Positions 1 through 64,000 of a stretch of 64,000 bases of DNA are shown piece by piece; positions within the stretch are counted from its first letter, which is position 1; each line of letters begins with the position of its first letter. The stretch covers positions 1-64,000 of the forward strand of contig NZ_WQBE01000007.1 of the NCBI RefSeq assembly GCF_013032005.1. Direction: 5' to 3'. A model generated the notes under the pieces. It had not been told where the DNA came from. It worked only from the letters and a program-made list of their open reading frames with translations, and searched no databases. The translations under genes and the position numbers were made by a program. The DNA is from Ruegeria atlantica (GTDB lineage Bacteria > Pseudomonadota > Alphaproteobacteria > Rhodobacterales > Rhodobacteraceae).

Positions 1-73
1 CAACGCATATGGCGACAGAAACCTCGTCTGCACATGCCCACCAATGGACGCATACCTCGACGCAGCTGAGTAA
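1..73 (+). CDS. gcvP: Glycine dehydrogenase (GcvP), C-terminal end only
   Basis: Reading from base 2, the frame is open to a TAA at 71-73 and encodes 23 residues. They include YGDRNLVCTCPP, which matches the very conserved C-terminus of the glycine cleavage system P protein. That enzyme is a PLP-dependent decarboxylase that passes the aminomethyl group of glycine to the lipoyl H protein. Only the tail is visible, so the rest of the gcv operon should lie left of the window. The gene is followed six bases later by a perfect hairpin. The identification rests on one short but distinctive motif. Confidence 0.8.
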   Translation, partial: NAYGDRNLVCTCPPMDAYLDAAE

Positions 74-79
74 ATCACA

Positions 80-101
80 CCCCCCGCCAAAAGGCGGGGG
101 G
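80..101 (+). terminator. Hairpin after gcvP, probable terminator
   Basis: A perfect 9-bp GC stem (CCCCCCGCC/GGCGGGGGG) with an AAAA loop lies 6 bases past the gcvP stop codon. No T-run follows, so it may terminate weakly, act with Rho, or protect the mRNA 3' end. Confidence 0.6.
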
Positions 102-147
102 TACATCGACCAAAACAACGCAGCCAAATCAGGCAGGGGGAGGAGAA

Positions 148-1146
148 ATGAAACACTATGTCCTCGGCAACAACCACGTACAGTTGGCCCGAACGGCCTC
201 TGAACGGCTGCGAAGTATCGACGTTTTTCTAAACGATCCCGAGGCCGATGGTCCGGCCGAAATGGTTACCGAGTTTTTTCATGCTCTGAATGATCTTGTC
301 GAAGATCACACCTATGCCGTCACCATTCGGAATACATCCGAAGCCTTTACTGGCGACCCCCTGTATTGGGCGGGTCGCACTGCGATTTTCTGGGGCGACA
401 TTCACAAACCTTGGCACTGCGCCAGACAGGACAAGACCCGCGTTGCGCAGATACTGAATCTGGCGTCACGCTCCATTCTGGTCGGGGGGGCTGCTCTGCT
501 GCTGGCGCACAGCGCGAAGACTGATGAGCCCCTCGCCGCCATCCATCCGAATTTCTCGGCCGCAGCGCAGGAGATCGGACTTGCCGACTGTCACAAACCC
601 ACGCACAAATCACCCGATGGGCGGGTACACAGTGCCGCAACCAAACTGAGCGCCCTGCGCCTGCTGGCGGAATTCGTAGCATTGGACCACGGTGAACATC
701 TAGCCGAAAGTCTACGCGGCTACATTGGCCTGACCGAACCAAAACGCGGCTGTGCAAGCCATTTGGCCAACCGCCTGATCCAACGGTCCGGGGCTGATCC
801 GATGGTCCGGCAGGTGATCGAAAAGATGCTGAACAATGTCGAAGACCCGCTGAAAATTTCGGACCTGTCGCAGGCGCTTGGGGCCTCGACCCGTCAATTG
901 CAGCGGCGGTTTCTGAACAAGACCGGTGTCAAATTGTTGACCACCTATCGCGAGCTGCGGCTTGAGCGCGCCTACAGCTTGCTGCGCTATACCGACATGC
1001 CACAGCTTGAGATTTCAACAGCAACCGGGTTTTCATCAGCTTCTGCCCTGGGGCGGGCTTTCAGGGCGCAGTATTCCACCACGCCCGAGGCCGTTCGCAG
1101 CTGCCGATTTGCCGGAGAACTTAGGGATCACGGCGCGCCACACTAA
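148..1146 (+). CDS. AraC-family transcriptional regulator with GlxA-type N-terminal domain
   Basis: The 332-residue protein ends in an AraC-type double helix-turn-helix at about residues 235-315, including LGASTRQLQRRF and a second helix pair around GFSSASALGRAFR. The first 190 residues resemble the DJ-1/PfpI-like (GATase1-like) sensing domain of GlxA-type activators, though this half is only weakly recognisable. The ATG at 148 follows a GGGGAGGAG ribosome site. Regulators of this class often control catabolism of quaternary amines or amino acids. The position after gcvP, and the betaine/dimethylglycine-type genes 55 kb away, make a role in methylated-amine or glycine metabolism possible but unproven. 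Confidence 0.8.
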   Translation: MKHYVLGNNHVQLARTASERLRSIDVFLNDPEADGPAEMVTEFFHALNDLVEDHTYAVTIRNTSEAFTGDPLYWAGRTAIFWGDIHKPWHCARQDKTRVAQILNLASRSILVGGAALLLAHSAKTDEPLAAIHPNFSAAAQEIGLADCHKPTHKSPDGRVHSAATKLSALRLLAEFVALDHGEHLAESLRGYIGLTEPKRGCASHLANRLIQRSGADPMVRQVIEKMLNNVEDPLKISDLSQALGASTRQLQRRFLNKTGVKLLTTYRELRLERAYSLLRYTDMPQLEISTATGFSSASALGRAFRAQYSTTPEAVRSCRFAGELRDHGAPH

Positions 1147-1269
1147 CCTGCCAGACACCCCTTGCCGGGCCCGTAGGTCCGGGCCAATCTGCACGAATTC
1201 TGCACAACTGCTGCAAAGGTTCTGCGATCTGCCCCTGCAATCTTGAGGAAACTCAAGCAGGAGGCTGAT

Positions 1270-2835
1270 ATGCCCAATGAACTTATAATCCGGGGGGTGC
1301 CCCGCTCACTTGCCCATGATGGCTGGTGGCTGGCCAGTGAAAGTGGCACGTCGGTTGACCCAACGCCCCCGCCTGCGACCCCGGGAAACGTGCTGGACGG
1401 CGTCCGAAGGTTTCCGCGGGTTACTGCACTGATCCTGCTTGTTCTGCTGGGCGATCTACTGTTCTGGGGCCACAAACCCGGGCTCTCACTGGCCCTTTTC
1501 GCTTGGTGCATCTTTGCTGCCGTCTGGGTGAACAAGCCCACCCGCTCAAAACTACTGGTGCCCTCAGCTGTGTTGATGCTGGCCACTCTACCCTTGGTAG
1601 AACATGTCCAGCTTTTGTCGGTGACCTTCCTGATCGCGGGGCTGCTCAGCGCGATCGTGTTGTTGCAAATCCCACCAGAGGTCAAATACCGCAAGCTCTT
1701 TCCCTGGCTGGCCGGTGGAGTATTGCGCCTGATCAAAAGGGTTCCGACTGCCGGGCTGAAGGAATGCGCAACGCACGTTCGGGGATGGCGCCGTAATCCG
1801 GTAGCACATGGCGAAACCGGCCGTTCAATCGTTCATGTATTCATCCGCAACTGGGCCTTTCCGTTGGGTGGCTTCTTCGTGCTTGGGGCGTTGCTGATCA
1901 GTGCTAATCCGGTGTTGGAACATGCTTTGGTCCGAGTGCTTAAGGTCGATTTCGACCTGTTTGTGCTGATCCGCCGGATCACGTTCTGGGGCGGGCTGGC
2001 CTTGTTGATCTGGCCGTTCCTGACAGCCCCCGCGCCGGATGCGCCTATGGCAGCCCCCACCCTAAGCTGGAACATGTCACTCCTATTGAATGCCGGATCG
2101 GTTTTCAGGGCATTGGTTCTGTTCAACCTCATGTTGGCGGCGCAGAGCATCATGGACATCTCGATCCTGTTCGGCACCGCCGCCCTGCCCGAAGGTATGA
2201 GCCACGCCACATATGCCCATCGCGGCGCTTACCCCCTGCTGATGACGGCCTTGCTGGCCGGGGCCTTCGCACTGGCGGTGCGCCCCTTTCTTGGGCAAAG
2301 CTCAGCGTTGAAACCCTTGTTGCTTGTATGGCTGGCGCAGAACGTTTTGCTGACCTTGTCCGCAGCGTTCCGGTTGGACTTGTATATCGACGCGTTTGGC
2401 CTGACTTACCTACGAATCTACGCGCTGATCTGGATGGGATTGGTGGCAATTGGGTTGGCCATGGTGGCCTGGCAGGTGCAAAGGGGGCGTTCGTCTGTCT
2501 GGTTGATGCTGCGGGTCACTATGTTGAGCGTGGGAACCCTCTATATCTGTGCGTTCATAAATTTCGCTGCGCTGATTGCGGCGGATACATTGTCGCGTGC
2601 TGCAGATTCGGATACTGCGACCCGGACCGACTGGACCTATCTGTGTGGTTTGGGGCACTCGGCCTCCAAGGCAATTTCTACCCAGATTGCCAAACAGCCA
2701 ATCATGCACATTCCCGACTGGGCGCAAAGCTGTGTGCATCCCGCCCCAACCCATCCGAACTGGCGCGAATGGGACTTTCGCACCGCACGTGTGAATGGCT
2801 ATCTTACAGCGAACCCCAAAGGCGAGGCGCAATGA
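1270..2835 (+). CDS. DUF4173 polytopic membrane protein
   Basis: A 521-residue integral membrane protein with roughly ten hydrophobic segments. The central part (GAYPLLMTALLAG and the later LTYLRIYALIWMG) matches the DUF4173 (DUF4153-like) family of unknown function. I chose the ATG at 1270 because AGGAGG lies 6 bases before it; an upstream TTG at 1243 is in frame but has no such site. Its TGA overlaps the start of the next gene (ATGA), so it is translationally coupled to a response regulator and a sensor kinase. It may therefore be a membrane partner of that signalling pair. The C-terminal 80 residues are less hydrophobic and probably periplasmic. Confidence 0.8.
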   Translation: MPNELIIRGVPRSLAHDGWWLASESGTSVDPTPPPATPGNVLDGVRRFPRVTALILLVLLGDLLFWGHKPGLSLALFAWCIFAAVWVNKPTRSKLLVPSAVLMLATLPLVEHVQLLSVTFLIAGLLSAIVLLQIPPEVKYRKLFPWLAGGVLRLIKRVPTAGLKECATHVRGWRRNPVAHGETGRSIVHVFIRNWAFPLGGFFVLGALLISANPVLEHALVRVLKVDFDLFVLIRRITFWGGLALLIWPFLTAPAPDAPMAAPTLSWNMSLLLNAGSVFRALVLFNLMLAAQSIMDISILFGTAALPEGMSHATYAHRGAYPLLMTALLAGAFALAVRPFLGQSSALKPLLLVWLAQNVLLTLSAAFRLDLYIDAFGLTYLRIYALIWMGLVAIGLAMVAWQVQRGRSSVWLMLRVTMLSVGTLYICAFINFAALIAADTLSRAADSDTATRTDWTYLCGLGHSASKAISTQIAKQPIMHIPDWAQSCVHPAPTHPNWREWDFRTARVNGYLTANPKGEAQ

Positions 2836-3509
2836 AAATCCTGTTGGTTGACGATGATCCCCGCCTGCGCGATCTGGCTGGTCTGGCGTTGGAACGCGCC
2901 GGCTTTCAGGTGATCACCGCCAGCGATGGCCAGATGGCCGTGACCCACGCCGCCCGCGAAGCACCGGATCTGATCGTCCTGGATATTGGCCTGCCCGAGA
3001 TGGACGGGTTCGAGGTCTGCCGCCGCATCCGCGCCCGATCCGAGGTTCCGATCCTGTTCCTGACCGCGCGCGATGATGAGATTGACCGGATACTGGGCCT
3101 GGAAATGGGCGCGGATGACTATGTCACCAAACCCTTCAGCCCGCGTGAGCTGGTGGCGCGGGTGCGCGCGATCCTGAAACGTGCATCCGGGTCGCGATCC
3201 AGCCCAACCTTGACCCATGGGCGGATCACGCTGGACCCAGGCGCGCATGTCTGCAGGTTGGACGGAAACGCCGTATCGCTGACCGCAACCGAGTTCACTT
3301 TGCTGGCCACTCTGGTCGAACGTCCCAGTCAGGTACACACCCGCGCGCAGCTGATACAGGCGGTCTGGGGGGCGTTGTCGCAAGTCTCGGACCGTACTCT
3401 GGACAGCCATCTACGCAACTTGCGGGGTAAGCTGGCGCAGGCCGGTTGCACTGGGGTGATCGAAACTGTGCATGGTGTCGGCATCCGCATTCAGGACACC
3501 GCGGCATGA
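2832..3509 (+). CDS. OmpR/PhoB-family response regulator
   Basis: 225 residues. The receiver domain (1-115) has the acidic pocket DDD at 7-9, the phosphoacceptor D51 in LDIGLP, T78 and K100 in DDYVTKP. A winged-helix output domain follows (about 130-222, with RTLDSHLRNLRGKL and a VHGVGIRI wing). It overlaps the preceding membrane-protein gene by ATGA and the following kinase gene by ATGA, so the three should be made together. The closest functional type by sequence is CreB, but the target genes cannot be read from the window. Confidence 0.93.
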   Translation: MKILLVDDDPRLRDLAGLALERAGFQVITASDGQMAVTHAAREAPDLIVLDIGLPEMDGFEVCRRIRARSEVPILFLTARDDEIDRILGLEMGADDYVTKPFSPRELVARVRAILKRASGSRSSPTLTHGRITLDPGAHVCRLDGNAVSLTATEFTLLATLVERPSQVHTRAQLIQAVWGALSQVSDRTLDSHLRNLRGKLAQAGCTGVIETVHGVGIRIQDTAA

Positions 3510-4480
3510 GGCGCAAGTGGCGCCCCAGCCTTGCCTTCGTGCTGGGCGGCGCCCTATGCGGCACATTGCTGTTGTCCCTGACCGGGCTGGTTGCGTTTCG
3601 GTATCTGGGACAGGAACTGGGCTATCGCAATGCCGCCGTTTTGCTGGCGGTGATCATCACGGCGGCCACGGCTGTTCTAGGCTGGTTGTTGGTGCGGCTA
3701 TTGCTGCGACCGATCTTTGCGCTGGAACGTTTTGCCACGCAGGTTGTTCGGCACCCCGCCGATCCCCTCTCGCCGCCCTCACGTTTTGGCACTCAGGAGC
3801 TTGGCACCACCGCCCAGCGCGTCATCGACATGGCCGAAACCCTGCGCAACCGTGAAACCACTATCCGCAGTTTCTCGGACCATGTCACGCATGAGCTGAA
3901 GACGCCTGTTGCAACACTTAGGGTAGCGACGGAATTACTGCGCGATGATGACACGCTATCGGCTGAAAACCTGAGGCTAGTGGACCAGATTGCCGGCGCG
4001 GGCGTGCAGATGGAACAGCAGATCGACGCCATGCGTCAGGTAGCCCGCGCGCGCGAGTCGCGTCATGAGGGGGTGACCTGTCTGAACGCCGTGCAAGACG
4101 CATTGTGCCGCGATTTTCCCACTCTCGAAATGCGTTTTGACGGCGGCGATCTAATTATCCCGATTGGTTCCAATGGCTTGCTGGTCGTGTTGCGCCAATT
4201 GCTCGGCAACGCGCAAGAACATGGCGCGCAGGTTGTGACCCTGTCGGCAACAGGAGACGATACCGAAGTGATCCTGCGGCTTAGCGATGATGGGCCAGGA
4301 ATTTCCTCCGGCAATGCAGCGCGGGTATTTGATCCGTTCTTTACCACCAAACGCGATCAGGGCGGGACTGGTATGGGGCTGTCCATCGTGCGCAATACAC
4401 TGCGGGCACATGGTGCGGATATCTCGTTACTACCGACGCATGACGGCGCTGCTTTTTCGATCTGTTTCTCGACCAAATAG
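3506..4480 (+). CDS. Sensor histidine kinase, partner of the 2832 regulator
   Basis: 324 residues from the ATG that overlaps the regulator's stop codon. Two membrane segments (about 9-31 and 40-65) sit close together, so there is almost no periplasmic sensor domain. A HAMP-like linker follows, then the H-box FSDHVTHELKTPVA with the phospho-His, and a C-terminal ATPase with DDGPGIS and GGTGMGLSIV. A kinase with so little outside the membrane probably reads a signal within the membrane or from a partner. The co-transcribed DUF4173 protein is an obvious candidate. It is CreC-like in general layout. Confidence 0.9.
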   Translation: MRRKWRPSLAFVLGGALCGTLLLSLTGLVAFRYLGQELGYRNAAVLLAVIITAATAVLGWLLVRLLLRPIFALERFATQVVRHPADPLSPPSRFGTQELGTTAQRVIDMAETLRNRETTIRSFSDHVTHELKTPVATLRVATELLRDDDTLSAENLRLVDQIAGAGVQMEQQIDAMRQVARARESRHEGVTCLNAVQDALCRDFPTLEMRFDGGDLIIPIGSNGLLVVLRQLLGNAQEHGAQVVTLSATGDDTEVILRLSDDGPGISSGNAARVFDPFFTTKRDQGGTGMGLSIVRNTLRAHGADISLLPTHDGAAFSICFSTK

Positions 4481-4569
4481 GCGCAGATCATTCCCAGGAT
4501 CAGTCAGTTTTCTCGACGGTGCTAGTCGATCCAATCTGATGCGCCCCTGAAGGTCACGCTCAGATAAGA

Positions 4570-6414
4570 TTAGGTTTCAGTCTCGTTTTCTTCGTGGCGC
4601 GCACGCCGCAGATCATTGATCATCGCCTTGGCCAGCGAGACACACATCAGCAACAAGACCACGCTAAAAGGCAGCGCACCAATGATCATGGAATTGGTCA
4701 ATGCCTCAAGCCCACCGCCCCCGGCCATCAGCAGGGTTCCAATCACCAGCGTCAGCAATCCGCCCCACAAAACACGGTGCATGACCCCGGTTTTTTCGGC
4801 CCCGCCGGACATAATCGTGTTCATCACCAGGATGCCGGAATCCGCTGACGTGACCAGAAAGGTCATGGTCAGCACCACGCACATAAAACTGATGATTACC
4901 AGCAGATGTCCCGAGATCATCTCGCTGAGCGTCACAAACAGCGTCGCTGTGGTCGAGGCCGCGAGAATGGCGCCATCGGCGTCTCCGTTCAGTTCCAGAT
5001 CAATGGCCGAGCCGCCCAGAATGGTCATCCAGGCAAAACAAACCAAAGACGGTGCAACCACTGCACCAAGGATGAATTCGCGCACTGTGCGCCCACGCGA
5101 GATGCGGGCCAGAAACAGACCGACAAAAGGGGAAAAGGCAATCCACCACGCCCAATAGAAGGTCGTCCAGCCCGATTGCCAGCCGAACAGCCGCCCCGGT
5201 GTACCTGCATCATAGGCGGCCTGCTTTGTCGTGTCAGGCAGGTCGGCCAAGTCCCCGCTTAACCCTGCCAAGAAGCTGTCACGCGTGTCCCAGGCATCAG
5301 TAGCGCCGGGAAATAGCTCGGCCACGAAGGGGGCGGCTTCAGGTGGCAGGGCTGCGGCATACTCGGATTGGGACATCGGGGAATGGGCCTGAAGGCTGAG
5401 CGGTATAAAATTGACGATATAGTCCACCAATGCCTGCCCATAGATCCTGATCGCAAAAGAAAACGAGCCAAAGAAAATGAACACCGCCAGAAGAATCAGT
5501 GACAGGATCAGATTGAGGTTCGAAAGGTACTTCACCCCTCGCCCCACGCCGGACACCGCCGAAAGGGTCGACATCATCATGACTAACGCCAGCGCCGCAA
5601 TCAGACCAGCGGTCGAGGGTTTCATGACCCCTTCCATCAACCACTGCGCACTGGTGATCAGGAAGGCGCCGTCGACAAGCTGCGACACTCCGTACCCGAT
5701 GGTCACCGCCACCCCGAGGATGGTCGCCACCACACCCAATATGTCGATCACGTGGCCCGCAACCCCGTTGGAATACTCGCCCAGCAGCGGCGTCAGCGCC
5801 GTTCTGATCGTCAGAGGCATGTCGCGAGTATAGGCGTAGTAGGCCAGGCTCAACCCTGTCACCACGTAGATTGCCCAAGCGTGGAACCCTGTATGCAGAA
5901 AGGTATAGCGATAGGCACCCTGAATCGCCTCGGCGCTTTTCGGGGCGACTTCACCAGACATGGTCAGCGGATTTGATTCCCACAGGCCTAGTGGTTCTGC
6001 CGTGGCATATACCATCAGCCCTACGCCCAGCCCGGCCCCGAACATCATCGAAAACCATGAGAAGTTGGTGAATTCGGGCCGCTCATCATCACCCCCCAAC
6101 CGCATACGCCCGGTGGCAGGAAGGAGAGCAACCACAAACAGAAAGAACGCAAACAACGCGACCGAGAGGTTGTAGAAGACGTTGAACTCGCTCAGCAGCC
6201 CGGATTTCCACGACCTCAGCGTGTCATTCGCATTCAGCGGCCAGACCAACGCCCATAGCACCAGCAACGAGACCGCGATCTTGCTGACCAGCGCAATCGG
6301 CAGGTTGTAGCCCTTGTAAAACCCGCTGTCCTGCCGTTCGATTTTAAGATCCGTAAAGGGGTCTTGCAGCGACATTTTGCGTGGGCCCACCTCGGTTTCC
6401 GTGCCGTTCAGCAT
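4570..6414 (-). CDS. BCCT-family betaine/choline/carnitine-type transporter
   Basis: About 614 residues with 12 predicted membrane spans. The family motif region is present (TTFYWAWWIAFSPFVGLFLA followed by ARISRGRTVREF). So is the substrate-site region FGAGLGVGLMVYATAEPL, typical of symporters for quaternary ammonium solutes. The exact solute (glycine betaine, choline, carnitine, DMSP) cannot be told. The ATG at 6414 gives MLNGTETE; an internal ATG at 6375 (MSLQDPF) with GAGGTGGG upstream is an equally credible start. A loop of about 50 residues between two late spans (around the SQSEYAAALPPEA stretch) is longer than in the best-known members. Confidence 0.88.
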   Translation of the reverse strand: MLNGTETEVGPRKMSLQDPFTDLKIERQDSGFYKGYNLPIALVSKIAVSLLVLWALVWPLNANDTLRSWKSGLLSEFNVFYNLSVALFAFFLFVVALLPATGRMRLGGDDERPEFTNFSWFSMMFGAGLGVGLMVYATAEPLGLWESNPLTMSGEVAPKSAEAIQGAYRYTFLHTGFHAWAIYVVTGLSLAYYAYTRDMPLTIRTALTPLLGEYSNGVAGHVIDILGVVATILGVAVTIGYGVSQLVDGAFLITSAQWLMEGVMKPSTAGLIAALALVMMMSTLSAVSGVGRGVKYLSNLNLILSLILLAVFIFFGSFSFAIRIYGQALVDYIVNFIPLSLQAHSPMSQSEYAAALPPEAAPFVAELFPGATDAWDTRDSFLAGLSGDLADLPDTTKQAAYDAGTPGRLFGWQSGWTTFYWAWWIAFSPFVGLFLARISRGRTVREFILGAVVAPSLVCFAWMTILGGSAIDLELNGDADGAILAASTTATLFVTLSEMISGHLLVIISFMCVVLTMTFLVTSADSGILVMNTIMSGGAEKTGVMHRVLWGGLLTLVIGTLLMAGGGGLEALTNSMIIGALPFSVVLLLMCVSLAKAMINDLRRARHEENETET

Positions 6415-6460
6415 CCGAGAAACCCCGGAAGACTGCAACAATTTTCAAGTCTTGCGGGAA

Positions 6461-9400
6461 CTACTCGTTGGCAGTTCGCAACCCAGACAGCCATTCCCGA
6501 ACGGTCTGAAATGCCGCATACAGCACCGGGATCATAAGCAGACCCAGCGTGCTGTCCAGGATCATGCCAAACAGTACCGGATACCCCACCGAGACCCGCG
6601 CCGCCGCCCCTGCCCCGCTGGACAGAACCAGAGGCATAACCCCCACGATGAAACACAGGCCCGTCATCGTCACCGGCCGGAACCGGATTTCAGCCGCCTT
6701 CAGGGCCGCGTCCTTAATGCTGGCCCCGCTTTCACGTTGCTGATTGGCAAATTCGACCACCATGATCGCCTTTTTCGCGGCCAACCCGATTAGCAGCACC
6801 ATCCCCACCTGCGCAAAGATATTGCTGGTCAGGAACGGTAATACCACCAATGGGATCAACGCGCCCAACAGGGCATAGACCGCCGACGTGATGATCGACA
6901 GCGGCAGAATCCAGCTTTCATACAGCACCACAAGAAACAGATAGGCCAAGACCAGCGCCGACAGCATGATGAAGGGCACAAGCCCCTGTGCCTTCACCTC
7001 TTGCTGGGTGACACCCGACCAGTCGATCCGAAACCCATCAGGCAGCGTCTTGTCGGCAATCGCCTGCATCGCGATGATTCCGTCGCCCGAACTGACCCCT
7101 TCAGCCAATTGCGCACTGACCGAGGCGGCCGTGAACAGGTTGTAGCGCGGGATCGTGTCCGGTGCGAGGACCGGTTCGCTGCTGACGAAATTGCGCACGG
7201 GCAGCGAGTCTCCGGCGCTGTTTTTGACATAGATGTTATCCACGTCATCCAGCGTCTGACGGAATTCGGCATCGGCTGAAATCACCACCCAATAGACGCG
7301 CTCGTCCAGTATGAAGTTGTCCACGAAGTACGAGCTAAGATTGGCCTGCAACGCGGTAAAGATATCCGCCACGCTGACGCCCAGCGTCTCGGCACGGTCT
7401 CGGTCGATGGACAGCTTGTATTGCGGGCTTTGGGCCGAGAAATCGCCATGTGCACGCGAAAACTCGGGCGCGGCATTCAGGGCGGTTACAAAGCCGTTCA
7501 TTACCGCATCCAATTGTGCCCCGTCGCCTTTGCCCAGATCCAGCAGTTGGACCGAGATACCCCCTGTCGAGCCCAACCCGTGAATGGTTGGAAAGGGAAA
7601 CACGTATGAGACCCCCTCTGGCAATGTCGCCAGCTGTCGTTCAAGTCCATGCATGATGGCGTACCACTGCAAATCCGGACTGGTGCGTTGATCCCATGGG
7701 GTGAGCGTAACAATGGCCATGCCCACATTCGAACGCCCCCCGGCCAGCATGGAATGACCCGAGACCGTTGTGACCGCTGCAACCCCTGGCGTCTGTTCGA
7801 TCAGATTGCCCACCTGCGCCATGAAAGCCTGGGTACGCTGTAACGAGGCCCCGTCCGGCAGTTCCATCGACGCCATCAGAACGCCGTTGTCTTCCTGCGG
7901 AATCAGGCCGGTGGGCACAGTTTTGAACAGATACACCGTCACGCCGACGGCCCCGGCAAACACCAGCAGCGACACCGCCATATAACGCAGCATCAGCGCC
8001 ACAAGGCGCAGGTATTGGCGCCGTAGCCAGACAATCACTGCCGGAACAATCGCCAGCGGACCGATGGGCTTGCTGTCAGTTTTCAGCATCATCGCGCACA
8101 AGACCGGTGCCAACGTCAGGGCGTTCACCGCAGACAGGACAAAGGCAAAGATGATCGTCAGCGCGAACTGGAAATAGATCGTCCCCGTCACGCCGGGAAA
8201 GAAGCACACCGGCACGAACACGGCCGCCAGAACAAAGGTCGTCGCCACGATCGGCCGGTTGACCTGAGACATCGCCTTCAGGGTCGCCGCACGCGGGTCC
8301 AGCCCCTCATCCCGTAGGATACGTTCGGCGTTCTCGATGATGATGATCGCGTCATCCACCACCAGGGTAATGGCCAGAACCAAAGCGAACAGCGTGATCA
8401 TGTTGGCGCTGAACCCGATGGCATAAATCAGCGCCACAGCACCCAGCAGCGACACCGGGATGGCGATGGCCGGTACGATGGTTGCACGCAGGCTGGCCAG
8501 AAACAGAAAGGTCACCGCAATCACCAGCCCCGCCGTCAGGGCCAGCGTCGTCATGATATCGCGGATCGAAACACGCACCGCTTCAGTAACGTCATAGGTG
8601 ATCTCATACGACACGCCCTTGGGAAATTTCGCCGACAGATCCTTCATCAAGGCGCGCAGTGAGTCTGAAATCTCAAGCGCGTTGGCGGCGCTTTCCTGAT
8701 AGACGGCGATTGTGGCCGAGTCCTTGCCATTCAGCTTGGTCGACCCGGAATAGGTGGCCGCGCCCAGCTCGATTCGAGCGATGTCCTCAAGCCGCGTGAC
8801 TGACCCGTCGGGGTTCGAGGCGACAATGATCCGCCCAAATTCCTCGGCATCGCGCAGCAGCCCCTCAGCCCGCAGCTTAAACTGGAAATCGGTTCGTCCC
8901 TCGGCAAATGGCGGAGCCCCGACCTGTCCGGCGGCGGCGATGACGTTCTGATCCTCGATGGCGTCGGCAACCTCGGACGCGGTGATATTCAACGCGGCCA
9001 TACGCACCGGATTGATCCAGACCCGCATGCTGTATTCCAGCTGACCAAATTGCGACACCGTCCCTACCCCCGGCAATCGCTGCAACGGGTCGTGCAGGAA
9101 ATCAGCACCGAAATTGCTGAGAAACAGCTCATCCCGCGATCCATCGGGCGAGGTCAGGTTGATCACCACAATCATGTTGCCTGACCGCTTGGTAACCTCG
9201 ACCCCTTGCTGCAATACGGCCGAGGGCAGTTCGGAACTGGCCAGCGCCACGCGGTTTTGCACCTCAACAGCCGCCACGTCGGGGTCAGTGCCTAGCTCAA
9301 AGGACACGTTCAGCATATAGGTGCCGTCATTCGAGCTTTTGGACGACAGCGATAACATGCCCGGAATGCCGTTCACACGCTCTTCGATGGGGGTGGCGAC

Positions 9401-9583
9401 GGATTCAAGAATGACCTGCGCGTCCGCCCCCGGGTAAGACGTATCCACATAGATCTGCGGCGGCGTGATATGCGGGTATTCGGTAATCGGGATCAGGCGT
9501 ACACAGACCGCGCCGAACAGAACCATCAGGATCGCAATCACGGCTGCAAAATGCGGCCTGTCGATGAAGTAGCGTGCGATCAA
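6461..9583 (-). CDS. RND efflux pump inner-membrane transporter (HAE1 type)
   Basis: A 1040-residue protein, the normal length for AcrB/MexB-like pumps. It begins MIARYFIDRPHFA and has the expected repeated layout: a membrane helix, a large periplasmic loop, six helices, and then a second copy. The proton-relay aspartates of helix 4 are present in LVVDDAIIIIENAERIL. It exports small hydrophobic or amphipathic compounds by proton exchange. The adaptor gene lies 8 bases upstream on the same strand. No outer-membrane channel gene is present in the window, so the pump must borrow a TolC-like protein encoded elsewhere. Confidence 0.95.
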   Translation of the reverse strand: MIARYFIDRPHFAAVIAILMVLFGAVCVRLIPITEYPHITPPQIYVDTSYPGADAQVILESVATPIEERVNGIPGMLSLSSKSSNDGTYMLNVSFELGTDPDVAAVEVQNRVALASSELPSAVLQQGVEVTKRSGNMIVVINLTSPDGSRDELFLSNFGADFLHDPLQRLPGVGTVSQFGQLEYSMRVWINPVRMAALNITASEVADAIEDQNVIAAAGQVGAPPFAEGRTDFQFKLRAEGLLRDAEEFGRIIVASNPDGSVTRLEDIARIELGAATYSGSTKLNGKDSATIAVYQESAANALEISDSLRALMKDLSAKFPKGVSYEITYDVTEAVRVSIRDIMTTLALTAGLVIAVTFLFLASLRATIVPAIAIPVSLLGAVALIYAIGFSANMITLFALVLAITLVVDDAIIIIENAERILRDEGLDPRAATLKAMSQVNRPIVATTFVLAAVFVPVCFFPGVTGTIYFQFALTIIFAFVLSAVNALTLAPVLCAMMLKTDSKPIGPLAIVPAVIVWLRRQYLRLVALMLRYMAVSLLVFAGAVGVTVYLFKTVPTGLIPQEDNGVLMASMELPDGASLQRTQAFMAQVGNLIEQTPGVAAVTTVSGHSMLAGGRSNVGMAIVTLTPWDQRTSPDLQWYAIMHGLERQLATLPEGVSYVFPFPTIHGLGSTGGISVQLLDLGKGDGAQLDAVMNGFVTALNAAPEFSRAHGDFSAQSPQYKLSIDRDRAETLGVSVADIFTALQANLSSYFVDNFILDERVYWVVISADAEFRQTLDDVDNIYVKNSAGDSLPVRNFVSSEPVLAPDTIPRYNLFTAASVSAQLAEGVSSGDGIIAMQAIADKTLPDGFRIDWSGVTQQEVKAQGLVPFIMLSALVLAYLFLVVLYESWILPLSIITSAVYALLGALIPLVVLPFLTSNIFAQVGMVLLIGLAAKKAIMVVEFANQQRESGASIKDAALKAAEIRFRPVTMTGLCFIVGVMPLVLSSGAGAAARVSVGYPVLFGMILDSTLGLLMIPVLYAAFQTVREWLSGLRTANE

Positions 9584-9591
9584 ACCGGCCC

Positions 9592-10692
9592 CTAACCCTG
9601 ACTGTCTACTGCTTTCACGACCAGCCCGTCATGTATTTTCTGAAGTCCCTGCACCACCACACGGTCGCCTTCGCTCAGCCCGGATACCACCTGAGTGCGG
9701 GTCGCGGTCTGAGTGCCGATCTCGATATTCTGCCGGTGGGTTTTGCCGTCACCGTCGACCGAAAACACGAAATAACCCTGCTTGTCGAACTGCACAGCGT
9801 TGCGCGGAACGGTCAGCACTTTGGGCTCCTCTGAACCGGCCAAACCCACGGTCACGAATTGACCGGGGATCAGCACGCCGTCAGGGTTGGCGAAACTGGC
9901 GCGTAGCTCAATCGTGTCGGTGTTCTGGCTGACGCTGTCGCCCACGAATATGACTTTGCCCGAGGAGGCATAGGTTTCCCCATCCGCCAGTTTGATGTTT
10001 GTGGTCAGTTTGATGTTGCCCGGCGTGATGCGCCCTTTGCGGCGTTCTTGCAGCAAGACCGGCTCGCTGATGTAAAAACTCACCAGCATCGGATCAACGC
10101 TGTTAACCGTTGCCAAAACTCCGGTATCGGAGCTTACCAAATTGCCCGCATCCACCGCTGACAATCCGATGCGCCCATCAATGGGACTGAGGATTTCCGT
10201 GTAATCCAAATCAATCTGCGCGATTTTCAGATCGGCCCTCGCCTCATCCACCGCAGCCTGCCCTGCGGCATAGGTTGCCAATGCCGTGTCCAAAACAGCC
10301 TGTGGGACATCGCCCTTATCGAACAGAGCCTGCTGACGATCCAGCGCCGCTTTGTCGGTCTGCGCGCTGGCCAGCGCGCTTTTCAGCGCTGCCTGTGCGC
10401 TGTCCACACTGGCCGCGTATTTCTTCTTTTCGATGCGAAACAGCACATCCCCTTTGGCGACTGTCCCGCCTTCGGTAAAATTGACTTCTTCCAGAAACCC
10501 TTCGACACGGGCCTGCAGATCGACGCTTTGATCCGCCACGACCCGGCCAACAAACTGGGCCTTTTTCTGCAAATCCTCCAACGTCACCGGCGCGACGGTC
10601 ACACTTGGCGGCGGCGCGTCGGACTGGGCCGCTGCCGGGCCCGGCAGAAACAGGGGGATCAATGCGCAAACAAACAGCTTGGTAGGGTTCAT
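9592..10692 (-). CDS. RND efflux periplasmic adaptor (membrane fusion protein)
   Basis: 366 residues. A signal peptide (MNPTKLFVCALIPLFLPGPA, cut near AAAQS) leads into a lipoyl/barrel-sandwich half (DLQARVEGFLEEVNF), a helical hairpin at about 95-160, and the matching second half (ILSPIDGRIGLSAVDAGNLV). A beta-barrel domain follows. The start at 10692 is chosen because it gives a clean signal peptide after a GGGGGT site; the longer open frame to 10857 would run through the intergenic region. It bridges the 6461-9583 pump to an outer-membrane channel. Confidence 0.93.
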   Translation of the reverse strand: MNPTKLFVCALIPLFLPGPAAAQSDAPPPSVTVAPVTLEDLQKKAQFVGRVVADQSVDLQARVEGFLEEVNFTEGGTVAKGDVLFRIEKKKYAASVDSAQAALKSALASAQTDKAALDRQQALFDKGDVPQAVLDTALATYAAGQAAVDEARADLKIAQIDLDYTEILSPIDGRIGLSAVDAGNLVSSDTGVLATVNSVDPMLVSFYISEPVLLQERRKGRITPGNIKLTTNIKLADGETYASSGKVIFVGDSVSQNTDTIELRASFANPDGVLIPGQFVTVGLAGSEEPKVLTVPRNAVQFDKQGYFVFSVDGDGKTHRQNIEIGTQTATRTQVVSGLSEGDRVVVQGLQKIHDGLVVKAVDSQG

Positions 10693-10875
10693 CAAAGACC
10701 CCCGGTAGTTTGTGATCCCTTCACTATCCCTGCATCCCCCACACGGTGCAACGGTTTTCTGACTGTCACGGCGCACGCATTTCCCTGCTATATCAATCCC
10801 TTTGATACAGGGCTTGCCTGTCGCTGGTTCTTGGGATTTTCTGACGCCAACCACCAATCAAAAGGCCGGGCCTTC

Positions 10876-11289
10876 ATGAAACTTGAATTCCATCACATCA
10901 ACTTTGTCTCGGACGATGTTGAGCGGTTGCACCGTTTCTACACTCAGGTTCTGGGGTTGGCCGATATCCCGATCGAGAATTTTCCTCGGCCCGATGAGAC
11001 CGACGACAAGGGCTATAGCGGCAAGATCCGCTTTGCCACCGACGGGGCCATACAGATGCATCTGGCCGAAAAGAACCTCGACGTCGCGTTCAAACATGGT
11101 GAGACTATCAACCCTGTCGAACGCGGCCACATCGCGTTTCGCACCGATGATATCGAGGCGTTCAAAAAGCTGCTCGATGACAACGGCATTCCGTATTCGG
11201 ACTATGGCACCGCATTCGCGAAAGAGTGGCACCAACTGTTCTTCTACGACCCCGAGGGCAATATCATCGAGGTTCATCAAGCGGTTTAG
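10876..11289 (+). CDS. VOC-family (glyoxalase/bleomycin-resistance fold) protein
   Basis: 137 residues with two beta-alpha-beta-beta-beta halves. The start reads MKLEFHHINFVSDDVERLHRFY, split here into MKLEFHHINFVSDD and VERLHRFY, and the end is FFYDPEGNIIEVHQ. Candidate metal ligands are the early His (HHINFV), H in GHIAF, and the late E in IIEVHQ. This fold covers lyases, dioxygenases and resistance proteins, and the substrate is not evident. It is followed 19 bases later by an isochorismatase-fold gene, so the two may be co-transcribed. The in-frame extension to 10528 lies over the divergent promoter and is not used. Confidence 0.85.
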   Translation: MKLEFHHINFVSDDVERLHRFYTQVLGLADIPIENFPRPDETDDKGYSGKIRFATDGAIQMHLAEKNLDVAFKHGETINPVERGHIAFRTDDIEAFKKLLDDNGIPYSDYGTAFAKEWHQLFFYDPEGNIIEVHQAV

Positions 11290-11308
11290 CCAGCATCGGA
11301 GGTATTGA

Positions 11309-11776
11309 TTGAAACAGGCCGTATTGGTTGTCGACGTCCAACCCAGCTTTGACCCGCCTGATTGGCTGGTCGAACGCAGCCGTCTGTTGGCGACCAAATT
11401 CCCCTCGGTCGCTACCGTTGAACGCCATGACGAGGACAAAGTTCCCTTTTTTCGACAAATTGGGTGGAAGCCACGTTCTGTCGACGAAAGCCTTGTTCAG
11501 GCAGATCATATTGTCCTGAAATACGGCTACAGCCCGCCCCCGGAAGTCATCGCACAATTTCAAAGCTGGAAAGTCGACCGTGTGCTGGTCTGTGGCATCC
11601 AGGCCGACACCTGCGTTCTTGCCGCAGGGTTCGCCCTATTTGACGCGGGCCTGCAACCGACCATAATTGCCGATACGGTTGTTGGGTCTTCGCTTGATCG
11701 CAGCGGTAAGCTGGGCGTGGACCTGTGGCAGCATCATTTTGGCCAGGTGATTGATAGGCACTCTGATATTTTGTGA
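11309..11776 (+). CDS. Isochorismatase-family cysteine hydrolase
   Basis: 155 residues with the catalytic Asp in VLVVDVQPSF and the nucleophilic Cys in VCGIQADTCVLAAGFAL. A Lys of the triad is probably the one in IVLKYGYS. The start is TTG at 11309, supported by a GGAGGT site six bases upstream (11298-11303); no ATG fits. At about 155 residues it is shorter than nicotinamidase and isochorismatase enzymes (about 180-210), so the lid region is reduced. The substrate is unknown; an amide or similar C-N bond is typical of the family. Confidence 0.85.
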   Translation: MKQAVLVVDVQPSFDPPDWLVERSRLLATKFPSVATVERHDEDKVPFFRQIGWKPRSVDESLVQADHIVLKYGYSPPPEVIAQFQSWKVDRVLVCGIQADTCVLAAGFALFDAGLQPTIIADTVVGSSLDRSGKLGVDLWQHHFGQVIDRHSDIL

Positions 11777-11814
11777 CGTCGCAATCTCTGTCCGCATCAG
11801 AGAGGAGAGCTATT

Positions 11815-12330
11815 GTGACCTCGAACCCCATTTTAAGAAAAACAGCCTTTGCCATTTTTGTGGCCATCCCTTGTGCAGCATATGCAGAAGGCTTTTCACT
11901 GACCGGCCAATACGAAGGGCGCTATGCCTGTGACAGCACCACGGGTGGCGTGCCCTCAAGCTGGTCCGACCCCATGAGTGCCGGGATCGTTCAGGACGGA
12001 GACCGCATATCCATCGACCTGCGATACACGGACAAACAAGAGCTTGGGGCTGAATACTCGCTTTATACCGGATCAGTTGTTCTGAACCCCGAGGGCACCT
12101 TGGTCAGCGGCTATTTCGAAGCCTGCGGCGGCACTTTCCCGTCGAAAGAACTTGCGCGGTTTTTTCCCGCTGCTGCAAACACGCCATTCAGTTTTTCGGT
12201 GACCAGTGTTTGGGCTTCGGATCAGGTGCCAAACCTGCCAGGCCTAACTGTTCAAACCTGCACCTGGAGCCTGCAGCGCGTGTCCACGGAAACACCCACA
12301 GTCAGGCAGTGCGAGACGGCGGCTCAATAA
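11815..12330 (+). CDS. Secreted protein of unknown function
   Basis: 171 residues starting at GTG 11815, which is preceded by an AGAGGAGAG ribosome site; an upstream in-frame GTG at 11773 has none. The signal peptide is RKTAFAIFVAIPCAAYA, so the mature protein begins near EGFSLTGQYEGRYACD. Four or more Cys in the mature part (YACDS, FEACGG, VQTCTW, RQCET) suggest disulfides in the periplasm. The repeated G-x-Y-x-G and small polar residues suggest a beta-sandwich or lipocalin-like fold. I do not recognise the family. Confidence 0.65.
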   Translation: MTSNPILRKTAFAIFVAIPCAAYAEGFSLTGQYEGRYACDSTTGGVPSSWSDPMSAGIVQDGDRISIDLRYTDKQELGAEYSLYTGSVVLNPEGTLVSGYFEACGGTFPSKELARFFPAAANTPFSFSVTSVWASDQVPNLPGLTVQTCTWSLQRVSTETPTVRQCETAAQ

Positions 12331-12342
12331 GGAAATTTTCAA

Positions 12343-12367
12343 TCTGGACCTATTTCTTAAGTCCAGA
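12343..12367 (+). terminator. Possible weak hairpin terminator
   Basis: TCTGGAC (12343-12349) pairs with GTCCAGA (12361-12367) across an 11-nt loop, 12 bases after the stop codon of the secreted protein. It is followed by the T/A-rich TGTTTAAATT. The stem is only 7 bp, so this is tentative; it could equally be a protein-binding site in front of sstT. Confidence 0.35.
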
Positions 12368-12466
12368 TGTTTAAATTGGATCCAAAAGACCCATATAGCC
12401 GCAATCTTATTAATTAACCGTGCCTGAACAGCGACAATTCCCCTGTCAGGCCCCCAATCAAACTGG

Positions 12467-13705
12467 ATGGTCCCGATGAACTTTATTCTACGCGGTAGCC
12501 TGGTTACGCAAATCATCATCGGTCTGGCAGCCGGTGCCCTTCTCGCCACCCTCTGGCCCGCTGCTGGTTCAGCCGTCGGTTTGCTGGGTGATTTCTTTGT
12601 CGACGCGCTAAAAGCCGTCGCCCCCGTTCTGGTGCTGATCCTTGTCTGCGCCGCAATCACCAACCACAAGAAAGACAGCCAGGCCCGCATGGGGCCGGTG
12701 GTGATGTTATACATTCTCGGCACGTTTGCCGCTGCACTGGTTGCAGTGGGCGCCAGTTTCCTGTTCCCCGTCTCTTTGCACCTGACCGGCACGCCCGAGC
12801 TTTTGGACGCCCCGGACGGGCTGGCAGAGGTGGTCAAGAACATCCTGTTGAAGATCGTGGACAATCCGGTGAACGCGGTGGCGCAGGCCAACTATATCGG
12901 CATTCTCGCCTGGGCCATCGGCCTTGGGCTGGTTTTCCGCCATGCCAGCGACTCGACCAAGACCCTGATGTCTGATCTGGATGGCGCGATCACCAAGATC
13001 GTGGCTGCCATCATCCGGGTTGCACCCATTGGTATCTTTGGCATCGTGGCCTCGACCATTGCTGAAACCGGCTTTGAAACGGTTGCCAGCTACGGCCAGC
13101 TGCTGTTGCTGCTGATTGGCTGCATGGCGTTCATGGCGCTGGTTGTGAACCCGCTAATCGTGTTCCTGCGCATTCGTAAGAACCCCTATCCGCTGGTCTT
13201 CACCTGCTTGAAGGAATCCGGGATCACCGCGTTCTTCATGCGCAGCTCGGCCGCCAATATTCCGGTCAACATGGAGCTGTGCCGCCGCATGAATCTGGAT
13301 GAAGAGACCTATTCGGTCACCATCCCCATCGGCGCCACAATCAACATGGCCGGTGCCGCCATCACCATCACGGTGATGACACTGGCGACCGTGCACACCA
13401 TGGGAATTCAGGTCGATTTCTTCTCGGCTCTGTTCCTAAGCATCATAGCTTCGGTTGCAGCCACCGGCGCGTCGGGCGTCGCGGGCGGGTCTCTGTTGCT
13501 GATCCCAATGGCCGCCAGCCTGTTCGGTATCGACAACGCAACGGCCATGCAGGTGGTCAGCATCGGGTTCATTATCGGTGTTCTTCAGGACTCGGCGGAA
13601 ACCGGTCTGAACTCGTCCACCGATGTGCTGTTCACGGCGGCAGGATCGTACAAGCAAGGCGATCCCTATCCCCGCAAACTGCCGATGGAGCAGGTCGCCG
13701 CCTAA
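12467..13705 (+). CDS. sstT: Sodium:serine/threonine symporter SstT
   Basis: 412 residues, the normal SstT length. The start resembles E. coli SstT closely ([34 protein letters not shown]). The transport core shows the dicarboxylate/amino acid:cation symporter hallmarks: serine-rich [13 protein letters not shown], the [13 protein letters not shown] segment, and [14 protein letters not shown]-like helix 8 (here [16 protein letters not shown]). It imports serine and threonine with sodium across the inner membrane. ATG 12467 and ATG 12476 are both possible starts; neither has a strong ribosome site. A strong hairpin lies just past the stop. Confidence 0.93.
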
Positions 13706-13717
13706 GCGGCCCTGACC

Positions 13718-13754
13718 CCCCACAACCGTCAGGTTTTACTCGGCGGTTGTGGGG
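13718..13754. terminator. Bidirectional hairpin terminator between sstT and the TPR gene
   Basis: An 11-bp perfect stem, CCCCACAACCG (13718-13728) with CGGTTGTGGGG (13744-13754), and a 15-nt loop. It begins 13 bases after the sstT stop codon, and its loop contains the TAA of the convergent minus-strand gene. It can therefore serve sstT, although no long T-run follows. Confidence 0.65.
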
Positions 13755-15055
13755 TCTGCACTTCCCCACCCGGCGGAGCGCATTGCCGAAGTCAGATCCC
13801 GTACAGGACCTGGATCGGCAAATACCCTGGTTTTCAACGCCTCTAACGGAAAGTTTGGCCAGGTCCTGGCGTATAATTCGGCCAGTCTGCGTGCTTCACC
13901 CCGATCACCGTTTTTCCAATGTGCGGCCATCAGATAGGCAGTTGAAATTGGCCCGAATGGGCCGCCGCGCGCGATCGTATTCTCATAGGTTCGGATTGAG
14001 CCCGCATAGTCGCCGGTGTGAAACTGCGCCGCACCCAGCGCGTTTCCGGCCACCGACCCACCACCATCTTCAGCCAGCGCCTGATAATGCTGTGCCTGTG
14101 AAAGTACGCGTTCAAAGTCAGAAGTATAAAGCGATATCAGGGCGTCAAATTCCGCAATATGTGGATCATTAGGGGCCAGCTTGGTTGCCCTGTGATTCAG
14201 ACTGACGGCCTGATCGAAATTGCCGGCAGCGAACTCAGACCATGCTCTGGCCGACAAAGCCCAGGGCGCATCCGGGGCCAGTTCAAGTGCATGGGCGCTA
14301 TTCTTATCGGCAGTGCCAAGCAACTCCTCTGCGACAGGATCGTAGAACTGCAAAATGGCAAGCATGGTTTCCACCTGCGCAGCCCCTGCATAGCCGCAGT
14401 AATACAGCGGGTCCCGCTGTATAGCCGTTTCAAACACCATCAGAGCCGGGCGGAGCCGTTGTAAATCCACAACCGGGAAAATCAGGTCCTGACCAGCGCT
14501 ACACAGGTTCATCGCCTCGACCCGGGTCGGAGAAACATCGTAGATCGTGGATTGATCGCCGGTGGTCGGTGGCGCATTGCGGCCGCTCAGATGCGTGGTT
14601 GCCACATAACCGCCAAGGCCCAGCAGAACCGCTCCGGTTACCGCTCCGACCAGCAGCAGGTTGCGCTTACCTCCAACCTCGGTCGCACCCGACCGAAACT
14701 CTGGCGCGTAGCTGCCGACGGGCAAGGTGATGACCACCGGGTCCGACGCGCCTTGCCCCCCGTAATACGCCTTAAGTTTGCGCCGAACGCGACCCGCGTC
14801 GACACGCACGACCCCTTCGCGTCGGGACAGGTCATCGGTGCTGTAACCATAGACGTCCATGGCAATCGTCTTGGCGCGGATTTCATCCGTGCGTCCGGCA
14901 AGCGCCTCGGTCACGACATAGGTCAGAAAGGACTGCATCCGCGCTGAACCCTTGAAATCCTTCGACGCGAGTACGCGATCAAGCGCCGTCTGGATCTGTT
15001 CCTTTGGGAACGATCCTGCATCCCGTTGAGCGGTGTCGTCGGTCGCGACAGTCAA
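13736..15055 (-). CDS. Membrane-anchored regulator with winged-helix-like N-terminus and TPR repeats
   Basis: 439 residues in three parts. Residues 15-120 match a domain found at the N-terminus of many TPR and adenylate-cyclase-like proteins (LDRVLASKDFKGSARMQSFL, RREGVVRVDAGRVRRKLKAY, VITLPVGSYAPEF) and thought to bind DNA. One membrane helix (about 131-152, LLLVGAVTGAVLLGLGG) follows. The rest is periplasmic TPR-like repeats (for example SARAWSEFAAGNFDQAVSLN and NALGAAQFHTGDYAGSIRTY). This layout suggests a one-component sensor linking the periplasm to DNA, like ToxR/CadC in principle. It is divergent from the sulfatase genes and probably controls them. Confidence 0.75.
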   Translation of the reverse strand: MTVATDDTAQRDAGSFPKEQIQTALDRVLASKDFKGSARMQSFLTYVVTEALAGRTDEIRAKTIAMDVYGYSTDDLSRREGVVRVDAGRVRRKLKAYYGGQGASDPVVITLPVGSYAPEFRSGATEVGGKRNLLLVGAVTGAVLLGLGGYVATTHLSGRNAPPTTGDQSTIYDVSPTRVEAMNLCSAGQDLIFPVVDLQRLRPALMVFETAIQRDPLYYCGYAGAAQVETMLAILQFYDPVAEELLGTADKNSAHALELAPDAPWALSARAWSEFAAGNFDQAVSLNHRATKLAPNDPHIAEFDALISLYTSDFERVLSQAQHYQALAEDGGGSVAGNALGAAQFHTGDYAGSIRTYENTIARGGPFGPISTAYLMAAHWKNGDRGEARRLAELYARTWPNFPLEALKTRVFADPGPVRDLTSAMRSAGWGSADPTTAE

Positions 15056-15085
15056 GAACTATCCTTTCAAGGTAAGGACTTGGCG

Positions 15086-15107
15086 GCATGCTGCTACGGT
15101 AGCATGC
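15086..15107. promoter_or_regulatory. Inverted repeat, candidate operator for the sulfatase locus
   Basis: GCATGCT (15086-15092) and AGCATGC (15101-15107) form a perfect dyad with an 8-nt spacer, in the 95-bp gap between the divergent TPR regulator and the sulfatase operon. A second short dyad, CAAGA-N5-TCTTG, lies at 15121-15135. The placement fits an operator acting on both promoters. The binding protein is not known. Confidence 0.45.
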
Positions 15108-15150
15108 GGTTTAATACGTTCAAGACATATTCTTGGACAGGCATGTTTGA

Positions 15151-15429
15151 ATGGCGAATCCAGCGGATGCCGTTACAATGACAGATGATGACTTCTTTGC
15201 AGCACAGTTTCCCGGCGCGGCACATCAATTGCAGGCTTTGCGCGCGCGGGACAAGGAGTTTGACCAAATCTGCGCCGATTACCACGAGGTACTCCGCGAG
15301 TTGGCGCTTGCCCCGCGATCCGCAGGTGGAACGCAGACCCGTTACCTCGCGGATCTGGCCGAAAGTGTCTCGGACCTGCGAAGCAGTATTGAAAAACGGC
15401 TGCACGCCCCTGACCGCACAAATGAGTGA
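15151..15429 (+). CDS. Small cytoplasmic protein of unknown function
   Basis: 92 residues, charged and mostly helical (QLQALRARDKEFDQICADYH, then YLADLAESVSDLRSSIEKRL), with no signal peptide or membrane segment. It resembles small helical-hairpin proteins of the YdcH/SlyX kind only in character, not by a motif I can name. It starts at ATG 15151, or at 15178 (MTDDDFF), which has GCGGATG upstream. It ends 10 bases before the first sulfatase start, so it is the first gene of that operon. Confidence 0.6.
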   Translation: MANPADAVTMTDDDFFAAQFPGAAHQLQALRARDKEFDQICADYHEVLRELALAPRSAGGTQTRYLADLAESVSDLRSSIEKRLHAPDRTNE

Positions 15430-15439
15430 AAGGTTGACC

Positions 15440-17077
15440 ATGAAACTCTGTACCCTTCTGCCCCTGCTGATCCTGACCGCCAGCCCGGCCATTGCCCAGG
15501 ACACCCCGATCATTCACGATGGTGAGTTCGAATACCTGCGCGCGCAGTTCGGCACGGCCTGGGACGCACAGGATGTTGAAATTGACGCCAAGCTTGCCGA
15601 AATCCGCGATGCGAATGGCGGCCAACCACCCAATTTCCTTTACATCCTGATTGATGACGTGAGCTTTGGTCAGATGGGCGACCGCAAGATGAACTACGTC
15701 ATGGGGATCGAGACACCGAACATCAACCAGCTGGCAACCGAGGGTCTGTCGCTGATGCGAATGTATACTGAACCCTCCTGCACACCCACACGCACGGCAA
15801 TGCTGACGGGCCGCCATCCGGTGCGAGCCGGGGTGGAGGAGGTCAAGGTGGCGCTGGTGGGCGAGGGTCTTCCGGCCTCAGAAGTAACCCTGCCAGAAAT
15901 CCTGAAACAAGCAGGCTATAACACTGCCCATGTCGGCAAATGGCATCAGGGCGATATCGAACAATCCTACCCCCACAATCAGGGGTTCGACTGGGCCGCC
16001 TTCCCCCTGCACCAACAAGTACAGCTGAGCCTCATGACCCCCGAGGCGATGCGGTCCAATGCCATGCTCGGCTATGTACCCGAAGGACAGAACAATCAGT
16101 TCCTTCTGGACGCGCGGTTCAAACCCTACGGTCTGGTCACAGGTGTCGAGGCCGAGGCGGGGGGCGTGGCCCGCGAAGTCGACATGGCGGCGGGCGAGGT
16201 TTGGACGCAGGCGAAATACGAAGACATGAACCTGCGCTATCAGCAGCAAGCTCTGGAACAACTTAAGCGCGTTGCGGCTGAAGATGCGCCGTTCTTCCTG
16301 CAATACTGGCCGCTATACCCGCTGAATTTCGTCTATCCCGATCAAGCGATTTCACGCAACGGGGGCTTTCACGCGGACAAGCTGCAATTGCTGGACGGCT
16401 GGATCGGTGATCTGCTGGCCGCGCTGGAAGAAACCGGCGAAGCCGACAACACAATCGTCGTCCTGATGGCCGACAATGGCCTGATGTATCACTACGAGGG
16501 CACCTCAGGCCTGAACCAACTGATCTATCGCGGCGGCAAGACCCAGCATCTTGAGGGCGGCGTACGCACCGATGCCTTTATCCGCTGGCCCAATGTGATC
16601 GAAGCCAATAGTGCGGCGGGCGATATCTTTCACGTCTCTGATATCTACACCACAATGGCCCGGATCGCGGGGGCGACTGACTATATACCGCGCGACCGCG
16701 TAATTGACGGCATCGACCAGACCGCCCTTTTGCTGAACGGCGAAGGCCACGGACGGCGCGATTATGTCTATGTTTACGAGGGGCCGGTCCTACGGTCTGT
16801 GGTCAAGCAAGAGTTCAAGATGCACCTGCCTGCCCCCGGACAACCCGGCGCTGGCGCACCGACCTACAACATCTATCGCGACCCGCGCGAACAACACCCG
16901 CTGGTGGGGTATTCCCTTTGGGCCGGGGCCTCGTTTCAGGACATGGTCAAACGCCATCAGAAAATGATCGCCAAATACCCGCATTCCGAGATTGGCACTG
17001 GCCTGCCCTATGAAGGGATCGAAAACCTGCGCCCAGAATCGGAACTGGCGCGCGAAACCTTCATGAGCTGGCAATGA
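15440..17077 (+). CDS. Secreted arylsulfatase 1 (formylglycine type)
   Basis: 545 residues with a signal peptide (MKLCTLLPLLILTASPAIAQ). The sulfatase signature PSCTPTRTAMLTG at 112-124 fits the full consensus, with C114 as the residue to be oxidised to formylglycine. Metal-binding DD at 72-73, K167 and H169 in VGKWHQGD, and the later ADNG agree with an active alkaline-phosphatase-superfamily enzyme. It should cleave a sulfate ester in the periplasm; the substrate is unknown. Before the catalytic domain there is a 45-residue segment (IIHDGEFEYLRAQFG, W, QD) that is also found in the second sulfatase. The maturation enzyme is not in the window. Confidence 0.9.
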   Translation: MKLCTLLPLLILTASPAIAQDTPIIHDGEFEYLRAQFGTAWDAQDVEIDAKLAEIRDANGGQPPNFLYILIDDVSFGQMGDRKMNYVMGIETPNINQLATEGLSLMRMYTEPSCTPTRTAMLTGRHPVRAGVEEVKVALVGEGLPASEVTLPEILKQAGYNTAHVGKWHQGDIEQSYPHNQGFDWAAFPLHQQVQLSLMTPEAMRSNAMLGYVPEGQNNQFLLDARFKPYGLVTGVEAEAGGVAREVDMAAGEVWTQAKYEDMNLRYQQQALEQLKRVAAEDAPFFLQYWPLYPLNFVYPDQAISRNGGFHADKLQLLDGWIGDLLAALEETGEADNTIVVLMADNGLMYHYEGTSGLNQLIYRGGKTQHLEGGVRTDAFIRWPNVIEANSAAGDIFHVSDIYTTMARIAGATDYIPRDRVIDGIDQTALLLNGEGHGRRDYVYVYEGPVLRSVVKQEFKMHLPAPGQPGAGAPTYNIYRDPREQHPLVGYSLWAGASFQDMVKRHQKMIAKYPHSEIGTGLPYEGIENLRPESELARETFMSWQ

Positions 17078-17101
17078 GGTAAACCGTAGAATTTTAGAAA
17101 T

Positions 17102-17117
17102 AAACATCATAATGTTT
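17102..17117. promoter_or_regulatory. Inverted repeat between the two sulfatase genes
   Basis: AAACAT (17102-17107) and ATGTTT (17112-17117) form a perfect dyad around CATA, in an A/T-rich 104-bp gap between the sulfatases. It could be an operator for a separate promoter of the second gene. The evidence is sequence symmetry only. Confidence 0.3.
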
Positions 17118-17181
17118 CAATGTGAGAATACCTCGACAGCCATAGGCCAAGAGAACATCTTGCATACAAGGGGAGTACGGA

Positions 17182-18849
17182 ATGAAACTGGGATGGTTAA
17201 TCACCTTGTCATCAGGTCTTGTGGCCACATCGGCATTGGCGCAGGAAAACCCCATTCAGCACGACGCAGAATTTTACGTTCTGCAAGCCCAGCACGCCGA
17301 CCAATGGGCACAGGATGATGCTGCTGTAAACGAAGCATTGGCCGCGTTTAGGGACGGCAACGGTGGCAATCCTCCAAACATCATCAGCGTGTTGATCGAT
17401 GATTTGGGTTTTGGCGACATGGGCATCCCCGAATTGAATGCAGTGCGGGGCTATGAGACGCCAAACATCAACGATTTCTCGGATCAGGCCATGCGAATGG
17501 TGCGTATGTACACCGAGCCATCATGCACGCCGACCCGTGTGGCACAGATGACTGGGCGTTTGCCGGTAAGGATGGGGATGGGCGACACCGCAGTGGATAT
17601 AGCAGGGTTTGGCTTGCCCGGCGATGAGGTCACCCTACCGGAAGTTTTGAAACAGGCGGGCTATGCCACAAGCCATGTGGGAAAATGGCACATGGGGGAC
17701 ATCGCTGAAAGCTGGGCCATGAACCAAGGCTTTGACTACGCCCAAATGGCCGTACACCAGCAAGGACAACTGACCATTTTCAACGATGATGCCATAAAGG
17801 AACAGGTATCTGTCGCGATCCGCGATTATGACGACAAATACACTTTGGACAATTGGTTCAGACCTGATGCATCCGCGATGATGACAGTAATCGAAGGCGA
17901 GACCGACGGTCCGATCCGCGAAATCCGCATGGAAACAGGCGAACGTTGGAATGCCGCCAAATACGACGAGATGAACCAAGCCTTTCAGGACAAAACCCTG
18001 TCTGAACTTGAGCGTTTGGCCGGCGATGAAGAACCTTTCTTTCTCCAATATTGGCCAATGATTCCCCTGGATAACACGCGTGCTGGTCGTGACGGACCCG
18101 AAAGCGCCAACGGCGGGCTGTATGTCGACAAAATGCAGTTGCTGGATCAATGGCTTGGTGACCTATTCTCCAAAGTGGACGAGCTTGGGCTAACCGAGAA
18201 CACCATCATTGTCGTAATGGGCGACAATGGCCATTTCACCAAGTATTCTCCGCAATCAGGGTTCACCCCAATGATCTTCCGCGGTGGAAAAGCTGACACG
18301 ACAGAAGGTGGTGTTCGTGTTGATGCCTTTATTCGCTGGCCGGGAATGATTGAAGAAGACGCATTGTTGAACAGCATAGTTCATGTCTCTGACATGTACA
18401 CAACGTTTGCACGGTTTGCTGGTGCGGAAGAGTTCATCCCTCGCGACCGGCTTGTCGATGGTGTGGACCAGTCGGCCGCACTTCTTTTTGCCGATGAATC
18501 CAAAGCACGCCGGGATCACGTGATCATCTATTCGGTCGCCAAGCCCGAAGCTATCGTCAAAGATCAGCTCAAGCTCAAGCTGCCGGGACCCGGTGAAAGC
18601 CCGATTGTTGCCAAGTTTTTCGACCTATATCGCGACACGCGTGAGGAGTATTCGGTGTCGACCGAAGTTGGTGCCTGGGGTGGACAGGAGTTCGTTCGGA
18701 TTCTCGGGCGCCACAATGCGCGAAAGGAAAAATTCCCGGATACTCCTCCGGCCACGGGTGTTCCGTACGAGGGCATCGACAACATCCGCCCCGAGACACA
18801 GCAAGCGGTTGAAGCGTTCCTGGTCAAACGCCAATCGTCACAACAATAA
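17182..18849 (+). CDS. Secreted arylsulfatase 2 (paralogue of 15440-17077)
   Basis: 555 residues with a signal peptide ending near ATSALAQ. The signature is PSCTPTRVAQMTG with C115. The CxPxR core is intact, but Q replaces one of the two hydrophobic residues normally following it. DD at 73-74, VGKWHMGD and MGDNGHF supply the other active-site residues. It matches the first sulfatase along its whole length, including the unusual N-terminal segment (IQHDAEFYVLQAQ). The two arose by duplication and have since diverged. A 104-bp gap separates them, and a good GGGGAG ribosome site precedes the ATG. Confidence 0.9.
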   Translation: MKLGWLITLSSGLVATSALAQENPIQHDAEFYVLQAQHADQWAQDDAAVNEALAAFRDGNGGNPPNIISVLIDDLGFGDMGIPELNAVRGYETPNINDFSDQAMRMVRMYTEPSCTPTRVAQMTGRLPVRMGMGDTAVDIAGFGLPGDEVTLPEVLKQAGYATSHVGKWHMGDIAESWAMNQGFDYAQMAVHQQGQLTIFNDDAIKEQVSVAIRDYDDKYTLDNWFRPDASAMMTVIEGETDGPIREIRMETGERWNAAKYDEMNQAFQDKTLSELERLAGDEEPFFLQYWPMIPLDNTRAGRDGPESANGGLYVDKMQLLDQWLGDLFSKVDELGLTENTIIVVMGDNGHFTKYSPQSGFTPMIFRGGKADTTEGGVRVDAFIRWPGMIEEDALLNSIVHVSDMYTTFARFAGAEEFIPRDRLVDGVDQSAALLFADESKARRDHVIIYSVAKPEAIVKDQLKLKLPGPGESPIVAKFFDLYRDTREEYSVSTEVGAWGGQEFVRILGRHNARKEKFPDTPPATGVPYEGIDNIRPETQQAVEAFLVKRQSSQQ

Positions 18850-18856
18850 GCTTAGA

Positions 18857-18885
18857 CTGCCCGCAGTATTTCCGCGGGCAGCCTT
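18857..18885 (+). terminator. Rho-independent terminator after arylsulfatase 2
   Basis: CTGCCCGC (18857-18864) pairs with GCGGGCAG (18874-18881) across a 9-nt loop, followed by CCTTTTC. It starts 8 bases after the stop codon. The T-run is short, so some read-through into the DUF3179 gene is likely. Confidence 0.7.
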
Positions 18886-18908
18886 TTCAACTGACAGCAG
18901 GTAAGGCG

Positions 18909-20153
18909 ATGGCTGGAAACATAATCTTCGCACTTGGCATAGTGGTGTCGCTTGGCATTGGCTTTGTCTATTTCCGCGATCTGGGCGACATCTCGCAAAT
19001 GCTGTTGAAGGTGAAGCGTGAAAATATGGTGCGGTTCATCCGGCATGAATACCGCCTGATCGGTATCGGGTTGGGTGCATTTGCCGTCTCCACGCTGACC
19101 TTTCTCTTTTTGGGTGGCGGATCGTTCTGGTTGTGGGCTTTGTCTGCGTTGCTGGTGCTGTTCTTTTACGGCTTCCCTTTTGTCTGGGTGCATCTGGGCC
19201 TGCGTAACCAGTTGAACGACGCGGCCTTCTTTCCGATCAGCGAGGCCCGCAAATATGTTGGCCCAACCGCGCCGGTCATCGTGATGGATCACAACGGCCA
19301 TGCCCGCGCGCACCCGGATGCACAGATCATGCGACCTCATCTGGCCGGTGACGTCGATGGGTTGGGCGGTGAAGATGTGGTGATGACCTATTGCGCAATG
19401 GCCAACCTCGGCCAGGGATACACCCCACGGATCGAGGGCAAGCGGCTGGACCTTGAGGTGCTGGCCCAGCACGGCAACAACCTGATCCTACGCGACAATG
19501 AATCCGGCGAACCGATCCAGCATATCTATGGCTTCCGCGAAGCCGACCGCGACCCGAACGCTGATGGGCTCGCCTGCCCCCTGCGCCCCGAGGCGCAGAT
19601 GAAGCCCTGGCCGACCTACCGGATGACGTTCCGAGGATTCCAAAAGGCCTTTCCCGACGGCGAAGTCTTTCTGAACAAACCCTCATCCAATCCTCTGCTG
19701 CGGCTGCTGGACATGGTGACCGAGATCACCTTTGGATGGGGCATCGGCCGCCAGCATCAGGAAGAAGCACCCGTGATGGACAATATGGATCGTTCCGATG
19801 ACCGGCTGCCCAACAAGACCTATGTCTGGGGGATCACAATCGGCAAGGATGCCGCCTGCTGGACGGATGATTTCGTCATCGACAACAACTGGATCGTCAA
19901 CGCCACCGTCGGTGGCCGCGATGTCGTAGTCAGTTTGGACCCGAAATACGAAAGCTTGGGCGTGTGGTATAATGACAGTGGTCAGCCCGTTTCACATTGC
20001 GATTTCTGGGGTGTGTCGGACCAGGGTCAGTTACAACGGGTAGAAACTCTGCGGGCCGGAATATTCTGGCACGTCTGGTCCGAGTTTTTCCCGGACACTG
20101 ACATAAATCGCGTCGGCTCGGGCGCAACGGACTCTGAGGACGTAGCGGCATAG
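18909..20153 (+). CDS. DUF3179 membrane protein
   Basis: 414 residues. Three hydrophobic helices lie in the first 100 residues (about 4-22, 50-70, 72-95). A soluble domain follows with the DUF3179 pattern: MTYCAMANLGQGYTPRIEG, then NNLILRDNESGEPIQHIYG, and near the end GVWYNDSGQPVSHCDFW and FWHVWSEFFPDTDI. The Cys in TYCAMANLG is the conserved one of the family. No enzymatic role is established for DUF3179. Its position directly after two sulfatases and before an outer-membrane barrel suggests an envelope function linked to them. Confidence 0.8.
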   Translation: MAGNIIFALGIVVSLGIGFVYFRDLGDISQMLLKVKRENMVRFIRHEYRLIGIGLGAFAVSTLTFLFLGGGSFWLWALSALLVLFFYGFPFVWVHLGLRNQLNDAAFFPISEARKYVGPTAPVIVMDHNGHARAHPDAQIMRPHLAGDVDGLGGEDVVMTYCAMANLGQGYTPRIEGKRLDLEVLAQHGNNLILRDNESGEPIQHIYGFREADRDPNADGLACPLRPEAQMKPWPTYRMTFRGFQKAFPDGEVFLNKPSSNPLLRLLDMVTEITFGWGIGRQHQEEAPVMDNMDRSDDRLPNKTYVWGITIGKDAACWTDDFVIDNNWIVNATVGGRDVVVSLDPKYESLGVWYNDSGQPVSHCDFWGVSDQGQLQRVETLRAGIFWHVWSEFFPDTDINRVGSGATDSEDVAA

Positions 20154-20202
20154 GACCCATTTCGGAAACACATAATTTAAGACAGAAATAGTGAGGGACA
20201 GA

Positions 20203-20949
20203 ATGGTACAAACCAAAAAAACAAGGCTCGGCACCGTCGCAGCGGCCTTACTGACATCCGTGGCAGCACCCACCTCGGCGCAGCAGTCCGATTGGTCTTA
20301 CGAGGCCACTATCTATCTGTTCATGCCCGAGACCGAGACCAGCATTGAAACCCCTAGGGGTACGCTTGACGCGACACTTAGCTTTACAGACGCGCTGGAA
20401 AATCTCGACTTTGCGTTCATGGGCGCGCTGGCGGCAACAAACGGGCAATGGAGCGTGCTGGCCGACTATAACTATACCAACTTGTCCTTTGGCGATACCG
20501 GGCCTGGCGGCGGCGACCTTGAAACTTCGGTCAAGACACAGTTCCTGACGGCCTTATTGGGTTACCGAGTGCGCAATGATCCAACCGTCAAGGTGGACCT
20601 TGCGGGCGGCTTCAGGTGGTACAGTACCGACACTGATTTCTCGCTGACACCTGTAGGAGGTCCCGCCTTTACCTCTACTGCCGACGAAAGTTGGGTCGAC
20701 CCGGTAGTTGGGGTCCGGGCACGGTTTACGCTATCCGATTCATGGACCAGCACCGCTTATGTGGATTACGGAGGATTTCGCAGCGGCAGCCAGACCTGGT
20801 CGGTTCTGCTGACTGCAGACTACATCATAAACGACAGGTGGATGCTGCGGGGCGGATACCGTTACATATCTTTCGACCACGATATTGACGGCAATGATTA
20901 CGAATTCGATCAATCCGGCCCGCTGATAGGTGCTACTTACCGGTTCTGA
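20203..20949 (+). CDS. Outer-membrane beta-barrel protein
   Basis: 248 residues from ATG 20203 (GAGGGA upstream; an in-frame GTG at 20191 overlaps that site). The signal peptide ends around SVAAPTSAQQ. The mature part alternates hydrophobic and polar residues (LTADYIINDRWMLRGGYRYI) with aromatic belts, and ends YRF-stop, the C-terminal Phe recognised by the Bam machinery. Size and pattern fit an 8- to 10-strand barrel of the OmpW/OmpA-like kind. It lies 49 bases after the DUF3179 gene and probably belongs to the sulfatase locus. Confidence 0.78.
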   Translation: MVQTKKTRLGTVAAALLTSVAAPTSAQQSDWSYEATIYLFMPETETSIETPRGTLDATLSFTDALENLDFAFMGALAATNGQWSVLADYNYTNLSFGDTGPGGGDLETSVKTQFLTALLGYRVRNDPTVKVDLAGGFRWYSTDTDFSLTPVGGPAFTSTADESWVDPVVGVRARFTLSDSWTSTAYVDYGGFRSGSQTWSVLLTADYIINDRWMLRGGYRYISFDHDIDGNDYEFDQSGPLIGATYRF

Positions 20950-20973
20950 GTGCGCAATCTTTAACAACCGTGG

Positions 20974-21369
20974 TTACGACAGATGCGCTGTGGCCTCAAT
21001 CTCAACCATGGCTTCGTCTTCGACCAAACCGGCAACGATGATCATCGACATGGCGGGGAAGTGCCTGCCAAACACCTCTCGGTAGGCTGCGCCGACTTCG
21101 GCCTGTTTTGCCAGGTATTCGCTTTTGTCGATGACAAACCAGGTCAAGCGGGTCACGTCGGTTACCTCACCACCTGCGGCTTCGACAATGTCCACGATAT
21201 TTTGCAGGGCCTGTTTCATCTGGCCAATAAAGCCGCCGTTGACGAATTCCTTGTTCGCGTCCCATCCGATCTGGCCGCCAATATGCAAGGTTCCGTCCTT
21301 AGTCAGAACGCCGTTCGCATAGCCTTTGGCCGGAAGCCAGCCGTCGGGCTGAATGATCTTGTGGCTCAT
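20974..21369 (-). CDS. Rid (YjgF/YER057c) family protein lacking the RidA arginine
   Basis: 131 residues from ATG 21369, which overlaps the upstream thioesterase stop. The trimeric Rid fold is clear from LHIGGQIGWDANKEF, MKQALQNIVDIVEAAGG and AMVEIEATA. In true RidA imine deaminases the segment reads PARS with a catalytic Arg; here it is FPAMSMIIVAG, so Met replaces Arg. It is the last gene of the aromatic-CoA operon. RidA would hydrolyse the enamine or imine expected in 2-aminobenzoyl-CoA breakdown, but without Arg this member may have another role. The fold is certain and the function is not. Confidence 0.85.
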   Translation of the reverse strand: MSHKIIQPDGWLPAKGYANGVLTKDGTLHIGGQIGWDANKEFVNGGFIGQMKQALQNIVDIVEAAGGEVTDVTRLTWFVIDKSEYLAKQAEVGAAYREVFGRHFPAMSMIIVAGLVEDEAMVEIEATAHLS

Positions 21370-21773
21370 GTCGCGTCCTTTCTGAATGTTTTTAGCTTGC
21401 TGCGGATGGTATCTGGCCACGCCTCGGGGCGGCCATCGGCGTTGACGTGGACCAATGTCGCCAAAGTTGTCAGCCGCACCTCGTCCCTACAACGGGCGGT
21501 CATCGTGTACCCCGCCGAGCTGTTGCCGATCTGTGTGATTTCAAGTTGGAAAACCAATTGGTCTCCATGGCGGCTGGGTGCGGGAAACTGGGTCTGGATC
21601 TGAACAGTTGGTACAGCACCTGCGCGATGCAGATCGTGGAACGGCGCGTTCAAACCCTGATCAAAGAACGCCTCGACGCAATCATTGATCATCTCGAAGT
21701 AACGCGGAAAGAACACGATCCCGGCAGGGTCGCAATGTTTGAACAAGACTTTTTGATGAAACTCAAACGCCAT
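21366..21773 (-). CDS. Acyl-CoA thioesterase, 4-hydroxybenzoyl-CoA thioesterase type
   Basis: 135 residues of hot-dog fold. FKHCDPAGIVFFPRYFEM near the N-terminus matches the 4-hydroxybenzoyl-CoA thioesterase signature, with the catalytic Asp in CDPAG. It overlaps livF at its start and the Rid gene at its stop. In a CoA-dependent aromatic pathway such an enzyme releases CoA from stalled or mis-loaded aryl-CoA esters, or supplies a pathway hydrolysis. Which thioester it uses here is not evident. Confidence 0.85.
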   Translation of the reverse strand: MAFEFHQKVLFKHCDPAGIVFFPRYFEMINDCVEAFFDQGLNAPFHDLHRAGAVPTVQIQTQFPAPSRHGDQLVFQLEITQIGNSSAGYTMTARCRDEVRLTTLATLVHVNADGRPEAWPDTIRSKLKTFRKDAT

Positions 21774-22459
21774 CAGACCCCCACATATTTTTCGGAAATT
21801 TCAGGGGTCAGGTCAGTGATGGCACCGGTCCAGACGGTGCGGCCCCGCTCCAGAATGACTGCTTTGTCGGACACAGCCGCCAACTCCTTTAACGATTTGT
21901 CGATCAGCAGGATCGCCACGTTGGTCTCTTGCCGCAGGCGGTGCAGCGCTGCCCAGATTTCCTGCCGGACGATCGGGGCAAGCCCCTCGGTGGCCTCATC
22001 CAGGATCAGCAGTCGGGGGTTAGTCATCAGCGCGCGGCCTATCGCCAGCATCTGCTGCTCTCCTCCCGACAGGGAAACCGCCCGTTGCCCCTGCCGTTCA
22101 CCCAACCGGGGAAACAACTCGGTCACACCACGCAGGGTCCAATCCCCTGGGCGTGCCGCCGCAATCAAGTTTTCACGCACAGTCAGGTCGGCAAAACAGC
22201 GGCGGCCTTCGGGCACCAGCCCCACGCCTTTGCGCGCGACCTTGTGACTGGGCAGCGCATGCAGGTCCTGACCGTCCAGCGTTAGCGTGCCGTCTGACCG
22301 GATCATCCGGCAAATGGCCTTTACCGTGGTGGTCTTACCCATCCCGTTCCGCCCCATCAGGGCAGTGACCTCACCCTGCGCAATCTCAAGATCCGCACCA
22401 AACAGGGCCTGACTGACACCGTAAGAGGCGCTGAGGTTTTCTATCCGCAGCAGACTCAT
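21773..22459 (-). CDS. livF: LIV-type ABC transporter ATP-binding protein LivF
   Basis: 228 residues with Walker A in MGRNGMGKTT, signature LSGGEQQMLAIGRAL and Walker B LLILDEATEGLAP, the usual LivF forms. It pairs with LivG (22456-23205) to power the importer of this operon, and overlaps its neighbours by a few bases. The transporter belongs to the branched-chain amino acid family. Next to an aryl-CoA pathway such systems often carry aromatic acids, so the cargo is more likely the aromatic substrate than leucine. Confidence 0.92.
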   Translation of the reverse strand: MSLLRIENLSASYGVSQALFGADLEIAQGEVTALMGRNGMGKTTTVKAICRMIRSDGTLTLDGQDLHALPSHKVARKGVGLVPEGRRCFADLTVRENLIAAARPGDWTLRGVTELFPRLGERQGQRAVSLSGGEQQMLAIGRALMTNPRLLILDEATEGLAPIVRQEIWAALHRLRQETNVAILLIDKSLKELAAVSDKAVILERGRTVWTGAITDLTPEISEKYVGV

Positions 22460-23205
22460 GCCTCGTCCCCCAGATAGGCGTCGCGCACCTCGCGGCTGGT
22501 GCGGATTTCGTCCGCCGTGCCCGTGGCGATGACCTTGCCATAGACCAGCACGCTGATCCGATCGGCCAACGCAAAAACCGCGTCCATGTCGTGCTCGACC
22601 AGCAAAATGGGCGCTTCCTGCCTCAGCCCGTCAAGAAAACCCGTCAGTCGTTTCGACCCTCCGGCACCAAGCCCGGCCATTGGCTCGTCCATCACAAAGG
22701 CTTTGGGGGACAAGGTCAAAGCAACTGCAACCTCCAATTGCCGCCGCTGACCATGGCTGAGGTTAGCACAGCGCGTATCGCGGTCATCGCTGAGGCCCAC
22801 GCGCTCCAACGCTGCCTCGGCCCGTTCGCGCAGCGCGGGTCGTTTCAAGGCAGGTCGCCAGAACCGCCAAGCCACATGCTCGGCCCCCATCGCGCCCAGC
22901 ACGGCGTTTTCCAGAACAGTATCTTCCATGCACAATTGGGAAATCTGAAAGGTGCGCCCCAGCCCGGCCCGCGCCCGTGCTTGCGTGCTATGCCCCGAGA
23001 CATCTTGACCATTCAGCAGGACACGCCCGGAATCTGACTGCAACCCACCGCAAATCTGTTGGATCAGCGTCGATTTTCCCGCCCCGTTTGGGCCGATGAT
23101 CGCATGGATTTCGCCGGGTATCAGGTCAATCGACACGTCGTCCGTGGCCTTGAGTGCGCCAAAGCTTTTGTTCAGGTTCAGCGTGGAAAGGACGGGATCA
23201 GACAT
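22456..23205 (-). CDS. livG: LIV-type ABC transporter ATP-binding protein LivG
   Basis: 249 residues with Walker A IIGPNGAGKST, signature LSHGQRRQLEVAVAL (LSHGQ is common in LivG) and Walker B AFVMDEPMAGLGAGG. The C-terminal GKVIATGTADEI region is typical. It forms the ATPase pair with LivF and overlaps both livF and livM. Role and likely cargo are as for the rest of the importer. Confidence 0.92.
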   Translation of the reverse strand: MSDPVLSTLNLNKSFGALKATDDVSIDLIPGEIHAIIGPNGAGKSTLIQQICGGLQSDSGRVLLNGQDVSGHSTQARARAGLGRTFQISQLCMEDTVLENAVLGAMGAEHVAWRFWRPALKRPALRERAEAALERVGLSDDRDTRCANLSHGQRRQLEVAVALTLSPKAFVMDEPMAGLGAGGSKRLTGFLDGLRQEAPILLVEHDMDAVFALADRISVLVYGKVIATGTADEIRTSREVRDAYLGDEA

Positions 23206-24184
23206 GTGCCCCCTCTTTCCCGGTCAGCAGACCGATCAGCCCCCCGCGCCCGAACAGCACAATACACAGCAGGACCACGCCCAGGTAGACGTGCCAGAAG
23301 TCAGTAAGCTCGCCCAAGAAATGTTCCAACGCGACAAAGACGCAGGCCCCGATGACCGGCCCCATCAAGCGCCCCACCCCTCCGATGATGATCAGCACGA
23401 TCAATTCGCCCGACAATTGCCAACTGAACATCGTGGGGGAGACAAAGCGGTTCAGGTCTGCAAACAGCGCGCCTGCCAACCCGGTGATTGCCCCCGAAAG
23501 GACAAAGGCCAACAGCTTCAACCGCATCGGGTTCAGGCCCACGGTCTCAACCCGAGTGGGCGTCTGACGCGCCGCGTTCAGCGCCAATCCGAAGGGTGAG
23601 CCCTGAAGGCGGGCGAACAGAAATAACACCACACAAAGCAGCGTGAAACAGATGCCATAGAACTGGATCGGTGCTAGTGTGTTCAGACCAGGAAAGTCGT
23701 TGCGGACATAGATCGACAGCCCATCTTCACCCCCGTACTGCGCCCAGGAGATCGCGAAGTAGAAAAACATCTGCCCAAAGGCGAGCGTGATCATGATGAA
23801 ATACACCCCGGACGTGCGCAGCGACAGCAGCCCGATAAAGAACGCCACCATCCCTGAAAGGATCATCGCCACCAGCCAGATCACCGGCATAGCTTTGGTG
23901 CCATCGGTGGTGAATAGTCCCAGATCAAGCGCCGTGTAGGTCTGCGCGTGATAGGCAAGGATGCCCATCGCGTACCCTCCGATCCCAAAGAACACGGCAT
24001 GCCCAAAGCTGACCATGCCACCGATCCCAAGGATGATGTTCAACCCCACCGCCGCCAGCGCAAGGATCACCGCCCGCGTCACCAATGTGATCGTAAAGGG
24101 TTGATCAGCCACAACGGCCCAAAGCGGCAACACCAGCAGGCCCAAGATCATCGCGGCATTGAGGTATTTCTCATTCAACCTCAT
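23198..24184 (-). CDS. livM: LIV-type ABC transporter permease LivM
   Basis: 328 residues and about ten membrane spans. The start is MRLNEKYLNAAMILGLLVLP and the family motif is ALAAVGLNIILGIGGMVSFGHAVFFGIGGY (residues about 41-70, given here as NIILGIGGMVSFGHAVF). EAA-like coupling residues lie around LNAARQTPTRVETVGLNPM. It overlaps livG by 8 bases and livH by 4. Confidence 0.92.
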   Translation of the reverse strand: MRLNEKYLNAAMILGLLVLPLWAVVADQPFTITLVTRAVILALAAVGLNIILGIGGMVSFGHAVFFGIGGYAMGILAYHAQTYTALDLGLFTTDGTKAMPVIWLVAMILSGMVAFFIGLLSLRTSGVYFIMITLAFGQMFFYFAISWAQYGGEDGLSIYVRNDFPGLNTLAPIQFYGICFTLLCVVLFLFARLQGSPFGLALNAARQTPTRVETVGLNPMRLKLLAFVLSGAITGLAGALFADLNRFVSPTMFSWQLSGELIVLIIIGGVGRLMGPVIGACVFVALEHFLGELTDFWHVYLGVVLLCIVLFGRGGLIGLLTGKEGAHV

Positions 24185-25101
24185 GCGCGTGCTCCGAACA
24201 AGCCAGTAGGTCGCCAGATCAGCACCAGCCCCATCAGCACATAAATCCCCATCGAGGCCAGCGCCGAGCCGCTTTTCTGTGCCGCGCCATTGTCCATGAA
24301 CAGCTTGAACAATTCGGGCAGGAACACCCCGCCCAGCGTGTCGGTCAGCCCGACCAGCAGCGCGCCGATAAAGGCACCACGAACTGAACCGATCCCGCCG
24401 ATGACAATGACCACAAAGGCCAGGATCAGCACCGGTTCTCCCATCCCGACCTGAACCGATTGAATCGCCCCGACCAAAGCGCCAGCCAATCCGGCCAGCG
24501 CCGCGCCCAACGCAAAAACCAGCGTGTAGAGTTTCGAGATATCGACGCCCAGTGCCGCGATCATCTCACGATCATTCTCTCCCGCTCGTATTTGAATGCC
24601 TAGACGGGTGCGTTCAATCAGCGCCCAAAGACCCACAGCCACGGCTAGCCCGATGCCAATCAGGGTCAGACGATACAGCGGGTATTCGATACCGCCGGGC
24701 AAGGTCACAGGCCCCGACAGCGCGTCGGGAATGTCCAAAAACAGCGGGAAAGAGCCAAAAACCCAGCGTGTTCCTTCGGAAAAGATCAGGATCAGCGCAA
24801 AGGTGGCCAGCACCTGATCCAGATGCGGCGCGTTATACAATCGCCGGATCACCACCATCTCGACAATCGCTCCGGCCAGCGCTGCGGCGGCCAGGGCGGC
24901 AACCAGCGCCAGCAGGAAAGACCCAGTTGCGCCCGCCACAGCCGCCGCCGCAAAAGCCCCCACCATATACAGCGAGCCATGGGCCAGATTGATAAGACCC
25001 ATCACGCCGAAAATCAGCGTCAGGCCAGCCGCCATCAGGAACAGCATCACACCGAACTGCAGCCCGTTAAGGATCTGCTCGATAATCAGGATCGAGGACA
25101 T
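24181..25101 (-). CDS. livH: LIV-type ABC transporter permease LivH
   Basis: 306 residues. MSSILIIEQILNGLQFGVML is followed by the LivH hallmark GLTLIFGVMGLINLAHGSLY, and later by IRAGENDREMIAALGVDI (coupling helix) and GGIGSVRGAFIGALLVG. The start is set at ATG 25101, which has a GGAG site; the open frame to 25131 would run into the hairpin between this gene and the binding-protein gene. It forms the membrane channel with LivM. Confidence 0.92.
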   Translation of the reverse strand: MSSILIIEQILNGLQFGVMLFLMAAGLTLIFGVMGLINLAHGSLYMVGAFAAAAVAGATGSFLLALVAALAAAALAGAIVEMVVIRRLYNAPHLDQVLATFALILIFSEGTRWVFGSFPLFLDIPDALSGPVTLPGGIEYPLYRLTLIGIGLAVAVGLWALIERTRLGIQIRAGENDREMIAALGVDISKLYTLVFALGAALAGLAGALVGAIQSVQVGMGEPVLILAFVVIVIGGIGSVRGAFIGALLVGLTDTLGGVFLPELFKLFMDNGAAQKSGSALASMGIYVLMGLVLIWRPTGLFGARA

Positions 25102-25114
25102 GGGAACTCCGGTG

Positions 25115-25143
25115 GCCTGCCCGCCCCGCAATCGGGGGCAGGC
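25115..25143 (-). other. Intercistronic hairpin between the binding-protein gene and livH
   Basis: GCCTGCCC (25115-25122) and GGGCAGGC (25136-25143) form a strong GC stem in the 52-bp gap between these genes. No T-run follows on the minus strand. Such hairpins after binding-protein genes usually stabilise the upstream mRNA so that more binding protein than permease is made. Confidence 0.5.
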
Positions 25144-25153
25144 AGAGGGTCAG

Positions 25154-26284
25154 TTACATTTTGCACTCGGCCGCATAAGCGTCAGAGTGGTTTTCCAGCG
25201 CAACGCCGAGGATCTTGTTGGTGAATACATCACCTTCCTTGATCACTTCACGCGCATAGATGGTCTGAACTGGATGATGGTTCGGGCCAAAGCTGAAATC
25301 ACCGCGGGTACTGTCGAACTCAGCGGCCCGCAGCGCCTCACGGAAAGCATCGGCATCTGACGGGTCGGCCTTGTCCAGCGCCGACAGCAGCAAATTGGCG
25401 GTGTCGAACCCCTGGCTGGCATAAAGCGAAGGCAAACGTCCATATTCCGCCTGAAAGCTTTCCACAAACGCCGCGTTGGTTGGGTTGTCGATGTCCTTGT
25501 TCCACTGTGACGTGTTCACCACCCCCATTGCCGCATCACCAACCGCCTGCAGGATGCCCTGATCAAAGCTGAAGGCCGGACCGACCACGGGCAGGTCGAT
25601 CCCACTGTCGGCATATTGCTTGAGGAAGGAAATCCCCATACCGCCCGGCAGGAAGAAGAACACGCTATCCGCATCGCTGGCTCGGATCTGAGCAATCTCG
25701 GCGGCATAGTCGGTCTGTCCCAGTTCGGTATAAATTTCACCGGCCAGATCACCTTCGAAGAACCGTTTGTAGCCTGTCAGAGCATCCACACCAGCCGGAT
25801 AGTTTGGGGCCAAGATAAAGCTGTTCTTGTAGCCTGCACCGTTGGCATAGGCCCCGGCGGCCTCGTGCAGGTTGTCGTTCTGCCAGGCGACGTTGAAATA
25901 GTTCTGATGGCAACCTTTCCCGGCCAAGGGAGACGGGCCCGCATTGGGCGACAAATAGAACACATTCTGGTTCACAGCCGCAGGCACAACCGCCATGGCA
26001 AGGTTGGACCAGATGATACCGGTCATCACATCGACCCGTTCGGATTGGATCATCTTGTCCGACAACTGCACGGCGATGTCGGGCTTGCGCTGGTCGTCTT
26101 CGATTACAACCTCAATATCGTCGCGGCCCGATTGCGCGATGGCCAGCATGAACCCGTCCCGCACATCGATGCCCAACCCGGCCCCGCCGCCAGACAGCGT
26201 GGTGATCATCCCGACCTTGACCTCGGCCACCGCACCGGTGGCGCACAGCGCGGAAACCGCAGCGGCCGCTAGAAACTTTTTCAT
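25154..26284 (-). CDS. ABC transporter substrate-binding protein (LivK/aromatic-type)
   Basis: 376 residues from ATG 26284; GGGAG lies 6 bases before it, whereas ATG 26290 would be too close to that site. The signal peptide is MKKFLAAAAVSALCATGAVA. The mature protein starts EVKVGMITTLSGGGAGLGID, typical of type I periplasmic binding proteins of the branched-chain/aromatic family. A Cys pair (KGCHQNYF and the terminal AECKM) may form a disulfide. It delivers the solute to LivHM. It follows the CoA ligase gene by 110 bases on the same strand, which supports an aromatic acid as cargo. Confidence 0.9.
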   Translation of the reverse strand: MKKFLAAAAVSALCATGAVAEVKVGMITTLSGGGAGLGIDVRDGFMLAIAQSGRDDIEVVIEDDQRKPDIAVQLSDKMIQSERVDVMTGIIWSNLAMAVVPAAVNQNVFYLSPNAGPSPLAGKGCHQNYFNVAWQNDNLHEAAGAYANGAGYKNSFILAPNYPAGVDALTGYKRFFEGDLAGEIYTELGQTDYAAEIAQIRASDADSVFFFLPGGMGISFLKQYADSGIDLPVVGPAFSFDQGILQAVGDAAMGVVNTSQWNKDIDNPTNAAFVESFQAEYGRLPSLYASQGFDTANLLLSALDKADPSDADAFREALRAAEFDSTRGDFSFGPNHHPVQTIYAREVIKEGDVFTNKILGVALENHSDAYAAECKM

Positions 26285-26394
26285 CTTCATCTCCCTTCGT
26301 TGGTCTTTCGAACGCGCCTTTTGCCAATCTTCCCCGCGTTCAGCCTATGCCCCTGACAGGGCGTTCTTTTTTGTTATGCCGCTATTCACACTGA

Positions 26395-28026
26395 TCACGC
26401 CCCGTTCGTCGAGGGGGATTTCAACCTGAACCGCTGAATTTTTCCCGTCGCAGTCTTTGGCAACGCGTCGCAGAACCGGATCGAGCGTGGGTATTTGTAG
26501 GGCGCAATGACGGATTTGACGTGTGTCTGCAGCGCCTCGCGCAGGGTATCCTCTGCCACAGCACCTTCGGTCAACACGACATGCGCCTCGACAATTTCGC
26601 CCCGATCCGGGTCTGGGGCACCGATCACGGCGCATTCCAGCACGGCCTCGTGCGCCAGCAGCGCGGCTTCGACCTCGGGGCCTGCGATATTGTACCCGGC
26701 CGAGACGATCATATCGTCATTGCGTGCCGCGAAATGGAAATAGCCGCCCTCGTCCTGATAGAAACTGTCGCCGGTGATGTTCCAGCCGTCGTGAACATAA
26801 TCCTTTTGACGATCATCATTCAGATATCGGCAGCCGGTCGGGCCTCGCACCGCCAACCGGCCGATGTCACCCGTTTTGGCCTCGGTCCCGTCGCGGTTCA
26901 AAACCTTCGCTTCGTACCCTTTGACCGGCCTTCCGGTGCAAGCGGGCCGGTGATCGTCGAACCGGTTTGAGATGAAGATATGCAGCAATTCCGTGGCCCC
27001 GATGCCATCGAGCATCGGCTTGCCTGTACGTGCAATCCAGTCGTCATAGACAGGTTTGGGCAACGTCTCGCCCGCCGAAACGGCCGCGCGCAGGCTGGAC
27101 AGATCGGCCCCGTCCTCCATCGCTTGCAACATGACCCGATAGGCGGTTGGAGCTGTGAAACAGACGGTGGCTTTATACTTCTCGATGATCTCGATCATAC
27201 CGGAGGGAGAGGCTTGTTCCAGCAAGGTCGCCGTTGCCCCAAATCGCAGTGGAAACACCGCCAGTCCACCCAGCCCGAAAGTGAATGCCAGTGGAGGGGA
27301 CCCGACAAAGACGTCCTCAGGCTGCACGTTCAGAACCTCGCGCGCATAACCATCGGCGATGATCATCAGATCGCGGTGAAAGTGCATCGTGGCCTTGGGC
27401 TCTCCGGTCGAACCTGAGGTGAATCCCAGAAGGGCAACGTCATCGCGACCCGTTTGCACGCATTCGAACTGAACCGGTTTTTCCAGCGCCAGACGATCAA
27501 GTTCGGCATCGTGGTTTGAGGTGCCGTCGAACCCCACGACGCGCTCTAGGAACCGGCTATCCTGTGCGCAGGTTTCCATTTCCTCCATCAAACGTGTGTC
27601 GCAGAGGGCGAACTGGATCTCGGCCTTGTCCACATGTTTGGTCAACTCTCCCGCCCGCAGCATGGGCATGGTGTTGACGACTACGGCCCCAGCCTTGGTC
27701 GCGGCCAGCCAGCAGGCCACCATGGCCGGGTTATTTGCCGAACGGATTAACACCCGGTTACCGGGCTGTACCCCCAGATCTTCGACCAGCACGTGCGCCA
27801 GACGGTTGGTCCAGTCGGTCAGCTCTTTATAGGTCCTCTGCCGCCCGTTTCCGATCAGCGCGATATTGTCGCCAAACCCCTTGTCCACCATCGCATCGGT
27901 CAGCTCATACGCAGCATTTAGAAAGTCGGGATAGTCGAACCCGTCCAACAGAAAATCTGGCCACTGCTCCTCGGACGGCAAGCTATCGCGGCTGAACGTA
28001 TCGATATGTGCGGACGGTCCCAACAT
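26395..28026 (-). CDS. Aryl-CoA ligase, probably 2-aminobenzoate-CoA ligase
   Basis: 543 residues of the acyl-adenylate family. The ATP loop is FTSGSTGEPKATMHFHRD; then come IGATELLH, the hinge/A8 region FAARNDDMIVSAGYNIAGPEVE, and the catalytic Lys in LPKTATGKIQRFRLK. The overall form fits benzoate/2-aminobenzoate-CoA ligases. It would convert the aromatic acid, CoA and ATP to the aryl-CoA that the 31159-33453 monooxygenase uses. The ATG at 28026 overlaps the upstream dehydrogenase stop as TGATG and has an AGGGAGGGG site. The exact acid is inferred from neighbours only. Confidence 0.85.
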   Translation of the reverse strand: MLGPSAHIDTFSRDSLPSEEQWPDFLLDGFDYPDFLNAAYELTDAMVDKGFGDNIALIGNGRQRTYKELTDWTNRLAHVLVEDLGVQPGNRVLIRSANNPAMVACWLAATKAGAVVVNTMPMLRAGELTKHVDKAEIQFALCDTRLMEEMETCAQDSRFLERVVGFDGTSNHDAELDRLALEKPVQFECVQTGRDDVALLGFTSGSTGEPKATMHFHRDLMIIADGYAREVLNVQPEDVFVGSPPLAFTFGLGGLAVFPLRFGATATLLEQASPSGMIEIIEKYKATVCFTAPTAYRVMLQAMEDGADLSSLRAAVSAGETLPKPVYDDWIARTGKPMLDGIGATELLHIFISNRFDDHRPACTGRPVKGYEAKVLNRDGTEAKTGDIGRLAVRGPTGCRYLNDDRQKDYVHDGWNITGDSFYQDEGGYFHFAARNDDMIVSAGYNIAGPEVEAALLAHEAVLECAVIGAPDPDRGEIVEAHVVLTEGAVAEDTLREALQTHVKSVIAPYKYPRSIRFCDALPKTATGKIQRFRLKSPSTNGA

Positions 28027-29177
28027 CACTTCCCCTCCCTATGCGCGGCCATTGCCTGACGGGCGATGACCACTTTCTGAACGTCCGAGGCACCCTCGTA
28101 GATGCGCAACGCCCGGATTTCACGGTACAGCGCCTCGACCGGCATGCCCGATCGGACACCATCACCGCCGAACAGCTGTACCGCCTTGTCGATGACCTGC
28201 TGCGCGTGGTCGGTGGCAAAAAGCTTGGCCATTGCGGCCTCACGTGTGATCCGTGGTGCCCCACTGTCTTTGGTCCAGGCGGCGCGGTAGACCAGCAGCG
28301 CCGCCGCATCGACGTCCAGCGCCATATCGGCGATGTGACCTTGCACCATCTGCAGATCGAACAGCGGCGCGCCTTGCACATGCCGGGTACTGACCCGCGT
28401 CAACGCTTCATCCAACGCGCGCCGGGCGAACCCCAACGCCGCGGCCGCCACAGTCGAGCGAAACACATCCAGCACCGACATGGCGATCTTAAACCCGGCA
28501 CCGGGCGCGCCGATCATCGCCGACTCTGGGATACGCGTATCAGAAAACCGCAGTGTCGCCAGCGGATGCGGAGCGATGGTGTGCAGCTGTTCGGCAACCT
28601 CAAACCCCGGCAAGTCGGGTGTTACCACAAAGGCGGACAATCCCTTAGCACCCGGCGCCTCGCCCGAGCGGGCGAACAGTGTGTAGACATCGGCAAGGCC
28701 CCCGTTCGATATCCAAGTCTTTTCGCCGTTCAGAACATAGTGATCGCCATCTCGTATTGCGGTCATAGTAGAATTCGCCACATCCGATCCTGACTGTGGC
28801 TCGGTCAGCGCAAAGGCTGAAATCGCCTGCCCGCTGCGCGTTTTTGGCAACCATTCGGCCTTTTGCTGGGGTGAGCCGAACAGGGAAATCGCACCGGTGC
28901 CAAGGCCCTGCATGGCAAAGGAAAAATCAGCTAACCCATCATACCGGGCAAGGATTTCCCGGGTCAGACACAAAGTCCGCACATCCAACTGGCCGTCTTC
29001 ATCCGCAGTTGGCTGCAGCAGCCCCGCCGCGCCCAAGTCACGCACCAGCGCGCGGCAGGCGGCATCCGTGTCCGCGTGGTCGACCTTTAGCTCCTGCACG
29101 ACCTCTTCGACTCGCGCGGCCCAGTTGCGGTGGCGTGGCTCAAAAAATGGCCATGACAGGAAGCTGCGATCTGCCAT
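28026..29177 (-). CDS. Acyl-CoA dehydrogenase
   Basis: 383 residues. FAD-binding motifs are [19 protein letters not shown] and [15 protein letters not shown]. The C-terminal domain has [17 protein letters not shown] and the catalytic Glu in [10 protein letters not shown]. It should introduce a double bond beside the thioester in the ring-derived CoA intermediate. It starts at ATG 29177, one base inside the enoyl-CoA hydratase stop, and its own stop overlaps the ligase start, so the three are translationally coupled. Confidence 0.92.
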
Positions 29178-29977
29178 CAATCCCCCTCGAACTCTGGTTT
29201 TTCTTTGGCGACAAAGGCGTTGTAGGCACGCTCAAAATCGCCGGACTGCATGCAGATGGCCTGCGCTTGTGCCTCGGCTTCGATGGCCTGTTCGATCGAC
29301 ATGGACCATTCCTGCGCCAACATGGTTTTGGTCATCATATGCGCGAAATTCGGCCCCGCAGAGATACGCCGGGCCATGTTCTGCGCCGCGCCCTCAAGCT
29401 GATCCGCCTCGACCACGCTGTTGTAGAACCCCCAGCCAAGCCCCTCCTCGGCGCTCATAGACCGCCCGGTATAGAGCAGCTCTGCCGCCCGCCCCTGCCC
29501 GATGATACGGGGCAAGATGGCACAGGCTCCCATGTCACAACCAGCCAGCCCAACCCGTGTGAACAGAAAGGCGCATTTCGCCTGTGGTGTGGCGATACGC
29601 AGATCGGATGCCATGGCGATGATCGCTCCAGCCCCAACGCAGATACCGTCCACCGCCGCAATCACCGGCTTACCGCAATTCACCATCGCCTTGACCAGAT
29701 CGCCGGTCATGCGGGTAAAGGCCAACAACTCTTTCATATTCATGCGGGTCAGCGGGCCGATGATGTCATGCACATCGCCACCCGAGCTGAAATTGCCACT
29801 ATTCGACGCAAAGACCACGGCGTCCACATCATCGACATAGACCAGATCGCGAAACCAGTCGCGCAGCTCGGCATAGCTGTCGAAGGTCAGCGGGTTTTTC
29901 CGCTCAGGCCGGTCCAAGCTGACCGTGGCAACGCGGTCCTGCACCTCACACTGGAAATGTTTGACGTCACGGATCAT
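29177..29977 (-). CDS. Enoyl-CoA hydratase/isomerase family protein
   Basis: 266 residues of crotonase fold from ATG 29977 (CCGGAGGAG site). The oxyanion-hole segments are [10 protein letters not shown] and [37 protein letters not shown] replaces the usual GLxPGxGG stretch, and the two catalytic Glu of classical hydratases are not clearly present. It may therefore open or hydrate a ring-derived CoA ester rather than a simple enoyl-CoA. It overlaps the MarR gene by 11 bases. Confidence 0.88.
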
Positions 29978-30434
29978 TAGGCTCCTCCGGCAGGCTGAAT
30001 TCGGTGGTGAGCGTCCTTGCATCCTCGGCCGAGAATTGGCCCAGCATATCGGCGATCCATGCCTCATGCGCAGCAGCCTGGCGGGCGAATTCCGCGCGGC
30101 CCTTTTGAGTCATACACACACGATGGGCGCGGCGGTCTCCGGGCACCGGCACCCGCACCAGCAGGCCATCGTCAGCCAGCCGGTCCACGATCCCGGTCAC
30201 GTTGCCATTGGAGACGCGCAGCACGCCGGAAATCTCGCTCATTTTCAGGCCGCCCTCAAAGCGCGAGAGCGCTGCCATCACGTCGAACCGGGGCAAGGTC
30301 GTGTCGAACTCGGCCCGGAAATTCTCACGCAGTTTAGCCTCGATACCTCGGGTGGTTTTCAACAGTCGCAACCACAGGCGTAGCCGTTCTTTCGAGGCAT
30401 CCTCAAGCGGGGGGTGTGCAAGAGTCGGGGTCAT
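29967..30434 (-). CDS. MarR-family transcriptional regulator
   Basis: 155 residues with the MarR winged helix: [20 protein letters not shown] as the recognition part and [21 protein letters not shown] as the wing with its DRR motif. It lies inside the aromatic operon, overlapping the SDR gene (ATGA) and the hydratase gene. It therefore most likely controls this operon, with an aryl-CoA or the free acid as ligand. A candidate operator lies in the divergent promoter at 33512-33540. Confidence 0.9.
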
Positions 30435-31162
30435 ATTTCACCTCCCGAAAGGCTGAGCGTGTGTCCGTTCACGGATTTCGCAGCGTCCGAGCACAGCCAT
30501 TTCACTGCGCTGGCGACCTCATCCGTTTCGATAAACCGGCGTTGGGGGTTGCCCCGGTGAAGCGAGGCGGCGGCGTCCTCTGCGCTCATCCCCGTTTTTT
30601 CGACGATGGTTTCGATCGAACGTTCCAGCATCGGCGTGTCTACAAAACCGGGGCAAACGGCGTTGACGGTGATCCCGGTCGGGGCCAGTTCAACTGCCAG
30701 CGCGCGGGTAAGGCCGATAACCCCGTGTTTCGCGGCGCAATAGCCAGAGACGTAAGGATAGCCTTTCAATCCCGCTGTCGAGGCGATGGCGACCAGACGC
30801 CCAGCGCCCGCCGTCTGCATGTCTGCCAGCCCGGCCTGCCAGACGTTGAATACACCGATCAAGTTGACCTCGGTCATGCCACGCAGGTCATCCGCCGTCA
30901 TTTTGACAAACGGCACCGAATGCGCCGCGCCTGCGTTGGCGATGACCGCCGTGACCGGGCCGCGTTGGGCGCGGGCGGACTCGAAAGCGGCCTGTACTTG
31001 CACCGTGTCGGTCACATCGCAGACTTCGAAAGGTAGGCCCTGCTGTTGCAAGGTAGCCTCGGTCCGACCTAAAAGAGTGATCGCCACGCCATCCTCAGCA
31101 AACGTCTTCGCAATCGCTGCACCGACCCCGGTGCCACCGCCTGATATGACTACGTGACTCAT
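30431..31162 (-). CDS. Short-chain dehydrogenase/reductase, probable hydroxyacyl-CoA dehydrogenase
   Basis: 243 residues with the cofactor motif [13 protein letters not shown], catalytic Ser in [10 protein letters not shown] and Tyr/Lys in YCAAK. In an aryl-CoA pathway it would oxidise a hydroxyl of the reduced ring intermediate with NAD(P). The gene overlaps the monooxygenase stop and the MarR start, so it is in the same coupled operon. Confidence 0.88.
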
Positions 31163-33453
31163 ACCTTACCTGCCATTTCTGCGTCGCGGTCGGCCAGTCG
31201 CCAGGCCTGATCGCGCCCGGCCTCATAGGGTTTTGGCCAGATCTCCTGCCGGTCGCCCAGCGCCGTGGCTGCGTGCAAGGTCCAATAGGGGTCGTACAGA
31301 TGCGGTCTGGCCAGACAGACCAGATCAGCGCGCCCGGCCATCAAGATCGAATTGACGTGGTCGGCCTCGTAGATATTGCCAACTGCCATTGTCTTGATGC
31401 CACGTTCATTGCGGATACGGTCCGAGAATGGGGTCTGGAACATCCGCCCATAAACCGGCTGCGCCTGTGTCGAGGTTTGGCCTGCGGACACATCCACGAT
31501 ATCCGCCCCCGCCGCATCGAACATCGCCGCGATCTCAACGGCCTCTTCCGGTGTGATGCCGTTTTCACCCGCCCAGTCACTGGCCGATATACGCACTGCC
31601 ATCGGCTTGGCCTCGGGCCAGACCGCGCGCATGGCCGCGAACACCTCAAGCGGATAGCGCATGCGGTTTTCCAGACTGCCGCCATAGTCGTCGTCGCGCG
31701 TGTTCGACAGCGGTGAGATGAAGGAAGAGATCAGATACCCATGCGCCGCGTGCAGTTCTATCATGTCGAACCCGGCGCGATCAGCCATTTGGGCAGCTGC
31801 TGCGAACTCAGCCATGACGCGATCCATATCCCACCGATCCATCGCTTTGGGTATGGCGTTGTCGTCTGACCACGCAATGGCCGAGGCGGAAATCAGGGAC
31901 CAGTTGCCTTCCTCCAACGGCTGATCCATGCCCTCCCACCCGATGCGCGTCGATCCTTTGCGCCCGGCATGACCGATCTGGCAGCAAATCTTGGCGTCGG
32001 TCTCGGTGTGGACGAAATCGGTCAGGCGGCGCCATGCCGCCTCATGCTCGGGCGCATACAGACCGGGACAACCTGGCGAGATGCGACCATCGGCACTGAC
32101 ACAAGTCATCTCGGTATAGACCAGCCCTGCCCCGCCCTTGGCGCGCTCGCCATAGTGGATCAGATGCCAGTCGGTCGGGCAGCCAGCCACAGCCTTGTAC
32201 TGTGCCATGGGTGAGACCACGATCCGGTTCTTCAACTCCATCCCACGCAGGCGGAATGGCGCAAACATGGGCGCGCGGGCGGGAGCGTTGATCCCGACCC
32301 CCGCTTGCGCCATGAACCAGGCCTCGGCCCGGCCCAGCCACCCGGCATCGCGTTCGCGCAGGTTTTCATGGCTGATCCGTTGCGACCGGGTCAGCATGGA
32401 ATAGTTCAGCTGCACGGAATCCAGATCCAGATAGCGTTCAACATCCTCGAACCACTCAACCGAGTTCCGCGCCGCCGATTGCAGTCGCAGTACTTCGAGC
32501 CGCCGTTCGTCTTCATAACGGGCAAAGGCAGCCTCAAGCGTGTCTTCGCTGTGGATATACTCGGCCAGCGCAATCGCGCTTTCCAACGCCAATTTGGTTC
32601 CCGACCCGATCGAGAAATGCGCCGTAGCCGCAGCATCCCCCAGCAAAACGACGTTGTCGTGGCTCCATTTCTCACACAGCACGCGCGGAAACCGCAGCCA
32701 GGCTGAGCCACGGATATGGTTGGCATTGGTCATCAGAGCATGCCCGCCCAGATGATCCTTGAAGATGTCTTGGCAAACGGCAATCGAGTCCTGCTGGCTC
32801 ATCTTGTCAAAGCCATAGGCATCGAATGTCTCTTGTGTGCATTCGACAATGAAAGTCGCGGTGTCTGGATCGAATTGATAGGCATGGGCCCAAACCCAGC
32901 CCTTATCGGTCTTCTCGAAGATAAAGGTAAAGGCGTCGTCGAATTTCTGGTGCGTTCCCAGCCACACAAACTGACACAGGCGCTGGTCGATATCCGGTTT
33001 GAACACATCCGAAAACTCGGCGCGGGTTTTCGAATTCAGCCCGTCCGACGCAATGACGACGTCATAGTTGGCCATATAGTCCAAGGCGGATGCAGCCTCG
33101 GTTTCGAACCGCATCTTCACATCCAATTCGCGGGCGCGGGCCTGCAGGATCAGCAACAGCTGCTTGCGCCCGATGCCGCAGAACCCATGCCCGCCAGACA
33201 CAGTGCGCTGGCCTTTGTGAACCAGCGCCACATCGTCCCAATAGGCAAACTGTTCCCGAATTCTCTCAGCGCTGATCGGATCGTTGACCGCCAGATTGTC
33301 CAACGTTTCATCGGACAGAACGACGCCCCAGCCAAAGGTGTCATCGGGTCGGTTGCGCTCGATCACCTCAACCTCGGCCGCCGGATTTCGAAGCTTCATC
33401 GAAATCCCGAAATAAAGACCCGCCGGTCCGCCGCCAAGGCAAGCAATGCGCAT
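31159..33453 (-). CDS. Bifunctional aryl-CoA monooxygenase/reductase (2-aminobenzoyl-CoA or salicylyl-CoA type)
   Basis: 764 residues, a fusion of two enzymes. The N-terminal half (1-380) is an FAD monooxygenase: [25 protein letters not shown] and [14 protein letters not shown]. The C-terminal half (from about 395) is an Old Yellow Enzyme FMN domain: [17 protein letters not shown], the GHAGRKG loop and [11 protein letters not shown]. This fusion is known from 2-aminobenzoyl-CoA monooxygenase/reductase of Azoarcus evansii and salicylyl-CoA 5-hydroxylase homologues. It hydroxylates and then reduces the ring of the CoA ester. The start is ATG 33453 because [12 protein letters not shown] is the usual N-terminus. 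It is the first gene of the operon. Confidence 0.9.
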
Positions 33454-33511
33454 CGCTAAACTTCCCTTCATCCGTCTGAATACCTTAAACGCTAGACCGA
33501 GTCGCTGATCC

Positions 33512-33540
33512 CTTCAAGTTAAAATATTTTATGCTTGAAG
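33512..33540. promoter_or_regulatory. Inverted repeat in the divergent promoter, candidate MarR operator
   Basis: CTTCAAG (33512-33518) and CTTGAAG (33534-33540) are perfect inverted arms around an A/T-rich 15-nt core centred on AAAATATTTT. The dyad lies between the divergent monooxygenase operon and the FadJ-like gene, where an operator shared by both would be expected. Assignment to the MarR protein is inference. Confidence 0.4.
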
Positions 33541-33594
33541 TTTTTTTGCGAGAAGTTACGCTTTCAATTATTCTCCAAAACGTCGGGTGGCTGG

Positions 33595-35547
33595 ATGGTG
33601 GTGCGTGTCGAAACAAAGGACGATTTGGCGGTTGTGACGATCGACAACCCGCCTGTGAACGCAGCCAGTCAGGCAGTGCGCGCGGGGCTGTTGGCAGCCA
33701 TTGCCGAGACCGAAGCGAACACCTCTGCCAAGGCCGTCATACTGTGCGCTGAAGGTCGGACATTCACTGCTGGTGCGGATGTACGCGAGTTTGACAAGCC
33801 GCCAATGGAACCCCACCTGCCGGACGTCATCCAGGCAATTGAAGACACAACAAAACCCTGGGTCGCGGCACTGCACGGTTCTGTCCTTGGCGGTGGACTT
33901 GAGATCGCGCTTGGGTGCAGTCACCGCGTGGCGCTGCGCAGCACCAGGTTTGGCCTGCCCGAGGTAACGCTGGGCCTGATCCCTGGCGCGGGCGGCACCG
34001 TTCGACTACCGCGCCTGATCGACCCGCTTGAGGCGCTGAACATGGTGACCAGCGGTAAGCCGATCTCTGCTACGGCGGCGCTGAACCTAGGTCTGATTGA
34101 CGATATCGCCGACGGTGACCTGATGGCCTGTGCCAGTGCGCTGGCCCGGTCGGCCGCAAACGCTCGGCCTAGAACTGCATTGCGGAACCGGAACGCCAAA
34201 CCAGTTATAGACCCAATAGCTTGGGAAGCAGCAAAGACCCGCATCATCACAAAAGCGCGCGGCGCACATGCGCCTGTCGCAGCAGCAAGGGCCGTGCAAA
34301 CCGCGCTCGATCTGCCCGCGGATCAAGCTCTGTTTCAAGAGCGTGAGACGTTTTTGACCCTGAAATCCGACCCGCAAAGCGCGGCCTTGCGATACATCTT
34401 CTTTGCTGAAAGATCAGCGTCTAAACTGTCCGAACTGAAGGACATTGAACCCCATCCGCTCACAAGCATCGGCGTGATTGGTGGAGGCACCATGGGAGCC
34501 GGAATCGCCGCCGCCTGCTTGTTGGCAGGGCTGCCAGTGACCTTGGCTGAACGGGACGAAGCTGCCCGTGCAGCCGGGCAAGATCGCATCACAGCCATCC
34601 TAGACAACAGCAGAAAGCGCGGCCTGATTGACCAAGGCAAGCAGGAGGCTCTGACCGCCGCTTTATCAACCACGACCACATTCGAGGCTCTGATCGAAAC
34701 CGATCTGATCATCGAGGCTGTATTCGAGGACATGGAGCTGAAAGCGCAGGTTTTTCAGGAGCTTGATAAGCATATCCGGCGCGACGCCATTCTAGCCAGC
34801 AACACGTCTTATCTGAATATCAGCGCCATGGCCGCCCAAACCAGACACCCCGAACGTGTGATCGGCCTGCACTTTTTCTCACCCGCCCACATCATGAAAC
34901 TGGTTGAGGTCATCATCCCAGACAGTGCCGCCCTATCCGTTGTGGCCACAGGGTTTGCGCTGTCGCGTAAGCTTGGAAAGATCGCCGTGCCCTCCGGTGT
35001 ATGTGACGGGTTTATCGGCAACCGCATCATGTCTGCCTATCGACGTGAATGCGAATACATGGTCGAAGACGGCGCCCTGCCTTGGGACGTTGATCGGGCG
35101 ATGCGCGACTTTGGCTTTCCCATGGGGGTGTTTGAAATGCAGGACCTTGCGGGCCTCGACATCAGATGGGCCAAGCGCAAAAGCCAAGCTGCGAACCGCG
35201 ACCCCGCCCAACGCTATGTTCACATTGCCGACAAGCTGTGTGAGGCGGGACGTTTCGGGCGCAAGGCTAGCCAAGGTTGGTACGATTACGCGGACGACAA
35301 AGCGACCCCATCGCAATGGGTGGAAAACCTTGTTCTCGCGGAATCCGCGCGCAAGAAGATCGCGCGCACTCCGATATCCGACACCGAGATCGTCCAGCGC
35401 ATTCTGTCCACCATGCAGGCCGAGGCGCAGGCATTATTGACGGAAGGCATAGCGCGCCGCCCCGATGATATCGACGTGGTCATGGTCAACGGGTATGGCT
35501 TTCCACGCTGGCGCGGCGGCCCGATGTTCCTGAAACACCACCCTTAG
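33595..35547 (+). CDS. FadJ-like bifunctional enoyl-CoA hydratase/3-hydroxyacyl-CoA dehydrogenase
   Basis: 650 residues from ATG 33595. The crotonase half (1-260) has LGGGLEIALGCSHRVAL and LPEVTLGLIPGAGGTVRLP with both catalytic Glu. The dehydrogenase half begins with the NAD motif IGVIGGGTMGAGIAAACLLAG, has FFSPAHIMKLVEVI, and ends GYGFPRWRGGPMF. It completes beta-oxidation of the dicarboxyl-type chain left after ring opening. It is transcribed away from the aromatic operon from a shared A/T-rich promoter region. A TTG start at 33535 is possible but would extend into promoter-like sequence. Confidence 0.92.
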   Translation: MVVRVETKDDLAVVTIDNPPVNAASQAVRAGLLAAIAETEANTSAKAVILCAEGRTFTAGADVREFDKPPMEPHLPDVIQAIEDTTKPWVAALHGSVLGGGLEIALGCSHRVALRSTRFGLPEVTLGLIPGAGGTVRLPRLIDPLEALNMVTSGKPISATAALNLGLIDDIADGDLMACASALARSAANARPRTALRNRNAKPVIDPIAWEAAKTRIITKARGAHAPVAAARAVQTALDLPADQALFQERETFLTLKSDPQSAALRYIFFAERSASKLSELKDIEPHPLTSIGVIGGGTMGAGIAAACLLAGLPVTLAERDEAARAAGQDRITAILDNSRKRGLIDQGKQEALTAALSTTTTFEALIETDLIIEAVFEDMELKAQVFQELDKHIRRDAILASNTSYLNISAMAAQTRHPERVIGLHFFSPAHIMKLVEVIIPDSAALSVVATGFALSRKLGKIAVPSGVCDGFIGNRIMSAYRRECEYMVEDGALPWDVDRAMRDFGFPMGVFEMQDLAGLDIRWAKRKSQAANRDPAQRYVHIADKLCEAGRFGRKASQGWYDYADDKATPSQWVENLVLAESARKKIARTPISDTEIVQRILSTMQAEAQALLTEGIARRPDDIDVVMVNGYGFPRWRGGPMFLKHHP

Positions 35548-35562
35548 GTGGATTGAACCCCC

Positions 35563-36285
35563 TCAGAAACTCGGCGCGATCATGTTGGCATAGTTGTTGG
35601 CCAGCACCTCGGCATCAGTGCGGTTGAACTTGACCGAGGGCAGCGCCTGCATGTCGATCTGTGCCGCATTGTCGAATAGTTTCGCCAGATCGACGGTCAG
35701 ATGAACCTCTTGCTTTCCGTCTGCCAAAACCACTGCCGGAACTGAAAACTCGACCTCGCGCGCGTTCTCGGAAAACCCCACGTGATAGACCAGGGGGGAC
35801 ACGTCCCCACCCACTTGCAGCGCCCCTTCGAATACGACAAATTTGTACCCGACCTCCCAATTCCAGGCCATCTGACTGTTGGGGTCTAGGTCCCCGCGCA
35901 CCTCAATCGAGCTGTTCGCAGCCGGGTCGACACCGATCAAGAACCGCACAGTTTCAATCGATGGCAATGGCACGGCAGGCAAGGTGATCGAATGCGCGCT
36001 GTCCGCATTGTCAAAGCGCAGCAAATGATAACTTTCGGGTTCGGCATAGGTCTCATCCCCGTGCCCGAAAGACAGGTTGCTGAGGTAGAACCTGAAGTCG
36101 CGAATCCTGAACTGACCCTGCCCGCCCGGATTATCATAGATGAATTGATCATAGATCAGAGGCTCATCCCCCATCTGGGCGTGGAATGTCAGCGTGATCG
36201 GCGTGGCTTTGTTTTGCCTCGGGTTCAGCACGAACCACCCCGCGATCAGGACCACCAAGGCTGAAATTACAATGATCGGACGCAT
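35563..36285 (-). CDS. MbnP-like protein
   Basis: 240 residues with one N-terminal membrane anchor (about 3-20), then a periplasmic beta-rich domain. RIRDFRFYLSNLSFG, then LIGVDPAANSS, and MAWNWEVGYKFVVFEG (from residue 139) match the MbnP family of copper-related proteins. In methanobactin producers MbnP is the substrate of the diheme enzyme MbnH, which converts a Trp to kynurenine; W141 or W143 are candidates here. The start is ATG 36285, one base inside the upstream MauG-like stop (TGATG) with a GAGGGAGGG site, so the two are coupled. No methanobactin precursor is visible. Confidence 0.82.
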   Translation of the reverse strand: MRPIIVISALVVLIAGWFVLNPRQNKATPITLTFHAQMGDEPLIYDQFIYDNPGGQGQFRIRDFRFYLSNLSFGHGDETYAEPESYHLLRFDNADSAHSITLPAVPLPSIETVRFLIGVDPAANSSIEVRGDLDPNSQMAWNWEVGYKFVVFEGALQVGGDVSPLVYHVGFSENAREVEFSVPAVVLADGKQEVHLTVDLAKLFDNAAQIDMQALPSVKFNRTDAEVLANNYANMIAPSF

Positions 36286-37403
36286 CACGACCCTCCCTCG
36301 AACGGGTTGGAAAACTGCGGGTTGGTCAGAAATGCCTCATCCGTCAGAGTGTGCAGGAAGGCGATGATGGCCTGGATTTCATCGGGCGTCATACGCAGGC
36401 CCACCGTTTCCTGCCCCGCCTCGGGCGCGTTGTCGGCCTCAAGGATCAACGGGCTGAGTGTATCGCTGACCACGATACCATCGTTGTAATGGTCCATTAC
36501 ATCCTCCAGCGTGTCGAACCGACCGTCATGCATGTAGGGAGCTGTGACGGCGATGTTGCGCAGGGTCGGAACCTTGAAAAACCCCTTATGCACCGGGTTG
36601 CCCGTCACCGCCATCAGACCGTCGGGCAAGGTCTCATCCGGATCCAGCCCGTTGTTGGAAAACCCGTCCAGCGCATCGCGAAAGCCCGAGGTCAGGAACT
36701 GACTGTGGCAATCGATGCAATTGCCGCCCCGCAGGGACACCTTGGTATCGGGATGCGCCATGAACAGCTTGCGCCCATGTTCTTCCTGCGCGGTCAGCCG
36801 GACCTCACCCCGTAGGTATTGATCGTATTTCGAGTTTGACGAGATCAAAAGCCGCATGAAAGTCGCCAGCGCCTTGGCTGTATTTTCAGGCGTGACCGCA
36901 CCATAGGCCTGACGAAACATCTTGCGATAAGACCCTGAGGCCTGAAGCTCCTCCATCAGCGCATCGATATCCTGCCCCATCTCATCCGGATGTTGGATCG
37001 GCATCAAAGCCTGCTCTTCCAACGAGGTCGCACGGCCGTTCCAGAAAAACCTCTCCTGCCCCCAAAGCAAATTGGCGAGGCTCATCGAACTAAAGTCCAG
37101 CTCACCCCCGGACAATGTCGGCGACTTTGCCAGCCCATCGGTAAACGCCAATTCCTGCACGTGACAGGTTGCGCAGGACACCTCATTGTTGCCCGACAGG
37201 ATGGGGTCATAGAACAGGTGCCGGCCCAACGTGAACGCCTCTTGCGTCAGCGGGTTGTCGGGCGGAACGGCAAACCGCCCGAACACAAAAGGGGCTGAGA
37301 AGTCGGCAATGGGCGTTGCCGTCAGGCCGCGCATCCGATCCCAGACCATCCAACCAGCCACCGCAATCCCTGCGGCGGCCAGGATCAACACAACCCAACG
37401 CAT
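36285..37403 (-). CDS. Diheme cytochrome c peroxidase/MauG-like protein, MbnH type
   Basis: 373 residues from ATG 37403 (GGGGGGCGG site). One membrane helix (about 3-20) serves as anchor or signal. The two heme c sites are CATCH (77-81) and CIDCH (229-233). The APYMHDGRFDTLEDVMDHYN segment (from 288) is the conserved distal part of MauG/CcpA proteins. The residues around Y290 are those that decide between peroxidase and MauG-type protein oxidation. Coupling to an MbnP-like gene points to the MbnH branch, which oxidises a Trp of MbnP. The upstream gene encodes a secreted propeller protein 19 bases away. Confidence 0.88.
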   Translation of the reverse strand: MRWVVLILAAAGIAVAGWMVWDRMRGLTATPIADFSAPFVFGRFAVPPDNPLTQEAFTLGRHLFYDPILSGNNEVSCATCHVQELAFTDGLAKSPTLSGGELDFSSMSLANLLWGQERFFWNGRATSLEEQALMPIQHPDEMGQDIDALMEELQASGSYRKMFRQAYGAVTPENTAKALATFMRLLISSNSKYDQYLRGEVRLTAQEEHGRKLFMAHPDTKVSLRGGNCIDCHSQFLTSGFRDALDGFSNNGLDPDETLPDGLMAVTGNPVHKGFFKVPTLRNIAVTAPYMHDGRFDTLEDVMDHYNDGIVVSDTLSPLILEADNAPEAGQETVGLRMTPDEIQAIIAFLHTLTDEAFLTNPQFSNPFEGGS

Positions 37404-37422
37404 TCCGCCCCCCCAACGGCCG

Positions 37423-38721
37423 TCAGTGGTGGTGAACAAACCCCGAGCCGAACAGTCCTTCGAGGTTATCCACTCCCTTGTTGTAACGCTCTTTGAAATC
37501 AATCGTGGCCAGACGCTCTCCGGTCTCCAGATCATGAACCGAGATCGTATGGCTGGCCAGATCGGCAATGAAATCCACATCGGTCGGATCATCTTCAGCC
37601 CCGTTGCCCAGATTCAGCAGATTGTTCTGAACGGCAATCAAATCGCGCCCCGAAGCCGAGGTGAAAAAGATCATATGATGCGCCCCCGGATCGGCGACGA
37701 TATCCGGCCCGCTGGGCACCAGCTCGGGCAACGCGGCCAATTCATAGCGTTTCACCACACCCGGCAGGGCATGCGAGATGAACAGCTCATCCTCGGTGCC
37801 GTAGAATTCCAGAGGTACAGCCGTTTCATTGGCAACACCGCTATAGATCACTTCGGCCTCACCAAAACTTTTGGAACTGGCGTCATAAGGTACTTTCCAC
37901 GTCTCGAACCCGAACATTGTATTGGCCAGAATGGCCGGTTCGATATCTGGATGGATGCCCGGGCGGGCAAACAGCACCTCGACCGGAGAGGACGGAAAGT
38001 CCAGCGGCTTTTCTTTCTCAACCAAGATGTTTTCAATGGGCTCCAGCGCGTTCAGATCAATGATCGTCAGCATGTTGCCAACACCGGTGGCCAGATCCGG
38101 ATGCACGGTCGACGTCACGACCATGCGGTCCTCAAAAGCCGAGATACCATGCGGATACATGATATAGGGCGCGCCTTCGCCCACCTGGCTTTTGCGGGCT
38201 TCGATCACTTTTACGACCTCATTCGTCTGTGGATCAAAAACGCCCACCGAACCGCCATCATCGCCGCCGGTTCCGCCCATGAAGGTCACGAACATGTATT
38301 CCTGACCGTTCGAATTGGCCCACATGATGTCTTCACCCACCATCTGTCCCTGCGTATCCAGACAGGTGAAGCCCGAAATCACCGGCGCACCGCCCGCATC
38401 GCGGGCCAACCCGACCTCGGCCAGGCTGCACGAGGGATCAAGCCCCGTGGCATAGAGCCTGCCATTCGGGCTGTAATACAGATGGTGCAAGGGATGCTCC
38501 ATCTCAGGCTGTTCTACTTCGCTGAGGATTTCTCCGAACCGATCCGACTCCGGGTCCAGCTCAATGATTGCGATACTGTGACTCGTATCCAGCGTCGGCA
38601 GCCCGCGCAGCAGCACCATGCCCTGGCTTTCCTCGCGGTCCTGCGACAATGCGGGCGACAGACCTGCCAGTATCAGGCCCGCACCGATCAGAACACTACG
38701 TGTAGTATGGCTGAATTTCAT
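37423..38721 (-). CDS. Secreted propeller-like protein, distant resemblance to SBP56/methanethiol oxidase
   Basis: 432 residues with a signal peptide (LIGAGLILAGLSPALS) and repeated blade-like strands. Segments such as IIELDPESDRFGEIL, the His-rich EHPLHHLYYSPNGRLYATGL (75-94) and MYPHGISAF (188-196) echo the selenium-binding protein 56/methanethiol oxidase family. In that family conserved His residues bind metal. The C-terminus ends FVHHH, another possible metal site. The resemblance is partial, so this is a fold-level call. As first gene before a MauG-like and an MbnP-like gene, it recalls mtoX loci, where the oxidase is accompanied by a MauG-type protein and a copper chaperone. Confidence 0.6.
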   Translation of the reverse strand: MKFSHTTRSVLIGAGLILAGLSPALSQDREESQGMVLLRGLPTLDTSHSIAIIELDPESDRFGEILSEVEQPEMEHPLHHLYYSPNGRLYATGLDPSCSLAEVGLARDAGGAPVISGFTCLDTQGQMVGEDIMWANSNGQEYMFVTFMGGTGGDDGGSVGVFDPQTNEVVKVIEARKSQVGEGAPYIMYPHGISAFEDRMVVTSTVHPDLATGVGNMLTIIDLNALEPIENILVEKEKPLDFPSSPVEVLFARPGIHPDIEPAILANTMFGFETWKVPYDASSKSFGEAEVIYSGVANETAVPLEFYGTEDELFISHALPGVVKRYELAALPELVPSGPDIVADPGAHHMIFFTSASGRDLIAVQNNLLNLGNGAEDDPTDVDFIADLASHTISVHDLETGERLATIDFKERYNKGVDNLEGLFGSGFVHHH

Positions 38722-39027
38722 AACTTCCCCCCCTGAGATGAAATTTAGGAATACTTGTGAATAAGATGCACCTTACCCGACGTCATATCACAATACTGGA
38801 ATGGAACCAAATTCATGGGGGCCGAAAGATTTGTTGACGGATGGGGCATTCCTCACTCAATGTTCTAGGCATCAGAGGATAAGGAACCGAAGCTGTGACA
38901 GCCACCCTTCGACAACCGATGATGCGTCGCGACACCGGGTGCGATCTGGTCGTCTAACCCGCGGGGACAGACCGTTATCATCTGACCCGACTTCGGGTTT
39001 GTTCCACCTTTTCAGGCTGATACCCAA
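38722..39027. other. 306-bp divergent intergenic region
   Basis: This gap separates the propeller gene (minus) from hyuA (plus) and must hold both promoters. I see no convincing gene in it. A short plus-strand frame from 38801 has no ribosome site and unremarkable codon use. A small dyad, ACCCGA-CT-TCGGGT at 38985-38998 followed by TTTGTT, lies 30 bases before hyuA and could be a leader hairpin. TTGACG at about 38833 resembles a -35 element, but no clear -10 follows. Confidence 0.5.
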
Positions 39028-41127
39028 ATGATCCAACCAGATGGATTGCGCATGGCAATCGATATCGGCGGTACGTTTACTGATACCGTCCTGCTGAACA
39101 GCGCATCGCAGGTGGTGGCAACCACCAAAACTCCCACCACTCCACATCGCCCCGCCCTTGGTGCCGTTGCGGGTGCCACGCATGTGCTTGAAGCCGCTGG
39201 TGCCGATTGGCATCGGGTAACCGGGTTCATTCATGGCACCACGCTGGCCACCAACGCGTTGATCGAACGACGCGGGGCCACGACCGCCACCATCACCACG
39301 CGTGGGTTCCGGGATATCCTCGAAATCGCTTATGAGCGGCGCTACAGCCAATATGCGATTGATTTGGTCAAACCCGACCTGATCGTGCCGCGCACCCATT
39401 CGCTGACCATCGGTGGGCGCATGGACGTCAACGGGCAGGAACTGGAACCGTTGGACGCGGCGGCCATCGCGCCTTTGGTGGACGAACTGACGGCGCTTGA
39501 GGTCGAGGCCGTCGCCATCTGCCTGCTGCACGCCTATGCCAACCCTGCACATGAACTGGCCCTGCGCGATCTGCTGGCGCTGCATATGCCCGATTTGGTC
39601 ATCTCACTCAGCCACGAGGTCAGCCCCGAAGCGCGCGAGTTCGACCGGCTGTGTACCACCATTGCCAATGCCTACGTGCAGCCGCTCATGGCCGGATATC
39701 TGCAGGATTTTGAGGCGCGCTTTCGGCAGATGGGATTAACCTGCCCGATCCTGATGATGACGGCAGGCGGCGGCATGACCACGCTCGACACCGCTGCCCG
39801 GCTACCGATCCGTCTGGTCGAATCCGGCCCCGCCGGTGGCGCCGTTCTCGCCGCCCGCATCGCCGAGGCCACTGGAGAGGCGGACGTGCTGTCCTTTGAC
39901 ATGGGCGGCACCACGGCCAAGCTGTGCCTGATCGACGAGTACCGCCCTCAGACCGCGCGCAAGTTCGAAATCTCGCGGGCTGAACGCTTTATCAAAGGCT
40001 CAGGCATGCCGGTTCGGATACCTGTGATCGAGATGATCGAAATCGGCGCTGGGGGCGGTTCCATCGCCAGCGTCGACCGTCTGGGCCGCATTCAGGTCGG
40101 CCCCCATAGCGCGGGATCAGACCCCGGCCCGGCAGCCTTTGGAAAGGGCGGGGAAAACCCCACCGTCACCGATGCCGATCTGACGCTGGGTCTGATCGAG
40201 CCTGGGCGTTTTGCCGAAGGACGGCTGCAGATCGATCAGAGCGCAGCGCAACAGGCGATGGCGAAAGATGTGGGCGACCCTTTGAGCCTTAACCCCGATC
40301 AGGCCGCCTTTGCGGTCAGTGAGATTGTCGACGAAAGCATGGCCAGCGCAGGTCGTATGCACGCGGTCGAATCCGGCAAGGACCTTGGCAATCGGCTTAT
40401 GATCGCGTTTGGCGGCAACGGTCCACTGCACGCCACCCGTGTGGCCCGTCGCGCCCAGATGCGGCGCGTACTGATCCCGCGTGATCCGGGCGTCGGGTCG
40501 GCCGTCGGGTTCCTGTTTGCACCAGTCTCTTATGAGGTCATCCGGTCACGCTATGCCCGATTGGACAGTCTGGATATCGACGGGTTGAACCAGTTCTTCG
40601 ACAGTATGCAGGCCGAAGCGGAACAGGTTGTCCGCGCCGGTGCGCCCGACGGCGAATTGCTGCAACGCCGGATCGCCTATATGCGATATCACGGGCAAGG
40701 GCATGAGATCGAAATCAGCCTGCCGGATCGGGCTATGGCCGCCTCAGACCTCGACGCGCTAAGGCAAGCTTTTGAGACGGAATACAGCCGACAATTCAGC
40801 CGTATCGTGCCCGGCATGACCATCGAGATTCTGAACTGGGGACTGTCCGTTTCATCGCCAGCACCTACACATGAGCCGTATCTTGGAAACCCGGGTCATC
40901 GGCAGGCGGAAACGACCGAACAGCGCCAGATCCTGTGCGACATTACCGGGGAATGGCGCTCTGCAGGCGTCTACAGCCGCACCGACCTGACGCCGGGATC
41001 AACGCTCAGCGGTCCGGCGCTGATTGTCGAGGCACAAACGACCACATTTGTTAGCGCAGATTTCGGCGCAACCGTGGATGGCCAGGGCAATATCTGGCTG
41101 ACGCGGCAAGAGGAGGCACAGGGATGA
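39028..41127 (+). CDS. hyuA: Hydantoinase/oxoprolinase subunit A (HyuA family)
   Basis: 699 residues, the normal length. The ATPase-fold start MAIDIGGTFTDTVLLN is preceded by 8 residues from ATG 39028; ATG 39052 would begin exactly at MAIDIGG and is an alternative. HGTTLATNALIERRGA, DMGGTTAKLCLIDE and GGNGPLHATRVAR are family motifs. With HyuB it forms an ATP-dependent amidohydrolase acting on hydantoin-like or oxoproline-like rings (or a carboxylase in acetone/acetophenone relatives). The stop overlaps hyuB by ATGA. The substrate is not known. Confidence 0.9.
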   Translation: MIQPDGLRMAIDIGGTFTDTVLLNSASQVVATTKTPTTPHRPALGAVAGATHVLEAAGADWHRVTGFIHGTTLATNALIERRGATTATITTRGFRDILEIAYERRYSQYAIDLVKPDLIVPRTHSLTIGGRMDVNGQELEPLDAAAIAPLVDELTALEVEAVAICLLHAYANPAHELALRDLLALHMPDLVISLSHEVSPEAREFDRLCTTIANAYVQPLMAGYLQDFEARFRQMGLTCPILMMTAGGGMTTLDTAARLPIRLVESGPAGGAVLAARIAEATGEADVLSFDMGGTTAKLCLIDEYRPQTARKFEISRAERFIKGSGMPVRIPVIEMIEIGAGGGSIASVDRLGRIQVGPHSAGSDPGPAAFGKGGENPTVTDADLTLGLIEPGRFAEGRLQIDQSAAQQAMAKDVGDPLSLNPDQAAFAVSEIVDESMASAGRMHAVESGKDLGNRLMIAFGGNGPLHATRVARRAQMRRVLIPRDPGVGSAVGFLFAPVSYEVIRSRYARLDSLDIDGLNQFFDSMQAEAEQVVRAGAPDGELLQRRIAYMRYHGQGHEIEISLPDRAMAASDLDALRQAFETEYSRQFSRIVPGMTIEILNWGLSVSSPAPTHEPYLGNPGHRQAETTEQRQILCDITGEWRSAGVYSRTDLTPGSTLSGPALIVEAQTTTFVSADFGATVDGQGNIWLTRQEEAQG

Positions 41128-42773
41128 TCCAATCAGATACACGCCTGCAAGTGATGTGGAACCGACTTCAGGCCGTGGTCGAGGAACAGGGGCAGACGCT
41201 GATCCGCGCCGCCTTCAGTCCGATCGTGCGCGAATGCGGCGATATCTCGGCCGGGATATTCGACATGCAGGGTCGGATGCTGGCACAAGCTGTCACCGGC
41301 ACGCCGGGACATATCAACACCATGGCTGAGGCGGTCAAAACCCTGCGCGCCAGATTTGCCCAGACCGATATGAAACCCGGCGACATCTATATGACCAACG
41401 ATCCTTGGATCGCCTCGGGTCACCTGAACGACTTTTTGCTGATGATGCCCGTGTTCCACGGCGATACCGTCATCGGCTATACGGCCTGTACCTCGCATCT
41501 GGTCGACCTCGGCGGGTTGGGCATGGGACCGGAAGGGTCGGATATCTATGACGAAGGGCTGCTGATCCCGCCCTGCAAACTGGTCGGCCAAGGCGAGGTC
41601 AACGCGCTGGTGCTTGAGATCGTCAAAGCCAACTCTCGCGAGCCCATCGCCAACGAGGGCGACATTTATGCCCTGATCGCCTGTTGCGAGGCCGGGTCAA
41701 CAAGGCTGGTTCAGATGATGCAGGAATTTGGCATCACCGACCTGAGCGCGCTGTCCGAATACATCATCGAAACGTCACGTCGCGGCACGTTAGAGGCCAT
41801 CGCCGGCCTGCCCAAGGGCACATGGCAACACGTGCTGAAAGTAGATGGTTACGACGAAGAGATCGAGCTGCACGCAGCGCTGACCATCGCCGATGATCAC
41901 CTGTTGCTGGACTTCGACGGCACAGCGGCATGTGTGAGTAAAGGGATCAACGTGCCACTGAACTATGCAACCGCCTATTCCGTCTTTGCCCTGCGTTGCA
42001 TCATCGAGGCGGATATCCCGAACAATGCGGGTTCGCTCGATCCGTTTCGGGTGACGGGCCCCGAGGGTTGTATCCTGAACGCGCAACCTCCGGCACCGGT
42101 GGCGATGCGGCATACGTTGGGGCAGATGACCCCCGACCTGGTCTATGGCTGCCTGTCGCAGGCCCTGCCTGAAAAGGTTCCGGCCGAGGGGGCATCATGC
42201 ATGTACGATCTGCCCCTGCGCCACGCGCCTGAAGCGATCGACCGGGGCGATGACCAGTTTGCGTTGGAATTGGTGTTCAATGGCGGCACAGGCGCACGCC
42301 CCGGTCTGGACGGTCTGTCGGCAACGGCCTTTCCCAGCGGCGTTTGGGGCAGTCAGGTCGAAACCACCGAGGCGGTTGCCCCTGTGCTGTTTCACCGTCG
42401 TGAACTGCGGCCCGATTCCGGTGGCGCCGGGCGTCTGCGCGGCGGTCTGGGGCAGCATATCGAACTCAGCGCGTCCAAGGATCAGGATTTGATGCTGTTC
42501 CTGTCGGTCGAGCGGATCAAGAACCCTGCCAACGGCCGAGAAGGTGGGTTGGACGGCGCGCCCGGTCGCATCACCGTGATGCCGGAAAACCGCCAACTGC
42601 CGGGCAAAGGTGAGGTTCGGATCAAGGCCGGTGAAACGCTGATCTTTGAAACTCCGGGTGGGGGTGGCTTTGGCCTGCCCGAGGAACGCCCGGAGGAGGC
42701 GGTGCAAAGCGACGTCCGCGCGGGTCTTGTCAGCGAGGCGATGGCCCAAACCCAGTATCGGAGGCAAACATGA
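41124..42773 (+). CDS. hyuB: Hydantoinase/oxoprolinase subunit B (HyuB family)
   Basis: 549 residues. Family features are RECGDISAGIFDMQGRMLAQ, PGDIYMTNDPWIASGHLNDF with the conserved N-D-P and G-H-L-N-D residues, and the C-terminal glycine run ETPGGGGFGLPEER. It is the partner of HyuA and overlaps it by ATGA; its stop overlaps the aminotransferase start by ATGA. Together these overlaps indicate a tightly coupled operon. Confidence 0.92.
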   Translation: MIQSDTRLQVMWNRLQAVVEEQGQTLIRAAFSPIVRECGDISAGIFDMQGRMLAQAVTGTPGHINTMAEAVKTLRARFAQTDMKPGDIYMTNDPWIASGHLNDFLLMMPVFHGDTVIGYTACTSHLVDLGGLGMGPEGSDIYDEGLLIPPCKLVGQGEVNALVLEIVKANSREPIANEGDIYALIACCEAGSTRLVQMMQEFGITDLSALSEYIIETSRRGTLEAIAGLPKGTWQHVLKVDGYDEEIELHAALTIADDHLLLDFDGTAACVSKGINVPLNYATAYSVFALRCIIEADIPNNAGSLDPFRVTGPEGCILNAQPPAPVAMRHTLGQMTPDLVYGCLSQALPEKVPAEGASCMYDLPLRHAPEAIDRGDDQFALELVFNGGTGARPGLDGLSATAFPSGVWGSQVETTEAVAPVLFHRRELRPDSGGAGRLRGGLGQHIELSASKDQDLMLFLSVERIKNPANGREGGLDGAPGRITVMPENRQLPGKGEVRIKAGETLIFETPGGGGFGLPEERPEEAVQSDVRAGLVSEAMAQTQYRRQT

Positions 42774-43852
42774 CCCAACCTCACCCGCATATTGCGTGCA
42801 TGTCCCCCTATGCGCTGGCCAACCTTGACGCGCCCGAGGGCAAAACCCTGATCTCGCTGTCGCAAAATGAAAGCCTGCGCCCGCCCAGCCCCAAGGCGAC
42901 CGAGGCGGCAGCGCAGGCGTTGGGCAGCTCGATGCTCTATCCCGATCCGGACTGGACGGACCTGCGGCACGCACTGGCCGAACTGCACGGAATAGATCCC
43001 GATGGTATTTTGTGCGGCAACGGATCGCTCGACCTGATCGGTTGCCTTGCGCGCGTGTTCGCAGGGCCAGACCGGGCGGTGCTGGCGCCCGCCCATGCCT
43101 ATCCGTTCTTTCAAACGGCGGCGCAGGTGACAAACGCGCGGTTCGACCCTGCCGCCGAAGTAGATGCCGTCGTCAGTGTCGACGCCATGCTTGCCGCGGT
43201 CCAACCGGATACCGGGATCGTCTTTGTCGCAAACCCCGGCAACCCGACCGGCACGCGCATTCCGAAAGCCGAACTTGTCCGCCTGCGTCAGGGCCTGCGG
43301 CCTGACATCCTGTTGGTGATCGATGAAGCGTATGGCGAATTTTCTGATCACCTAGGCGAGCGGTTTTTCGATCTGGTTCAGGGCGGCAATACGGTCGTTT
43401 TACGCACGTTTTCAAAAGCATACGGCATGGCGGGGTTTCGCGTCGGGTGGGGTCTGTTCCCACCTGCCATCGCCAGCGAGTTGCGTAAAGTGATGAACCC
43501 GAACAACGTCCCGGCCAGCGCCCAAATAGCTGCCGCGGCAGCCGTGCGGGACGATGCCTATATGCGCGAAACCTGCGCGATCACCGCAAGCTTGCGGGAT
43601 CAGGCAACGGCCCAGTTGAAACAGGCCGGGTTCGCGCCTTATCCCAGTTTCACCAACTTTGTGCTGCTCAACATGGGCAGCACCGAAGCCGCAGCAAGCG
43701 CGGATCAAAGGTTGCGGTCCGAGGGCGTATTCCTGCGCCCGCAAGGCGGCGCGGGCCTGCCTCATACCCTGCGCATGACCGTCGGTCCGCAGGCGGCGAT
43801 TGTCAAAGCGATAGAAATCCTGACGCAATGGAAACAGGAGGGACAGATATGA
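42770..43852 (+). CDS. PLP-dependent aminotransferase, histidinol-phosphate aminotransferase (HisC) type
   Basis: 360 residues of fold-type I. NPGNPTGTRIPKAEL, VIDEAYGEF and TFSKAYGMAGFRVGW give the substrate Asn, the PLP-binding Asp and the Schiff-base K216. It resembles HisC in length and motifs. It lies with hydantoinase-type genes and away from any his gene, so it is probably a catabolic transaminase or decarboxylase-like relative acting on the amino acid that HyuAB releases. That role is inference. Confidence 0.85.
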   Translation: MTQPHPHIACMSPYALANLDAPEGKTLISLSQNESLRPPSPKATEAAAQALGSSMLYPDPDWTDLRHALAELHGIDPDGILCGNGSLDLIGCLARVFAGPDRAVLAPAHAYPFFQTAAQVTNARFDPAAEVDAVVSVDAMLAAVQPDTGIVFVANPGNPTGTRIPKAELVRLRQGLRPDILLVIDEAYGEFSDHLGERFFDLVQGGNTVVLRTFSKAYGMAGFRVGWGLFPPAIASELRKVMNPNNVPASAQIAAAAAVRDDAYMRETCAITASLRDQATAQLKQAGFAPYPSFTNFVLLNMGSTEAAASADQRLRSEGVFLRPQGGAGLPHTLRMTVGPQAAIVKAIEILTQWKQEGQI

Positions 43853-44589
43853 CAGCGTCCAGAGGGCGGGCCCGGTTCGGCCTGCTGGTGCCCTTCACCA
43901 ACACCAATTTTGAGCCTGACCTGGCCCTGATGTCCCCTGCAGGCGTTTCACTACACGTAGCCCGATTGGGTGGGTATGACGAGGACGAAATTCCCGACGA
44001 ATCCCAGATGCACGATCTAGGGGCCGCCGACTTGGATGAGCCTTTGCGCCTGTTGATGGGAACCAAGCCGGACGTTGTCTTTTATGGATGCACCTCGGCC
44101 ACGCTGACTCATGGCCCCGAGTTCGACCGAGATCTGGCCAACCGGATCAGCGCCGATAGCGGGGCCAAGACGGTGACCGCAGCGGGGGCGTTGGTGCATG
44201 CGTTGTCCACCTTGGGGGCCAAGCGTATCGGTTTCGCCTCGCCCTATGTTCCGGCGATCAACGACATGGCGATTGCTTTTCTGGGCAAGCTGGGGGTGGA
44301 CTCGATCCAACGCTCGGAAGTGTCTGAACCGCTTGGCAATGAAGGCCAGGGGGCGTTAGAGCCGGATGCCGTATTCGAACTGGGCCGCGGGGCTGATCAC
44401 CCCGAGGCCGACGCGCTGGTTCTGTCCTGCACCGACATGCGCAGCGTCGAGGTCATAGCCCGGCTGGAAGACGCGGTTGGGAAACCGGTGATCAGCTCGA
44501 ACCAGGCGATGCTGTTTCAGGCGTTGCAACTGTTGAATATCGATGAACCCATCCCCGGGTACGGACAGCTATTGGAACGCGAAAGGTGA
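43849..44589 (+). CDS. Maleate isomerase/Asp-Glu racemase superfamily protein
   Basis: 246 residues from ATG 43849, which overlaps the aminotransferase stop. FGLLVPFTNTNFEPDLALM and SLHVARLGGYDE match the maleate isomerase/arylmalonate decarboxylase branch. The two active-site Cys are in YGCTSATLTHG and LSCTDMRS. Members isomerise, racemise or decarboxylate small carboxylic acids through Cys chemistry. Next to HyuAB it could be a hydantoin racemase, but the N-terminus looks more like maleate isomerase. The substrate is open. Confidence 0.82.
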   Translation: MTASRGRARFGLLVPFTNTNFEPDLALMSPAGVSLHVARLGGYDEDEIPDESQMHDLGAADLDEPLRLLMGTKPDVVFYGCTSATLTHGPEFDRDLANRISADSGAKTVTAAGALVHALSTLGAKRIGFASPYVPAINDMAIAFLGKLGVDSIQRSEVSEPLGNEGQGALEPDAVFELGRGADHPEADALVLSCTDMRSVEVIARLEDAVGKPVISSNQAMLFQALQLLNIDEPIPGYGQLLERER

Positions 44590-44598
44590 TCCGAGCGG

Positions 44599-45702
44599 TC
44601 AATCCTTCAGTTCACCAACGGATGTCACTCCGATTTGGGCCATGGTAATGCTGAATTCTTCGCTCAACACATCCCAAAGCTGCTGCAGGCCCGCCTCGCC
44701 TGCGGCGGCCATGGCAAATTGCAGGATGCGGCCAAAGAACACATAATCCGCACCCGCGGATATGGCCTTTATGGCGTCCTCACCGGACTGCAACCCGCTG
44801 TCATAGAACAACGGGTATTCGTCGCCCACAGCGGAGCGTATCTCTCGCAGCGCTTCAATCGCTGCCGGGGCGCTGTCCAGCTGCCGCGCGCCATGGCTTG
44901 AGACCTGAAGGGCATCAGCGCCCGCTGCTTTCACGGCCAGCGCGTCCTCGGGGTCCAGCACCCCTTTGACGACCAGCTTGCCCTCCCATTGATCGCGCAG
45001 ACGGGCCAGCGTCTCCCATGTTGCCTTTGCGCGGCTTTCGGTGCGGTCGAACTCGTAACCCTCAGTCAGAAAGTTCGCCATCTGAGGTTTACCTGCCATC
45101 AGGGTTGAAAGGGACCACTTCGGATGCAGGGCAAAGTCCACGAATTGGCGTGGGCCGATCCGAAAGGGCATCTTGAACCCATGGCGCAGCTCACGTGGGC
45201 GCCGCCCGACCTCGGGAACATCCACGGTCAGCACCAGCGTCTCGTAACCTGCAGCGCGGGCGCGATCGACCAGCTTGAACGTGCCCGAGCCGTCGCCGCT
45301 GAAATAAAGCTGGAACCAGGCGTTGCCTTCGGCTTCGACAACAATCTCCTCCATCGACGTCGAAGCGACCGTGGACACACCCAACGGCACGGAATACCGC
45401 GCGGCCAGACGGGCCAGCATCAGATCAGCCCCGGGTGCGGACAGGTTACACATGCCCATTGGCGCGATGCCGAAGGGGCGTTGTGTGGGCTGGCCGAAGA
45501 CTTCGGTCGCCAGAGACCGTTCGCTGACGTCCCGCAACACCCGCGGGCGTATTGTCATAGCGTCCAGGGCGGCACGGTTGCGGGCCGCGCCGGTTCCAAG
45601 CCCCGCCGCGCCGTCAATGTAGTCGAATACCATCCACGGCAGACGCCGCCGCGAAATGCGGCGAGCGTCTTCTGCGCTGTGGATCGCGTTGCTTGGGATC
45701 AA
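44599..45702 (-). CDS. FMN-dependent 2-hydroxyacid dehydrogenase, candidate sulfolactate dehydrogenase
   Basis: 367 residues of the glycolate oxidase/L-lactate dehydrogenase TIM-barrel family. The start is APMGMCNLSAPGAD-type. Y133 (in WFQLYFSG), D161 (TVDVPEVGRR), K246 (VVKGV), H270 and R273 (SSHGARQLD) are the expected catalytic residues; the usual SNHGGRQLD is altered at two places. It is the last gene of the sulfopropanediol operon, overlapping comE by ATGA. Since ComDE needs sulfopyruvate, this enzyme is the obvious candidate to oxidise sulfolactate. That assignment is by context. Confidence 0.8.
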   Translation of the reverse strand: MIPSNAIHSAEDARRISRRRLPWMVFDYIDGAAGLGTGAARNRAALDAMTIRPRVLRDVSERSLATEVFGQPTQRPFGIAPMGMCNLSAPGADLMLARLAARYSVPLGVSTVASTSMEEIVVEAEGNAWFQLYFSGDGSGTFKLVDRARAAGYETLVLTVDVPEVGRRPRELRHGFKMPFRIGPRQFVDFALHPKWSLSTLMAGKPQMANFLTEGYEFDRTESRAKATWETLARLRDQWEGKLVVKGVLDPEDALAVKAAGADALQVSSHGARQLDSAPAAIEALREIRSAVGDEYPLFYDSGLQSGEDAIKAISAGADYVFFGRILQFAMAAAGEAGLQQLWDVLSEEFSITMAQIGVTSVGELKD

Positions 45703-46253
45703 GCCTGAACGGCCTTCATAAAGCGGTCACGGATGACTACCGGATCCATTGTGATGACAGGCATCTTGGCATTCCCGCTTTCGCATTTGCTGACAATGAT
45801 GGTCATCTGTTTGGCATCCAGCGCCTCTTGCAGCACACGGCCTGTATCTTCGGCCTGGCATTCGATCACACGTTCGCACCCGGCGGCCTCGGCCATTTTC
45901 GCCAGAGATGTTTTTTGCCCCGCATAGGTCGGTTGATCCCCGGTTGAGCCATAAGAGCCATTGTCGACGATCAGCAGGATATAGTTATCGGCCACGTTGT
46001 TGGCGATGGTCGGCAGCGTGCCAAGATTGGTCAGGATCGAACCATCCCCGTCAATCACGATCACCGGCTTCGGCTGCGACAGCGACAGCCCAAGACCGAT
46101 GGATGAGGCCAGCCCCATCGTGCCCAGCATATAGAAATTGGTCGGCTGATCATCGATTGCGTGCAGTTCCTGGCTGGGGATACCGATGTTGCAGACAACC
46201 AGTTGATCACGCAGGATCGGGGCGATTTCTTTCAGAATCTCAGAACGGATCAT
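45699..46253 (-). CDS. comE: Sulfopyruvate decarboxylase beta subunit (ComE type)
   Basis: 184 residues from ATG 46253, which overlaps the comD stop. It is the thiamine diphosphate-binding half: MGLASSIGLGLSLSQPKPVI, then IDGDGSILTNLG and LLIVDNGSYGSTGDQPTY form the GDG...N cofactor motif. With ComD it decarboxylates 3-sulfopyruvate to sulfoacetaldehyde. Phosphonopyruvate decarboxylases are close relatives, but the two-gene arrangement and the HpsN/TRAP context favour sulfopyruvate. Confidence 0.85.
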   Translation of the reverse strand: MIRSEILKEIAPILRDQLVVCNIGIPSQELHAIDDQPTNFYMLGTMGLASSIGLGLSLSQPKPVIVIDGDGSILTNLGTLPTIANNVADNYILLIVDNGSYGSTGDQPTYAGQKTSLAKMAEAAGCERVIECQAEDTGRVLQEALDAKQMTIIVSKCESGNAKMPVITMDPVVIRDRFMKAVQA

Positions 46254-46756
46254 TGGTCGCCGTAGCCTCCCCAGAAATTGGCATCGGTCAGGATTGCGAC
46301 CGGCTTGTTGCACATGAAGGTGTATTTCAGGATCGCATCCAGCTCCTCGACATCCGCCTGATGGTGAAAGTGGTAGGTCGGGATGTTCATCTGCGCCAAC
46401 AGGGCCTTGGTATGCACCGCCATTTCCACCTGACAGGCAACGGGTTCGCGCAATTCTCCACGGTATGAGATCAGCATGGGCAGCGGCATGCGATAATACT
46501 GGATCAGCGTTGCCAGCGTGTTGATGGTCACACCAATCGCCGTGTTCTGCATGATGATGGCCGGACGCTTACCGCCCATCCACGCGCCTGCGCACAGGCC
46601 CATCCCTTCGTCTTCCTTGTTTGACGGGATGTGGAAAATCTCTTCCCGCGCGTCGATCTCCTCGATCACGCCAGCAAGCTGCTTACACGGGACGGTGGTC
46701 ACAAACGAAATATCGTTCGCCACCAGATCGTCAGTGATCTTCTTGTCTATGTTCAT
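46250..46756 (-). CDS. comD: Sulfopyruvate decarboxylase alpha subunit (ComD type)
   Basis: 168 residues, the pyrimidine-binding half of a split thiamine diphosphate enzyme: FVTTVPCKQLAGVIEEID, IPSNKEDEGMGLCAGAWMGG with the catalytic Glu, and QNTAIGVTINTLATLI. Its product would pass to sulfoacetaldehyde acetyltransferase (Xsc), which is not encoded in the window. It is preceded by the UspA gene by 48 bases and followed by comE with an overlap. Confidence 0.85.
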   Translation of the reverse strand: MNIDKKITDDLVANDISFVTTVPCKQLAGVIEEIDAREEIFHIPSNKEDEGMGLCAGAWMGGKRPAIIMQNTAIGVTINTLATLIQYYRMPLPMLISYRGELREPVACQVEMAVHTKALLAQMNIPTYHFHHQADVEELDAILKYTFMCNKPVAILTDANFWGGYGDQ

Positions 46757-46804
46757 TTCCGGTCTGTCAGTCCTGTTTGGGGCGCCCGGGGCGCGATTGA
46801 TGGT

Positions 46805-47215
46805 TCAGATGCCACGATGCACATGCACCGCACATCCGGCATGACGGACGACGCGCGACGCGGTCGATCCCAGAAAATAGTCGCTGAGGCCCGGCTTGTG
46901 CGAACCGATGACGATGCAGTCAAAATTATTGCTGTTGGCGTAGTCAATGATGCTCCGGGCGGTGTGGCCCTTGACGATCTCGGGCTGGATGCCCTCAAGA
47001 TCCTCAGTCTTTTCTTTCAATACTCTGGCAGCGGCCCGAAAGCCTTCCGCGACCATCTCTTTATCCAGATAGGCACTGACCGAACCCTGTGGCATCTCAT
47101 AGACGTGCAGCGCGACGATCTCGCCACCCTCGGCGGTCAGCGCGCGGGCGACCTCTAGCGTGTGTTGCGAAATATCGTGATCCAACGCCATTGGAACCAG
47201 AATTTTCTTATACAT
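46805..47215 (-). CDS. Universal stress protein, UspA family
   Basis: 136 residues from ATG 47215 (CGGAGGGAT site). It has the UspA fold with MYKKILVPMALDHD at the start and the nucleotide-binding run IVIGSHKPGLSDYFLGSTAS near the end (G-x2-G-x9-G-S type). Usp proteins linked to TRAP operons, such as TeaD, bind ATP and tune transport. A similar role with the TRAP system upstream is a reasonable inference. Confidence 0.85.
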   Translation of the reverse strand: MYKKILVPMALDHDISQHTLEVARALTAEGGEIVALHVYEMPQGSVSAYLDKEMVAEGFRAAARVLKEKTEDLEGIQPEIVKGHTARSIIDYANSNNFDCIVIGSHKPGLSDYFLGSTASRVVRHAGCAVHVHRGI

Positions 47216-47238
47216 GAATCCCTCCGTTTCTTCCGGGC

Positions 47239-48219
47239 CTATGCCCACGGCATGAGGATGATTTTCGGTGCCGCAACGACCCCATTGCGCAAGTCACGAA
47301 ACGCCTCGGCGCCTTCAGACAGGGCCCGTTCTTCAACCCAATCCAAACCACCCAATCGGCCATCAAAAATGGCCTGCGCGGTTTGCCGGAAATCCTCGGC
47401 CGTATATGTATAGGTGCCGATAAAAGTGATTTCCTGCAAGGTCATGCGGCGTATATCCAGCCCTCCGGCGTCTTCGCCCAACCCGACATGGGCAATTACC
47501 CCGCCCGGCTGAACCATCGTTGAGGCCATGGACCTAGTGGCAGCAAAACCGACCGCGTCGATCACAAGGGGGAAGTCTTGCATCGTCTCTTTGACCACGT
47601 TGAACGCACCAGTGCTCTGCAAATATGCGCGCCGTCCGTCGCTGGGTTCGACGATAACCACATCATCAACATCCATCGCAGACAATGCCAGCGCTGCGGC
47701 CACACCGATGGCGCCGCCGCCAATCACCAACGCTTTGCGATCCATCGTGGGATGCAGCGCCTCAAGGCCCAGCCGGACCGCGTGCCAACTGACCGCCAGA
47801 GGCTCGGCCAGCGCAGCCATTGCAAAGCTCACATGTGCCGGTACTTCGACCAGATTGCTGGCGGGCATGGCGACATATTGGGCAAAGGCCCCTTCACGCG
47901 GTGGCATTGAAATGATCTGACGGTCGGCGCACAGGTTCTCGCGCCCCGACTTGCACGCGCTGCACTTGCTACAACTCACCAGCGGGTTGATGGTGACGCG
48001 CGCGCCATCGCGTGGGCCGCCTACAATCGTGCCTGCGGCCTCGTGCCCAAGGATCAAGGGTGCCGGGCGGCGTGCATCGTGGCCCAGATAGGCGTGCATG
48101 TCCGATCCGCAGATGCCAGCGGCCTCGATCCGGATAAGATGTTCGGCTTCCCGCGGCGCAGCATCCGGGACATCCCGAAAGGCCACTTGTTCTACACCTT
48201 CATAGACCAGAGCTTTCAT
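47239..48219 (-). CDS. Zinc-dependent medium-chain alcohol dehydrogenase
   Basis: 326 residues. The catalytic zinc site is ICGSDMHAYLGHD with GHEAAG. The structural zinc Cys cluster is CSKCSACKSGRENLC. The NAD motif is VIGGGAIGVAAALAL. It lies between the UspA gene and the SDR gene of the sulfopropanediol operon. In Cupriavidus pinatubonensis the hps cluster has two dehydrogenases (HpsO, HpsP) that interconvert the enantiomers of 2,3-dihydroxypropanesulfonate. This gene and the next are their likely counterparts. Confidence 0.85.
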   Translation of the reverse strand: MKALVYEGVEQVAFRDVPDAAPREAEHLIRIEAAGICGSDMHAYLGHDARRPAPLILGHEAAGTIVGGPRDGARVTINPLVSCSKCSACKSGRENLCADRQIISMPPREGAFAQYVAMPASNLVEVPAHVSFAMAALAEPLAVSWHAVRLGLEALHPTMDRKALVIGGGAIGVAAALALSAMDVDDVVIVEPSDGRRAYLQSTGAFNVVKETMQDFPLVIDAVGFAATRSMASTMVQPGGVIAHVGLGEDAGGLDIRRMTLQEITFIGTYTYTAEDFRQTAQAIFDGRLGGLDWVEERALSEGAEAFRDLRNGVVAAPKIILMPWA

Positions 48220-48977
48220 TTCGCCGTAAACCCTCCGTCAACCATCAGAACCTGCCCGGTGACGTAATCCGAGGCTTTCGAGCACAAAAACAGGATCGGC
48301 CCGTCGATATCCTCAACCCGCCCGTTGCGCTGGGTACAAGTCTGAGCCGCGTTGCGAGCGGCACGTTCGGCATCATCGAACACGGCTTGGGTCAGTTCGG
48401 TCGGGAAGAACCCCGGCCCGATGGCGTTGGCGGTGATCCCGTGCGGCGACCAGGCCTCGGCCATGGCGCGGGTCAGTTGCCCGATCCCGGCCTTGGTTGC
48501 ACCATAAGCAATGCCCCCCGGAAAAGCCCGTGTGGTTTGCAGCGAGGCGAAATTCACAATCCGTCCCCAGCCGCGTTTCTTCATGGCAGGCACCATCGCC
48601 TGGCTCAGGAAAAACGGCGCGCTCAGATTCAGCGCGAGCGTCGCATCCCAACCTTCAGCGCTGACATCATCCGCTGCTTCACGCGTGTTTACCCCGGCCG
48701 CGTGAATAACAATGTCCGGCGCCCCGAATTTCGAGCCTATCTGTTCCACCAACGCCCCTGTCACCGACCGGTCCGCCACATCGGCAACCACGGTTTCGGC
48801 ACGCTCACCGATTTCGCGTTTCAAATCTGACAGCGCCTCGGCCCGGCGGGCCACGCCAACCACCTGAGCACCGGCAGCAGCCAGAACAACCGCCACCCGG
48901 CGACCAAGCCCCGAACTGGCCCCGGTCACGCAGGCCACCCGCCCCGTCAGATCAAAGAGAGATCGGGGGTCATCCAT
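48216..48977 (-). CDS. Short-chain dehydrogenase/reductase, candidate sulfopropanediol 2-dehydrogenase
   Basis: 253 residues with cofactor motif TGASSGLG, HAAGV, catalytic Ser in NFASLQTTRAF and YGATK. The C-terminus VLMVDGGFTAK is typical. It overlaps hpsN at its start and the zinc dehydrogenase at its stop. A job in racemising the C2 hydroxyl of sulfopropanediol, together with that dehydrogenase, is inferred from the hps clusters of other bacteria. Confidence 0.85.
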   Translation of the reverse strand: MDDPRSLFDLTGRVACVTGASSGLGRRVAVVLAAAGAQVVGVARRAEALSDLKREIGERAETVVADVADRSVTGALVEQIGSKFGAPDIVIHAAGVNTREAADDVSAEGWDATLALNLSAPFFLSQAMVPAMKKRGWGRIVNFASLQTTRAFPGGIAYGATKAGIGQLTRAMAEAWSPHGITANAIGPGFFPTELTQAVFDDAERAARNAAQTCTQRNGRVEDIDGPILFLCSKASDYVTGQVLMVDGGFTAK

Positions 48978-50277
48978 CTGAGGTCAGATCAAACTGTTCA
49001 TCAGGAAAATACTTGGCCAGACGAACATCTGCCGCCCGGGCGTGCCCCTCCATCCCTTCCAGGCGGGAAATCCGGGCAGTTGCCACAGCAATGGGCTTTG
49101 AACCTTCGCGCGTGGCCCTCTGCCAGGTGACGATTTTCATGTACTTGTGAACACTCAGCCCGCCGGTATAGCTGGCGGCACCCGATGTCGGCAGCACATG
49201 GTTGGTTCCGGTCGCCTTGTCGCCGTAAGAAACCGTCGTTTCCTCACCCAGAAACAACGAGCCATAGCAGGTCAGCCGGTTCAACCACCAATCCAGATCT
49301 TCGGCCTGAACGGTCAAATGCTCGGGCGCGTATTCGTCAGAACAGGCCGCCATTTCTTCACGATCCGAACAAACGATCACTTCGGCATAGTCACGCCACG
49401 CGGCTGAGGCGTTTTCGCGGTTCAGTTCCGGCAAGTCTTCAATAAGCGTTGGCACCAACTCCATCACTTTTTCGGCCAGGGCACGATCATCGGTGACCAG
49501 CCAAACCGGCGAGTTGTAGCCGTGTTCAGCCTGAGAGACCAAATCGGTCGCAACCACATGCGCATCGGATGAACTGTCGGCAAGGATCAGGCTGTCAGTA
49601 GGCCCTGCGATCATGTCGATGCCGACCTTGCCGTAAAGGATACGTTTGGCTTCGGCGACAAACTGATTGCCAGGACCAACCAGGATATTGGCGCGCGGCA
49701 ATCCGAACAGGCCATAGGTCATCGCGGCCACACCCTGCACGCCGCCCATGGCCAGAATGCTGTCGGCCCCGCAGATATGCGCCGCATAAACAATCGCCGG
49801 GGCAACCCCTGCGCCGGGACGCGGAGGGGAACAGGCCGTGATATGGCGGCACCCGGCAACCTTGGCCGTCGTGACCGTCATGATCGCGCTGGCGATATGG
49901 CTGTACCGGCCACCAGGCACATAGCATCCCGCCGCATCCACCGGGATCGCCTTTTGGCCAGCGACGAAACCCGGCACGATCTCCATCTGAACATCGGACA
50001 CGGTTGCCTTTTGCGTTTCCGCAAAGCGGCGCACGTTATCATGGGCAAATCGGATGTCAGCCTTCAGTTTTTCCGGCACCAGCGCGATGGCGGCGTCAAT
50101 CTCGTCCTGAGTCATTAGGACATTGCCATCGAATTTGTCGAACTTGGCGGCATATTCCATGGCCTTGGCGTCGCCACCTGCCTCGATATCGGCAAGGATG
50201 GTCTTGACCGTTTCATGCACTTCGGACGCATGAGATTCAGGGGTCAGCGTCGCCTTTTTCAGATAGTCACGAGGCAT
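48970..50277 (-). CDS. hpsN: Sulfopropanediol 3-dehydrogenase HpsN (histidinol dehydrogenase family)
   Basis: 435 residues from ATG 50277 (MPRDYLKKA). It is a HisD-family enzyme with the zinc and catalytic residues in place: Q and H in SQAEHGYNSP, E and H in YAPEHLTV, D in YGDKATGTNHVLPT and H in EGMEGHARAA. Segments such as LDWWLNRLTCYGSLFLGEE and GGLSVHKYMK resemble HpsN, which oxidises (R)-2,3-dihydroxypropane-1-sulfonate to (R)-sulfolactate with 2 NAD. No other his gene is nearby, and a TRAP transporter and ComDE flank it. It is thus the key enzyme for this operon's function. Confidence 0.88.
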   Translation of the reverse strand: MPRDYLKKATLTPESHASEVHETVKTILADIEAGGDAKAMEYAAKFDKFDGNVLMTQDEIDAAIALVPEKLKADIRFAHDNVRRFAETQKATVSDVQMEIVPGFVAGQKAIPVDAAGCYVPGGRYSHIASAIMTVTTAKVAGCRHITACSPPRPGAGVAPAIVYAAHICGADSILAMGGVQGVAAMTYGLFGLPRANILVGPGNQFVAEAKRILYGKVGIDMIAGPTDSLILADSSSDAHVVATDLVSQAEHGYNSPVWLVTDDRALAEKVMELVPTLIEDLPELNRENASAAWRDYAEVIVCSDREEMAACSDEYAPEHLTVQAEDLDWWLNRLTCYGSLFLGEETTVSYGDKATGTNHVLPTSGAASYTGGLSVHKYMKIVTWQRATREGSKPIAVATARISRLEGMEGHARAADVRLAKYFPDEQFDLTSDG

Positions 50278-50289
50278 AGTCAGCAAGTC

Positions 50290-51618
50290 CTATTGGTAGA
50301 TTTCAGGTAGCAAAGTGGTCGACACCGCCGGGACATACGCAATCAGCAGTACCACGATCAGCATCGTTAATACGAAAGGCACAGCACGCGCGGCAATCTT
50401 CAGAATGGACTCGCCTGTAATGCCAGATACGACAAACAGGTTCAGGCCCAGAGGCGGGGTAATGAAACCCACACCCAACGCAGTGATCATCATGATACAG
50501 AACTGAATTTCGTTCATGCCGATATTGTCCGCCAACGGCTTGAGGATGGGGGCAAGGATGACGATATTCGGTGTCGTTTCCATGACGCAGCCAGCGGCGA
50601 TCAGGATGCCGATCATCAGCAGGATCAACAGATAGGGGTCATCGGTCAACGATGTGATCGAGGCCACGAAACCCTGCGGCACACCCATGATCGCCAGCGC
50701 CTCGGCTAAGGGGGCAGAGAAAGCGATGATGGGCAGGATAACGCCGTTCACCTTGGCGGAACTGACCAGCATTGAGGGGAAATCGGCCAGCGTCAGCGTA
50801 CGCAGGATAAAGCCCATGATGATAGTGACAACAACGGCGGTGGCGCCGGCCTCGGTCGGAGTCAGACGCCCCGAGAAGATACCGTAAAAGATAATGCCTG
50901 GCACGATAAAGGCGTACCAGCCGGATTTCAGCGCTTTGCCTAGATTGGCCAGCCATTCGCCCATGGTCATCATGCCGCCGCCCTCATAGGCATAGAGGCG
51001 ATTCATGATGATGTTGGTGACCAGAATCGACACCAGAATGGCCAGACCGGGGATCAACGCCGCCAAGAACAGGGTCGAGGCAGAAATACCCAGAACAAGG
51101 CCGATGATGATATAGGCGATGGACGGCGGGATCAGGATACCAGTACAGGCACCGGCGGCCACCAGCGCGCAGGCATAGGGGCGCGGATAACCACTTTCGA
51201 CCAGCCGGTTGATGGTCATGCGGCCAACTGCGGCAGCCCCCGCCGCGTCAGAGCCGGAAATGGCCGCGAACATGCCGCAGACCAAAACGGTGGCGGATCC
51301 GAAACCGCCCTTGGCGAAACAGGTCAGCGCCTCGGCTACATCCAGAAACTTGCGCGATAGCCCAGTGCGCACCAGCACGTCGCCGGTCAGGATAAACAGC
51401 GGCACGGCGGTCAGCGCAAAAGCGTCGATGCCGGTGAACAGGCTTTCGCCAACAAGGCTGAGCGGCAGGTCGCCCGACATAATCAGCATGACAATCGCAG
51501 CCGTACCAATCGCGGCCCATACCGGAACCGCAAGCGCGATCAGGCCCACGAACATGATTACAGGCAGATAAAAATCCCAGCCCAGCTCAACGGTTTGATT
51601 GAGGGAATTCCAGAGCAT
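50290..51618 (-). CDS. TRAP transporter large permease (DctM/HpsM type)
   Basis: 442 residues with about 12 spans. Family segments include IMFVGLIALAVPVWAAIGTA, FAAISGSDAAGAAAVGRM, GILIPPSIAYIIIG and LGVGFITPPLGLNLFVVSGI. It carries the sodium-coupled transport path. It lies 12 bases upstream of hpsN and 11 bases downstream of the small subunit. In hps clusters the equivalent transporter imports 2,3-dihydroxypropanesulfonate. Confidence 0.93.
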   Translation of the reverse strand: MLWNSLNQTVELGWDFYLPVIMFVGLIALAVPVWAAIGTAAIVMLIMSGDLPLSLVGESLFTGIDAFALTAVPLFILTGDVLVRTGLSRKFLDVAEALTCFAKGGFGSATVLVCGMFAAISGSDAAGAAAVGRMTINRLVESGYPRPYACALVAAGACTGILIPPSIAYIIIGLVLGISASTLFLAALIPGLAILVSILVTNIIMNRLYAYEGGGMMTMGEWLANLGKALKSGWYAFIVPGIIFYGIFSGRLTPTEAGATAVVVTIIMGFILRTLTLADFPSMLVSSAKVNGVILPIIAFSAPLAEALAIMGVPQGFVASITSLTDDPYLLILLMIGILIAAGCVMETTPNIVILAPILKPLADNIGMNEIQFCIMMITALGVGFITPPLGLNLFVVSGITGESILKIAARAVPFVLTMLIVVLLIAYVPAVSTTLLPEIYQ

Positions 51619-51629
51619 CCTGTTTCTCC

Positions 51630-52142
51630 TCAGTCAAACAGCTTGTCGCCTTCGAAAACGGGCGTGCCGTCACGAAGCGATTTCAAATCACGCAGGAAGG
51701 ATTGGATCAGACGCCAGATCATCAGCGCGAATCCGGTGGGCACCGCCATCAGGAACCACACCTTGGACACTCGCAGCCCGTCCGTCACCGAGCCGAACTT
51801 GGCCGAAACGTGGACCGCCTCGAACGACCAGTAAAGTGCAATGATCGCCACGACGAACATCACAAGGTCACCGAAGATATACAACAGCGCTTTGGGTCGT
51901 TGCGGCAAGTAATGCATGATTACGTCGATGCGGATATGGGCGCGTTCCCGGACCGCAGCCGCAGCCCCGATCCACGCAAGATAAATGAAGGAATAGCGAA
52001 CGATTTCCTCACCCCAGATCGAGGAAAACGCGAAAATCTCTCGTCGCAGAACCTCGATGGCCATCGTAATCACCAGCATCACGTAGAACACCAGCAGCAG
52101 CCAGCGTTCGGCGTTGCGGTCTATGTTTTGAAGAACGGTCAT
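51630..52142 (-). CDS. TRAP transporter small permease (DctQ type)
   Basis: 170 residues and four membrane spans; the core IWGEEIVRYSFIYLAWIGAA is the DctQ hallmark. The start is ATG 52142 with GAGGGAT upstream. It is the scaffold partner of the large permease. It is separated from the binding-protein gene by a 111-bp gap holding a strong stem-loop. Confidence 0.9.
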   Translation of the reverse strand: MTVLQNIDRNAERWLLLVFYVMLVITMAIEVLRREIFAFSSIWGEEIVRYSFIYLAWIGAAAAVRERAHIRIDVIMHYLPQRPKALLYIFGDLVMFVVAIIALYWSFEAVHVSAKFGSVTDGLRVSKVWFLMAVPTGFALMIWRLIQSFLRDLKSLRDGTPVFEGDKLFD

Positions 52143-52160
52143 CGTATCCCTCGACAAAAG

Positions 52161-52210
52161 AGCAGTCAGGCGTTGGCCTTCTGTTACGGGCCGGTTTCGG
52201 CCTGACTGCT
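52161..52210 (-). terminator. Stem-loop between TRAP binding-protein and permease genes
   Basis: AGCAGTCAGGC (52161-52171) and GCCTGACTGCT (52200-52210) form an 11-bp perfect stem. Read on the minus strand it ends in CTTTTGTC, like a partial terminator. It lies after the binding-protein gene and probably lets most transcripts stop or be protected there, giving excess binding protein over membrane subunits. Confidence 0.6.
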
Positions 52211-52253
52211 AAGGATGATAGCGGGCACGTTGGCTGCGCCCGTCGGCTTGGTA

Positions 52254-53399
52254 TTACGCGTCGTGGACGTAGTATTTGCCCTGCGTTCCGGCCGCTTCGA
52301 CCAGCTTTTCAAAATTGTCCATTGATCCGGCCAACTCGGTCTTGAACGGATCCCATTCCGACCGCTGATAGCCACCGACATCTTTCCACTCGGCCAACTG
52401 ATCATCTGTCAGCGACTGGAATTGCACACCGGCCTTGTTCAGTTCAGCCATGGCAAAGGCGCGGGCCGAGGGTACTTTGGACAGGTTCTGGTGGCTGGTC
52501 ATTTCCGCCCCCCACATGATGCCTTCCTGCACATCCGCAGGCATCGAGTTGAACCATTCAAGGTTACAAGAATAGACCTGACTGTCTGGCACCGCCTGCG
52601 TGAAGGTCACGTTGCTGAGAATGTCTTTAAACCCAAAGACATAAAGCGCGCCGACCGACGGATCGAGCGCATCGGCCACGCCTTGTTTGATTGCCGAAGG
52701 TGTTTCACCCCAGGCCACCGGCGTCGGGTTCGCGCCAACCATCCGGTAGTATTGTTGCAGCATTTTTGAGCCCGGCACGCGGAACTTCACGCCGCTCATA
52801 TCTGCTGGTGTGACAATGGGGTTCCCGCCCTGACGCACCGCAACGACACGCGGGTCGATCACCACATAGAACAGCGCCTTGAACCCGGCGGCCTCGACCT
52901 TGGGATGGACCTCATTCTTCCAAGTTTCGGAATGCACCAGATTGGTGAAACGCTGGTTCGAGCCGCACAGATACGGCATGTTAATCAGGTCAACGGTGGA
53001 CGCGAAAGGCGCAAAGTTCGACAGCGAATGTTGCGCGGCCTGAATGGTGCCACCTTGCACTTTCTGCACTAGCGAACCGCCTGCACCCAACTGACCACCC
53101 GGCGCCAGTTTCACATAAACTTTGCCGTTGGTAGCATTCTGGATGTTTTCCTTCAGATCCAGCTGCATGATCGGATAGCTGCGCGACGCGCCCAGCACAT
53201 AGGCCGTGGCGATCGTCATCACATGATCCGCAGCGTTTTCACGCTCTTTTTCCTCTTTTGCGGTTTGCGCTGCCGCTTCGGATGACCACAGCACGCCGCC
53301 TGCTCCGGCCACGAGTGCAGCAGTGAATGCACCGCTAGCGCTGAGCTTCAGGAAATTGCGGCGCTCTGCCGAGGCCAGTTCTTTTTTGTCGTTGTTCAT
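52254..53399 (-). CDS. TRAP transporter substrate-binding protein (DctP family), Tat-exported
   Basis: 381 residues from ATG 53399 (GGAGGG site). The N-terminus carries a twin-arginine signal, SAERRNFLKLSASGAFTAAL, cut after SSEAAAQ, so it is exported folded. The ligand-binding core includes GVKFRVPGSKMLQQYYRMVG, in which the Arg of KFRVPGS normally pairs with the acidic group of the ligand, and PVAWGETPSAIKQGVADALD. A sulfonate ligand (2,3-dihydroxypropanesulfonate) is inferred from the operon. It is the second gene after the regulated promoter. Confidence 0.9.
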   Translation of the reverse strand: MNNDKKELASAERRNFLKLSASGAFTAALVAGAGGVLWSSEAAAQTAKEEKERENAADHVMTIATAYVLGASRSYPIMQLDLKENIQNATNGKVYVKLAPGGQLGAGGSLVQKVQGGTIQAAQHSLSNFAPFASTVDLINMPYLCGSNQRFTNLVHSETWKNEVHPKVEAAGFKALFYVVIDPRVVAVRQGGNPIVTPADMSGVKFRVPGSKMLQQYYRMVGANPTPVAWGETPSAIKQGVADALDPSVGALYVFGFKDILSNVTFTQAVPDSQVYSCNLEWFNSMPADVQEGIMWGAEMTSHQNLSKVPSARAFAMAELNKAGVQFQSLTDDQLAEWKDVGGYQRSEWDPFKTELAGSMDNFEKLVEAAGTQGKYYVHDA

Positions 53400-53423
53400 T
53401 AATTGCCCTCCCAAGCAAAAAAG

Positions 53424-53609
53424 TCAGCCGTCGCTTTCTGCGTCGCGGTCAGCTTCCCTTTTCAGAATTGCGACAACGAACAGGATCGACGCCGCGAACA
53501 GGACCAACATCTCTCCTACGTCCCCAAGAAACGCGCTGCCCGCAAATGCCCCCATGGCAACGTTCGCAAAATAGATGACGAACACGATGATGGATGCGGT
53601 CAGAAACAT
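53424..53609 (-). CDS. Small two-span membrane protein leading the TRAP operon
   Basis: 61 residues. There are two hydrophobic helices, about 4-24 (TASIIVFVIYFANVAMGAF) and 32-49 (EMLVLFAASILFVVAIL), joined by a short GSAFLGDVGE loop and followed by a charged tail (KREADRDAESDG). It lies 24 bases upstream of the TRAP binding-protein gene, behind a GGGAG site and directly after the LacI-type operators. It is therefore the first gene of the operon. I do not know a function. Its size and place suggest an accessory subunit of the transporter. Confidence 0.7.
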   Translation of the reverse strand: MFLTASIIVFVIYFANVAMGAFAGSAFLGDVGEMLVLFAASILFVVAILKREADRDAESDG

Positions 53610-53646
53610 TTCTCAGGACTCCCTTTGGAATCGGTCCGGCCTCATT

Positions 53647-53681
53647 TGTAAGCGCTTACATAAAAAATGCAAGCGCTTACA
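53647..53681. promoter_or_regulatory. Two LacI-type operators 21 bp apart
   Basis: TGTAAGCGCTTACA at 53647-53660 is a perfect 14-bp palindrome. TGCAAGCGCTTACA at 53668-53681 is the same with one mismatch. The central AAGCGCTT resembles LacI/GalR-family sites, and the centres are 21 bp (two helix turns) apart, so two dimers can sit on one face. On the minus strand a possible promoter is TTAACC (53703-53708) and TTATGT (53679-53684) with an 18-bp spacer. The second operator covers its -10. The adjacent LacI regulator is the obvious ligand-responsive repressor. Confidence 0.8.
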
Positions 53682-53732
53682 TAACAGCTTTCCTTGCGAC
53701 CCGGTTAAGTTTAGACTTATTGGCAAAAGTGA

Positions 53733-54773
53733 ATGGCGGATTTGAAAATGTCGAAACTTGGATCGGCGCCAACATTGGATGATGTGGCCAAACTGGCTGG
53801 CGTTTCGACCGCAACCGTATCACGTTGCCTCAATAACCCAGATCAGGTGGTCAAGGCGACGCGCCAGCGCGTTCAGTCAGCTGTAGACGCGCTGGGTTAC
53901 GTGCCAAACTTTGCTGCGCGCGTGATGGCAGCCAAGCGGTCCTCGACGATTGGTGCGATTATTCCGACGATGGAGAACGCCATCTTCGCCCGTGGCCTGC
54001 AGGCGTTTCAGGAAGAATTGCACCAGCACGGATATACGCTGCTGGTCTCAAGTTCGGCCTACAAACCGGAGATCGAGGAAGAGCAGATCCGAACGCTGGT
54101 CGCGCGTGGCGCGGACGGCTTGCTGTTGATCGGACATGACCGCAAACCGCAGATTTACGAAAACCTTGAGCGATGGAAAATTCCAACTTTGGTCGCTTGG
54201 TCATACCTGCCCGATGGGCAGCTTCCCTGTATCGGCTTTGACAACCGTGCGGCAATGGCCGAACTGGCAAACCGTGTGATCGGTTTGGGCCACAGAAGGA
54301 TCGGCGTGATTTCAGGCATCAGCGCAGGCAATGATCGCGCCCGCCTGCGGATCGAAGGTGTACAGGATGCGGTCAGACAGAATGATCTGGCCTTGTCAGA
54401 CCTGACTATCATCGAAACCCCTTATGAGATTGAAAACGGGGCCGCGGCTTTCTCGGGCTTGATGGCGCAGGATATGCCGCCCACCGCGATCCTGTGCGGC
54501 AACGATGTTTTGGCCGTGGGCGCCCTGCATCGGGCGCAGGAAATGGGATTGAGTGTGCCCGGGGATGTCTCCATCACCGGATTTGACGATATCGAGCTGG
54601 CCCGGATTGTCACGCCCCGCCTGACAACCGTACACGTCCCGCACCGGGAAATGGGCCGCAGGGCCGCATCAGAGCTGATCGGAATGCTTGAAAACCAGGC
54701 AGGTGGCAGCGGTAAGCGGCTGGACACACATATCGTAGAGGGCCAATCCCTCGGGCCGCCTGCTGACAGCTAG
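53733..54773 (+). CDS. LacI-family transcriptional regulator of the sulfopropanediol operon
   Basis: 346 residues. The LacI-type helix-turn-helix with hinge lies at about 14-68 (LDDVAKLAGVSTATVSRCLN, FAARVMAAKRS). A periplasmic-binding-protein-like sensing domain follows (TIGAIIPTMENAIFARGLQ; GFDDIELARIVTPRLTTVHV). It is divergent from the operon, with two operators in the 123-bp gap, so it should repress both the operon and itself until an inducer such as the sulfonate binds. ATG 53733 and ATG 53748 are both possible; the second has the better ribosome site (GGCGGA). It converges with a LysR gene, their stops overlapping. Confidence 0.9.
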   Translation: MADLKMSKLGSAPTLDDVAKLAGVSTATVSRCLNNPDQVVKATRQRVQSAVDALGYVPNFAARVMAAKRSSTIGAIIPTMENAIFARGLQAFQEELHQHGYTLLVSSSAYKPEIEEEQIRTLVARGADGLLLIGHDRKPQIYENLERWKIPTLVAWSYLPDGQLPCIGFDNRAAMAELANRVIGLGHRRIGVISGISAGNDRARLRIEGVQDAVRQNDLALSDLTIIETPYEIENGAAAFSGLMAQDMPPTAILCGNDVLAVGALHRAQEMGLSVPGDVSITGFDDIELARIVTPRLTTVHVPHREMGRRAASELIGMLENQAGGSGKRLDTHIVEGQSLGPPADS

Positions 54774-55750
54774 GCGGCTTCGGCCTCCATGGTGCGGAAA
54801 TCGTCTTTTAGCCAGGCATGACTCGCACTCATGGGGTCGGTGAAATGCTGCCGTATCAGCGTCGCCATTACCTTTTGGATCAGTTTCGAGGTTGTTTCGG
54901 GATACACCTCGGTTGTGAACAGCGACACAGTGCGCACAAAGTTCCGCCCCGGAAACGGGATCGCCCTAAGACTGTCGTGGAACCTCTGAGCGCGATGGAA
55001 ACAGGCGGCAGTCGTAATTGCCCAGCCGCTGCCCTCGGCAACCAGCCCGATGATCGAGTGATTGCATTCCAATTCGAACCGGTTGGGCAGGTTGTATTTG
55101 CTGCGGGTCAGCTGAATCTCGATCTGTTTGCCGATCATAAGGTCGCGTGAATAGCGCAGCAGAGGCAACTCTGCATCAGGCGTCAGCAGATCTTCGGGTG
55201 TACCCTGATATCCAATGGGCAGGATCACAATAAACGGATCGCGCATCAGCGGGTATTCGATCAGCCCTTCCGTCCGTTCCGAAGGCCGCGTGGCGACGCC
55301 AGCGTCCAGTTTATGCTCTTGCAGGTTGGCGATTATCTCGTGACTAGGGCGCGTATAATGGCGGAAACTGCATCGCGGCAGGGCCTGAGCCAGAAAGCGG
55401 AATAAATCCGGCGCGATCTGATTGTCGAAATCGTCGATTAGGGCCAGCCGCAGGTCTGTTGCATGCTGCCAGTTGCCGGATCGGATTTCAGCCTCGCCCC
55501 TTTTCAGCACGGTCAGCCCATCGCGAACATATCGCGCAAAAACCTCACCCGCAGGGGTCAGACCCATTGGGCGACGCCCGTGATCGACCAGATCGACACC
55601 CAGCGCGCCCTCAAGGCTACGCAGGTGGTTCGAGACGGTGCTGATCGACAGCCCCGTCTCGGATGCGACCTGTTGGATCGACCCTGATTTGGCCACCAGT
55701 CGGAAGACTTCCAGCCAACGAAGGCTCAGAGATTTCGACACCGCGAACAC
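54770..55750 (-). CDS. LysR-family transcriptional regulator
   Basis: About 326 residues with a LysR helix-turn-helix near the start (SIQQVASETGLSISTVSNHL, RSLEGALGVDLVDHGRRP) and the two-lobed effector domain after it. No ATG is in frame. GTG 55750, GTG 55741 or TTG 55786 are the options. I give GTG 55750 because the TTG would put a perfect dyad (55756-55774) inside the coding sequence. It is followed, in gene order, by the flavoprotein gene on the same strand (81 bases or so upstream). It probably regulates the methylated-amine genes to its right. Confidence 0.8.
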   Translation of the reverse strand: MFAVSKSLSLRWLEVFRLVAKSGSIQQVASETGLSISTVSNHLRSLEGALGVDLVDHGRRPMGLTPAGEVFARYVRDGLTVLKRGEAEIRSGNWQHATDLRLALIDDFDNQIAPDLFRFLAQALPRCSFRHYTRPSHEIIANLQEHKLDAGVATRPSERTEGLIEYPLMRDPFIVILPIGYQGTPEDLLTPDAELPLLRYSRDLMIGKQIEIQLTRSKYNLPNRFELECNHSIIGLVAEGSGWAITTAACFHRAQRFHDSLRAIPFPGRNFVRTVSLFTTEVYPETTSKLIQKVMATLIRQHFTDPMSASHAWLKDDFRTMEAEAA

Positions 55751-55755
55751 CCATT

Positions 55756-55774
55756 GTTTCGATTTCTTCGAAAC
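55756..55774. promoter_or_regulatory. Inverted repeat at the LysR start, candidate autoregulatory site
   Basis: GTTTCGA (55756-55762) and TCGAAAC (55768-55774) form a perfect dyad around TTTCT and contain a T-N11-A core as LysR sites do. It overlaps the likely start region of the LysR gene. A matching half-site TCGAAAC occurs at 58350-58356, in the divergent promoter of the neighbouring genes. Confidence 0.45.
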
Positions 55775-55831
55775 GAACCCAAGCAAAGTTTTGCGCTGGC
55801 GGCAATGGTGAAGTTGACTGACGTGCTGGAA

Positions 55832-58267
55832 TTACTCTCGCATCCGCTCGAATCCCGGATCGTAGGGTGACGGCGGTATGACCGTAGCGCGCACGCGATG
55901 ACCGCAGGAATCCAGCTCCATTTCAGCCCCGATATCGGCCAGTTCGGGATCGACAAACCCATGTGCCAGATTGAGCCCGGTGCGGTGCCCCCAATCGCCC
56001 GAGGTAATTGTGCCCACAACACGCTCACCTTGCATTAATGACGCGCCGGGATGCGCAGGCTGTTGTGTTGCGTGGACCTGCAGAGCAACCAGTTTTTTGC
56101 GCGCGCCCTCTGCCTGCCGTTTCAGTAATGCGTCGCGCCCGATAAATTCACCCTTGTTCAGCTTCACAAAGCGATCCAGCCCCGTCTCAAACGGATCAAA
56201 TTCGGTGATCAGATCGGCCTTCCAATGTAGAAAGCTCTTCTCCATGCGCATGGATTCCACTGCCCGCGCGCCGAACAGTTTCAACCCGTACGCGCCCCCG
56301 GCCTGACGCAATGCCAGATAGGCTGCATAAAGCGAGGCGTTGGGCACATGTATTTCATAAGCTAGCTCGCCCGAGAAACTGACACCCATTACCGTCGCCG
56401 GGGCGAACCCGACGAAACATTCTCGCACGCTGAGCCATGGGAAAGCCGCGGCGGACCAATCGCCACGTGCGCAGACGGACAGTACTTCGCGGGCTTTCGG
56501 GCCAGCAAGCACCAGAATGGTCTGATCGCTGGTCAGGTTGCGCAGTTGCACATCTTCACTGGCCCTAACATGCTGTGCCAGCCAATCCATGTCGTGAAAT
56601 TCACTGGCGGCGGCCGAGCCATACCACAGACGGGCGGAACCCCGATCGCTGGCGGGCAGGTTGGCAACGGTCGCCTCGGCCTTGACCATGCCGTGATGGT
56701 TCAACAAATACCCCAGCCCCACCCGGCCCTCGCGCCGGGTGACGGTGCCGCAGAACATCCGGTCCAGAAAGGCATGCCGATCCGCACCCGTGATTTCGAT
56801 CCGGTTGAAACCATTCACCTCGGCCAGCCCGACGCCGGTTTGCACATTTGCCACCTCAGCCGCGACCAGATCAAAGGTTTCGTCAAAATCGAAACTAAGC
56901 GTCGGAGAAAAGCTGGGGGAAGGCTTGATGTACTCCACCCTTTCCCACCCGTTGACCACGGTGAATTCCGCCCCTTCTGCCGCCAACACTGGCGTTAACG
57001 GCGTCGTCTTGGCCGGTCGTCCGGCAGGGCGGTGTTCATGGGGGAAGTGAAACCGGAATTCGTTCTGATAGTCTTCAATTGCTTTCAGCGCCGTGAGTTC
57101 CACATTCGCATGACCCGTGAACCGGCGCGGGTCCAGACACCACGTGTCATAACAGGCCTCTCCATGCACGATCTGCTGGGCCAGCAACCAGCCATGGCCA
57201 CCGCCTTCGCCCAACCCCGCACGCAACCCGATGATACAGAACGCATTGCGTTTGCCGGGGATCGGCCCGACCAAAGGCGCGCCGTCAATCGTATAAGTAA
57301 TCGGCCCGTTGACAATCGTGTGGACCCCGACCTCCATCAGTGCGGGCATTCGGGCAAACGCGCCTTCGAGCACGTCAGTCACCCGGTCCAGATCATCAGG
57401 GCACAAGGCGTTGACAAAGTTTGGGTCGATCCCGTCCATCCCCCAGGTCTTGCAATCCTGTTCGTAAAACCCCAGCAGCAGCCCGTTTTTTTCCTGTCGG
57501 CAGTAATAGTCGCTGATCGGGCAGCGCAGCAGAGGCATCCGGTGCCCCGCATCTCGGACGGCCGGGATTTCTTCGGTCAGGAAATACTGATGCTCCATCG
57601 ACGCGACCGGATGGTGAACCCCCATCATCGCGCCAACCTCGTTAACCCTGTAGCCGCAGGCATTCACCACAACATCGCAGTCGATGTCGCCATGTTCGGT
57701 ATGCACGGTCCAAGTGTCGTCGCTGTGTTGTGTCAAGGCCGTAACGGGGGTGTTGCGATAGACCTCGGCCCCGGCTTTGCGCGCCCTGCGCGCCAGCGCC
57801 TGACACAGCTGGGCCGGGTCGATGTCTCCATCCATGGGATCCCACAGCCCGCCAATCAGGTTCTCGGTCGAGATCAAAGGGTGGCGGCGGGCGCATTCCT
57901 CGGCGTCGATCACCTCGAATTCCACATCCATCCCGCGTGCCATCGATGCGAAATGGCGATAGCCATGCATCTGCGCCTGCGTGTTGGCCAGACGGATACC
58001 ACCATCGCCATGATGATAGTTGATCGGATAATCCGGGTCCTCGGCCAGTTCCTTATACAACCGGATCGAATGAGATTTCAGACCAACCATTGTCTGGTTC
58101 ATGCCGAAATTCGTAACCTGTGCCGCCGAATGCCATGTCGTGCCCGAGGTCAGTTCGTTCCGCTCGACCAAAACCACGTCCGTCCACCCTTCTTGCGTCA
58201 GGTGGTACAGCGTTGAACATCCGGCGATCCCGCCACCGATGACAACGACCTTGGTGCGCGACTTCAT
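55832..58267 (-). CDS. Dimethylglycine/sarcosine dehydrogenase-like flavoprotein with GcvT domain
   Basis: 811 residues. The N-terminal FAD domain begins VVVIGGGIAGCSTLYHL. SGTTWHSAAQ contains H46 in the position of the His that binds FAD covalently in dimethylglycine and sarcosine dehydrogenases. The C-terminal half (from about 425) is a GcvT-like tetrahydrofolate domain (NGFNRIEITGADRHAFLDRM, VMGVSFSGELAYEIHVP). It would remove an N-methyl group oxidatively and hand the one-carbon unit to folate. The start is ATG 58267 with a GAGGGAG site. It diverges from an MttB-family gene, and the exact N-methylated substrate is unknown. Confidence 0.9.
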   Translation of the reverse strand: MKSRTKVVVIGGGIAGCSTLYHLTQEGWTDVVLVERNELTSGTTWHSAAQVTNFGMNQTMVGLKSHSIRLYKELAEDPDYPINYHHGDGGIRLANTQAQMHGYRHFASMARGMDVEFEVIDAEECARRHPLISTENLIGGLWDPMDGDIDPAQLCQALARRARKAGAEVYRNTPVTALTQHSDDTWTVHTEHGDIDCDVVVNACGYRVNEVGAMMGVHHPVASMEHQYFLTEEIPAVRDAGHRMPLLRCPISDYYCRQEKNGLLLGFYEQDCKTWGMDGIDPNFVNALCPDDLDRVTDVLEGAFARMPALMEVGVHTIVNGPITYTIDGAPLVGPIPGKRNAFCIIGLRAGLGEGGGHGWLLAQQIVHGEACYDTWCLDPRRFTGHANVELTALKAIEDYQNEFRFHFPHEHRPAGRPAKTTPLTPVLAAEGAEFTVVNGWERVEYIKPSPSFSPTLSFDFDETFDLVAAEVANVQTGVGLAEVNGFNRIEITGADRHAFLDRMFCGTVTRREGRVGLGYLLNHHGMVKAEATVANLPASDRGSARLWYGSAAASEFHDMDWLAQHVRASEDVQLRNLTSDQTILVLAGPKAREVLSVCARGDWSAAAFPWLSVRECFVGFAPATVMGVSFSGELAYEIHVPNASLYAAYLALRQAGGAYGLKLFGARAVESMRMEKSFLHWKADLITEFDPFETGLDRFVKLNKGEFIGRDALLKRQAEGARKKLVALQVHATQQPAHPGASLMQGERVVGTITSGDWGHRTGLNLAHGFVDPELADIGAEMELDSCGHRVRATVIPPSPYDPGFERMRE

Positions 58268-58449
58268 GGCTTTGCTCCCTCTTGTCTCCGACAAGTCTTG
58301 CGGAAAAAAGGGCTAAGCCGACAACAGAGGCATCGACTGTATTGAAAAATCGAAACTGCGATTGAGGATTTTGAAATTCGCAAATCCCCTTTGCCGTAGA
58401 CTGGATTTGCCGATTAGGGTTTCCGAAAGACGCACAGGAAAGGAAAGGG

Positions 58450-59970
58450 ATGTCCTCGGAAGGTGCCAAACGAAGCGGTCGGCGGGCCCGGCATGCGCAG
58501 CGCGCGGCCAAGCCTATAATCGATCCCTGCCCGCCCGGTCAAAAGGGCGGCGCGTTCAAGCCATTGACGCAGCCCGAGATCAAGCAAATCTACGACACCG
58601 CCCTACGCCTGCTGGAAACACTGGGCATGGGCGAGGTGCCGGACCGGCTGGCCGCTGATCTGCGGGCGGCTGGCGCGCAGCCGGGTGAACAGGGTCGGTT
58701 GGTGTTTCCACGTGGAATGGTAGAGCGCGTAATCCAGGGCGCCGCCAAAACATTCACCTTCCACGGTCGGGACGAAACCCGATCCATTCAGGTTGGCGGC
58801 GACCGCGTGTTCTTTGGCACCGGAGGGGCCGCCGTACAGACGCTGGACATGGACACCGGTCTGTACCGGCCTTCGACATTGGCTGATTTGCATGACTTCG
58901 CGCGGTTGCAGGACACGTTGGCCAATGTCAGCTGGTTCACTCGCTGTTGTGTGGCAACCGACCTGCCGGACGTGCGCGATCTGGACATCAACACAGTCTA
59001 TGCACTGGTGCGCAATACGACCAAACCAGTGGCAACCTCATTCACGCTGGCCGAGAATGTCGCCCCGATTGTCGAGATGCTGGATATCGTGGCCGGGGGC
59101 CCGGGTGAATTCTCCAAGCGCCCCTTTTTGAAGGCCCATATCAGCCCAGTAATTTCCCCCTTACGGTACGGCGAAGATGCCGTGGACGTAGTCTATGAAT
59201 GTATCGCACACAATATCCCCATGTCCTGCATCACCGCAGCGCAAGCCGGTGCAACAGCCCCTGCAACGCTCGCCGGATTTCTTGCACAATCACTGGCCGA
59301 AACGCTGGCCAGCCTGGTCATGGTCAACGCGATCCAGCCCGGCTTTCCGATGGTGTTTTCCAACTGGCCTTTCATCGTTGATCTGCGCACTGGCTCGTTT
59401 GCCGGGGGCAGCGGTGAAACCGCCATCCTGAACGCCGCTTCGGCGCAGATCACCAACTGGCTGGGTCTGCCCTCGGGTGTCGCGGCGTCGATGGCCGACG
59501 CAAAGGCCATCGATGCGCAATACGGCGCGGAAAAGGGGATCACATCGCTGGCCGCCGCACTGGCCGGGGGCAACCTGATCTATGAAAGCTCTGGCATGAC
59601 TGCCTCGCTATTGGGTGTCAGTTTCGAGGCTTTTGTGTTGGATAACGAAATGCACTCGCACACCTACCGGGCGTTGCGTGGGATCGAAGTGACTGAGGAA
59701 AACCTGGGCTTCGACGCGATCTGCCATTCGGTTCTGGGAGACGGTCATTTTCTGGGCAGTTCGCATACGTACGCGGCGATGGAGCGGGATTACTTCTACC
59801 CGGATCTGGCCGATAGGAACGAGCCGCGCACGTGGCAGGAAGAAGGCGCACCAGACGCTTGGTCGGCGGCACGCGAAAAGGCCAAAGAGGTGTTGGCCAC
59901 GCATCATCCGAAGTATCTGACCGACGCGCAGGATGCGGAAATCCGCAAACGCTTTCGCATTCTGATCTGA
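58450..59970 (+). CDS. MttB-family (trimethylamine methyltransferase-like) protein without pyrrolysine
   Basis: 506 residues of the MttB/COG5598 family; LETLGMGEVPDRLAADLRAAG, then FFGTGGAAVQTLDMDTG, and QAGATAPATLAGFLAQSLAE are typical. The frame is uninterrupted, so there is no amber-encoded pyrrolysine. Non-Pyl relatives demethylate quaternary amines such as glycine betaine or proline betaine, passing methyl to a corrinoid protein. No corrinoid protein gene is present here. It is divergent from the dimethylglycine dehydrogenase-like gene, and a good AGGAAAGGAAAGG site precedes the ATG. Betaine-type demethylation is therefore the best guess. Confidence 0.88.
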   Translation: MSSEGAKRSGRRARHAQRAAKPIIDPCPPGQKGGAFKPLTQPEIKQIYDTALRLLETLGMGEVPDRLAADLRAAGAQPGEQGRLVFPRGMVERVIQGAAKTFTFHGRDETRSIQVGGDRVFFGTGGAAVQTLDMDTGLYRPSTLADLHDFARLQDTLANVSWFTRCCVATDLPDVRDLDINTVYALVRNTTKPVATSFTLAENVAPIVEMLDIVAGGPGEFSKRPFLKAHISPVISPLRYGEDAVDVVYECIAHNIPMSCITAAQAGATAPATLAGFLAQSLAETLASLVMVNAIQPGFPMVFSNWPFIVDLRTGSFAGGSGETAILNAASAQITNWLGLPSGVAASMADAKAIDAQYGAEKGITSLAAALAGGNLIYESSGMTASLLGVSFEAFVLDNEMHSHTYRALRGIEVTEENLGFDAICHSVLGDGHFLGSSHTYAAMERDYFYPDLADRNEPRTWQEEGAPDAWSAAREKAKEVLATHHPKYLTDAQDAEIRKRFRILI

Positions 59971-60042
59971 ACGCGTCAGCCCATTTCCAACCGACAATTC
60001 TGCCGCTAGGCTCGCCCACAAGTTAAAGAGAATGGGGATCTC

Positions 60043-61014
60043 ATGACCAATTCGTTTTTTCAGCCGGTCTCGGCGATGGAGCTTGCCCGATTTGCCGGCA
60101 TTCCCACCTTCATGCGGCTGCCGAGCGTGACACTGGACCACGGCCGCATTGCCGAAGTTGAACTGGGTCTAGTTGGTATTCCTTGGGATGGCGGCACCAC
60201 CAACCGCCCCGGCGCGCGGCACGGGCCACGGCAGTTGCGGGATTACTCGACAATGATCCGCGCGATGAACCCGGTGACCGGGGTCGCGCCGTTTTCGCTG
60301 GTCAATTGCGCCGATCTGGGCGACGTCGCACCAAACCCGGTGGACATCGGGGATACGCTGGAGCGGGTGACTGCGTTCTACTCGGATTTGCAGGAACGCG
60401 GCATTACCCCGCTGACCGCTGGAGGGGACCATCTGACCACCCTGCCCGTCCTGCGCGCGCTGGCCAAATCCGGCCCGCTTGGCCTGATCCAGTTCGACAG
60501 CCATACCGACCTGTTCGACACCTATTTCGGTGGTCACAAGTTCACCCACGGCACACCCTTCCGCCGCGCGGTCGAAGAAGGGCTGGTTGATCCGAAACGC
60601 TTTGTTCAGGTCGGCATTCGCGGTACCGCCTATAACACGGAAGACATCGAATGGGGCGAGGCGCAAGGCATCCGCATCATCCGCATCGAGGAGCTGTTTG
60701 ATCGCGGTATCGACGATGTCATGACCGAAGTGCGCAGCATTGTCGGAACGGCGCCGACCTATTGCACCTATGACATCGACTTTGTCGACCCGACATATGC
60801 GCCCGGCACCGGCACGCCCGAAATCGGCGGACCGAACAGTTTTCAGGCGCAGCAGGTCATTCGCAAGATGGCTGGCGTCAATCTGGTTGGGGCCGATCTG
60901 GTCGAGGTCGCGCCGCCCTTCGATCCCGAAGGCGGCACAGCCTGGCTTGGTATTTCGCTGATGTTCGAACTGCTCTGCGTGCTGGCGCAGGCGGTGGATG
61001 CGCGGCGGTCTTAG
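60043..61014 (+). CDS. Ureohydrolase family protein (agmatinase/guanidinobutyrase type) 1
   Basis: 323 residues. Metal ligands are H130 in AGGDH, D152/H154/D156 in QFDSHTD, and two Asp in YDIDFVDPTYAPGTGTPE. The start FFQPVSAMELARFAGIPTFM and the GTGTPEIGG end segment resemble guanidinobutyrase and guanidinopropionase more than arginase. It hydrolyses a guanidino compound to urea and an amine. It follows the MttB-like gene by 72 bases on the same strand. Its stop overlaps that of a second, convergent ureohydrolase. Confidence 0.88.
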   Translation: MTNSFFQPVSAMELARFAGIPTFMRLPSVTLDHGRIAEVELGLVGIPWDGGTTNRPGARHGPRQLRDYSTMIRAMNPVTGVAPFSLVNCADLGDVAPNPVDIGDTLERVTAFYSDLQERGITPLTAGGDHLTTLPVLRALAKSGPLGLIQFDSHTDLFDTYFGGHKFTHGTPFRRAVEEGLVDPKRFVQVGIRGTAYNTEDIEWGEAQGIRIIRIEELFDRGIDDVMTEVRSIVGTAPTYCTYDIDFVDPTYAPGTGTPEIGGPNSFQAQQVIRKMAGVNLVGADLVEVAPPFDPEGGTAWLGISLMFELLCVLAQAVDARRS

Positions 61015-61991
61015 GCCGCGCTGACGTTCTCAGCGATCATCGAGACCATCTCGAACATCACCGCTGCTGCTGTCAGGGCGGTGATGTTGTTGGGGCTGTC
61101 CTTGGTGGGCATCATGCAGACGACGTCGCCGCCCACAATGTTCAACCCGCGCGCGGCGTGCAGAATGCCGACGGCTTCGTCTATGTCGAAGCCCTTCTCA
61201 CCGGGCTCCAGATTGGACACCGCAGGCGCAACTGTCGGGTCGAGGCAATCTAGATCGAAGGTGATATAGACCGGGCGATTACCCAGAACCTCTTTGGTCT
61301 GTGCCACCACATCCGCAAGCCCGCGCTGGCGGAATTCGCGCATGGTGACGATGTTATAGCCATAGTCGTATGAGGGTTGCAGCCAGTCCAGACTACGCGG
61401 ATGGCCACGAAGACCGATCTGCATGGATCGTGTCGGGTCGACCTCCCCTTGATCGGCCAGATAAGCCCCCCAATGCGCCGCCGATTTCTTGGCACCCAGA
61501 AAGTGATCGACCTTGGTGAACACATCCGTGTGGGCGTCCAGATGCAGAAAGCTAATCGGCTCACCGCCCGCTAGCTTGCCCCGGCCCAGCGCTTGCACGA
61601 TCCCGCCCGTAATGGAGTGATCGCCACCGACCGAAACAGGCCGCGCACCAGCCGCATCGATATCTTTGTAAAACTGCGTGATGCGCTCGATGCAGTCCTC
61701 GTTGTCATTGGCCCTGGGGAACGGCACGTCGCCCACATCGGCAATCCGCGCAGTGTTCCAGGGATCGATCCCAAACAGCGAATGAACACGGCGCTGCACG
61801 GCCGAGACATGGCGCAAGGCGCGCGGACCGAGATGCTGATCCCGCTCGGTCGTGCCATTGCCGGTGGAATGGGGCACGCCAGCCAGCGCGATATCCTGCC
61901 CTTCAGGCCCGACATTCGGGCAGCGGAACAGGGTGGGCACCCCCCACCAGTAAAGGTTTTCCATCATGGATTGTTCATAACGGTCTGTCAT
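61011..61991 (-). CDS. Ureohydrolase family protein 2
   Basis: 326 residues with a complete binuclear metal site: VGGDHSITGG, LHLDAHTDVF and TFDLDCLDPTVAP. It is only distantly like the first ureohydrolase; residues 1-50 (ENLYWWGVPTLFRCPNVGPE) and the substrate loop around TTERDQHLGPRALRH differ. The two therefore probably act on different guanidino substrates. The family includes agmatinases, guanidinobutyrases and guanidine hydrolases, and I cannot choose among them. It is convergent with gene 1 (4-base overlap of stops) and lies just after the ProVW terminator. Confidence 0.85.
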   Translation of the reverse strand: MTDRYEQSMMENLYWWGVPTLFRCPNVGPEGQDIALAGVPHSTGNGTTERDQHLGPRALRHVSAVQRRVHSLFGIDPWNTARIADVGDVPFPRANDNEDCIERITQFYKDIDAAGARPVSVGGDHSITGGIVQALGRGKLAGGEPISFLHLDAHTDVFTKVDHFLGAKKSAAHWGAYLADQGEVDPTRSMQIGLRGHPRSLDWLQPSYDYGYNIVTMREFRQRGLADVVAQTKEVLGNRPVYITFDLDCLDPTVAPAVSNLEPGEKGFDIDEAVGILHAARGLNIVGGDVVCMMPTKDSPNNITALTAAAVMFEMVSMIAENVSAA

Positions 61992-62014
61992 TGTTGTCCC
62001 CGGTAAAAGAAAAA

Positions 62015-62038
62015 CGCCCCCGGCGGAAACCGGGGGCG
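62015..62038 (-). terminator. Rho-independent terminator of the ProVW operon
   Basis: On the minus strand CGCCCCCGG pairs with CCGGGGGCG (62030-62038 and 62015-62023) around a 6-nt loop and is followed by TTTTTCTTTT. It starts 8 bases past the permease stop. It is the clearest intrinsic terminator in the window and separates the ABC operon from ureohydrolase 2. Confidence 0.92.
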
Positions 62039-62045
62039 AGTATGT

Positions 62046-63635
62046 TCAGAGTTTCTCGTCTTCTCGCCGGAAGGCCCCTTGCACGATCCGGTCCATGACC
62101 ATGGCCAGGAACAGGATTGCAAAGCCGCCCAGCAGGCCCGGACCCTTGGCGGCGTATTGCAGCGCCTCAAGGATTTCCTTGCCCAAACCACCACCGCCGA
62201 TCAGCGAGATGATCACCACCATCGACAGACACATCAGGATGGTCTGGTTCACCCCGGTCATGATGGACGGCAAGGCCAGCGGGATTTCCACATCTTTCAG
62301 CAACTGCCATTTGGACGCGCCAAAGGCGACGGCCGCTTCCTTGATGCTTTCCGGAACCCCGCGCATACCCAGCGCAGTCAGACGGATCACCGGTGGCATG
62401 CCAAAGATGATCGTGGCCAGAATGCCCGGCGGGTTACCCGTGCCAAAGAAGGCAATGATCGGGATCAGATAGACGAAGGCCGGAAGCGTCTGCATCAAGT
62501 CCAGCACAGGTTCCGCTGCGCGATAGGCGCGTTTGGACTTGCCAAACCAGATGCCCAGCGGGATCCCGAACACAACACACAGCAGCACCGCAGCCCCAAC
62601 CAGGGCCACTGTCTCCATCGCCACATCCCAGTAGCCCAGCAAGGCGATATAGGCCAGCGAAGACGCGGTGAAGATCGCCACGCGCGGACCCGCCGCACGC
62701 CATGCGGTCACGCAGATGACCAGCATCACAACCGGCCACGGCGACCCGATCAACGCCACCGTCAACGCATCCAGAACCGAACGGACACCGGCGACAATCC
62801 CGTCAAAGACGTCTCCCCCAGCAGCGGCAGCAGCGTCAATCCTCGCCTCCATCCAACTGGCCAGGTTAGAAAACAGCGTTCCCTCGCCCGGGCCCAAAAT
62901 GATCTCGGACACCTGTTCCTCGGGGAAGGCATCCAACAGGGGCAACGAAGCGTTCACCGTGAACTTATAGACGATCAATGGCGCAATCGCGGCCACCAGA
63001 ATGGCACCCATCACTGTGTTGCGCGTGGAACGGCCGCTTTCCGTACTGGCCGGATCCGTCCGCCATTTCGAATACTGCTTTTCATAGACCCGATCCGCGT
63101 AAAACCCCTGCACCAGTTTGAACACCAGCAGCATCAGCAGGCCAGTGACCATAATACCCACAGCCTCGGACTGTGCAGCAGCAGCCTTTTCAAAGCTAGC
63201 ATCGGCGGCCTTTTGGATGTTTTCAGCCAGTTTGGTGAATCGGTCTATGTCGGCCTTTTCCGTGGCTTCCCCAGCCCGTTCCAGCAACTCGTTCGCGCGG
63301 GCCTGCTGGCGCTCGGCACGCTCGGCCAGGTCGGCCCCGGGGTTACCCCAGGCACCTCTACCGATCTGAACCCACGCGATGATTTCCAGGATCAGGAAGG
63401 TCCAGAACATGCCCCAGATTGCGCGCGACGCCGACCAGAAAGGCCCAAGCACCGCTGCCCACAGGTTGAACGTGTTCGGAACCGGGCTGGTTGCGTCATG
63501 GATTTTGTGGAACGCGTTGACATAGTAATCACCGCTCGGCCCGACGAAATCGTGAATGGACTGGTCCAGCGCCTCGCGGTCGACCTCGATATCTGAGGCC
63601 GCCGTTACTTTGACCTCTGTGGTTGCATCAGTCAT
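62046..63635 (-). CDS. proW: Glycine betaine/proline-type ABC permease (ProW) with a long N-terminal extension
   Basis: 529 residues. The C-terminal 230 residues are an ordinary ProW/OpuAB permease with the coupling motif EAAVAFGASKWQLLKDVEIP and LIGGGGLGKEI. The first 290 residues are unusual. A hydrophobic region at about 58-90 (LWAAVLGPFWSASRAIWGMF, DUF2628-like in character) is followed by a charged coiled coil at about 103-155 and a membrane helix (160-178). More hydrophobic segments come after. It overlaps proV by 8 bases. It imports a betaine-like or related osmolyte/nutrient with ProV; the binding protein is not in view. Confidence 0.88.
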   Translation of the reverse strand: MTDATTEVKVTAASDIEVDREALDQSIHDFVGPSGDYYVNAFHKIHDATSPVPNTFNLWAAVLGPFWSASRAIWGMFWTFLILEIIAWVQIGRGAWGNPGADLAERAERQQARANELLERAGEATEKADIDRFTKLAENIQKAADASFEKAAAAQSEAVGIMVTGLLMLLVFKLVQGFYADRVYEKQYSKWRTDPASTESGRSTRNTVMGAILVAAIAPLIVYKFTVNASLPLLDAFPEEQVSEIILGPGEGTLFSNLASWMEARIDAAAAAGGDVFDGIVAGVRSVLDALTVALIGSPWPVVMLVICVTAWRAAGPRVAIFTASSLAYIALLGYWDVAMETVALVGAAVLLCVVFGIPLGIWFGKSKRAYRAAEPVLDLMQTLPAFVYLIPIIAFFGTGNPPGILATIIFGMPPVIRLTALGMRGVPESIKEAAVAFGASKWQLLKDVEIPLALPSIMTGVNQTILMCLSMVVIISLIGGGGLGKEILEALQYAAKGPGLLGGFAILFLAMVMDRIVQGAFRREDEKL

Positions 63636-64000
63636 TTTTGCCCCCCTGAATTCCGCGCAGCAGGCGCGGTTTGGTCACAACGCCCACATCGGCACCCGCG
63701 TCAGTGATGATCACTGGCATATCCGTATTGACGGCCAGGTCGATCAACTGATCCAGATCCGCCCCTTCGTCTGCACGTGGCGCGCCCTCGGTCGGGCCGG
63801 AATAGCTTTCCATGGGTTCCATGATCGAATGCGCCTTGACCAGTTTGAGCTTGGAGATGCCCTGTACAAACTCGCGCACATAGTCGTCCGCCGGGTTCAT
63901 GACGATGTCTTCCGGCGTGCCGATCTGAACGATCACGCCGTCTTTCATGATCGCAATCCGGTGACCGATGCGAATGGCCTCATCCAGATCGTGAGTGATA
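63628..64000 (-). CDS. proV: Glycine betaine/proline-type ABC ATPase (ProV), C-terminal part
   Basis: The gene runs off the right edge; 124 residues are visible. It begins inside ITHDLDEAIRIGHRIAIMKD, the segment with the switch His that follows Walker B in ABC ATPases. PEDIVMNPADDYVREFVQGI is typical of ProV/OpuAA. The remaining 75 residues resemble a CBS regulatory domain (DLDQLIDLAVNTDMPVIITD). It energises the ProW permease with which it overlaps. Confidence 0.92.
   Translation of the reverse strand, partial: ITHDLDEAIRIGHRIAIMKDGVIVQIGTPEDIVMNPADDYVREFVQGISKLKLVKAHSIMEPMESYSGPTEGAPRADEGADLDQLIDLAVNTDMPVIITDAGADVGVVTKPRLLRGIQGGKND

Follow-up and report, generated by a model that had tools for sequence, protein, structure and literature searches.

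A window of 64,000 nucleotides of Ruegeria atlantica DNA, the whole stretch analysed here, carries a conserved unit of three genes, which encode an apparently secreted propeller resembling the SBP56 family, a diheme protein resembling MbnH, and a protein resembling MbnP. We consider it an even chance that the unit provides a periplasmic metal-dependent oxidoreductase, with copper as the most likely metal, together with two proteins that tend the metal.

A three-gene unit conserved in two classes

The unit is flanked by plus-strand genes on both sides and contains these three genes only. The first-pass annotation had described positions 35563-38721 as three minus-strand genes forming one unit, in which a propeller is accompanied by MbnH-like and MbnP-like partners. 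Its coordinates and motifs are right, and both the family matches and the conserved gene order given below uphold the partnership. The diheme gene starts with the ATG at 37403, 19 nt past the propeller stop, and a longer ORF starting at 37592 is not needed; the start of the MbnP-like gene overlaps the stop of the diheme gene through TGATG. Upstream of the propeller gene, aligning the window with 12 loci (13 sequences) yielded no defensible motif.

Table 1. Positions of the unit's genes and of the upstream stretch in the window.
Feature	Position	Strand	Length	Basis or remark
Secreted SBP56-like propeller	37423..38721	-	432 aa	ORF with profile and fold comparison
MbnH-like (MauG/bCcP superfamily) diheme protein	36285..37403	-	372 aa	
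MbnP-like protein	35563..36285	-	240 aa	
Stretch upstream of the propeller	38722..38800	-		Blocks alike in 13 Ruegeria-type sequences; may hold the promoter

That the three genes are neighbours in other genomes was borne out: the same gene order and strand are found at 33 of the 41 propeller loci of named genomes, in two classes, with carriers ranging over Ruegeria, Leisingera, Alteromonas, Colwellia, Thalassotalea, Simiduia, and Vibrio. The genes flanking the unit differ among genera (L030, L038, L040, and L049 compared with the window), so what is conserved is the unit and not a shared chromosome region. One genome's unit is split across two contigs (L052/L135), and the unit was matched independently in another survey (L144). 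The remaining eight loci comprise three cut by contig ends, one (L056) with each of the three genes broken, an outcome to be expected if none is of use when the others are missing, and, without the pair, the close relative L031 and three distant relatives. L031 encodes a propeller 75% identical and with the same ligands, has no MbnH or MbnP gene nearby, and gave no MbnP match in its MAG (89% completeness); the genome of L050, where the propeller is cut by a contig end, gave no MbnP match either. Twelve more distant relatives retain most of the ligands and have no pair adjoining them, so the family in general can do without the pair. MbnP-MbnH pairs are also found without this propeller. A plasmid-borne unit was rejected, as no propeller match was present among 72,556 plasmid records.

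The unit had also been described as lacking methanobactin. The search for a methanobactin operon, which covered MbnB, agrees: MbnB passed its 325-bit cut-off in 0 of 42 genomes, with weaker matches in 34 of the 42 and a best score of 73.5 bits.

The propeller and its pocket

The propeller has a signal sequence at its N-terminus (by eye), HPLHHLYY at residues 76-83, and FVHHH at its C-terminus. Against Pfam SBP56 it scores 19.6 bits, below the cut-off of 34, and against the NCBIfam MtoX model 10.2 bits, far below the cut-off of 650; on this family test, identity as a methanethiol oxidase was rejected. Profile-to-profile comparison with hhalign gave a probability of 95.7% against SBP56 over 302 collinear columns and of 91.1% against three methanethiol oxidases (MTOs) over 313 columns, and 23 of 35 members of the propeller family match SBP56 at E<=0.01. 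The solved structure 2ece was the top fold in both fold comparisons, with other propellers as close runners-up (Z 28.8 compared with 30.2 for 2ece), and the periplasmic zinc-binding protein AztD was the second Foldseek match, at 12% identity over the alignment. These profiles and folds make the propeller a remote homologue of SBP56, seven-bladed and collinear over its length. The first-pass annotation had called the relation partial; hhalign and 2ece make it firmer than claimed, although the score stays below the SBP56 cut-off.

The genome of the window also encodes, at another site, a canonical SBP56 (684.8 bits). True mtoX over the cut-off was found in 0 of 42 genomes of propeller carriers, an absence that is uninformative on exclusion, since the family survey found true mtoX in only 3 of 120. 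A lipobox-like Cys is visible by eye at the start of 15 non-alphaproteobacterial propellers, which may be located at the outer membrane.

Among 35 aligned propellers, down to 30% identity, H79, H80, E130, H191, E248, E305, H348, H349, and H432 are invariant, and strand limits and the alignment place these nine His and Glu residues at roughly one or two per blade. Because this set is invariant, an ordinary propeller without a metal site was set aside. H79/H80 and E248 fall on the HH and PLE positions of SBP56 in three alignment modes. The full SBP56 pocket, which in SELENBP1 consists of His-His (H73, H74), HxxH (H137, H140), Asp (D189), and Glu (E252), is not present: the propeller keeps His-His and Glu only, D131 and W134 occupy the columns of H137 and H140 so that ED..W stands where SBP56 has HxxH, H191 sits one residue ahead of the Asp column, and new His residues occur in blades 3 and 6. 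The SELENBP1 numbers were matched to the bacterial motifs partly by what we take to be equivalent positions and partly by the motif names of PMC10362175. According to the same source, human H73, H74, and E252 are required for thiol-oxidase activity (PMC10362175). The conserved His cluster expected by the first-pass annotation is real, and the copper pocket of SELENBP1 is matched at His-His and one Glu, with different residues at its remaining ligand positions. W134, at the position of the second HxxH His, is found in 36 of 36 propellers of the clade that carries the trio of genes and in 0 of 12 other relatives; C98, C120, M143, and H317 are among the further residues specific to this clade.

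The diheme and MbnP-like partners

Both partners begin with a hydrophobic segment. The diheme protein contains two CxxCH heme sites, CATCH at 77-81 and CIDCH at 229-233, and C77, C80, H81, C229, C232, H233, and Y306 are invariant in 35 diheme sequences; W121, Q131, P135, and E141 are further marked residues. Tyr306 aligns with the MbnH structure 6e1c at the MbnH/MauG distal position, giving the protein the two heme sites and Tyr of an MbnH, and we take this Tyr to be an axial heme ligand. The protein matches CCP_MauG at 2.9e-54 and the MbnH model TIGR04039 with 253.4 bits, which is below the cut-off of 362.85 yet full-length (1-336 of 336). Its identity is about 30% to MTO-associated MauG and 31-35% to MbnHs. 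The likening of this gene to the MauG-type gene of methanethiol oxidase loci is thus sound in that the product is a MauG/MbnH-like diheme protein, but it is no closer to MTO-associated MauG than to MbnHs. The diheme proteins of the trio form their own clade in a tree of 24 rows with long branches, relied on only for the unity of that clade.

The MbnP-like protein scores 140.6 bits against Pfam PF20243 (cut-off 27) and 44.6 bits against TIGR04052, below the cut-off of 140. An invariant MAWxWxxGYKF lies at 139-149, and its W141 and W143 are unchanged across 34 sequences; H168 is invariant and H87 nearly so. The predicted model aligned with Methylosinus trichosporium MbnP (7l6g) at Z 15.8 and rmsd 3.3 over 202 residues, the next match reaching 5.9, and the protein thus combines the MbnP fold with the WxW motif. 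A sequence search of solved structures returned 0 matches at E<=1, and 0 at E<=10 for the trimmed protein; MopE/CorA does not appear in the Foldseek list for the model, which excludes nothing. Cys residues number none in 23 of the 34 trio MbnPs and 1-3 in the other 11, in contrast to 7-8 in nine proteobacterial MbnPs compared, and the flavobacterial MbnPs L136/L137 are likewise Cys-poor. Judged by sequence, the trio's MbnH-like and MbnP-like proteins each make up a separate subfamily.

Similar to the known MbnH/MbnP pair, whether methanobactin-associated or free-standing (TIGR04039/TIGR04052; PDB 6e1c and 7l6g), the unit has a diheme protein and a WxW partner of MbnP fold encoded by adjacent genes. 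It differs from that pair in the low Cys count, in scores below both NCBIfam cut-offs, and in having mbnH before mbnP, whereas mbnP comes first in 9 of 10 other loci surveyed, the tenth having no MbnH in view. Such pairs have already been described far outside methanobactin producers, where they were called mysterious partners (PMC3621798).

Related systems and possible roles of the unit

The mtoX-SCO1/senC-mauG operon of Hyphomicrobium and Ruegeria pomeroyi, described in PMC5739008, encodes a methanethiol oxidase of the SBP56 family. There too the gene of a periplasmic SBP56-type propeller is accompanied by one for a diheme protein of the MauG superfamily and one for a copper protein, and the pocket His-His and Glu are common to both propellers; the order regulator-mtoX-SCO1-mauG is present in L141. 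In contrast, our unit contains no SCO1/senC gene and has the MbnP-like protein in that place, its propeller departs in MtoX score, HxxH motif, and new His residues, and the diheme proteins show only the low identity given above. MopE/CorA is likewise a copper protein; it binds the metal through two histidines and a kynurenine derived from Trp, and its gene is accompanied by one for a diheme peroxidase-like protein (SACCP/CorB; PMC3912023). The operon as presented there includes no propeller. AztD, a periplasmic zinc metallochaperone, is also a metal-binding periplasmic propeller, set apart by its low identity. To our knowledge, no MbnH/MbnP pair accompanies AztD.

In the explanation we favour, the re-arranged His/Glu set in the central pocket of the propeller would hold the metal. 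The diheme protein would oxidise a Trp in MAWxW of the MbnP-like protein; in the known pair, work by Manesis in 2021 is said to have found that MbnH forms kynurenine in MbnP. This oxidation would turn the MbnP-like protein into a copper binder, which would then hand copper to the propeller or keep it for the propeller, by a route different from, and with a result parallel to, the role proposed for SCO1/SenC and MauG toward methanethiol oxidase in mtoX-SCO1-mauG operons. Should the propeller act like its SBP56 relatives, which produce H2O2 (PMC10362175), it would convert O2 to H2O2, and this peroxide could feed the diheme protein. Small thiols are a first guess at its substrate.

A somewhat unlikely alternative is that the unit acquires or buffers copper (or zinc) with no catalysis, the propeller and MbnP-like protein being periplasmic or surface metal binders comparable to AztD and MopE/CorA. 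The second place of AztD in the Foldseek list, the possible outer-membrane location of propellers with a lipobox-like Cys, and the role of MbnP/CorA relatives in copper handling (PMC3912023, PMC3621798) are consistent with this. Nevertheless, the nearest profile and fold are those of an enzyme family, the unit is without a transporter gene, and ligands that stay fixed while the remainder drifts to 30% identity suit an active site at least equally. We think it very improbable that the three genes are neighbours by habit, co-travelling with unrelated periplasmic jobs: pairs without the propeller and propellers without the pair both exist, but order and strand are kept across two classes, both partners form trio subfamilies, and L056 lost all three genes.

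It is quite improbable, too, that the propeller is a further target of the diheme protein, which would build a Trp-derived cofactor there as MauG builds TTQ. The distribution of W134 and its position at the second HxxH His argue for this, and TTQ has been proposed for methanethiol oxidase (PMC5739008). Against it, W134 is retained in L031, which is without the pair, and the trio clade's ancestry is largely common, which makes one clade-specific residue weak evidence when C98, C120, M143, and H317 are likewise specific. The known substrate of MbnH, moreover, is MbnP. We regard as a long shot the fuller version in which the diheme protein matures two partners, through kynurenine in the MbnP-like protein and an oxidised W134 in the propeller, so that the copper site would contain a Trp-derived group and the peroxide would be self-supplied.

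Under the favoured explanation of an oxidoreductase with two metal-tending proteins, the unit would offer the free-standing MbnH/MbnP pair a concrete client, a propeller with a conserved metal pocket that is a relative of copper thiol oxidases. It suggests the testable idea that periplasmic copper enzymes can obtain their metal in the absence of SCO1, and it draws attention to an uncharacterised family of enzymes in marine bacteria that process organic sulfur. Members of the propeller family elsewhere lie near a different candidate copper kit, and the helper proteins therefore look exchangeable.

The three-gene unit and its distribution

The first-pass annotation had described three co-directed minus-strand genes, the last two coupled by TGATG, and all three are present in this arrangement. 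Because both neighbouring genes lie on the plus strand, the unit consists of three genes. The window also carries, at 31159-33471, a 770-aa ORF within a CoA-metabolism gene set, whose product presumably resembles an FAD monooxygenase/OYE-type protein of two domains (salicylyl- or anthraniloyl-CoA type) and for which no link to the unit was seen.

Coordinates of the unit, its flanking genes, and the HLHGY and/or HxFGxRYDLP neighbourhoods of more distant propeller relatives (L-numbers are homologous loci)
Feature	Sequence	Coordinates	Strand	Remark
Propeller gene	window	37423-38721	-	first of the unit
Diheme gene	window	36285-37403	-	ATG at 37403, 19 nt past the propeller stop
MbnP-like gene	window	35563-36285	-	start overlaps preceding stop as TGATG
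Flanking gene	window	33535-35547	+	one side of the unit
Flanking gene	window	39028-41127	+	other side of the unit
HLHGY and/or HxFGxRYDLP	L009	8965-10966
HLHGY and/or HxFGxRYDLP	L011	5618-7213
HLHGY and/or HxFGxRYDLP	L012	5460-7356
HLHGY and/or HxFGxRYDLP	L013	8833-9210
HLHGY and/or HxFGxRYDLP	L145	1-1280
HLHGY and/or HxFGxRYDLP	L146	2714-3993

A propeller scan of the GTDB collection, with one genome per species, yielded 41 loci, and the proposed survey for the same gene order did find it elsewhere: propeller-mbnH-mbnP on one strand occurs at 33 of the 41 (tblastn, >80% coverage of each of the three proteins). A contig end interrupts mbnP in L035 and falls inside the propeller in L050 and L052, the genome of the latter having mbnH (60% identity) and mbnP (46%) at the opening of another contig. 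In L056 (Ruegeria arenilitoris HKCCD6430, 7001-9228), all three genes are fragmented and the neighbour genes correspond to those of the window. The pair is not adjacent to the 75% identical propeller of L031 (Paracoccaceae MAG, 7001-8269), and propellers without the pair were found in two Flavobacterium loci (L057 and L058, 38-39%) and one Nitrospira locus (L059, 31%). The genomes of L050 and L031 gave no MbnP match. Downstream of the L031 propeller lies a secreted-type ORF at 8507-9208.

In an independent search with a profile, 295 genomes, taken from their kin to represent one gammaproteobacterial order, yielded five matches. L144 is of the trio type, its propeller being 68%, its diheme protein 60% and the start of its MbnP-like protein 38% identical; the remaining four are not, and one of these is marginal. 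In the window's family, any match occurred in 5 of 394 genomes, its own included, and close matches in two, its own and G509, apparently the MAG of L031. By these counts, the unit is rare and patchy, in two classes, which, together with an identity of up to 72% between alpha- and gammaproteobacterial propellers, suggests horizontal spread. The genes flanking the unit vary from genus to genus where flanks were read, and a propeller search of plasmid records returned no match.

That the unit occurs without methanobactin held up: MbnB exceeded the cut-off in 0 of 42 genomes (two handles look like one MAG, and the L044 genome was left out), with weak matches in 34. The unit is real and conserved, and apparently without a name so far; a word search of the open-access literature retrieved no paper joining an SBP56-type propeller with MbnH/MbnP, and an earlier mention elsewhere, e.g., in the 2021 MbnP-kynurenine paper, is possible.

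The propeller and the SBP56 family

The suspected kinship of the propeller with SBP56, the methanethiol oxidase (MtoX)/SELENBP1 family, was recovered by profile search, though the window protein itself scores below the curated cut-offs (19.6 bits against 34 for SBP56, 10.2 against 650 for MtoX). SBP56 is the sole Pfam family touched by most members (23/35 at E<=0.01), and profile-profile comparison gave a probability of 95.7% over 302 collinear columns against SBP56 and 91.1% over 313 columns against three bona fide MtoX proteins. The best match to the AlphaFold2 model (mean pLDDT 87.3, pTM 0.87) was 2ece, an SBP56 protein from Sulfolobus, both in Foldseek (E 1.1e-10; next, the zinc protein AztD, 2.8e-9) and in VIA (Z 30.2, rmsd 3.2, 355 aligned; next 28.8). 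Since other propellers score close behind 2ece, we weighted the sequence profile above the fold.

The conserved His cluster is likewise present, as a His/Glu set. H79, H80, E130, H191, E248, E305, H348, H349, and H432 are invariant in an alignment of 35 of the 42 available members (near-copies or incomplete sequences L034, L037, L048, L050, L052, L054, and L056 omitted), and the model places them in strands roughly one blade apart. With nine further alphaproteobacterial relatives added, the 12 propellers outside the trio clade all keep the five histidines from H79 to H349, 11 keep the three glutamates (the exception being L014), and nine keep H432. In three alignment modes, H79/H80 align with the SBP56 His-His, E248 with the Glu of PLE, D131 and W134 with the two His of HxxH, and H348/H349 with Gln-Met or Asn-Met, while H191 falls one residue ahead of the Asp column; the C-terminal His falls on that of SBP56 in one of the three modes. 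In PMC10362175, the thiol-oxidase activity of human SELENBP1 requires each of H73, H74, H137, H140, D189, and E252, and copper content is reduced in the H137, H140, D189, and E252 mutants, not in those of H73 and H74. From the motif alignments and these mutants, we infer that the pocket is homologous to that of SBP56, with its ligand set re-arranged.

W134 is found in 36/36 trio-clade propellers versus 0/12 others and could be a modification site, an idea tempered by the L031 propeller, which lacks the pair nearby and carries W134 along with every invariant ligand, and by other residues being equally clade-specific. By eye, 15 non-alphaproteobacterial propellers (L036, L038-L047, L049, L051, L053, and L055) have a lipobox-like N-terminal Cys, and alphaproteobacterial N-termini resemble those of ordinary secreted proteins.

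The diheme and MbnP-like proteins

The diheme protein matches CCP_MauG (2.9e-54) and MbnH TIGR04039 (253.4 bits; cut-off 362.85), and among solved structures it is closest in sequence to 6e1c (E 2.4e-52), catalogued as a di-heme enzyme, which we take to be Methylosinus MbnH. Two CxxCH sites and Y306, aligned with the MbnH Tyr, are invariant in 35 trio diheme proteins, and W121, Q131, P135, and E141 are presumably spaced like MauG W93, Q103, P107, and E113. Identity is 31-35% to other MbnHs and 30-31% to two MtoX-associated MauGs; a 24-row tree with long branches groups the 12 trio proteins in a single clade (100/99).

The MbnP-like protein scores 140.6 bits against PF20243 MbnP (cut-off 27) and 44.6 against TIGR04052 (cut-off 140), and the sole clear structural match of its model (mean pLDDT 85.6) is M. 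trichosporium MbnP, 7l6g (Z 15.8, rmsd 3.3, 202 aligned; next 5.9). All 34 trio sequences compared share MAWxWxxGYKF and H168, and H87 is almost invariant in the trio. WxW also occurs in 8/9 other MbnPs compared, and the aligned His before Gly recurs. In contrast, these nine MbnPs have 7-8 Cys, whereas the trio has none in 23/34 and 1-3 in 11/34; as the flavobacterial MbnPs of L136 and L137 are also Cys-poor, low Cys is not unique to the trio. Gene order is inverted, with mbnH ahead of mbnP in the trio and mbnP-mbnH at 9/10 other loci (the tenth having no MbnH in view).

Proposed function and related neighbourhoods

The reading we favour is that of a copper oxidoreductase packaged with its own copper loader, for which we infer copper, kynurenine, transfer, activity, and substrate from the observed unit, homologies, and invariant residues. 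The diheme protein would oxidise a Trp of MAWxW, probably to kynurenine, the MbnP-like protein would then bind copper, and the propeller would take it from there. The MopE/CorA copper site comprises two histidines and kynurenine (PMC3912023); the natural candidates here would be H87 and H168 together with either W141 or W143 in modified form. The mtoX-SCO1-mauG operon (PMC5739008) parallels the unit in working parts and not in membership; that arrangement is present in L141. Against the copper-loader reading weigh L031, and perhaps L050, being without the pair, the retention of the ligand set by distant relatives that also do without it, and the second rank of a zinc protein, AztD, among the Foldseek matches.

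A secreted partner adjoining MbnH/MbnP may be a wider theme. Ordinary gammaproteobacterial mbnP-mbnH pairs (L112, L114, L116, and L118, out of the ten other MbnP loci, and in addition L139) adjoin a divergent gene for a secreted protein of choice-of-anchor B type, which in L116 scores 269 bits against TIGR04312 and is 42-57% identical to the others. Choice-of-anchor B proteins are propellers.

At 6/12 non-trio loci whose flanks were read, the propeller has in its vicinity a small secreted protein with HLHGY, a membrane protein that begins with HxFGxRYDLP, or both; the flanks of L010, L014, L057, L058, L059, and L147 contain neither. These proteins are possibly an alternative copper kit for the same propeller family. 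The membrane protein has no Pfam match, and the HLHGY protein gave a single weak match, to the C-terminal region of NosZ.
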